32,830 nucleotides of DNA, taken from positions 1-32,830 of the forward strand of contig NZ_JAMTDV010000037.1 in assembly GCF_023806565.1 (NCBI RefSeq), in the 5' to 3' direction. The position numbers were made by a program, and so were the translations under genes. This document shows, in pieces, positions 1 through 32,830 of this stretch (position 1 is the stretch's first letter; each line of letters starts with the position of its first letter). The notes under the pieces were generated by a model, which was not told the DNA's origin, did no database searches, and was given only the letters and a program-made list of their open reading frames with translations. The DNA is from Accumulibacter sp. GTDB lineage: Bacteria; Pseudomonadota; Gammaproteobacteria; Burkholderiales; Rhodocyclaceae.

Positions 1-830
1 AGGAACAGCTCCATGGCGCGCAGGACGCCGTAGGAATAGTCGGAAGCGATCTCCAGCGCAAAGCGGTGGGCCCGGGCCCGGGCTTCGCTTGGCGGAATTC
101 CGTGCGAAGCCGCTTCCGCAGCGATCGCAGCGCGTACCGACTCGCCAGCGAGCACTGCGTCCACCTGCGTATTGCGGTGCGAGATGTCGGGGCCGATCGC
201 CATCTGTCGCTGGCGGCGAAAGTGCACGCGCAGCACGCGCACGAGCTTGCGCAGTGCTGCTTCCTCGCCAAGTCCTCCGTGCAGCAGATCGCTGAGCAGG
301 ATCGGCGAGTTGTAGCGTACCAGGACATTGCGGCCGTGCAGCAGAATCGCCAGCAACTGCCGCCATGGGCCGGTGGCGCTCCAGGTCTCGGAAAACAGCG
401 CCTTGAGCACCGACTCCTGCTTGTCCGGGCTGCGCCCCCAGAGAATGAGCACCGGCACGAGCTGCACGTCGATCGTCGCGTCTGCCACCGCCTGCTGCAT
501 CACGCTGCGCAGCAGAGGCGAGTAGACGCCTGCGCGCGCCCGGCCGGCGACGCTGCGGTCGCGATTCAGGAAGAAAAAGGAGCGGGGCAGACGTTGTCCG
601 CCGAGGACCAGCGGCGCTTCGGCGCGTGGCAGCCCGCAGCGTCGCGATTCTTCCAGGAGGACCAGCAGGTTGGAGAGGTGCCGATCCTGCAACACGTAGC
701 AGACCGGCTTTGCGGGGTCGAGGCCAAGGTCCTGGCGGTCCACGGGAAAAACCGTGGTCCGCACCCAGGTGTACAGCAGGCGGCGAGCCATCGGGAGAAA
801 CCAGCCGGACACCCGTAGCCTCTCCGCCAT
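1..830 (-). CDS. plsB: Glycerol-3-phosphate 1-O-acyltransferase PlsB, N-terminal part (cut by window edge)
   Basis: PlsB transfers an acyl chain from acyl-ACP or acyl-CoA to sn-glycerol-3-phosphate, the first step of phospholipid synthesis, at the inner membrane. About 276 codons are visible on the minus strand from ATG at 830, and the frame stays open to the window edge. The translation follows the N-terminal half of E. coli PlsB: the LGLDPAKPVCYVL segment, then DVQLVPVLILWGRSPDK, then RVHFRRQRQMAIGP, then the helical ASDYSYGVLRAMELF stretch. The catalytic HX4D block lies beyond the edge and cannot be checked. The start lies 25 bases after the stop of the EF-G-like gene, so the two may be co-transcribed. 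No strong ribosome-binding site is visible at this ATG, so the exact start is less certain than the identity. Confidence 0.85.
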   Translation of the reverse strand, partial: MAERLRVSGWFLPMARRLLYTWVRTTVFPVDRQDLGLDPAKPVCYVLQDRHLSNLLVLLEESRRCGLPRAEAPLVLGGQRLPRSFFFLNRDRSVAGRARAGVYSPLLRSVMQQAVADATIDVQLVPVLILWGRSPDKQESVLKALFSETWSATGPWRQLLAILLHGRNVLVRYNSPILLSDLLHGGLGEEAALRKLVRVLRVHFRRQRQMAIGPDISHRNTQVDAVLAGESVRAAIAAEAASHGIPPSEARARAHRFALEIASDYSYGVLRAMELF

Positions 831-855
831 GGCCGCAACGCCGGTCTTTGGCCGC

Positions 856-2904
856 TTATTCCTCTTCGACGACCTTGTGCTGCGAGGCCAGCTGTTGCTG
901 TGTCGCTGGCGGCACCTGCGCGTAGTGCGAGAAAGCGATGCTGTAGGAGCCCTGGCCGCCGGTCAGTGACTTGAGGCGTGACTGGTAGCCTTCCAGCTCG
1001 GCCAGCGGTACCTGACCGGTGATCGCCATGGTGCCCGGGCCGCGCGGCTGGGTGCCGGTCAGGTGACCGCGCTTGCTGGAAAGGTCGCCGGTGAGATCGC
1101 CTGTCGTGGCATCCGGTGCCAGGATTTCGATATCGACCACCGGTTCGAGAACGATTGGTTTGGCGGCGCGAATCGCTTCAACCGTGGCCTTGCGGGCAGC
1201 GGTGAAAAAGGCGATGTCCTTGCCATCGACGGGGTGCGATTTGCCGTCATGCACGGTCACTCGCAGGTCCTCGACCGGGAAGCCGGCGACGACGCCGTCG
1301 GCAAGCGCCTGGCGGACACCCTTTTCGACCGCCGCCATGAACACTCCGGGGATGACGCCCCCCTTGACGATGTCGACGAATTCGAATCCGGCGCCCCGTT
1401 CGAGTGGTTCGACGCGCAGCATCACTTCCCCGAACTGACCGGCGCCACCGCTCTGCTTCTTGTGCCGGCAATGCCCTTCGGCGGCCGCGGTAATCGCTTC
1501 CCGATAGGCGATCTGCGGTGGTTTGGTGTCGAGTTCGAGCTTGTACTGCTGCGCCAGGCGCGTGAGCTTGGCGCGCAGGTGCATCTCGCCGATACCGCGA
1601 ATCACCGTCTCGTTGGTCGTCGGATGACGTTCAACGATGAAGCACGGATCCTCGACCTCGAGCTTGTGCAGGATTTCGAACAGCCGCTGCTCGTCCGCCT
1701 TGCGCCGTGCGTGAACCGCCAGGCCCTGCATCGGTTGCGGGAACTCGAGCGGCTTCAGGTGAATGTGATCCTCGTCGTGCGAGTCGTGCAGAACGCAGTC
1801 GAACTCTATCTCCTCGACCTTGGCGATCGCCCCCAGGTCACCCGGTACCAGCGTCTCGGCTTCGACATATTCCTTGCCCTGCAGACGATAGGCGTGGCCG
1901 ACCTTGAACGGGCGCTTGCTGTCGCCCACGAAGAGCTGCGAATCCTTCCGGATCGTTCCCTGATGCACGCGGAAAACGCCCACCTTGCCGATGAAGGGAT
2001 CGCTGATCACCTTGAAGACGTGCGCCAGAACGTGCTTCTGCGGATCGGGTTCGGCTGCGAAAGCCTCCGCCGGCCCGCCGGGCTCGCCGCGATAAAACGG
2101 CGGCGGGTTGCCCTCCGCCGGATTGGGCGCCAGCTTGGCGAGCACGTCGAGCAACTGCGGGATCCCGGCCCCGGTCCTTGCCGAAACGAAGAGAATCGGA
2201 ATCAGGTGGCCGGCACGCAGCGCTTTCTCGAATGGCAGGTGCAATTCTTCCGGGCTCGGATCGACCCCATCATCGAGGTATCTTGCCAGCAGATCTTCGT
2301 CTTCCTCGACGATCTGGTCGATCAACGCGCGGTGCGCAGCCGCTACCGACTCGAAGTCGCTCTCGCCATCATCGTGGCCGAGCAGTTCGACGACCTCGCT
2401 GGCATGCTTGGCCGGGAGATCGAGCAGCATGCACTCGCGACCGAAACGCTCGCGGATCTCGCCGACCAGTGCCGGCAGGTTGACGTTCTCGGCGTCGATC
2501 TTGTTGATCACGATCATCCGGCAGACGCCACGTGCTGCCGCCAGTTTCATCATGCGCTCGCTCGACAGTTCGATGCCGTTCTGCGCATTGATCACCACCA
2601 GCGCCGTGTCAACCGCGGCGAGGGCAGCGATGGCCTGACCGGCGAAGTCGGGAAAGCCGGGAGTGTCGACCAGATGCACCTGCACACTTTGCCAGGAAAA
2701 GCTCGCCAGCGCCGAATAAAGCGAGTGACCGAACTCCTTCTCCTGCGGATCGAAATCGCAAACGGTGCTGCCCCGCTCGACGGCGCCGCGGCTGCTGATG
2801 GCCCCCGCGGCAGCGAGCAGGCTTTCGGCGAGCGTCGTCTTGCCGGCAGCGCCGTGGCCGACGAGAGCGACAGTGCGAAGGTTAGTGGTGGCGGTCTGGC
2901 CCAT
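856..2904 (-). CDS. EF-G-like translational GTPase (EF-G2 family)
   Basis: This 682-residue protein has the domain plan of elongation factor G: a GTPase domain with G1 GHGAAGKT (residues 16-23), G3 DTPG (80-83) and G4 NKID (134-137), followed by EF-Tu-like domain 2 and the C-terminal EF-G domains. It belongs to the EF-G-like paralogue group rather than the housekeeping FusA. The usual DTPGHVDF is DTPGFPDF, so the GTPase-activating histidine is Phe84. The switch I RGITI motif is replaced by RGSTV. It is not in a str operon with rpsG or tuf. The start has a GGGAG ribosome-binding site about 6 bases upstream. The gene is divergent from maeB and just ahead of plsB. The family is thought to act on the ribosome, but the cellular role is not established. 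Confidence 0.85.
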   Translation of the reverse strand: MGQTATTNLRTVALVGHGAAGKTTLAESLLAAAGAISSRGAVERGSTVCDFDPQEKEFGHSLYSALASFSWQSVQVHLVDTPGFPDFAGQAIAALAAVDTALVVINAQNGIELSSERMMKLAAARGVCRMIVINKIDAENVNLPALVGEIRERFGRECMLLDLPAKHASEVVELLGHDDGESDFESVAAAHRALIDQIVEEDEDLLARYLDDGVDPSPEELHLPFEKALRAGHLIPILFVSARTGAGIPQLLDVLAKLAPNPAEGNPPPFYRGEPGGPAEAFAAEPDPQKHVLAHVFKVISDPFIGKVGVFRVHQGTIRKDSQLFVGDSKRPFKVGHAYRLQGKEYVEAETLVPGDLGAIAKVEEIEFDCVLHDSHDEDHIHLKPLEFPQPMQGLAVHARRKADEQRLFEILHKLEVEDPCFIVERHPTTNETVIRGIGEMHLRAKLTRLAQQYKLELDTKPPQIAYREAITAAAEGHCRHKKQSGGAGQFGEVMLRVEPLERGAGFEFVDIVKGGVIPGVFMAAVEKGVRQALADGVVAGFPVEDLRVTVHDGKSHPVDGKDIAFFTAARKATVEAIRAAKPIVLEPVVDIEILAPDATTGDLTGDLSSKRGHLTGTQPRGPGTMAITGQVPLAELEGYQSRLKSLTGGQGSYSIAFSHYAQVPPATQQQLASQHKVVEEE

Positions 2905-3107
2905 TCATCATCTCCCATTGAAGTCGAAGGCAAGCCGCAGCAGCGGGAACAGCCCCCAGGCATCATCGCTGCGCGTGCGTCCGGCATTCTACCCCCGCGA
3001 CCGTTGCCGCGCTCGCCTGTCGTGTCCCGGTGGCACGTGGAGCCTGTTCATCGCAGTCCGTCGGCGCGCCGGTCGGATACCCACGGAATATCGAAAGAAC
3101 ATCAGTT

Positions 3108-3136
3108 TTGTGTTAACTGCGCGAGTCGGCTAAAGT
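3108..3136 (+). promoter_or_regulatory. Putative sigma-70 promoter of maeB
   Basis: A TTGTGT hexamer at 3108-3113 and a TAAAGT hexamer at 3131-3136 are separated by exactly 17 bases. They lie 42 bases ahead of the malic enzyme ATG in a short AT-richer patch of the divergent intergenic region 2905-3177. Assigned from spacing and position only. Confidence 0.45.
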
Positions 3137-3177
3137 TACACGTTTTCACGTCGACGAATCCTGCGTCAGGAGGCAAC

Positions 3178-5466
3178 ATGGAAAACGATCCGCGTCGGGC
3201 CGACCTTCGCGAGGCAGCCCTCGAATATCACCGTTATCCCACTGCGGGCAAGATTGCCGTGCAGCCGACCAAGGGGCTCAGCAACCAGTTCGATCTCGCA
3301 CTCGCGTATTCTCCGGGAGTGGCGTATGCCTGTCATGCCATCGTCGATGACCCGGGCACGACCAGTCTGTACACTTCGCGCGCAAACCTGGTGGGCGTCA
3401 TCACCAACGGCACGGCCGTGCTCGGCCTCGGCAACATCGGCCCGCTGGCCGCCAAGCCGGTCATGGAAGGCAAGGGCTGCCTGTTCAAGAAGTTTGCCGG
3501 TATCGATGTGTTTGACATTGAACTTGCCGAAAGCGACCCGGATCGTCTGATCGACATGATCGCCGCCATGGAACCGACTCTTGGCGGCATCAACCTGGAA
3601 GACATCAAGGCGCCGGAGTGCTTCTACATCGAGGCAAAGCTCAAGGAGCGGATGTCGATTCCGGTGTTTCACGACGATCAGCACGGTACCGCGATCATTT
3701 CGTCGGCGGCGATCCTCAATGCGCTCCAGTTGACCGGCAAGAATATCGGCGAAGTCAAGGTCGTCTGCTCCGGAGCGGGGGCGGCGGCGATTTCCTGTCT
3801 CAACCTGTGGTGTGACCTTGGTGTGCAGCGCGAGAACATCACCGTCTGCGATTCGAAAGGGGTCGTCTATCGCGGCCGTGACGAGAACATGGAGCCGACC
3901 AAGGCGCGTTATGCCCGGGACACCGAAGCGCGCACGCTGTCCGACGCGATCGACGGCGCAGACGTCTTCCTCGGACTTTCCACAGCCGGGGTACTCGCTC
4001 CGGAGATGCTCGAGCGCATGGCCGAGCGTCCGATCGTCTTCGCGCTTGCCAATCCGACACCGGAAATCATGCCGGAGCAAGCCAAGGAGGTGCGTCCCGA
4101 CGTGATCATCGCTACCGGTCGCTCGGACTACCCGAACCAGGTCAACAACGTTCTCTGTTTTCCCTTCATTTTCCGCGGTGCGCTCGATGTCGGTGCAACG
4201 GGAATCAACGAAGCGATGAAGATGGCCTGCGTCAGGGCACTGGCGGCCATGGCGCAGCAGGAGGTGAGTGCGGAAGTCGGCATGGCGTATCCCGGCGAAG
4301 AACTCTCGTTCGGGCCGGACTACCTGATTCCCAAGCCCTTTGACCCGCGTCTGATCACCACCATCGCTCCGGCGGTGGCGCAAGCGGCGATGACTTCCGG
4401 AATCGCCACCAGGCCGCTTACCGATATGGTTGCCTACAAGGAGCGGCTGGCCGAATTCGTCTATCGAACCGGAGTGGGCATGCGCGCAGTGTTTTCTGCT
4501 GCCAAGCGCGGGCGGCGGACGCGCATCGTATACCCGGACGGCGAAGACGAACGTCTGTTGCGCGCGCTGCAGATCATTCTGAATGAAGGTCTGACTCGTC
4601 CCATCGTCATCGGCAGGCCGGATGTCATTGGCGCCCGGATGGAGCGAATCGGCTCGAAGCTGCGCATTGGTGTCGACTTCGAGGTGGTCGATCCGAGCAG
4701 CGACCAACGCTACAAGGAGTGCTGGACTGCCTACCATCAGCTCAGGAAAAGGCATGGGGTGACCATCGACATCGCCAAGTCGCGCCTGCGCAATGACAAT
4801 ACCGTGATCGGCGCCATCATGGTCAGGCTGGGCTACGCCGACGGCATGATCTGCGGCCTGACCGGCCGTTTCGCGCATCATTTGCGACATGTCGACGAGA
4901 TCATTGGCAAGGCGCCGGGCTGCAAGACCATGGGAGCGATGGCGCATCTCGTGTTGCCCGGTCGCGCCCTGTTCATCTGTGATACGCACGTCAATGAGAA
5001 TCCGGATGCCGAACAGCTGGCCGAAATTGCGCTGATGGCGGCGGACGCGGTTCGGCGTTTCAAGATTCGGCCGAAACTGGCAATGTTGTCGCATTCCAAT
5101 TTTGGATCGCGGCAGAGCGTTTCCGCATGCAAGGTGGCCGAGGCAGTGGCGCTGATTCGCGCCAAGGCGCCTGACCTCGAGGTCGACGGGGAGATGCGCA
5201 GCGACACCGCGCTTTCCGCCGAGATACGCAAGCAGTTCGACCCGCAGTCGCCACTGATCGGTGAGGCCAACCTGCTGGTGATGCCCAATCTGGATGCCGC
5301 GAACATTTCCTATAACCTGCTCAAGATGACCGGCAGCGACGGCATGGCGGTCGGTCCGATCCTGCTTGGTGCGGCGCGCCCGGTGCACGTGATCGGCCCG
5401 ACTTCTACGGTTCGCCGGGTGGTGAACATGACCGCTCTGGTGGTGGTGGACGCGGCAAGCAAGTAG
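3178..5466 (+). CDS. maeB: NADP-dependent malic enzyme with phosphotransacetylase-like C-terminal domain
   Basis: This enzyme oxidatively decarboxylates malate to pyruvate and CO2, supplying NADPH and linking the TCA cycle to pyruvate. The 762-residue protein matches the usual MaeB length. The N-terminal part (about 1-425) is malic enzyme: Tyr44 in [11 protein letters not shown], Lys99 in [25 protein letters not shown], the metal-site block [10 protein letters not shown] and an NAD(P)-binding GAGAAA loop. The C-terminal part (about 430-762) is the phosphate acetyltransferase-like domain, which in MaeB proteins binds acetyl-CoA as an allosteric effector and has no transferase activity. ATG at 3178 is preceded by AGGAGG at 3168-3173. 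The frame is open much further upstream, but that extension runs antisense to the EF-G-like gene and was discarded. Confidence 0.95.
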
Positions 5467-5682
5467 GGGAGGCCCGCCAGCGGCGGCAGGAAATCGCTCG
5501 CAACGGGGCTGGCGAGTTCGCGCGCGGCTTTCGTCCAACGCCGACTGCCGCCGGCTACGTCGGCGGTGTGGACAACGCTGGGGTGCGTCTGCCTTTACAA
5601 ACCGGCGCAGCCAATGCATCATCAGGTTGGCCGGTATGGCCGGGATGCTTCACCTCGCATCGTAAGGTCCTGTCGCAGATAG

Positions 5683-7398
5683 ATGGTAGCCAATCCGCAC
5701 CAATCGCCGCTAAGCGGTCTCGCTCGTGCGCTTGTCCAGGCCGGCCGGCTCAAGGAAGTCGAAGCCGAGTCTCTGCTCGCTCAGGCTGCGGCTCGCAAGA
5801 CGTCGCTGATCGAACAGCTGGTCGGAGCCAAGAAGGGCAGCTTTCTTGATCTGGCGCGGTTCGCCGCGGACAAGTTCGGTTTTCCGCTGCTGGATCTGAG
5901 CGCCTTCGACGATGCGCATATCCAGAAGAACGCGATCGACCGCAAGCTGATTGCAACCCACCAGGTCATCCCGCTGCACAAGCGTGGCAATCGCCTGGCG
6001 GTCGCCATTGCCGATCCGACCAATCTGCGTGCGTTGGACGAAATACGTTTTCAGACGGGATTGACCGTCGACCCGGTGGTCGTCGAAGAGAACAAGCTCG
6101 CTCCGCTGGTCACGAAATTGGCCGAATCGGCCGAGGAGACGCTGAGAAACTTTACCAGCGAGGAAATCAATCTCGAGTTCACCGATGAGCAGGGCCCCGA
6201 CAAGGCGGAGGAGGCGGCAAGTCTCGAAGTCGACGACGCGCCCGTGGTCCGCTTCATTCAGAAAATGATGCTGGACGCGATCAGCGAGGGCGCGTCCGAC
6301 ATTCATTTCGAGCCGTACGAGAAGAACTATCGCATCCGTTTCCGGACCGACGGCATCTTGCGCGAGGTGGCCGCGCCGCCATTGGTCATCAAGGACAAGA
6401 TTGCCTCGCGCATCAAGGTCATCTCGCGCCTGAACATCGCCGAGAAGCGCGTCCCGCAGGACGGTCGCATGCGTCTGGTGCTTTCCAAGAGCCGTTCGAT
6501 CGATTTCCGCGTCAGTACGCTGCCGACGATGTATGGAGAGAAGATCGTCCTGCGCATCCTCGACCCGGCCAGCGCCAGCCTGGGTATCGACGCGCTCGGC
6601 TACGAGCCCGAGCAGAAGGCCCTGTTGCTGGAGGCGATTCATCGGCCGTATGGAATGATTCTGGTGACCGGACCGACCGGTTCCGGCAAGACCGTATCCC
6701 TCTACACCTGTCTGAACATCCTGAATCGCCCCGGTGTCAATATCGCGACGGCGGAAGATCCCACCGAAATACCGTTGCCTGGAATCAATCAGGTCAACGT
6801 CGATGAGAAGGCCGGCCTGACCTTTCCGATTGCCCTGAAAGCGTTTCTTCGTCAGGACCCGGACATCATCATGGTCGGCGAGATCCGGGACGTGGAGACG
6901 GCCGAGATTGCGATCAAGGCGGCGCAGACTGGTCACATGGTTCTATCGACCCTGCACACCAATGACGCCCCCGCTACCTTGACGCGTCTGATGAACATGG
7001 GCATCCCGACTTTCAACCTTGCTGCGAGCATTCTGCTGATCACCGCACAGCGCTTGGTTCGCCGCTTGTGTTCGTGCAAGCGGCAGCTCGATGCGCCGAC
7101 CGAAACGCTGCTGAATGCCGGATTCCTCGAAAGTGATCTCGATGGCAGCTGGACGCTTTATGGTCCGGGAGAATGCGAACGCTGCAAGGGAACGGGGTAC
7201 AAGGGGCGTGTCGGGCTGTACGAGGTGATGCCGGTGAGCGAGGCGATCCAGCAAATCATCATGGCCAATGGCAGCGAGCTCGACATTGCCAGCCAGGCGC
7301 GCAGGGAAGGCGTCGATGACCTGCGTCGTTCCGGCCTGCTCAAGGTCAAGCAGGGGCTGACCTCTCTTGACGAAGTTCTCGGCAGCACCAACGCTTGA
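5683..7398 (+). CDS. pilB: Type IV pilus assembly ATPase PilB
   Basis: PilB is the cytoplasmic hexameric ATPase that powers extension of type IV pili. The 571-residue protein has an N-terminal GSPII_E/MshE-like domain (about 1-150), then the secretion ATPase core. Walker A GPTGSGKT lies at residues 330-337. The Walker B region is QDPDIIMVGEIRDVETAEIA and the His box is AAQTGHMVLSTLHTNDA. Two cysteine pairs (CSCKRQ and CERCKGTG) form the zinc-binding knuckle common in PilB. It is followed by pilC and pilD in the classical order. The ATG at 5683 has only a weak upstream TAAGG, so the start is moderately supported. No pilin gene is in the window. Confidence 0.95.
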   Translation: MVANPHQSPLSGLARALVQAGRLKEVEAESLLAQAAARKTSLIEQLVGAKKGSFLDLARFAADKFGFPLLDLSAFDDAHIQKNAIDRKLIATHQVIPLHKRGNRLAVAIADPTNLRALDEIRFQTGLTVDPVVVEENKLAPLVTKLAESAEETLRNFTSEEINLEFTDEQGPDKAEEAASLEVDDAPVVRFIQKMMLDAISEGASDIHFEPYEKNYRIRFRTDGILREVAAPPLVIKDKIASRIKVISRLNIAEKRVPQDGRMRLVLSKSRSIDFRVSTLPTMYGEKIVLRILDPASASLGIDALGYEPEQKALLLEAIHRPYGMILVTGPTGSGKTVSLYTCLNILNRPGVNIATAEDPTEIPLPGINQVNVDEKAGLTFPIALKAFLRQDPDIIMVGEIRDVETAEIAIKAAQTGHMVLSTLHTNDAPATLTRLMNMGIPTFNLAASILLITAQRLVRRLCSCKRQLDAPTETLLNAGFLESDLDGSWTLYGPGECERCKGTGYKGRVGLYEVMPVSEAIQQIIMANGSELDIASQARREGVDDLRRSGLLKVKQGLTSLDEVLGSTNA

Positions 7399-7417
7399 GC
7401 CTGGGTTAGAGGGAAGA

Positions 7418-8656
7418 ATGGCGACAGCAGCAAGACCCGGCCGGAAGCTCGCATCGGAGGTCAAGGAGCACGTTTTTCTCTGGGAAGGGAAGAACAAGGC
7501 AGGCAAGATCGTCCGCGGCGAGCAGCGTGCCTCCAGTCAGACCGTGGTGCAGGCGACCCTGCGGCGTCAGGGCATTCTGGTCAGCAAGATTTCCCGGCAA
7601 CGCTTCAAGGCTGGTCGGACGATCACCGAGAAAGACATCACGCTGTTCACTCGCCAACTGGCGACGATGATGAGGGCCGGAGTGCCCTTGCTGCAGACTT
7701 TCGAAATCGTTGGGCGCGGGCACGAGAATCCGGCGGTGGGCAAACTGCTGCTGGACATCAAGTCGGACGTGGAGACCGGCAGCTCGCTTTCGCAGGCATT
7801 CCGAAAACATCCCCTGTATTTCGATCCCTTGTACTGCAATCTGGTTGCCGCCGGCGAACAGGCAGGTATCCTTGAGGCGCTTCTCGATCGTCTTGCCAGC
7901 TACAAGGAAAAGATGATCGCGATCAAGTCCAAGATCAAGGCCGCGCTCTTCTATCCTCTGACGATCATCGTTGTCGCCTTCATCATCACGGCGGTGATCA
8001 TGATCTTCGTCATTCCCGCGTTCAAGGAAGTGTTCAAGAGTTTCGGTGCGGACCTGCCGACTCCGACTCTGGTGGTGATCGCCATGTCGGATTTTGTCAT
8101 CGCGTACTGGTGGGCGATCTTCGGCGGCGTCGGCGGCTCGGTGTTCGCCTTCTTCTACAGCTGGAAGCGTTCGGAAAAGATGCAGATTGCTTTCGACCGC
8201 ATGTTCCTGCGTGTCCCGGTTTTCGGTGACATCATTCGCAAGGCGGTGATCGCGCGCTGGACGCGCACGCTTTCCACCATGTTTGCCGCCGGCGTTCCGC
8301 TCGTCGAATCGCTCGAGTCGGTCGGCGGTGCCGCTGGCAACTATGTCTATAAGGCGGCGACTCGGCAGATTCAGAGCGAGGTGAGCACCGGCACCAGTCT
8401 CACCTCGGCGATGCAGAGCACGCAGCTCTTTCCCAACATGGTGAATCAGATGGTGGCGATTGGCGAAGAGTCGGGAGCGCTCGACGCCATGCTCGGCAAG
8501 GTGGCGGACTTCTATGAAGCCGAGGTGGACGACGCGGTCGCGGCTCTGGCCAGCCTGATGGAGCCGATGATCATGGTCGTTCTCGGGGTGCTGATTGGTG
8601 GCATGGTGATCGCCATGTATCTCCCGATTTTCAAGCTCGGGGCAGTGATCGGATAA
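7418..8656 (+). CDS. pilC: Type IV pilus inner-membrane platform protein PilC
   Basis: PilC is the polytopic inner-membrane protein on which PilB acts during pilus assembly. The 412-residue sequence contains two GSPII_F domains, each with the typical FTRQLATMMRAGVPL-like opening (about residues 70-85, and again from about 280 as RTLSTMFAAGVPLVESLE). Hydrophobic segments lie in the middle (FYPLTIIVVAFIITAVIMIF) and at the C-terminus (MIMVVLGVLIGGMVIAMYLP). I chose ATG 7418, preceded by GAGGG, over an upstream in-frame ATG at 7367 that would overlap pilB by 32 bases. The gap to pilB is 19 bases and the stop codon overlaps the pilD start. Confidence 0.95.
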   Translation: MATAARPGRKLASEVKEHVFLWEGKNKAGKIVRGEQRASSQTVVQATLRRQGILVSKISRQRFKAGRTITEKDITLFTRQLATMMRAGVPLLQTFEIVGRGHENPAVGKLLLDIKSDVETGSSLSQAFRKHPLYFDPLYCNLVAAGEQAGILEALLDRLASYKEKMIAIKSKIKAALFYPLTIIVVAFIITAVIMIFVIPAFKEVFKSFGADLPTPTLVVIAMSDFVIAYWWAIFGGVGGSVFAFFYSWKRSEKMQIAFDRMFLRVPVFGDIIRKAVIARWTRTLSTMFAAGVPLVESLESVGGAAGNYVYKAATRQIQSEVSTGTSLTSAMQSTQLFPNMVNQMVAIGEESGALDAMLGKVADFYEAEVDDAVAALASLMEPMIMVVLGVLIGGMVIAMYLPIFKLGAVIG

Positions 8657-9519
8657 TGCCGACCGCCTGGGTTGCCGACGTCGATCCGACGGTTTTCGTT
8701 GTCATCTGTGGGGTTTTCGGGCTGTTGGTTGGCAGTTTCCTCAACGTCGTGATCCACCGGCTGCCGAAGATGATGGAGCGCGATTGGCGGGCCCATTGCG
8801 CCGAGCTCAGCGGCGGCAAGCCGGCGCCCGAGAAGGAGACACTCTCGCTGCTCTCGCCGCGCTCGCGCTGTCCGAACTGTGGTCACGGCATTACCGCAAT
8901 CGAGAATGTTCCCGTCCTCAGCTGGATGTTTCTTCGCGGACGCTGTTCTGCATGCCAGGCGCCGATATCGCCACGTTACCCGCTGGTCGAGACTGCCAGC
9001 GGCGTGCTCTGCGCCCTTGCCGCCTGCCACTTTGCCTATGGCTGGGCGACGGCAGGCGCCATGCTGTTCATCTGGTGCCTGCTGGCGCTGACCTGTATCG
9101 ATCTCGACGCGCATCTGCTGCCCGACTCGATCACCCTGCCTATGCTCTGGGCCGGACTGCTGTTCAACCTCTTCGCTACTTTCACCGACCTGCCATCGGC
9201 AGTGATCGGGGCGGTCGGCGGCTATCTTTGTCTGTGGTCGGTCTACTGGGCCTTCAAGCTGACGACAGGCAAGGAAGGAATGGGGTATGGAGACTTCAAG
9301 CTCCTTGCCGCTCTCGGCGCCTGGCTCGGTTGGCAGATGCTGCCGCTGACCATATTGCTCTCGTCGCTGCTCGGCGCAATCGTCGGCACCGCCCTGATCG
9401 TGACGAGCAAGCGCGGGCGCAGCGCGCCGATACCGTTCGGCCCGTATCTGGCAGCCGCCGGTCTGCTTGCTCTGTTCTGGGGAAAGGAGCTGACGCGCGC
9501 TTACATCGGTCTGCTGTGA
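8656..9519 (+). CDS. pilD: Prepilin peptidase / N-methyltransferase PilD
   Basis: PilD is a membrane aspartic protease that cleaves the leader of type IV prepilins and N-methylates the new N-terminus. The 287-residue protein has the full bifunctional architecture. The N-terminal methyltransferase domain carries a zinc-type cysteine quartet (C72, C75, C97, C100 in CPNCGHGI and CSACQAPI). It is followed by several membrane helices with the catalytic aspartates in CIDLDAHLLPDSITLP (near 149) and GMGYGDFKLLAALGAW (D213). The start shares one base with the pilC stop (TAATG), indicating translational coupling. The coaE and zapD genes that often follow pilD in related genomes are absent here. Confidence 0.95.
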   Translation: MPTAWVADVDPTVFVVICGVFGLLVGSFLNVVIHRLPKMMERDWRAHCAELSGGKPAPEKETLSLLSPRSRCPNCGHGITAIENVPVLSWMFLRGRCSACQAPISPRYPLVETASGVLCALAACHFAYGWATAGAMLFIWCLLALTCIDLDAHLLPDSITLPMLWAGLLFNLFATFTDLPSAVIGAVGGYLCLWSVYWAFKLTTGKEGMGYGDFKLLAALGAWLGWQMLPLTILLSSLLGAIVGTALIVTSKRGRSAPIPFGPYLAAAGLLALFWGKELTRAYIGLL

Positions 9520-9581
9520 GCGTGCGAACAGGCTCCGGAGGTTGCGCCGGACGACGGCGGAACTGCGGCGCTCGGCTCGCG

Positions 9582-9587
9582 TATAAT
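9582..9587 (+). promoter_or_regulatory. Perfect TATAAT -10 element ahead of the FmdB-DUF502-aspS cluster
   Basis: TATAAT lies 33 bases upstream of the FmdB-family start in an otherwise very GC-rich spacer. No good -35 box is visible at the correct distance. It is probably the transcription start for the three-gene unit ending in aspS. Confidence 0.4.
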
Positions 9588-9619
9588 TTGCGCTTTAGCT
9601 TGCTTCCCGAAGGTTGGTC

Positions 9620-9961
9620 ATGCCGATTTACGCCTATCGTTGCGCTTCCTGCGGTTTCGAAAAGGACCACCTGCAAAGGCTTGGCGAGCCGGTGTTCGAG
9701 ATCTGTCCGCACTGCGGCCAGGCCACGTATCGCAAACAGGTAACGGCCGCAGGTTTTCAGTTGAAAGGCACGGGGTGGTACGCCACCGATTTCAAGGGCA
9801 AGGGCGGCGCGCCGGCAGCACCGGCGGGCGAAAGTGACGGCAAGACGGGAACGAAACCAGCCGACGGCGCCGAGGCGGGCAAGAACGCAGAAGTGGCGAA
9901 GAGTACAGAGAGCGCAGCAAGCGCCGCCACTTCCGGAGCCACAGCGTGCGGCGGCAACTGA
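9620..9961 (+). CDS. FmdB-family zinc-ribbon protein
   Basis: A 113-residue protein starting MPIYAYRC, the signature opening of the FmdB/CxxC_CxxC_SSSS regulatory-protein family. The ribbon uses C8, C11, C29 and C32, followed by the RKQVTAAGFQLKGTGWYATDF block typical of the family. The C-terminal half is low-complexity, rich in Ala, Gly and Lys, and probably disordered. An in-frame TTG two codons upstream (9614) is less likely than ATG 9620. The gene precedes DUF502 and aspS, a common order in betaproteobacteria, and its last 16 bases overlap the DUF502 gene. The molecular function is unknown. Confidence 0.85.
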   Translation: MPIYAYRCASCGFEKDHLQRLGEPVFEICPHCGQATYRKQVTAAGFQLKGTGWYATDFKGKGGAPAAPAGESDGKTGTKPADGAEAGKNAEVAKSTESAASAATSGATACGGN

Positions 9962-10578
9962 TCAAGCGCTACTTCATCACCGGACTGCTGATCTGGGTTC
10001 CGCTGGCGATCACTGCCTGGGTGCTGGTGTTGATTGTCGGCACCATGGATCAGTCGTTGCGCCTGCTGCCGGAGGCGGTGCATCCACGCAACGCTCTGGG
10101 ATTCGACATCCCTGGCGCAGGGGCGATTCTGACACTGCTGATCCTCTTCGGCACCGGTCTGCTCGCTGCCAACTTCATCGGGCAGCGCTTGGTCGTCTGG
10201 TGGGAAAGTCTGTTGGCGCGTATTCCAGTTGTCAACTCGATCTATCATAGCGTCAAGCAGGTTTCCGACACGCTCTTTTCGTCGTCCGGTCATGCCTTTC
10301 GCAAGGCGCTGCTGATCGAATATCCCCGGCGCGGATCATGGACGATCGCTTTCCTCACCGGCAAGCCGGGCGGTGACGTGCTTCGCCATCTCGATGGCGA
10401 GTATCTCAGCGTCTATGTGCCGACGACGCCGAACCCGACCTCGGGCTTCTTCCTGATGCTGCCCAGGGCGGAAGTGATCGAACTGGAAATGAGCGTGGAT
10501 ACCGCGCTGAAGTACGTGATCTCGATGGGGGTCGTCGCTCCGGCGCCGCGGGCGCCGAGCACTCCCGGCAGACCATGA
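9946..10578 (+). CDS. DUF502 family membrane protein
   Basis: A 210-residue conserved membrane protein. Two strong transmembrane segments are visible near the N-terminus (YFITGLLIWVPLAITAWVLV and GAILTLLILFGTGLLAANF), followed by a soluble region containing IPVVNSIYHSVKQVSDTLF and PTTPNPTSGFFLML, which are hallmark motifs of DUF502. The GTG start at 9946 overlaps the FmdB gene by 16 bases and fits the family N-terminus, a few basic residues before the first helix. The function is unknown; linkage to aspS is conserved in related bacteria. Confidence 0.85.
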   Translation: MRRQLIKRYFITGLLIWVPLAITAWVLVLIVGTMDQSLRLLPEAVHPRNALGFDIPGAGAILTLLILFGTGLLAANFIGQRLVVWWESLLARIPVVNSIYHSVKQVSDTLFSSSGHAFRKALLIEYPRRGSWTIAFLTGKPGGDVLRHLDGEYLSVYVPTTPNPTSGFFLMLPRAEVIELEMSVDTALKYVISMGVVAPAPRAPSTPGRP

Positions 10579-10604
10579 ACCGAACCCTGTAACCCGGAAA
10601 AAGC

Positions 10605-12407
10605 ATGCGCACTCACTATTGTGGACAAGTCGATTCACGGCTCATTGGCCAGGAGGTCACGCTCTGTGGCTGGGCCCATCGCCGCCGCGATCACGGCGGC
10701 GTCATCTTCGTTGACCTGCGCGACCGCGAGGGCGTGGCGCAGATCGTTTGCGACCCCGATCGTCCGCTGATGTTCAGGACCGCAGAGTCGGTTCGCAACG
10801 AGTTCTGCCTGCGTGTCAGCGGACGGGTCCGTGCGCGGCCGGCGGGGACAGTCAACGCCAACATCGCGACCGGCGAGATCGAGATTCTCTGTCACGAGAT
10901 GGAAGTCCTGAACCCGTCGCTGACCCCGCCGTTTCAACTCGACGAAGAGAACCTGTCGGAGAACATTCGCCTCTTGCACCGAGTGATCGACCTGCGTCGC
11001 CCGTCGATGCAGAAGAATCTGCAACTTCGCTACCGGACGGCGCGAGCTTTTCGCCGCTTCCTCGACGCCGCAGGTTTCATCGACGTCGAGACTCCGATGC
11101 TTACCCGCAGCACCCCGGAAGGGGCTCGCGACTACCTGGTGCCCTCGCGCGTTCACCCCGGGCATTTCTTCGCACTTCCGCAGTCGCCGCAGCTCTTCAA
11201 GCAGTTGCTGATGATCGCCGGTTTCGACCGCTACTATCAGATTACCAAGTGTTTTCGCGACGAGGATCTGCGTGCCGACCGACAGCCCGAGTTCACCCAG
11301 GTCGATATCGAAACCTCGTTCATGGGCGAAGACGAAATCATCCGCTTGATGGAAGAACTGGTGCGGGCGGTGTTCCAGGAGGTGATCGCGGTCGAACTGC
11401 CGAATCCATTCCCGCGTCTCCGCTACGCCGAGGCAATGGAGCGCTACGGCTCCGACAAGCCCGACTTGCGGGTGACGCTCGAGCTCGTCGAAGTCGCCGA
11501 CGTGCTGAAGGACGTTCCCTTCAAGGTTTTTGCCGCAGTCGCCAACAGCGAAGGTGGCCGCATCGCTGCCCTGCGCATTCCCGGCGGCGCCAGCCTGACG
11601 CGTGGCGAAATCGATGCCTATACGCAATTCGTCGGGATTTACGGAGCTCGAGGACTCGCCTACATCAAGATCAACGACGTGACCCAGCTCAACGAGAGCG
11701 GTCTGCAATCGCCGATCGTCAAGAATCTGCACGCGCGCGCGCTGCAAGCCATTGTCGAGCGGACGCGAGCGCAATCCGGCGATCTGATCTTCTTCGGCGC
11801 CGACAAACGCAAGGTGGTCGACGATGCGTTGGGAGCTCTCCGCGTCAGGATCGGCCATGAGAAGGGTTTTGTAAACGGCAGCGCCTGGGAGCCGGTGTGG
11901 ATCGTCGATTTTCCGATGTTCGACTACGACGATGAGGAGAAGCGCTGGACTGCCTGTCATCATCCCTTTACCAGTCCGAAGGACGAACATCTGGCGTTGC
12001 TGGCAAGCGACCCCGGGAACTGCCTGGCCAAGGCCTACGATCTGGCGCTGAACGGTTCCGAACTCGGCGGTGGTTCGGTACGGATTCACCGCGCCAGCGT
12101 ACAGGAGCAGGTGTTCCAGGCCCTGGGCATCGGTGACGACGAGGCGCAGGCCAAGTTCGGCTTTCTCCTCGATGCGCTCAAGTACGGCGCGCCGCCACAC
12201 GGTGGTCTCGCATTCGGTCTGGACCGAATCGTCACCATGATGGCCGGCGCCGAGTCGATCCGCGACGTCATTGCCTTCCCGAAAACGCAGCGCGCACAGT
12301 GCCTGCTCACTGACGCACCGAGTACGGTCGACGAAAGGCAATTGCGGGAATTGCATATCCGACTTCGCCAGAAGGTCGAAACACAAGGCGAGATTGGCCG
12401 GGGCTGA
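10605..12407 (+). CDS. aspS: Aspartyl-tRNA synthetase
   Basis: This class II synthetase charges tRNA-Asp (or tRNA-Asp and tRNA-Asn in non-discriminating forms). The 600-residue length is typical of bacterial AspRS. The N-terminal OB-fold anticodon-binding domain starts [11 protein letters not shown] and contains [20 protein letters not shown]. The catalytic core has motif 2 around [20 protein letters not shown] and motif 3 [14 protein letters not shown], and the bacterial-type GAD insert lies between them. The start is ATG 10605 with a GGAAAA site upstream. Whether it is discriminating cannot be decided from the window. Confidence 0.97.
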
Positions 12408-12460
12408 GAGCTCTGTCGAGAAAATCGCCTCGATCAGGTAAGGGCCAGCAAGGGGGCAGG

Positions 12461-12895
12461 GTGGCCGCAGCGTGGATTTTTCACCAGATCCGATTGCGCG
12501 CGCGGAAAGTCGTTGCCTGTCTGTTCCCGTTGCTGCTGGTCGCAGCGCTCGGAGTTCTCACCGGCGTGACGCAAGCGCGCGAGGTGCACTACCTGGCGAG
12601 CGTTGCCGTGGTCGATTTGCCACCGGAAGCGAGGCAGACGCTGCGCCTGATCCAGCGTGGTGGGCCGTTTCCGTATCCGCGCAACGATGGCGTCGTTTTT
12701 GGCAATTTCGAGAGGCGCCTGCCGCTGCAGCCGCGCGGCTACTACCGCGAATACACGGTGCCGACGCCTGGCAGTCGAGACCGCGGGGCGCGACGTATCA
12801 TCGCTGGCGAGGGAGTCGAGCGCAACGTCGCGACTTCTGGTGAGTACTATTACACTGACGATCATTACCGCAGTTTCCGCCGGATACGTGAATAG
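12461..12895 (+). CDS. Secreted barnase-type (guanyl-specific) ribonuclease
   Basis: A 144-residue predicted exported RNase of the barnase/N1/T1 family. The N-terminus is a signal peptide or anchor (hydrophobic VVACLFPLLLVAALGVLTG, about residues 17-35, ending TQA). The mature part carries the family signature: GGPFPYPRNDGVVF, GYYREYTVPTPG, RDRGARRI and YYTDDHYRSF. By comparison with barnase, the likely catalytic residues are E97 in YYREYTV, an arginine of the RDRGARR block, and H135 in DDHY. The start is GTG 12461, preceded by the purine-rich AGGGGGCAGG. It lies 54 bases after aspS and two bases before a barstar-family gene, a classic enzyme-inhibitor pair. Confidence 0.88.
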   Translation: MAAAWIFHQIRLRARKVVACLFPLLLVAALGVLTGVTQAREVHYLASVAVVDLPPEARQTLRLIQRGGPFPYPRNDGVVFGNFERRLPLQPRGYYREYTVPTPGSRDRGARRIIAGEGVERNVATSGEYYYTDDHYRSFRRIRE

Positions 12896-12897
12896 CC

Positions 12898-13341
12898 ATG
12901 CGCCAGAACGACGTGCTGACCCTGCTGAAAGACTCGACACGCGCGGGAATTTACCACCTTCCGTCGAGTAACCGTACGGCGGTCAGGGCGGCTGCAGAAA
13001 GCGCCGGCTTCGCCTGTTTCGAAGTCAATCTCGCTGACGCCGACAGGATCGACGCGGTATTCGTGCAGCTGGCGCACGACCTCGCCTTTCCCGCGTGGTA
13101 CGGGCATAACTTCGATGCACTGAAGGATTGTCTGAGCGATTTCTCGTGGTGCGAAGCACCAGGGTATGTGCTGATCGTCTCCGGTACCCGGGCACTGGAA
13201 GCGGCCGACCCCGCTGCCTTGCAGGCGCTCAACGCGGTGTTTGCCGTGGCCATCGCCGAATGGCAGGCACGGAAGCTTCCACTGTGGGTGTTCTACGATC
13301 TTGGTGCGGATGGACTGGCTCCTTTTCCGACCATCACATGA
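12898..13341 (+). CDS. Barstar-family ribonuclease inhibitor
   Basis: A 147-residue cytoplasmic protein with no signal peptide. The barstar core motif FPAWYGHNFDALKDCLSDF (about residues 62-80) is clear; its acidic residues plug the active site of barnase in the characterised pair. ATG 12898 follows the RNase stop by two bases, and the last four bases overlap the nudB start (ATGA). The position directly behind the exported RNase strongly suggests it protects the cytoplasm from that enzyme before export. Specificity for this RNase is inferred from adjacency. Confidence 0.88.
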   Translation: MRQNDVLTLLKDSTRAGIYHLPSSNRTAVRAAAESAGFACFEVNLADADRIDAVFVQLAHDLAFPAWYGHNFDALKDCLSDFSWCEAPGYVLIVSGTRALEAADPAALQALNAVFAVAIAEWQARKLPLWVFYDLGADGLAPFPTIT

Positions 13342-13787
13342 TTCACTACAAGCGGCCGGAGTCGGTGCTGGTCCTGATTCATACGCCGGACTTGCAGGTT
13401 CTGCTGCTCGAACGCGCCGCACACCCCGGCTACTGGCAGTCGGTCACCGGCAGCCAGGAGGCGGACGAGTCGTTAGCGGCCACGGCCGTCCGTGAAGTTG
13501 CCGAGGAAACCGGAATTCTGGCACGCCCCGAAGAGTTGCAGGATTGGCAGATCACCAACCACTACGAGATCTTCGCCGAGTGGCGCCACCGCTATGCCCC
13601 GGGAGTGCTGCACAACACCGAGCATGTCTTCTCGCTGCAGGTGCCCGCAGTTTGCCAGGTTACCATCGCGCCCGGAGAACACCGCGAATACTGTTGGTTG
13701 CCTTGGGGTGAAGCGGCCGCGAAGTGCTTTTCGTGGAGCAACCGTGACGCGATTCTCATATTGCCGGAGCGCTTGGCGGGGCGCTGA
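13338..13787 (+). CDS. nudB: Dihydroneopterin triphosphate diphosphatase (Nudix)
   Basis: NudB removes pyrophosphate from dihydroneopterin triphosphate, an early step of folate synthesis. The 149-residue protein opens MIHYKRPESVLVLIHT, typical of NudB, and carries a complete Nudix box from G38 to I60 (GSQEADES, then REVAEETGI), with the metal-binding REXXEE core intact. It lies downstream of aspS as in many betaproteobacteria, but here a barnase/barstar pair sits between. The start overlaps the barstar stop by four bases. Its 3' end overlaps the convergent CWC gene by 32 bases. Confidence 0.9.
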   Translation: MIHYKRPESVLVLIHTPDLQVLLLERAAHPGYWQSVTGSQEADESLAATAVREVAEETGILARPEELQDWQITNHYEIFAEWRHRYAPGVLHNTEHVFSLQVPAVCQVTIAPGEHREYCWLPWGEAAAKCFSWSNRDAILILPERLAGR

Positions 13788-13977
13788 GCAGCTTCTCCAG
13801 GCACGTCCGGCAGTAGCAGCCAACTCCTGTTGCCGGTGCGCAGATCGGCGGCGGTACCGCCATGCACCAGCAGCCAGCAAGGCCAGCGGCAGCGCCGCAG
13901 ACGAAACTCTCGCCGCAGCCGGCGCATGCCACGGTCGGTGCGCCGCCAGGTGGTCGAAAGGCGTGCTGATCAGTCAC
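13756..13977 (-). CDS. Small cysteine-rich CWC family protein
   Basis: A 73-residue protein starting at GTG 13977, which overlaps the end of bufC by 8 bases. It contains CAGCGESFVCG (C18, C21, C27), CWC (C36-C38) and CYCRTCLEKL (C54, C56, C59), matching the cysteine-rich CWC family. That family is small and presumed metal-binding, with no assigned function. Translational coupling to bufC makes it the fourth gene of the bufferin operon. It also overlaps the 3' end of nudB by 32 bases, tail to tail. An upstream ATG in the same frame (14058) would lie inside bufC and is less likely. Confidence 0.72.
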   Translation of the reverse strand: MTDQHAFRPPGGAPTVACAGCGESFVCGAAAGLAGCWCMAVPPPICAPATGVGCYCRTCLEKLLSAPPSAPAI

Positions 13978-14734
13978 GTGCCAGCAATCCCTCGGCGATC
14001 CAGCGCTGGACGAAGGCAGCGGCCGTCCGTGCTGCCTGCTGGTCGCCGCTTTCGGCAATCAGCAGACAACAGTCGGCGAAGCTGGCCAATCGCGTCAGGG
14101 CGTGCAGGACACGCGCTTCGCAGGCGTCGGCCGAGCGCCAGTAACAGTCGAGGTCGCGCCGCCAGACAAGCAGAGTGTGCGGCAGTTCTTCAGGCTCTTC
14201 GCTGTCGGCTGCAGAATCGGCGTTGAGCGCTTTCCAGGTCGGTTCGATCCGCCAGCGCAGATCGACCAGCCGGACCGACGGTATCAGTCGGAAAGACAGC
14301 CCTAGCCAGTGCTCGGGCCGCAGCGCGGCGACTTCGTCGAAAGTCAGGAGCTCGGCATCGGCGGCGTCGAATGCGGAACGCATTGCCCAGTCCATGCGCG
14401 CCAAGTCGAGCAGTGCCGGGTGTGGCAGGTGCTCCGGCGCGGCAGCGAGGAAGTCCGCCAGGGTCCCGCCGAACCAGCGAATCGAGCGGAAGTGCGAAGG
14501 CTGTCGATCGATGTAAGCGTCCGCCATATCGGCGAAAGCGTCGTCGCCGAGAGCCCGCGCCAGGACCGGGAAATTGTCTCGCAGTGCGGCCGTCAGGCGC
14601 GCCCGGTAGGCCTGCAGGTATATGGCGAAGCCGCCCTCCCGCGTCGGCGTTTCCTCGGCGAACAGGCCGGGGGTCGGTTCGCCGCCAAGGATAGCCGTCT
14701 GAAAGCGTTGTTGCAGCTCGGGAAGGCTGTTCAC
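13970..14734 (-). CDS. bufC: BufC: DUF2063 partner protein of the MNIO enzyme
   Basis: A 254-residue protein with the DUF2063 N-terminal domain: [15 protein letters not shown] at the start, then [20 protein letters not shown] and [19 protein letters not shown]. In bufferin biosynthesis the DUF2063 protein works with the DUF692 multinuclear iron oxidase to bind and modify the precursor peptide. The ATG at 14734 overlaps the stop of bufB by four bases, so the two are translationally coupled. The C-terminal half is less conserved. Confidence 0.9.
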
Positions 14735-15570
14735 GCTGCTTGCTTCCTCGTGGCCAGAGCGCGCCGGGCGAGCGAGCGTGCACTGTCGAGCTCGCCGACG
14801 AGTTCGGCGAGCGACGGGATGTGGTCGTCGCGCTCGATCATCGTTGCCACCGGGCCAAGCCGGCCGATGGTGTAGGCGTAAAGATCCCAGACTGCCGTGC
14901 AGACCGGATGATCATGGGTATCGATCAGGTAGTCGCCATGATCCTCATGACCTGCGAGGTGTATCTGGCGGACGGCTTCGACTGGTACCGCATCGATGAA
15001 AACGCGCGGGTCGAAGCCGTGATTGACGCTGCTCACGTAGACGTTATTCACGTCGAGCAGCAGCTCGCAGCCAGTACGTCCGACCAGTTCCCGAATGAAT
15101 TCCCACTCGCTCATCTCGTCCGCCAGATAACGCACGTAACTGGAAACGTTTTCCAGCAACAGGGCCTGCCCAAGGGCATCCTGGACCTGGGCCACGCGCG
15201 GAACGAGATGGCGCAGCGTCTCTTCGGTGTACGGGAGGGGCAGCAGATCGTGAAGGTTCAGCGACCTGGTTCCGGTCCAGCACAGATGGTCCGAGACCCA
15301 GGCTGGCTCGACACGGTCGACCAGCCCGCGCAATTCACGCAGGTAGCCAGCGTCAAGCGGATCGCTGCTGCCAATCGAAAGGGAGACGCCGTGCAGCACC
15401 ATCGGATAGTCTTGGCGGATTCGGTCGAGGAAATACAGCGGCTTGCCACCGGCGACGAGGTAGTTCTCGGAGATCAACTCGAGCCAGTCCACCGCCTGCG
15501 GCGCAGCCAGGAAGTCGCGATAGTGTTCGGTTCGCAGGCCAAGGCCAAAGCTTTCGAGTTTTCCACCCAT
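14731..15570 (-). CDS. bufB: BufB: DUF692 multinuclear non-heme iron oxidase (MNIO)
   Basis: MNIO enzymes install oxidative modifications on cysteines of ribosomally made peptides; BufB-type members make thiooxazole or related heterocycles on bufferins. The 279-residue protein shows the family's metal-site motifs on a TIM-barrel plan: ELISENY (E35, N36), [12 protein letters not shown] (H60), [57 protein letters not shown] and the C-terminal ERDDHIP. It lies 79 bases downstream of the peptide gene and is coupled to bufC. No missing active-site motif is apparent. Confidence 0.93.
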
Positions 15571-15649
15571 GTCGTCTCTCTCGTACGGTTGGCGTTGCGC
15601 TGGACCGGGCCGCCGCTCGGCGACTCGGTCGCTCGCGTGGGTTTCGCGC

Positions 15650-15910
15650 CTACTTGGCCACCTTGCCGCCGGCGTCGGTGCATTCCTTGGCGCTGGACTT
15701 GGTCACCCAGCCCTGGCCCTTGCAGGCATTCTGTCCCTTGCATTCATTCTTGGCCGTCTTGCACTCGGAATGGCCCTTGCACGAATTGATGCCGGCACAG
15801 TGCACCGAAGATCCCTCGGCAGCCTGTGCGGTCGGAGCAACGATGCTACCGGCAGTAAACAGAGCCGCCGCAGCGGCGGCGATGGCGACACCAGACAGTT
15901 GATTTGACAT
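15650..15910 (-). CDS. bufA: BufA: DUF2282 bufferin precursor peptide
   Basis: An 86-residue peptide with an Ala-rich Sec signal peptide (about 1-30, cleavage near AQA-AEG) and a mature part with six cysteines: C38, C44, C50, C57, C63 and C77. The four central cysteines sit in a repeating SCKG/ECKT/ECKG/ACKG pattern flanked by C38 and C77. In described bufferins the core cysteines are modified by BufB/BufC and the outer pair forms a disulfide; the product is exported to the periplasm and sequesters copper. That role is inferred here from family and operon. The ribosome-binding site GAGAGGAG lies about 6 bases before the ATG (plus-strand 15917-15924). Confidence 0.92.
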
Positions 15911-15979
15911 TGTTTTCTCCTCTCGATGGATGGGTTGAGTCGGGGCTGGAAATCCGCTAGCCAGTGCTCCGACATTGCT

Positions 15980-16008
15980 TAGACGTGTCCACGGCAGAAA
16001 TGCTTACA
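15980..16008 (-). promoter_or_regulatory. ECF-sigma-like promoter of the bufA operon
   Basis: Read on the minus strand, TGTAAG (16003-16008) is followed after 17 bases by CGTCTA (15980-15985). This resembles the TGTAA/CGTC layout recognised by many extracytoplasmic-function sigma factors. It would start transcription about 60-65 bases before the bufA ATG. Bufferin operons are often under ECF control, which supports the reading. No ECF or anti-sigma gene is in the window. Confidence 0.5.
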
Positions 16009-16270
16009 AGAAAGCAGGATTTTTTTGTGTCGGCCAATAGATGCGGCACTTTTCACTGGCGGGTAGCGCGTCGACTAGCAGTTGGGTAGCCGGCCGCCGG
16101 CGAGCCCTACACGCGGGCGTGCCGCCGATCGCGCAAGGAGTTAGTTCAAGCTCGCAGCGCTTTGCTCGCCTGCGCCTGTCGCTCTGCACTAGGTCGGCTT
16201 CTGCCGAGAGCACGAATTCTTCGGAAGCGGCGTTCCACTCGCAGGTCAGCGAAGCGAACTTTCGTCGCGA

Positions 16271-16297
16271 TTAGCACTCTGAGGCGGAGAGTGCTAA
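16271..16297 (+). promoter_or_regulatory. CIRCE operator (HrcA site) upstream of rpoH
   Basis: TTAGCACTC (16271-16279), a 9-base spacer and GAGTGCTAA (16289-16297) form the perfect consensus CIRCE inverted repeat, the binding site of the heat-shock repressor HrcA. The left arm contains a possible -35 (TTAGCA, 16271-16276). A -10-like TAATAT begins inside the right arm (16295-16300) with an 18-base spacer, so HrcA binding would block this promoter. The site lies 35 bases before the rpoH ATG. Confidence 0.93.
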
Positions 16298-16332
16298 TAT
16301 AAACAATATTACTTTGAGGAGGACGTATCCCA

Positions 16333-17193
<861 letters not shown>

Positions 17194-17621
17194 GCAGAGA
17201 GAAGGTCCTTGGCTGCCGACGAAGCAGCATGACCTCGGCTGTAGGCGCGAGCGGCTGGCTTAAGGATGCGATACTCCACGGGCAGCAAGCTCCCGGGAAC
17301 TATGTACTGCGCCTGTTCCGTTAATGACCGGGTGCGGGCGCTTGCGTTGCGGAGTGATCCTGGGGAACGAGGCGAGCCGAATCTCTGGTCCAGATGAGGG
17401 AGGGGTTACGCCGCCTGGAGACGGCGTCCATGCTCATCGCGCCACCTAACCTCCTACCGCTGAACGCCAAGCGGAGATCCCGCTCTTGTTCGGTCTTGGT
17501 GGCTTCCACTGTGAGCATGATGGGGTGCCGGGCATGCGCTGCTGTAATGACACGGCTGGCCGGGACCGCAGCCGAGAGGCGATTGCGGCCACCGCACGTG
17601 GCAATCTACGATGTCGGAAGT
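17194..17621. other. 428-base region without a recognisable gene
   Basis: This lies between convergent rpoH and cytochrome c4. On the minus strand one frame is open from about 17604 to 17321, containing IMLTVEATKTEQERDLRLAF and an internal ATG at 17518. There is no clear ribosome-binding site and I recognise no family. It could be a decayed gene or chance coding. No tRNA, obvious terminator or repeat was seen. Confidence 0.5.
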
Positions 17622-18281
17622 CTAGTGCGCACGCGTCGACACATACTCGGCGACAGCTGAGATCTCCTCATTCGTCAGGCGCCCGGCGATGTCACGCATC
17701 ACCTTGCCGGGGTCGTTGCTTCGGCTGCCATCCTTGTACGCCTTGAGCTGCTTTTCGATGTAGTTCGCATGCTGGCCGCCAATTGCCGGCGCCAGCACGA
17801 CCGGCGGCTTGCTCATCACCTTGTTCCAGTCCCGATTGCCTTCGCCGGCGGGTCCGTGGCATCCGATACACGCTGGTACCGGTTCGGGACGGCCCTTGCC
17901 GCGCAGGAAGAGTTTTTCTCCCTGAGCCAGAAGCTCTCGGTTTACGGCTTCGTCCGCCTTGATCTTCTGTTTCGCGAAATAGGCGGCAATGTCCAGCAAG
18001 TCAGCATCGGCGACGGCCTGCGCCTGCGGCTGCATCTGCTCATTTTTCCGCCGTCCCGCCTTGAAATCATACACTTGCTTGACGATGTATTCGGGCAACT
18101 GACCGGCAAGTTTTGGCCAGGGGTCTGCGGGCGGCGGCAAGGCAATGCTGTTGCCATCGGGACCGTGACAGGCCGCGCACACTGCCGCTTTCGCCTGCCC
18201 GAGTTCTGGATCCCCCGCGGCGAGCGCGGCACCCGTGATTCCGAGAAACGCCACACCGAGCATGGGCATGGTCTTGAACAT
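17622..18281 (-). CDS. Diheme cytochrome c4-type periplasmic protein
   Basis: A 219-residue exported protein with a signal peptide (about 1-22, cleavage after ALA) and two class I cytochrome c domains. Their haem motifs are CAACH (35-39) and CIGCH (138-142). The probable axial methionines are in EQMQPQAQ for the first domain and in KVMRDIAGRLTNEEI for the second. Length and two-domain layout match cytochrome c4, which carries electrons from the bc1 complex to terminal oxidases. It is transcribed away from the cox operon with 175 bases between, suggesting it is the electron donor. The start has a GGAGGAAGGAAG site upstream. Confidence 0.9.
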   Translation of the reverse strand: MFKTMPMLGVAFLGITGAALAAGDPELGQAKAAVCAACHGPDGNSIALPPPADPWPKLAGQLPEYIVKQVYDFKAGRRKNEQMQPQAQAVADADLLDIAAYFAKQKIKADEAVNRELLAQGEKLFLRGKGRPEPVPACIGCHGPAGEGNRDWNKVMSKPPVVLAPAIGGQHANYIEKQLKAYKDGSRSNDPGKVMRDIAGRLTNEEISAVAEYVSTRAH

Positions 18282-18316
18282 GTTTCTTCCTTCCTCCCCT
18301 GAAGGGAAATTTAACT

Positions 18317-18345
18317 TTGCACGGTGCTGGTCAATCTGTCATACT
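18317..18345 (+). promoter_or_regulatory. Putative sigma-70 promoter of the cox operon
   Basis: TTGCAC (18317-18322) and CATACT (18340-18345) are spaced by 17 bases, about 110 bases before the cox3 ATG. They are the best hexamer pair in the divergent spacer. Assigned from sequence only. Confidence 0.4.
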
Positions 18346-18456
18346 TCCGCGGCGATTTGTCGCAGGCACGGTATTATGAAGAGTCGTTGGCCTGCTGGCA
18401 ACCGGGCCTGCAACAAGATTTGCCAACCACCAAGGACCCCGAAGGGAGGATTCGCG

Positions 18457-19218
18457 ATGTCCGAACACGATGCTGCCCACGCCCACCATGCTGGTCATGC
18501 TCACTGGGATACCAGTATCTGGCCGGCGATCATCAGCGTCGGCATTCTGGCCTGGAGTCTGGCCTTCAGTTTGCATTTCGTCTATCACCAGAGCTTCATG
18601 GCGTTGATCGCTTTCGGAATTGGCATCCCGCTGATCTTTGGTGGCGTCGCCGGTTGGACCGGCGAGGCGATGGGCACGGGAGAAGGTCTCGCCTACGGAG
18701 CGATGGGCTGGTTCATCCTCGCTGAAGCGATGATCTTCATGAGTTTCTTCGCGTACTACTGGTACATGCGCCTCTCGGCGCCGTCGTGGCCGCCGGCCGG
18801 GACTCCCCCATTGCCCGTGGTTTACCCCATTGTCATGACCATCGTGCTGGTCAGCTCGTCGATCACGATCCACATGGCCGAAGAGCATATGCATGACGGA
18901 AACCGATCGGCGTTCACCAGATGGCTGCTGCTGACCATGGCCCTGGGTCTCACCTTCCTTGGCATGTCGATCTACGAGTGGAGCCACCTGATCCACGAGG
19001 GTTTTACCATCGCCACCAATAGTTTCGGCACGGTCTTCTACTCGATCACCGGTCTGCATGGTTCGCACGTGATCGTCGGTCTGGGGATCTTTACCGCGGG
19101 ACTGTTCCCCGCGCTCAAAGGGAAGATTTCGAGCAGTTTCTGGCGTACGGCCAGCCTCTATTGGCACTTCGTGGACATCATTTGGTTCTTCGTCGTCTCT
19201 CAGGTTTACTTCTGGTAA
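18457..19218 (+). CDS. Heme-copper oxidase subunit III (COX3 family)
   Basis: A 253-residue seven-helix-type COX3. The N-terminus is histidine-rich (HDAAHAHHAGHAHW). Family motifs are present: LAEAMIFMSFFAYYWYMRL with the conserved helix-III glutamate, TGLHGSHVIVGLG, and the C-terminal LYWHFVDIIWFFVVSQVYFW. Subunit III stabilises subunit I and feeds protons to the D-path in oxidases. GGGAGGA at 18444-18450 is a strong ribosome-binding site. It is the first gene of the operon, an unusual position because cox3 usually follows cox2 and cox1. Its last 58 bases overlap the downstream SCO gene. Confidence 0.9.
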   Translation: MSEHDAAHAHHAGHAHWDTSIWPAIISVGILAWSLAFSLHFVYHQSFMALIAFGIGIPLIFGGVAGWTGEAMGTGEGLAYGAMGWFILAEAMIFMSFFAYYWYMRLSAPSWPPAGTPPLPVVYPIVMTIVLVSSSITIHMAEEHMHDGNRSAFTRWLLLTMALGLTFLGMSIYEWSHLIHEGFTIATNSFGTVFYSITGLHGSHVIVGLGIFTAGLFPALKGKISSSFWRTASLYWHFVDIIWFFVVSQVYFW

Positions 19219-20000
19219 CGTCTGCGGCGGTGGCGTTCGCTGTCAGTGAACCCACCCCGAACAGTACGCCAGATAGCTCGGTCATGCGTATCGACGAGCC
19301 GCAGTTCCTCGGCAGTCGTCTGAATGGTGCCGTGGAGTTGGTAGACAGCGACGGGCGCGCTTTCAGTTTGGCGCAGATGTTTGGCAAGCCGTTGATCCTG
19401 TTGCTTTCGTATTACGGCTGTGACGGCACCTGCCCGACGATGAATGGCGAGCTGGCGAAGGTGCTTGGCAAAATCGATCGCTTTCGTCTGGGCCGCGATT
19501 ACCGTGTTCTGACCGTCTCGTTCGACAGACGCGATTCGCCGGGAACGGCCGCGGAATTTCTCCGCAAGACGGGAGGATTGCCCGCTGCCTGGCGGGATGG
19601 CTGGCGGCACGCCATTCTCGCGGAGAAGGATATCCCGTCGTTTGTTGGAAGTATCGGTTTTCGCTTCTTCTGGTCCGATGGCGCGAAGGCCTTTCTTCAC
19701 CCGAACGTGCTGGTCTTTGTCACTCCGGAAGGTCGGGTGGCGCGGTATATCTACGGAACACGAATGGATGCGCGGACGATCGAGTTGGCACTTACCGACG
19801 CGGACTGGGAGCGCATATCGAATTCGACAGCTGTGTTTGACATGCTGACCGGTGCGTGCTTCAGCTACAACTATGAAGAAGGCAGGTATCAACTGAATTA
19901 CTCGCTAGTCGCGGGTGTGGGTTCTCTGCTCCTTGGTCTGAGTGTGATGGGTCTTGGGGTATGGGGTTATCGAAGGAAGATTGGGAGGTTGCATGAATAG
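19161..20000 (+). CDS. SCO1/SenC-family copper chaperone, with C-terminal membrane helix
   Basis: SCO proteins deliver copper to, or reduce thiols of, the CuA site of oxidase subunit II. The thioredoxin-like fold has C87 and C91 in YYGCDGTCPT and the copper-ligand histidine H180 in FLHPNV. The N-terminus (LVLRRLSGLLLVTSAAVAFA) is a signal peptide. Unlike most SCO proteins it ends in a second hydrophobic helix (about 248-270) followed by basic RRK. No ATG fits: TTG at 19161, or TTG at 19182, is the probable start, inside the cox3 3' end. The stop overlaps the cox2 start by eight bases. The placement between cox3 and cox2 fits CuA assembly of the cox2 product. Confidence 0.82.
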   Translation: MALRGHHLVLRRLSGLLLVTSAAVAFAVSEPTPNSTPDSSVMRIDEPQFLGSRLNGAVELVDSDGRAFSLAQMFGKPLILLLSYYGCDGTCPTMNGELAKVLGKIDRFRLGRDYRVLTVSFDRRDSPGTAAEFLRKTGGLPAAWRDGWRHAILAEKDIPSFVGSIGFRFFWSDGAKAFLHPNVLVFVTPEGRVARYIYGTRMDARTIELALTDADWERISNSTAVFDMLTGACFSYNYEEGRYQLNYSLVAGVGSLLLGLSVMGLGVWGYRRKIGRLHE

Positions 20001-20721
20001 GGCACTCAAGCACTGTGCGGCGGCGACGGTCATGGTGGTCGCTAGCGCCGGCGTGATGGCAGCCGGTTATGGCGATGCGCGCATCGTGGACCCGGCTCCC
20101 GGATGGGATCACCTTTGGCGCGAGGTGATCATCGACATCACGGTGATCGGCATTCTCTTTGCGCTGATGACCGCTTACTTCATCTGGCGCTATCGACGGG
20201 TGCCTGGGGGGCCGACGGTTGGCAGCGGCCCGACCCTCTCTACCGCCGCCGCGATTGGATGGGTGATCATCCCGGTTTTCGTCTTCATGGCGGATGACTT
20301 TTTCATCGCCGCCAATGGATGGGTGCTGTGGAATTCCTACCGGGACGTTCCTGCTGATCGCCTCGAAATTCAGCTTGAATCGGGCATGTACAGTTGGGAC
20401 TACACCTATCCCAATGGCGCCCACACGCAGAATCAGCTGATAGTCCCTGCCGGGAAGCCGATTCTGTTGCGCATGACGAGTCGCGACACTCTTCACAACC
20501 ATTTCATTCCGGATTTCCGGGTCAAGGAAGACTCGATGCCGGGCCGCGTAACCTATCTTTGGTTCCTGCCCAAGGAAGCGGGAAAGGAGCATATCGTGAC
20601 CTGCGCTGCGTACTGCGGAGTGATGCACTCGTACATGGCGGGACGCGTGATCGTGAAGACGCCGGAAGAGTTCAAGGCATGGTATGAGGCCAGCGGCACC
20701 GCGGCCAAGAAGAGCAGTTGA
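19993..20721 (+). CDS. Heme-copper oxidase subunit II with CuA site
   Basis: A 242-residue subunit II: signal peptide (about 1-24), two membrane helices (about 44-66 and 86-106) and a periplasmic cupredoxin domain. The CuA ligands are H168 in TLHNHF and C204, C208, H212 and M215 in CAAYCGVMHSYM. There is no fused cytochrome c domain. The usual CAEYCG/CSEICG glutamate, which gives a CuA backbone ligand and a Mg side-chain ligand, is alanine (A206). A GGGAGG site precedes ATG 19993, which overlaps the SCO gene by eight bases. Twenty bases separate it from the cox1 ATG. Confidence 0.9.
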   Translation: MNRALKHCAAATVMVVASAGVMAAGYGDARIVDPAPGWDHLWREVIIDITVIGILFALMTAYFIWRYRRVPGGPTVGSGPTLSTAAAIGWVIIPVFVFMADDFFIAANGWVLWNSYRDVPADRLEIQLESGMYSWDYTYPNGAHTQNQLIVPAGKPILLRMTSRDTLHNHFIPDFRVKEDSMPGRVTYLWFLPKEAGKEHIVTCAAYCGVMHSYMAGRVIVKTPEEFKAWYEASGTAAKKSS

Positions 20722-20741
20722 GTGACGGGAGGATATGGGAC

Positions 20742-22313
20742 ATGAACCTCAAGGAATGGATTTTCACCACGGACCACAAGCGGGTCGGAGTGCTCTACCT
20801 GATCGGCTCGATTGCGGCTTTCATCGTCGCCGGAGTCATGGCGCTGCTGATGCGCATCGAGCTTTCATCGATCGGCCCCACGATCACCAACAATCCTTCC
20901 AGCTATAACGTCTGGCTTTACGCACATGGCGCGGTAATGATTCTCGGTTTCCAGATTCCGGCTCTCACCGGATTCTTTGCCAATTTCTGCATTCCGTTGA
21001 TGATTGGCGCCAAGGATGTCGCGTTTCCGCGCGTGAACGCATTGTCTGTATGGCTGTTCTACGTCGGCGTGATTCTCGCGCTGTTGACGTTCTTCATCCC
21101 GGATCCGCCGGATGTCATGTGGACCGGCTATCCCCCGTATTCGACCATAACTACGGGCAACACCGCGTTATATACCTTCACGGTGCTGGTCCTCGGTTTC
21201 GCCTCGATCCTGGGAGGAGTCAACTTCCTGACTACCATTGCGTACATGCGCGCCCCGGGCCTGACCTGGAACAAGCTGAACATCTTCGTCTGGTGCGTCG
21301 TCGGGGCGTTCATCCTCCAGCTGATTTTCGTTCCGGTGTTGGGGACGGCGGTTACTCTGATCAGCATGGACAAGTATCTGGGGACACATTTCTTTGACCC
21401 GACGCAGGGAGGCGATGTCCTGACCTACCAGAACCTGTTCTGGTTCTATTCGCATCCCGCCGTGTACGTGATCTTCCTGCCGTTCTTCGGTGTCCTGTTC
21501 GAGATCGTCGCGACCTTCGCCAAGAACAAGGTGTTCAATTACAAGGCGGCGGTTTATGGGGGCATCTTCGGAATCGTCCTGTTGGCCGGGGAAGTCTGGG
21601 TCCATCACCTGTATGTCTCGGGAATGGTTGATTGGATCCGCGTTGGCCAGATGGTGACGACATTGCTGATCTCGGTTCCGGTCGGCCTGATGCTGATCAG
21701 TCTGGTGGGAACGCTGTACAAGGGTTCAATCACCTTCGAAACCCCCATGCTCTATGCGCTTGGCGTGCTCTTTCTGTTCCTGATCGGCGGCTTGACGGGA
21801 ATTCCGCTTGCCGTTACCTCGTTGACCGTGCATCTTGCCCGCAGCTACTACGTGGTCGGTCATTTCCATTACGTGATGGCCGTCGCCGGAACGTTCTCCA
21901 TTTTCGCGGGAGTCTACTACTGGTTTCCGAAGATGACCGGCAAGATGTACAACGAGTTCTGGGGAAAATTGGGCTTCTGGGTTACCTTCGTGGGAACCAA
22001 TATCGTCTTCTGGACGATGATGGACATCGGCGTAAAGGGGATGCCGCGCCGCTATTACGACTACTCGCAGTTTCCCCAATTCGAAGGTGCCCACCAACTG
22101 ATGACGATTGGCGCGGTCATTCTCGGCATCGGTTTCGCGATCGCTCTGCTCAACTGGATCATCGGCGCGATCAAGGGTCGTCCGGCCGGTAACAACCCGT
22201 GGGGTTCGATGTCGCTCGAATGGACGACGGTTTCTCCGCCGCCGCACGGTAACTGGCCGACACCGCCAGCAGTGGGTGCTGAGTGGACGCCGTACGCTTA
22301 CGGCAAGAGTTGA
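20742..22313 (+). CDS. Heme-copper oxidase subunit I, divergent A-type (YS motif, no K-channel lysine)
   Basis: The 523-residue catalytic subunit has all metal ligands: low-spin haem H62 and H376, high-spin haem H374, CuB H238, H288 and H289, and the cross-linking tyrosine Y242 in SHPAVY. D-path residues N81, D92 and N99 are conserved. The helix-VI glutamate of GHPEVY is absent and YS (236-237) stands instead, the A2-subtype feature. In ungapped alignment with bovine COX1 from the HH pair, K319 becomes M317 and T316 becomes V314, and the Mg ligands H368/D369 become A366/R367. E284 lies four residues before H288. ATG 20742 follows GGGAGG (20728-20733); an upstream GTG at 20718 is less likely. 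It may reduce O2, or another substrate such as NO. Confidence 0.9.
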   Translation: MNLKEWIFTTDHKRVGVLYLIGSIAAFIVAGVMALLMRIELSSIGPTITNNPSSYNVWLYAHGAVMILGFQIPALTGFFANFCIPLMIGAKDVAFPRVNALSVWLFYVGVILALLTFFIPDPPDVMWTGYPPYSTITTGNTALYTFTVLVLGFASILGGVNFLTTIAYMRAPGLTWNKLNIFVWCVVGAFILQLIFVPVLGTAVTLISMDKYLGTHFFDPTQGGDVLTYQNLFWFYSHPAVYVIFLPFFGVLFEIVATFAKNKVFNYKAAVYGGIFGIVLLAGEVWVHHLYVSGMVDWIRVGQMVTTLLISVPVGLMLISLVGTLYKGSITFETPMLYALGVLFLFLIGGLTGIPLAVTSLTVHLARSYYVVGHFHYVMAVAGTFSIFAGVYYWFPKMTGKMYNEFWGKLGFWVTFVGTNIVFWTMMDIGVKGMPRRYYDYSQFPQFEGAHQLMTIGAVILGIGFAIALLNWIIGAIKGRPAGNNPWGSMSLEWTTVSPPPHGNWPTPPAVGAEWTPYAYGKS

Positions 22314-22335
22314 GCACTTTCCGCTTGAAGTCCTC

Positions 22336-22358
22336 GGGGCGCCTGCGGGCGCCCTTTC
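22336..22358 (+). terminator. Hairpin after cox1, possible weak terminator or attenuator
   Basis: GGGCGC (22337-22342) and GCGCCC (22349-22354) form a six-pair GC stem with a six-base loop, followed by TTTC. The T-run is short, so termination would be partial. It lies between cox1 and the second SCO gene and may lower expression of the downstream assembly genes or stabilise the upstream mRNA. Confidence 0.45.
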
Positions 22359-22389
22359 AGTTCATTGCCAAGGAAATGAAGCACCGCGA

Positions 22390-23031
22390 ATGAGCAAACG
22401 GCTATGGGCAATGACGGCACTTGGCGGTCTGCTGATCGCGCTGCTTGCCTCTGCATTGATCTGGCGCTCGCTGCCGTCGCGACAGGCGCCGGCCGTCGAT
22501 CCGGCGAAGCCGCAGCTGTCGGCGGCAACCGTGTTTCCCGAGGAACAATCACTGCCGGCCTTTTCGCTGCAGAGCGAGGGGGACGCCTTTGACAATCGCT
22601 CGTTGGCCGGACACTGGACGCTGCTCTTCTTTGGCTATACTTCGTGCCCGGACGTCTGTCCGGCAACGCTGCTCCTGCTCAAGGAGTTCAAGAGCTCTCT
22701 TCTGCAACGCGGGCTCGTTCCGCCGCGAGTGGTGATGGTATCGGTAGACCCGAACCGTGATACTCCCAACGTCCTGAAACGCTATACGAGTGCATTTGAT
22801 GCGAACTTTGTTGGTGTTACGGGCAGCGAGAAAGCACTGTCTCCACTCGCCGAGACGCTCGGTGTCTATTACCGGCGTCAGCCCCAGGAAGGTGGGAGCA
22901 GCTACGTTGTCGATCATTCCGCGGGAATCTATCTCGTCAGCCCACGCGGCCGCGTCCGTGCGGTATTCTTGCCGCCGCATGACCTGCAGTCGATGTTGCA
23001 CGACTACGCCGCGCTGACGGTCGCTGGCTGA
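22390..23031 (+). CDS. SCO1/SenC-family copper chaperone (second copy)
   Basis: A 213-residue membrane-anchored SCO protein of the common architecture: N-terminal anchor helix (about 5-26), then a thioredoxin fold with C86 and C90 in YTSCPDVCPAT, the VSVDPNRDTP block, and the copper-ligand histidine H176 in YVVDHSAG. Unlike the SCO gene between cox3 and cox2 it has no C-terminal helix, and the two are clearly different subfamilies. It starts 76 bases after cox1, behind a hairpin, and is followed by ctaB. The probable role is CuA or CuB assembly. The ATG at 22390 fits the anchor. Confidence 0.9.
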   Translation: MSKRLWAMTALGGLLIALLASALIWRSLPSRQAPAVDPAKPQLSAATVFPEEQSLPAFSLQSEGDAFDNRSLAGHWTLLFFGYTSCPDVCPATLLLLKEFKSSLLQRGLVPPRVVMVSVDPNRDTPNVLKRYTSAFDANFVGVTGSEKALSPLAETLGVYYRRQPQEGGSSYVVDHSAGIYLVSPRGRVRAVFLPPHDLQSMLHDYAALTVAG

Positions 23032-23070
23032 ACAAGGCGGGCACCGCCGGCCCGAACACGAAGGTACTTG

Positions 23071-23967
23071 ATGATGATTGCGATTTCACAAATTTTGCAG
23101 AGCACTGCGGTGCGGGCGCGTGCTTTCGGCGCGATGACCAAGCCTCGGGTAATTTCACTGATCGTCTTCTGTGCAGGCATCGGCATGTTCCTTGCCTCGC
23201 CCGGGCCGGTGCCACTGCAGATTCTGATTGCGGGGATGCTTGGCATTGCACTCGTAGCCGGTGCGGCGGCTGCCGTCAATTGTCTGATCGAAGAACACAT
23301 CGACTCGCAAATGGCACGGACGCGAGCCCGGCCGCTGCCAAGAGGCGAGGTGGGGGCGTTCGAGACCTTCTTTTTCTCCGGCGTCCTCGGCGGAGTGGGT
23401 CTGTCCCTCCTCTATCGCCTGGTCAATCCACTGACCATGTGGCTGACGCTGGCGACCTTCGTCGGCTACGCGGTGATCTACACGCTCTATCTCAAGCCAA
23501 GAACCCCGCAGAACATCGTGATCGGTGGCGCTGCCGGGGCGATGCCGCCCGTACTCGGCTGGGCCGCGGTGACCGGTGAAGTGCCGGCCGAAGCCTGGCT
23601 GCTGTTCCTCATCATTTTGCTCTGGACGCCGCCTCACTTCTGGGCTCTCGCCTGCTACCGCTGCGCCGACTACGCCAGGTCAGGGCTGCCCATGTTGCCG
23701 GTGACCCGTGGCATACCTTTCACTTGCCGGCACAGTCTGCTCTACGTCGTCCTGCTGACCATTGCGACTGTCCTGCCATACACCCTTGGTATGAGCGGCC
23801 CCTGGTATCTGGTCGCTGCCCTGATTCTCGATTCGATCTTTCTCGTCTACAGTGTCACTCTGTGGCGCAACTACAGTGACAAGCTGGCGAGGTTGACCTT
23901 TCGCTATTCGATCCTCTACCTGACATTGCTATTCGCATCACTGCTGGCCGATCACTTCCTGCACTGA
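23071..23967 (+). CDS. ctaB: Protoheme IX farnesyltransferase (heme O synthase)
   Basis: CtaB/CyoE farnesylates haem B to haem O, needed for haem O/A oxidases. The 298-residue membrane prenyltransferase of the UbiA superfamily has [16 protein letters not shown], the allylic-diphosphate motif region [21 protein letters not shown] (N and the acidic cluster, about 72-92, spread over more than one turn), [20 protein letters not shown] and the second motif [14 protein letters not shown]. Starts at ATG 23071 or 23074 are equivalent; AAGG at 23061-23064 serves the first. No ctaA (heme A synthase) is in the window, so the final haem type is unknown. Its 3' end overlaps convergent mpl by 30 bases. Confidence 0.92.
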
Positions 23968-25329
23968 GCTTTCGGCGGCAAGCGCCGCCAGCAGCTTCTC
24001 GTGGATGCCGCCAAAGCTCCCATTGCTCATCACCAGGACTTGATCTCCCGCGCTCGCACTTGCAGCAATGCGTGCCACCAAACGGTCAAGCTGATCGTCG
24101 ACGACAGCCTTCTCCCCCAATGGCGAAAGCACCTCCGCCGCGTTCCAGCCGAGGTTCGCCGCATAGCAGAAAATCTGGGTGGCATCGCCGAGACTGCCGG
24201 GCAAAGAGGCCTTCATCACTCCCAGTTTCATGGTGTTGGAACGTGGCTCGAGAACTGCGAGGATGCGGGCGCTGCCCACTTTGCTGCGCAGACCGGCGAG
24301 AGTCTTTGCAATCGCCGTGGGATGGTGCGCGAAGTCGTCGTAAACGTCGACGCCGGCTGCACTGCCCCGGAGTTCGAGGCGCCGCTTGACGCTCTTGAAT
24401 CGTGCCAATGCGTTCAGGCTTCGGGCAAACGGCACCCCCGCGTGGCGCGCGGCGAGCAGTGCCGCCACCGCATTGTTGCGATTGTGTTCGCCCGTTAGGC
24501 CCCAGCGAACGCTGCCGATCGCTTCCTGGCCGCAGAGCAATTGCAACGACCCATCGGCGTCGTTGCCGGTCGCTCGCCAGCCAGCGGCGTCGTTGAAGCG
24601 CTCGACCTGAGTCCAGCAGCCACGCGCCAGGACGCGTTCGAGGCTGCTTTCGGCGGCGTTGGAGACGACCAGACCCTGGCTCGGCAGCGTGCGCACGAGG
24701 TGGTGAAACTGCGTCTCGATCGCGCCAAGGTCAGGGAAGATGTCCGCATGATCGAATTCGAGATTGTTCAGGATGGCGGTTCGCGGACGGTAGTGGATGA
24801 ACTTGGAGCGCTTGTCGCAGAAAGCCGTGTCGTACTCGTCGGCTTCAATGACGAAAAATGGAGAATCCGTGCTGATGCCGGAAAGCCGCGCCGAAACTCC
24901 AAAGTTCAGCGGTACGCCACCCACCAGGAAAGCGGGACTCAAGCCCGCGTCCTCGAGGATCCACGCCAGCATCGCCGAGACGGTGGTCTTGCCGTGGGTT
25001 CCCGCCACAGCCATCACCCAGCGCCCACGGAGAATGTGCTCCGCGAGCCACTGTGGCCCGGAAACGAATGGCAGACCTCGATCCAGGATCGCTTCGAGCA
25101 AGGGGTTCCCGCGCGAAATCGCGTTACCTACCACGTAGCAGTCGGGCTCGAAGGCAGTCTGCGCAGCGTCGTAGCCTTCGATGAACTCGATTTCGGCGGT
25201 CATGAGCTGCGTGCTCATCGGCGGGTAGATGCCGCTGTCGCAACCCGTTACCCGATGTCCCGCAGCTCGCGCCAGTAGCGCCAAGCCTGCCATGAAGGTG
25301 CCGCCAATGCCGAGAATGTGAATGTGCAT
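23938..25329 (-). CDS. mpl: UDP-N-acetylmuramate:L-alanyl-gamma-D-glutamyl-meso-diaminopimelate ligase
   Basis: Mpl reattaches recycled murein tripeptide to UDP-MurNAc, saving cell-wall material. The 463-residue protein has the Mur ligase plan: N-terminal Rossmann-like domain starting [20 protein letters not shown] loop GTHGKTT (110-116), central motifs [10 protein letters not shown] and [22 protein letters not shown], and the C-terminal [12 protein letters not shown] and [12 protein letters not shown] blocks. I chose ATG 25329 because it gives the family N-terminus; the frame stays open far upstream, but that portion is antisense to the divergent gene at 25441. Convergent 30-base overlap with ctaB. 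Confidence 0.96.
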
Positions 25330-25440
25330 GTACCGAATCCAAGTTAGAATCAGCGCGATCAGACGCGATTGTACCCCTGCCTGCGTCGCCGGGCGCCTTG
25401 CACGAAGTGCGCCTTCTCCGGAACACTTCAGGATGGATCG

Positions 25441-26049
25441 ATGAGCCGCCGCCCGGAACGCTCCCGCAAGTCCCAGCAGCGGACCCGAATTGCCACCCTG
25501 GCGGCCCGATTGCTGACCGAGGACGGCATTGGCGATCCGGCGATGGCCAAGCGCAAGGCGGCACGCCGACTCGGCCTGCCGGAAACCGCGGCAATGCCGG
25601 ACGACAGCGAGGTGCATGGCGAATTGCGGATTTACCAGCGTCTGTTCCACGAGGACGAGCAGCAGGCAAGGAGCATCCGTCTGCTGCGCGCTGCCGCTCG
25701 CTTGATGGCCATGATGCGTCGCTTCAACCCCTATCTGACCGGTTCGGTGCTCGACGGGACCGCCGGACGTTTTGCCGAGATCGACATTCAGTTGTTCCCG
25801 GATAGTGCCAAGGACGTCGAGATCTTCCTGCTCAACGAGCGCATCGAGTACCGTCACAGCCGGCCGCGCAGTGAGCGTGCGGAAGCGGTCCTGACGATAG
25901 TCGGCGAGGAAGCGGTGGCCAACCTGGTCATCTATCCGCGTGAAGACGAGCGGCTGAATTTCCGGACGCGGGACGGGCAAGTCCGGGAGCGCGCCCGCCT
26001 CGAAACCGTTGAAAAACTGCTGGCAGAGAGCGCACCACCTGCCCGGTAA
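25441..26049 (+). CDS. Conserved protein of unknown function, nucleotidyltransferase-like core
   Basis: A 202-residue soluble protein with no signal or membrane helix. The N-terminal third is basic and helical (ARLLTEDGIGDPAMAKRKAARRLG). The central segment FNPYLTGSVLDGTAGRFAEI, followed by DIQLFPDSAKDVEIFLL, has the GS-plus-spaced-acidic look of minimal nucleotidyltransferase folds, where GS helps bind the triphosphate; this is a resemblance, not a firm assignment. It is divergent from mpl, with 111 bases between the two starts, so the pair may share a regulatory region. The ATG at 25441 is the first good start. Confidence 0.7.
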   Translation: MSRRPERSRKSQQRTRIATLAARLLTEDGIGDPAMAKRKAARRLGLPETAAMPDDSEVHGELRIYQRLFHEDEQQARSIRLLRAAARLMAMMRRFNPYLTGSVLDGTAGRFAEIDIQLFPDSAKDVEIFLLNERIEYRHSRPRSERAEAVLTIVGEEAVANLVIYPREDERLNFRTRDGQVRERARLETVEKLLAESAPPAR

Positions 26050-26177
26050 GCTGACGTGTCCGGCTGGTGATCGCCCCGCCTCGCTGCGCACTGCCTGGCT
26101 AACGGCAGCGCGAATTGCCCCAAGCCTGGTACGCTGTTGCTGGACAAGATGCCGTCATTTGCTGCAAACTTGAGGCC

Positions 26178-26663
26178 ATGAGGAAGCAAACTTCGTCGAA
26201 AACCGGCAACACACCCAACCCGCCGGAATTGCTCGTGGTGCACGGACCCAATCTCAATTTGCTCGGCACGCGCGAACCGAAGCATTACGGTACGCGCACA
26301 CTGGCGGAGATCAATCTGGCGCTGGCGCATCGTGCCGATGCTGCGGGAGTGCACCTGGAAGCCTTCCAGAGCAACCACGAGGGAGCCCTGATCGAACGGG
26401 TTCATGCCGCACGCGCACAGGGAGTGCGCTACCTGATCATCAATCCCGCCGCCTACACGCATACCAGCATTGCCCTGCGCGATGCGCTGGCCGCTACGGA
26501 GATTCCCTTCGTCGAAGTCCATCTGTCAAACGTGCATGCCCGCGAGCCGTTTCGCCGGCAGTCGTACTTCTCCGATCTGGCGATTGGGGTGATCAGCGGG
26601 TTGGGCAGCGAGGGTTACCTGCTGGCGCTCGAATATTTATTGAGCCGGATCGCCGCGGAGTAA
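26178..26663 (+). CDS. aroQ: 3-dehydroquinate dehydratase, type II
   Basis: AroQ converts 3-dehydroquinate to 3-dehydroshikimate in aromatic amino acid synthesis; type II enzymes are small dodecamers. The 161-residue protein has [17 protein letters not shown] with the catalytic tyrosine on the flexible lid loop, the [14 protein letters not shown] block, [16 protein letters not shown] and the substrate-binding [19 protein letters not shown]. It has about 15 extra residues at the N-terminus. ATG 26178 has GAGG at 26172-26175; an upstream in-frame ATG at 26115 would add a non-conserved extension. It sits ahead of accB, the frequent aroQ-accB-accC order. Confidence 0.95.
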
Positions 26664-26745
26664 GTCTGCTGGCCAGATGCGTGCCCTGTCCGGCGACCGC
26701 TCTGGGCTTGATCCGCACACAACAACGACCACCCGGAGTGAGTAC

Positions 26746-27180
26746 ATGGATCTGCGAAAACTGAAGAAGCTCATAGACCTTGTCGAGGAGTCGAGCATCA
26801 CCGAGCTCGAGATCAACGACGCAGAGGAAAGGGTCCGCATCGTCAAGCAGGGAACAGCGCAGCCCGTCTCGCTGCCGCTCGTGCCGACCGTCGCCGCAGC
26901 GGTCCCTGCCGTGGTTGCAGCTCCCGTGGAGCCCGAGCTTCCTGCAGGAGATGCAGTCAAGGCGCCGATGGTCGGTACCTTCTACCGCGCTTCGAGTCCC
27001 GGTGCCGAACCCTTTGTCGAGGTCGGCAGCGTGGTCAAGGTTGGCGACACGCTGTGCATCATCGAAGCGATGAAATTGCTCAACGAGATTGAGGCCGAGT
27101 TCGCAGGCACGGTCAAGGCGATCCTGATCGAGAACGGCCAGCCGGTCGAGTATGGCGAACCACTGTTCATCATCGGCTGA
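26746..27180 (+). CDS. accB: Acetyl-CoA carboxylase biotin carboxyl carrier protein
   Basis: AccB carries the biotin that moves CO2 between biotin carboxylase and carboxyltransferase in the first step of fatty acid synthesis. The 144-residue protein has the N-terminal dimerisation segment [18 protein letters not shown], an Ala/Pro/Val-rich linker (about 45-70), and the biotinyl domain with [15 protein letters not shown] (the thumb region) and the biotinylated lysine K110 in [17 protein letters not shown] 26746 gives the family N-terminus; the longer frame from 26677 does not. The 216-base gap to accC is unusually long. Confidence 0.96.
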
Positions 27181-27396
27181 CAGTCATGGTATTCCTGCGG
27201 CAGGCCGGATTTGCACGTCGTGACCGTTCCGCGGCCGTGCCGGGAGGATTCCCAAGCGCGTGCCCGAACTATCCGCGGGCCAATAGTCGCGCCCCATGAA
27301 AGCCCCGTTTCGATCCACGGCCCTTTCCCGGCAAGCGGGCGAAGCGAGTTTCACGAGTCGCTGAAGCGACGATCACATTAAGGATGCGGTACCGCC
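27181..27396 (+). other. 216-base accB-accC spacer with a small hairpin
   Basis: No gene is recognisable here. A perfect five-pair hairpin with a TGAA tetraloop (GTCGC 27357-27361, GCGAC 27366-27370) ends 26 bases before the accC ATG, close to its AAGGA site at 27380-27384. A 22-codon open frame from 27297 has no ribosome-binding site. The spacer may hold a second promoter or an mRNA processing site. Confidence 0.4.
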
Positions 27397-28761
27397 ATGT
27401 TCGGGAAAGTCCTCATCGCCAATCGCGGAGAAATCGCACTCCGCATTCAACGTGCATGCCGTGAACTCGGCATCCGGACCGTAGTCGTCCATTCCGAGGC
27501 CGATCGCGAGGCAAAGTACGTCAGGCTGGCGGACGAATCCGTCTGCATTGGGCCGGCACCTTCCGCCCAGAGCTACCTCAACGTGCCGGCGATCATCTCT
27601 GCGGCCGAGGTTACCGACGCCCAGGCCATCCATCCGGGCTACGGCTTCCTCTCCGAAAACGCCGACTTTGCCGAACGCGTCGAATCTTCGGGCTTCGTGT
27701 TCATCGGTCCTCGTCCGGAGACCATCCGCCTGATGGGGGACAAGGTCTTTGCCAAGGAAGCCATGCGCGTTGCCGGTGTCCCCTGCGTCCCCGGATCGGA
27801 TGGCGCGTTGCCCGAAGATCCCATGGAGATCCTGCAAATCGCCAAAGCGATCGGTTACCCGGTCATCATCAAGGCGGCCGGTGGTGGCGGTGGCCGCGGC
27901 ATGCGCGTCGTCCATACCGAGGCGGCGCTGATCAACGCCGTAAACATGACTCGCTCGGAGGCGCAAAACTTCTTCGGCAACCCGCAGGTGTATCTCGAGA
28001 AATACCTGGAAAATCCACGCCACGTCGAGATTCAGGTACTGGCGGACAGTTTCCGGAATGCCGTCTACCTCGGCGAACGCGACTGCTCGATGCAGCGTCG
28101 TCACCAGAAGATCATCGAGGAGGCGCCGGCCCCGGGCATCGCCAGCCGGCACATCGTGCGCATCGGCGAACGTTGTGCCGATGCGTGCCGGCGACTCAAC
28201 TATCGTGGCGCGGGGACTTTCGAGTTCCTCTACGAGAACAACGAGTTCTACTTCATCGAGATGAACACCCGCATTCAGGTCGAGCATCCGGTTACCGAGC
28301 AGATCACCGGAGTCGATCTGGTTGCCGAGCAGATTCGCATCGCTGCCGGTGAAAAATTGCGCTTCCGGCAGCGCGACCTGACCTTCCGCGGTCATGCCAT
28401 CGAATGCCGGATCAATGCCGAGGATCCGTTCACTTTCGTGCCATCGCCAGGCAAGGTTGCTTTCTATCACCCGCCGGGTGGGCCCGGCATTCGCGTTGAC
28501 TCGCATATTTATCAGGGCTACACCATTCCGTCGCACTATGACTCGATGGTTGCCAAGGTGATCGCCTACGGCGACAGCCGCGACCAGGCGATTCGCCGCA
28601 TGCGCGTCGCACTTTCCGAAATGAGCATCGAGGGAATCAAGACCAACATCGCGCTGCATCAGGAGCTCATGCACGACGCCCGTTTCATGGAGGGCGGAAC
28701 CAGCATCCACTATCTCGAGCAAAGGCTCGCCGCCAAGGACGAGGTCAAGAAGGGCGACTGA
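27397..28761 (+). CDS. accC: Acetyl-CoA carboxylase biotin carboxylase subunit
   Basis: AccC carboxylates the biotin of AccB using ATP and bicarbonate. The 454-residue protein has the normal length and ATP-grasp layout: N-terminal [34 protein letters not shown], the glycine-rich ATP lid [16 protein letters not shown], the [18 protein letters not shown] block and the catalytic [17 protein letters not shown]. No key residue is missing. AAGGA lies 12 bases before the ATG. prmA begins 10 bases after its stop. Confidence 0.97.
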
Positions 28762-28771
28762 ACGCGCGCGA

Positions 28772-29674
28772 ATGGCGATGGCTTGGCTCTCTCTCAGCAT
28801 CCTGACCGATTGTCGGCACGCCGATGCACTTGCCGACGCGCTGCTCGATGCCGGGGCGCTGGCCGCCAGCATCGAGGATGCCGACGCCGGAACGGCCGCC
28901 GAACAGCCCCAGTTTGGCGAGCCGGGTGCGATCAGCCAGCCCGGCTGGGAGCGTTCCCGAGTCAGCGCGCTGCTCCCGCCCGACGCCGACGTCGACCAAT
29001 TGCTGGCGACCTGTGCGGCACAGGCCGGTCTCGGCGACTTGCCCGCCTACACCGAGGAAGAAGTCGCCGAGCAGGACTGGGTACGGTTGACTCAGTCGCA
29101 ATTCTCTCCGATTCGCGTCACGGAACGTCTCTGGATCGTTCCTTCGTGGCACGCGGCGCCTGATCCGGACGCCATCATCGTGGTGCTCGATCCCGGCTTG
29201 GCGTTCGGAACGGGTTCGCACCCCACCACACTCCTTTGCCTGGAATGGCTGGCGCAAGGTGTCACTGCCGGCATGTCGGTGCTCGATTATGGCTGTGGTT
29301 CGGGGATCCTGGCGATCGCCGCGGCCCGACTTGGCGCGGCCGGGGTAGTGGGTGTCGATATCGATCCGCAGGCGGTGATCGCCGCGCGCGACAATGCGCA
29401 ACGGAATGGTGTCGAAGCCTGCTTCAGCGACTCGGCACGCGAGCTGTGCGGGCAGTTCGACCTCGTACTGGCCAACATTCTCGCCAACCCGCTAAAGGTT
29501 CTGGCGCCAGCGATCAGCGCGCACGTCCGTCCAGGCGGCAGTCTGGTGCTGTCAGGAATTCTCGTCGAACAGGGCGACGAACTGATCGCTGCCTACGCTC
29601 CGTACCTCCCGTTGCGTCCCGCCGGCACTCGTGACGGCTGGGTCTGCCTGGCCGGCGTCAAGGATAGGGCGTGA
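28772..29674 (+). CDS. prmA: Ribosomal protein L11 methyltransferase
   Basis: PrmA trimethylates several amino groups of ribosomal protein L11. The 300-residue protein has the N-terminal L11-recognition domain (WLSLSILTDCRHADALADAL) and a C-terminal SAM-dependent methyltransferase domain with DPGLAFGTGSHPTT, motif I VLDYGCGSGILAIAA, VVGVDIDPQAV and the catalytic-loop LVLANILANPL. ATG 28772 or the next ATG at 28778 could be the start. It follows accC by 10 bases and overlaps the DUF3426 gene by four bases (GTGA), the common accC-prmA-DUF3426 unit of betaproteobacteria. Confidence 0.95.
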   Translation: MAMAWLSLSILTDCRHADALADALLDAGALAASIEDADAGTAAEQPQFGEPGAISQPGWERSRVSALLPPDADVDQLLATCAAQAGLGDLPAYTEEEVAEQDWVRLTQSQFSPIRVTERLWIVPSWHAAPDPDAIIVVLDPGLAFGTGSHPTTLLCLEWLAQGVTAGMSVLDYGCGSGILAIAAARLGAAGVVGVDIDPQAVIAARDNAQRNGVEACFSDSARELCGQFDLVLANILANPLKVLAPAISAHVRPGGSLVLSGILVEQGDELIAAYAPYLPLRPAGTRDGWVCLAGVKDRA

Positions 29675-30603
29675 ATACCTGTTGCCCGAGCTGTCAGACC
29701 ATATTCCGGATCACTCCCGAGCAACTTCGGGTGCGTGCCGGCAAGGTCCGCTGCGGCAACTGCCGCGCCGTGTTCAACGCTATCGATCGTCTGCTCGACG
29801 ACGACGCCAGCCGCATGGCACCGACGCCGGTGACGGCAGCGGCGGCGCCGCAGGAAATTGCCAGCGAATCCGACGCCGCTCGCGAAATGCTCACGGAGCA
29901 CCGCTTGGCAAATGTGGACAGCGCGCAGGACGATGGCGAAGCGGCGACTGAACGAGGCTCGGACGAGTTGGCCATCGCATCGCCGGCGGTCCAAGCGCTG
30001 CCTGCTGGCGCGGAGCATGGCACTGGCGAAAACGGCGGTGGCGCAGCGCATGCCGATGAGGACGCGAGGGATCACGGCCGCTGGCTGGAAGAAAAAGGCG
30101 GCGTCCAGGCAACTCGTGCCGACCGGAGCGTAGTCAGGCCGTTCGCGATCGTAGCCGCATTGCTGGCGCTGACGCTTGTCGCCCAAGTCGTCTTTCATTT
30201 TCGGGTCGCCATCGGCGTTGTCCTGCCTGCCGTCGGGCCTGCGCTTGCGGCGATGAGCGCCGCCTTGGGCAGCGACATGCCATTGCCCAGGCGTGCCGAC
30301 TTGTTGAGTATCGAGGCGTCCGATCTGCAGACCGATCCCGCGGCAAACAAGCTGCTGGTTCTCCAGGCGACGCTGCGCAATCGGGCGTCCTATGCGCAGG
30401 CGTATCCGGCGCTCGAATTGACGCTCACCGACACCAATGACAAGCCAATCGTGCGCCGTGTGATTCAGCCGGACGAGTATCTGCCGGTCGCGGCGCTCGA
30501 CGAGGAGTCGTTTGCCGCCGGCGCCGAAGTCGAGATTCGCCTGTGGCTGGAGGCAAAGGGCGTCCCTGCCGCAGGCTACCGGCTCTACGTCTTCTATCCC
30601 TGA
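29671..30603 (+). CDS. Zinc-ribbon (MJ0042) and DUF3426 membrane protein
   Basis: A 310-residue protein. The N-terminal zinc ribbon (about 1-38) uses C5, C8, C28 and C31 in CPSCQTIFRI and GKVRCGNCRAVFNA. It is followed by a long acidic, Ala-rich linker, one membrane helix (about 155-178, IVAALLALTLVAQVVFHF) and a C-terminal DUF3426 domain with LLVLQATLRNRASYAQAYPA. The layout suggests a cytoplasmic zinc ribbon and a periplasmic FxLyD-like domain. The GTG start at 29671 is coupled to the prmA stop. The function is unknown. Confidence 0.85.
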   Translation: MNTCCPSCQTIFRITPEQLRVRAGKVRCGNCRAVFNAIDRLLDDDASRMAPTPVTAAAAPQEIASESDAAREMLTEHRLANVDSAQDDGEAATERGSDELAIASPAVQALPAGAEHGTGENGGGAAHADEDARDHGRWLEEKGGVQATRADRSVVRPFAIVAALLALTLVAQVVFHFRVAIGVVLPAVGPALAAMSAALGSDMPLPRRADLLSIEASDLQTDPAANKLLVLQATLRNRASYAQAYPALELTLTDTNDKPIVRRVIQPDEYLPVAALDEESFAAGAEVEIRLWLEAKGVPAAGYRLYVFYP

Positions 30604-30687
30604 CGGGGCTGGCCGCGGCTGGTTGCCAGGGGCGCGCGCCGGCTCCGATGGTATACTTTTCCACCCTACCAGAACCACGGAAAACAC

Positions 30688-31623
30688 ATGCCCACGCTCA
30701 TTTGCGGTTCCATCGCCTTTGACAACATCATGGTCTTCCATGACCGGTTCAAGAATCACATCCTGCCCGAGCAGATTCACATTCTCAACGTCGCGTTTCT
30801 CGTGCCCGAGATGCGTCGGGAGTATGGCGGTTGTGCGGGCAATATTGCCTACAATCTGAAATTGCTGGGCGAGGATCCGCTGATCATGGCCACTGTTGGC
30901 GAGGACGCCGATCCCTACCTGGTTCGGTTGAGCGATCACGGACTGTCGCGCGCGCACCTGCGCCGGATTGCGGGCTGTTTTACTGCCCAGGCGTTCATCA
31001 CCACCGATCTCGACGACAATCAGATCACCGCCTTTCATCCGGGAGCGATGACTCTCTCTCACCTCAATCGGGTCGCCGACGTGCCCGGCGTCACGCTCGC
31101 CATCGTCGCTCCCGACGGGCGTGACGGCATGCTGCAGCACGCCGCCGATCTGGCGGCAATCGGCGTTCCCTTCATCTTCGATCCCGGTCAGGGCATGCCG
31201 ATGTTTTCCGGTGACGAGTTGATGACCTTCATGCGGCTGGCGACCTATGCGTGTTTCAACGATTACGAAGCGAAGTTGCTGTGCGACCGCACTGGCCGAA
31301 CCATGGAGCAACTCGCCGCCGAGGTCGAGGCGATGGTCGTCACTCTCGGCGGCGCCGGCTCGCGCATCTACGCCGACGGTCAGCGCTACGAGATTCCCTG
31401 CGTCGAGCCGGACGCCGTCGTCGATCCGACCGGCTGTGGCGATGCCTACCGCTCGGGCCTGCTCTACGGAATTGCTGCCGGCTGGGATTGGCAGAAGACC
31501 GGCCGGCTGGCGGCGGTAATGGGCGCGATCAAGATCGCCCACCGCGGTGGCCAGAACCATCGTCCCGGTCTTGAGGAAATCGCCGAGGTCTTTGCCCGCG
31601 CCTTTGGCACACCGCTCTGGTAG
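30688..31623 (+). CDS. PfkB-family carbohydrate/nucleoside kinase
   Basis: A 311-residue ribokinase-fold kinase. It opens with TLICGSIAFDNIMVF, and the substrate-side GG motif is EYGGCAGNIAYNLKLLG (family signature 1). The ATP-side signature DPTGCGDAYRSGLLYGI carries the catalytic base D252. Close homologues in betaproteobacteria are often annotated as adenosine kinase, but the substrate cannot be set from the sequence. The -10-like TATACT at about 30653 suggests its own promoter. It is separated from DUF3426 by 84 bases and converges on the lipoprotein gene. Confidence 0.88.
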   Translation: MPTLICGSIAFDNIMVFHDRFKNHILPEQIHILNVAFLVPEMRREYGGCAGNIAYNLKLLGEDPLIMATVGEDADPYLVRLSDHGLSRAHLRRIAGCFTAQAFITTDLDDNQITAFHPGAMTLSHLNRVADVPGVTLAIVAPDGRDGMLQHAADLAAIGVPFIFDPGQGMPMFSGDELMTFMRLATYACFNDYEAKLLCDRTGRTMEQLAAEVEAMVVTLGGAGSRIYADGQRYEIPCVEPDAVVDPTGCGDAYRSGLLYGIAAGWDWQKTGRLAAVMGAIKIAHRGGQNHRPGLEEIAEVFARAFGTPLW

Positions 31624-31716
31624 GCGGGGACGACCATCGCGTCGCCGTCGATGGCCGGCCGCGGCGGTCTCCGTTTGGCGCCTGCCGCTCTGCCGCCGGG
31701 CCACATCCAGTCGACG

Positions 31717-32112
31717 TCAGCCCTGCGCCGCCTTGCATTCATTGGCCAAGGGCCGGCCACTGCGGGCGTCCACCAGGACGCTTTTCCACGGCAGATCGAT
31801 CCACAGCAGGCCCTTCTGCTGATCCTCGTAACGCGGAAGACCCGAGCTCGAATCGTGTCGCTGCAGAGAGTGGCGATTGCCTTGCCAAACGAGCTCGATC
31901 ATCCCATCGTTCCGGGAGTTCCGCTGCACCTCGATGCTTTGGCCCTGTTCGCAGCGATAGACGCCGCTGGCGAGCTTGAACTGCAGTTGCTCGTTGCCGT
32001 GCTTCGTGTTGTTTCTGGTGGCGGCCGGTGCGGCCGGCGTCTGCGGTCCGCTCGCCGTACAGGCAGCCAGGACAAGCGGCAGGATGGTCCCTGCGACCAG
32101 TCGATCCCACAT
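31717..32112 (-). CDS. Small lipoprotein, MliC-like (lysozyme inhibitor family) candidate
   Basis: A 131-residue predicted lipoprotein. ATG 32112 gives a short basic start, a hydrophobic helix and the lipobox LAAC, and has GAGGGGG about nine bases upstream; ATG 32121 lies almost on the ribosome-binding site and is less likely. After a Ala/Pro/Asn-rich linker the domain SGVYRCEQGQSIEVQRN through LPRYEDQQKGLLWIDLPWKS resembles the MliC/PliC fold, which inhibits C-type lysozyme, including a paired cysteine near the C-terminus (ANEC). The resemblance is moderate; the canonical SASGxRY loop is altered to SSSGLPRY. Confidence 0.65.
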   Translation of the reverse strand: MWDRLVAGTILPLVLAACTASGPQTPAAPAATRNNTKHGNEQLQFKLASGVYRCEQGQSIEVQRNSRNDGMIELVWQGNRHSLQRHDSSSGLPRYEDQQKGLLWIDLPWKSVLVDARSGRPLANECKAAQG

Positions 32113-32190
32113 TTCACGCATCCCCCTCGAAACTTTCTGACTGCGAAAAATAGCACGCACGGCGCCATTCCGCGAGAGTGATCCGATCAG

Positions 32191-32241
32191 TGTGTAGGCA
32201 ACACATAATCTGTCCGGGTTTGTAGCAAATGGTCTGTCCGG
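32191..32241 (+). repeat. Left end region of the ISNCY-type element (hairpin and direct repeats)
   Basis: TGTGT (32191-32195) and ACACA (32201-32205) form a small inverted repeat. It is followed by two direct copies of TCTGTCCGG (32209-32217 and 32233-32241), 24 bases apart. This lies just upstream of the transposase and is taken as the left terminus of the insertion sequence. The exact tip and target duplication could not be fixed because the right end is lost. Confidence 0.5.
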
Positions 32242-32268
32242 TTTATGTTGCTCCAGAGGAGGAGCGAG

Positions 32269-32733
32269 ATGAGACGGACGGAGTTGCTACAGGAGATCAG
32301 GAAGATGCGGTTTGAAGAAGCGTATGGAGGGTGGGAAGCGGGGCGGCTGACGCAGGCGGAAGCGGCGAGCTTGCTGGGGGTGTGTGAGCGGACGTTCCGT
32401 CGTTACCTGGCGCGGTACGAGGAGTCGGGAGTGGAAGGGCTGATCGACCGGCGGCTGGACCAAGTGTCGCACCGGAAGGCGCCGGTAGACGAGGTGATGG
32501 CGTTGACCGAGAAATACCGTCGGCGTCACGAGGGGTGGAGTGCGAAGCACTTCTCTGCCTGGTATCGGAAGGACGGGGGAACGCGGAGCTACACCTGGGT
32601 GAAGAGCCGGTTGCAGGAAGAAGAGTTGATTCCCAAAGCCAAGGCGCGTGGAGTCCACCGGAAGAGGAGGGAGCGTTCCCCGTGGCCGGGGCTGAGGATC
32701 AACCAGGACGGCAGCAGGCACGAATCGGTGCCA
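32269..32733 (+). pseudogene. ISNCY-family transposase, 5' part only
   Basis: From ATG 32269, with a strong GAGGAGG site at 32256-32262, the frame encodes MRRTELLQEIRKMRFEEAY, LTQAEAAS-LLGVCERTFRRYL (a helix-turn-helix), the GLIDRRLDQVSHRKAPVDEV block, WSAKHFSAWYRKDGGTRSYT and HRKRRERSPWPG, followed by QDGSRHE. This is the N-terminal half of ISNCY-type transposases. After about residue 155 the match stops; the frame remains open to the window edge, but it then reads the antisense of an IS110 remnant. The DDE catalytic core that should follow QDGSxHEW is therefore absent and the gene is non-functional. Confidence 0.7.
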
Positions 32734-32830
32734 CGGCACCAGTCCCAGCCAAGCCGCCAGTTGCCGGCCATTCTTTGTTCTCCGCCGCGCCTCACGCTTG
32801 GGCGTTTCCAAGCGAGGTACGGGTCATCCG
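32734..32830 (-). pseudogene. IS110-family transposase remnant (C-terminal domain fragment)
   Basis: Minus-strand codons at 32734-32775 read KNGRQLAAWLGLVP, the canonical serine-domain motif of IS110/IS116/IS902 transposases. Immediately upstream in another frame is GNAQA followed by a stop, as in the family segment preceding this motif, so the fragment also carries a frameshift. The expected continuation RQHSSGGK is cut off at 32733 by the ISNCY sequence. Confidence 0.5.

Follow-up and report, generated by a model that had tools for sequence, protein, structure and literature searches.

The coxA gene of an Accumulibacter sp. contig (NZ_JAMTDV010000037.1, of which the whole 32,830-nucleotide stretch was analysed and is here called the window) encodes an A-type haem-copper oxidase subunit I without a K path. 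The K-path lysine is missing from 141 sampled A-type sequences that form two clades and span several phyla, and 107 of these lack the entire path; its loss is a trait of the window gene's whole clade and not a peculiarity of that gene. In the sampled clades the loss is strongly associated with an acidic residue in subunit II, with two independent origins. From sequence, we put at about one in two the probability that the enzyme is a proton-pumping-type cytochrome c:O2 reductase, derived from A2 oxidases, from which the K path has been removed and in which protons reach the active-site tyrosine via subunit II.

The coxA reading frame (20742..22313, + strand) specifies a 523-residue protein that scores 428 bits against Pfam COX1 and 558.6 bits against the CtaD/CoxA family, under the NCBIfam cut-off of 670.75; its assignment as a K-less, A2-derived subunit I rests on family profiles and on the best 80 of 245 related loci. 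The initial annotation had reported that the K-channel lysine and T316 are lost, and this was borne out by the codons of V314 to M317 (21681..21692, +), which occupy the positions of bovine T316 and K319 in a register that does not depend on a single alignment: that with Thermus caa3 is ungapped between HH and PVGLM, and the HH-to-Pro spacing of 24 residues equals that of bovine CoxA. The third K-path position, bovine S255, absent from the initial annotation, is occupied by F253 (21498..21500, +; codons and alignment). Direct reading of codons also upheld the claim that the residues binding haem and CuB, the tyrosine of the cross-link, and the asparagines and aspartate of the D path are kept (Y242, H238, H288, H289, H374, H376, N81, D92 and N99), and that the helix VI motif is YSHPAVY, with A240.

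The genes around coxA are those of an oxidase operon. Subunit III is encoded by coxC (18457..19218, +; COX3 98 bits, start chosen by eye), of which the upstream position is conserved, and subunit II, with a CuA site and two transmembrane helices, by coxB (19993..20721, +; profiles and AF2 model). Between them lies a Sco-like copper chaperone gene with a C-terminal hydrophobic stretch (19161..20000, +; SCO1-SenC 27 bits, cut-off 22.8), a position kept in many clade loci. A second Sco1/SenC copper chaperone (22390..23031, +; SCO1-SenC 129.5 bits, start by eye) and a ctaB/cyoE haem o synthase (23068..23967, +; TIGR01473 298 bits, above cut-off) follow coxA, and the operon with its copper chaperones and haem o synthase is conserved across many loci. 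Divergent from coxC, a two-domain cytochrome c (17622..18281, -) with two Cytochrom_C stretches is likely the electron donor of the oxidase; its homologue adjoins coxC in many betaproteobacterial loci. A few kilobases upstream of the cluster (window 13970-15570, -) are an MbnB/TglH/ChrH-type RiPP modification enzyme and a DUF2063 protein, which we take to be a methanobactin-like pair, and an 818-residue reading frame at 3166-5622 (-) has no Pfam match at E 0.001.

Relatives were sought in one genome per species. The best 80 of 245 related stretches are 66-92% identical and their titles name Beta-, Gamma- and Zetaproteobacteria, Magnetococcales, Nitrospirota, Nitrospinota and Myxococcota. Among the matches listed for 397 Pseudomonadota genomes, clade members have 53-100% identity and 594-1181 bits (481 for one shortened member), and the other matches have at most 45% identity and at most 436 bits. 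Within the window's own family, 8 of 61 genomes, the own one among them, possess a member (split into two pieces in G704), and 38 of the remaining 53 have a lower-scoring match only. The counts given here, that of the 107 unique members among them, leave out five loci that duplicate own-genome genes or belong to other families (L001-L004, L089), further copies of an identical CoxA, CoxA sequences with fewer than about 430 aligned residues and the two PDB reference rows; locus L225 stands outside both K-less groups, and plasmid records were counted separately.

In these 107 members the K position is Met (50), Leu (46), Thr (4), Cys (4), Ile (2) or Val (1), the T316 position Val (99) or Phe (8), and the S255 position Phe (62), Tyr (36), Met (6) or, once each, Ala, Leu and Ile. 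This concordance in 107 of 107 members rejects a sequencing error or pseudogene as the cause of the loss. Position 311 (S311 in the window, 21672..21674, +; the position of bovine A313) is Ser in every member, although it is not specific to them. The D-path residues N81, D92, N99 and S102 are near-invariant (Asp92 is found in 106, with Glu in the remaining member), the cross-link tyrosine is present in 106, and the catalytic residues as a whole are near-invariant down to 53% identity and across several phyla. The sole row with His for the cross-link tyrosine (HPAVH) is that of Dechloromonas SSD3 (L008 7001-8569).

A lysine elsewhere in subunit I, which the initial annotation allowed might fill the K path, was sought in the predicted helices, where no conserved candidate was seen. 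Lysines 13, 211, 397 and 409 are common, as Lys or Arg, to K-bearing relatives, lysine 268 sits at a helix end, and position 478 is Lys in 36% of rows and also lies at a helix end. Four residues before the HH pair in helix VII, E284 (window 21591-21593) is matched by an acid in 87 of the 107 clade members (77 Glu, 10 Asp) and in 7 of 49 K-bearing A2 rows.

Replacement of both Mg ligands, by A366 and R367 (21837..21842, +), was likewise correctly described from the codons, but it is lineage-specific and was rejected as a family trait: position 367 is Asp or Glu in 98 of 107 members and Arg in seven (the window and six relatives), and position 366 is Ser in 71 and His in nine. The Mg-ligand Glu of subunit II is kept in 96 of 103 clade CoxB; in the window it is A205, in the CAAYC motif of the CuA loop (20608..20610, +; codons read). 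In all six rows in which both sites could be seen, Arg or Gln at 367 coincides with absence of this Glu from subunit II; the single row with Gly at 367 (L194) retains the Glu.

In a tree of 77 rows with the trait columns masked, 30 K-less representatives unite at SH-aLRT 100 and adjoin two K-bearing A2 groups of a Nitrospirota sample (L165-L172; SH-aLRT 81 and 99), a placement which indicates that the change from K-bearing to K-less occurred inside A2. The gene order coxC-Sco-coxB-coxA is found also in these K-bearing A2 groups (L229-L231). A placement among A2 oxidases sharing the same substitutions had been named in the initial annotation as evidence against its reading; the protein does sit beside A2 oxidases, but these bear the lysine, and only its own clade has the substitutions. 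Loss of the helix VI glutamate, listed there as part of an unusual combination, is real but ordinary for A2 and older than loss of the lysine, as all 49 K-bearing A2 rows have Ala or Val there. The A-type definition by channels, as excerpted from PMC3084760, requires a K channel. Of its marks CoxA has the cross-link tyrosine of helix VI (Y242), the D channel among the residues mapped (N81, D92, N99 and S102, with Y236 replacing the glutamate) and the phylogenetic position, beside K-bearing A2 groups; it lacks the Lys, Thr and Ser of the K channel (M317, V314, F253). CoxA is therefore filed as an A2-derived K-less variant and not as A2.

Subunit II shows both a loss and several gains; neither these nor the missing Mg-ligand Glu of this subunit figure in the initial annotation. 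Residues of CoxB are numbered from Asn-1 (19996). The position of the K-path entrance Glu (E101 of R. sphaeroides subunit II) is A86 in the window (20251..20253, +; codons and alignment), and this Glu is found in 0 of 103 clade CoxB, as against 39/39 in A2, 30/31 in A1 and 15/15 in A1-sister CoxB. The CuA ligands are intact. Transmembrane helix 2 carries D100-D101 (20293..20298, +), of which D101 occurs in all 103 clade CoxB, and transmembrane helix 1 carries E43 to D47 (20122..20136, +), of which D47 is present in 102 of 103 (with one gap) and E43 in 76; a polar residue at 107 (K/N107) is a further gain. Acids are absent from the D101 and D47 columns in all 85 K-bearing CoxB, many of them being gapped at column 101; by spacing from the helix 2 proline, one of the 85 (L184) has a nearby Asp. 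Fifteen residues separate D101 from the preceding entrance-Glu position, a spacing that is ungapped in the HMMER alignment to R. sphaeroides but at which MAFFT places its gap; by the HMMER spacing it would lie on roughly the same helix face as the entrance Glu. A single-chain AF2 model of CoxB (24 sequences, mean pLDDT 82.9) has helices at 34-65 and 83-116, which place D47 and D101 at similar depth, about 18 residues from the cytoplasmic helix ends, and by estimate near the level of the active-site tyrosine.

Follow-up of an outgroup row (L219) that lacks the lysine and has an A1 motif gave a second K-less clade of 34 members, derived from A1. Its K position is Met (14), Ile (13) or Val (7); the Thr position is mostly Phe (20) or Ile (6), with Ser kept in five, and the Ser position mostly Leu (14) or Ala (10), with Thr in one. 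Position 311 is Ser or Thr in all 34. In 28 of the 34, the D101 column of CoxB is Asp; the remaining six have, by eye, a Glu that keeps the spacing in three and lies close by in the other three. In the 15 K-bearing sisters of this clade, position 311 is Ala, the entrance Glu is retained and the acid is missing. Two features of the second clade fit cytoplasmic entry: it keeps the entrance Glu in 16/34, and has Glu or Gln at CoxB position 56, in the cytoplasmic half of helix 1 about nine residues from the cytoplasmic end, in 28/34.

Over 238 rows, position 311 is Ser in 140, Thr in one and Ala in one of the K-less sequences, and Ala in 90 and Gly in six of the K-bearing ones; an acid occurs in the scanned CoxB stretch in 131 of 138 K-less versus 1 of 85 K-bearing sequences. 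A tree of 44 representatives requires two losses of the lysine, each with both gains. A single K-less clade is rejected by AU tests in subunit I (p 2.2e-12) and, with helix 2 masked, in subunit II (p 1.3e-4), which rules out a single origin followed by transfer. Of the positions in subunit I that were left after filtering, only 311 gained the same polar residue in both clades. With two independent events only, significance is out of reach of a sign test.

The association does not amount to a universal rule. Twelve plasmid-borne oxidases of named hosts were read, of which eight keep the lysine; three of these eight have Ser at 311, which weakens S311 as a specific marker of the loss, although no Ser occurs in the 96 K-bearing rows. 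Four alphaproteobacterial plasmid oxidases have Gln for the lysine; they retain Ser255 and show no acid in the corresponding part of helix 2, which indicates that the lysine can be lost by another way. These four are A1-type (L293, L295, L296, L297), and two of them (L293 and L295) adjoin an FdhF/YdeP oxidoreductase and c-type cytochromes. Four of the K-bearing plasmid records have a CoxB match, and none of these showed an acid in that part of helix 2. A CoxA paralogue (L225, G1043 C31) has Glu for the lysine, Gln for ligand His (GQPEIY, GQHMF) and no helix 2 acid, and is probably not a normal oxidase. It and the four Gln-bearing plasmid oxidases break any rule that absence of the lysine entails an acid in subunit II.

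The suggestion of a remodelled proton supply stands: the K path is absent clade-wide, no conserved lysine in the predicted helices of subunit I looks like a substitute and subunit II has new acids. The preferred reading starts from an enzyme with CuA, a low-spin haem, a haem-CuB-Tyr site, an intact D path and A2 descent, in which the Lys, Thr and Ser of subunit I and the entrance Glu of subunit II have been lost. Protons for the active-site tyrosine would then pass via the membrane acid D101 of CoxB, with D47 and D100, and from D101 to S311 and T307 on helix VIII and on to Y242; they would enter from the periplasm, as in cNOR, with some charge separation per O2 lost. Conduction by the acids, their orientation towards helix VIII and the side of entry are inferences. 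The new polar positions seen in the window's clade, CoxB E43, D47, D100, D101 and K/N107 and CoxA Q303 and S311, lie by helix position at the estimated level of the tyrosine or periplasmic of it. A periplasmic supply is favoured because of these positions and because the cytoplasmic halves of helix VIII and of CoxB helix 2 are nonpolar in this clade. That A-family oxidases have twice exchanged the K path for an acidic subunit II wire to the tyrosine, fed in the window's clade from the periplasm, is a tentative proposal, possible rather than probable.

Several other explanations compete with supply through subunit II from the periplasm. The D path, which is intact, could carry all chemical and pumped protons, the K path being dispensable and the acids serving structure, the exit of protons or the docking of cytochrome. 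Two points weigh against this rather unlikely reading: K-path mutants made in the laboratory cannot bring the site to full reduction, and the acid tracks loss of the lysine in two independent clades. The reading gains from the account in PMC8079940, in the part consulted, that mutants without the K-path lysine still undergo the first reduction of the oxidised state. The K-type protons might instead keep their cytoplasmic origin but travel through subunit II, as by E/Q56 and then D101 in the second clade, leaving the energy yield unchanged. We consider this unlikely; in the window's clade, position 56 is Ala in 82 of 103 CoxB and no strongly conserved new polar residue was seen in the cytoplasmic half of helix 1. 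The Met at the K position recalls the K362M mutant of R. sphaeroides aa3 (3om3), which we take to be a laboratory single mutant with the other K-path residues and the A1 glutamate wild-type, and might suggest a slow or degenerate oxidase retained for sensing or detoxification; near-invariant catalytic residues in 107 members and a conserved operon with chaperones and haem o synthase make this very improbable.

The initial annotation had also raised the possibility that the enzyme is not an O2 reductase but resembles sNOR. This was not supported, as the enzyme retains the tyrosine of its active site, the six His and every CuA ligand, and we regard a main function in nitric oxide reduction as highly improbable, even though the N-side path is lost and close relatives occur in denitrifiers. 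One of these relatives (L014) belongs to an NO-fed enrichment, and the authors assign NO reduction in its organism to cNOR (PMC10390337, in excerpt). According to the portions of PMC8756737 available, Asn replaces the active-site tyrosine in sNOR and Gln in eNOR; CoxA has Tyr, and the sNOR-type sequence of the sample, from an ammonia-oxidiser genome with an AMO match (L131), has Asn. The sNOR (NorSY) of ammonia oxidisers shares with CoxA the haem-copper superfamily and a SenC-like gene in its cluster, but is B-type (PMC6967387) and has Asn for the tyrosine (PMC8756737). The cNOR/qNOR motifs given in PMC3084760, H-X-aromatic-X-E and HHX-aromatic-aromatic-X17-E, do not fit either, the first being absent by eye (HPAVY). 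Tree placement also argues against sNOR, eNOR and cNOR identity. cNOR resembles the proposed enzyme in having no N-side channel, its periplasmic proton supply serving as an analogy, but differs in iron for CuB, lack of CuA and glutamate motifs (in part from PMC3084760).

The own genome has four COX1-type genes, which encode CoxA, a cbb3 oxidase, a B-like protein that lacks the tyrosine (L003) and a highly divergent protein (L004). L003 (1201-2895 of own-genome contig C3) has Gln at the tyrosine position, as given for eNOR in the part of PMC8756737 cited above; it is possibly the NO reductase of this organism, and its presence as a separate protein is a further point against that function for CoxA. 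L004 (1297-2784 of contig C82) scores 36.7 bits against Pfam COX1 and matches no NCBIfam family; inspection by eye showed no tyrosine motif in it and a thioredoxin-like reading frame beside it. L004-like proteins occur near the K-less coxA in 26 of the best 80 loci, with flanks of varying length (for example L017 9319-10578), and also in the K-bearing sister loci L228, L230 and L231.

Among known systems, A2 oxidases (Thermus caa3, 2yev; L165-L172) are most like CoxA in fold, YSHPxVY-type motif, D path, CuA subunit II and tyrosine; unlike the clade, they keep the Lys, Thr/Ser, Ser and entrance Glu (39/39 A2 CoxB) and have no helix 2 acid, 2yev having Ala at the S255 position. In a curated survey of 1216 haem-copper sequences, as summarised in PMC3084760, four lacked the family-marking channel residues and all grouped with B-type. 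No description of a K-less A-type clade was found in the open-licence literature, to the extent of the texts available there, subscription papers being outside its scope.

In 22 of 27 genomes, judged by score and with genome completeness not given, there is no second A-type-scoring gene, which suggests that the K-less enzyme is probably a working oxidase; carriers include Ideonella aquatica (L017) and I. livida (L025). As apparently the sole A-type oxidase of such organisms, it bears on the energy yields assumed for them. If A-family oxidases have indeed twice exchanged the K path for an acidic wire in subunit II, fed in the window's clade from the periplasm, then not every A-family oxygen reductase relies on a K path, and some O2 reductases join D-path pumping from the N side to a P-side supply of protons to the tyrosine. 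The K-less clades offer natural, stable enzymes for probing the role of the K path, an alternative proton source and the charge cost per O2.
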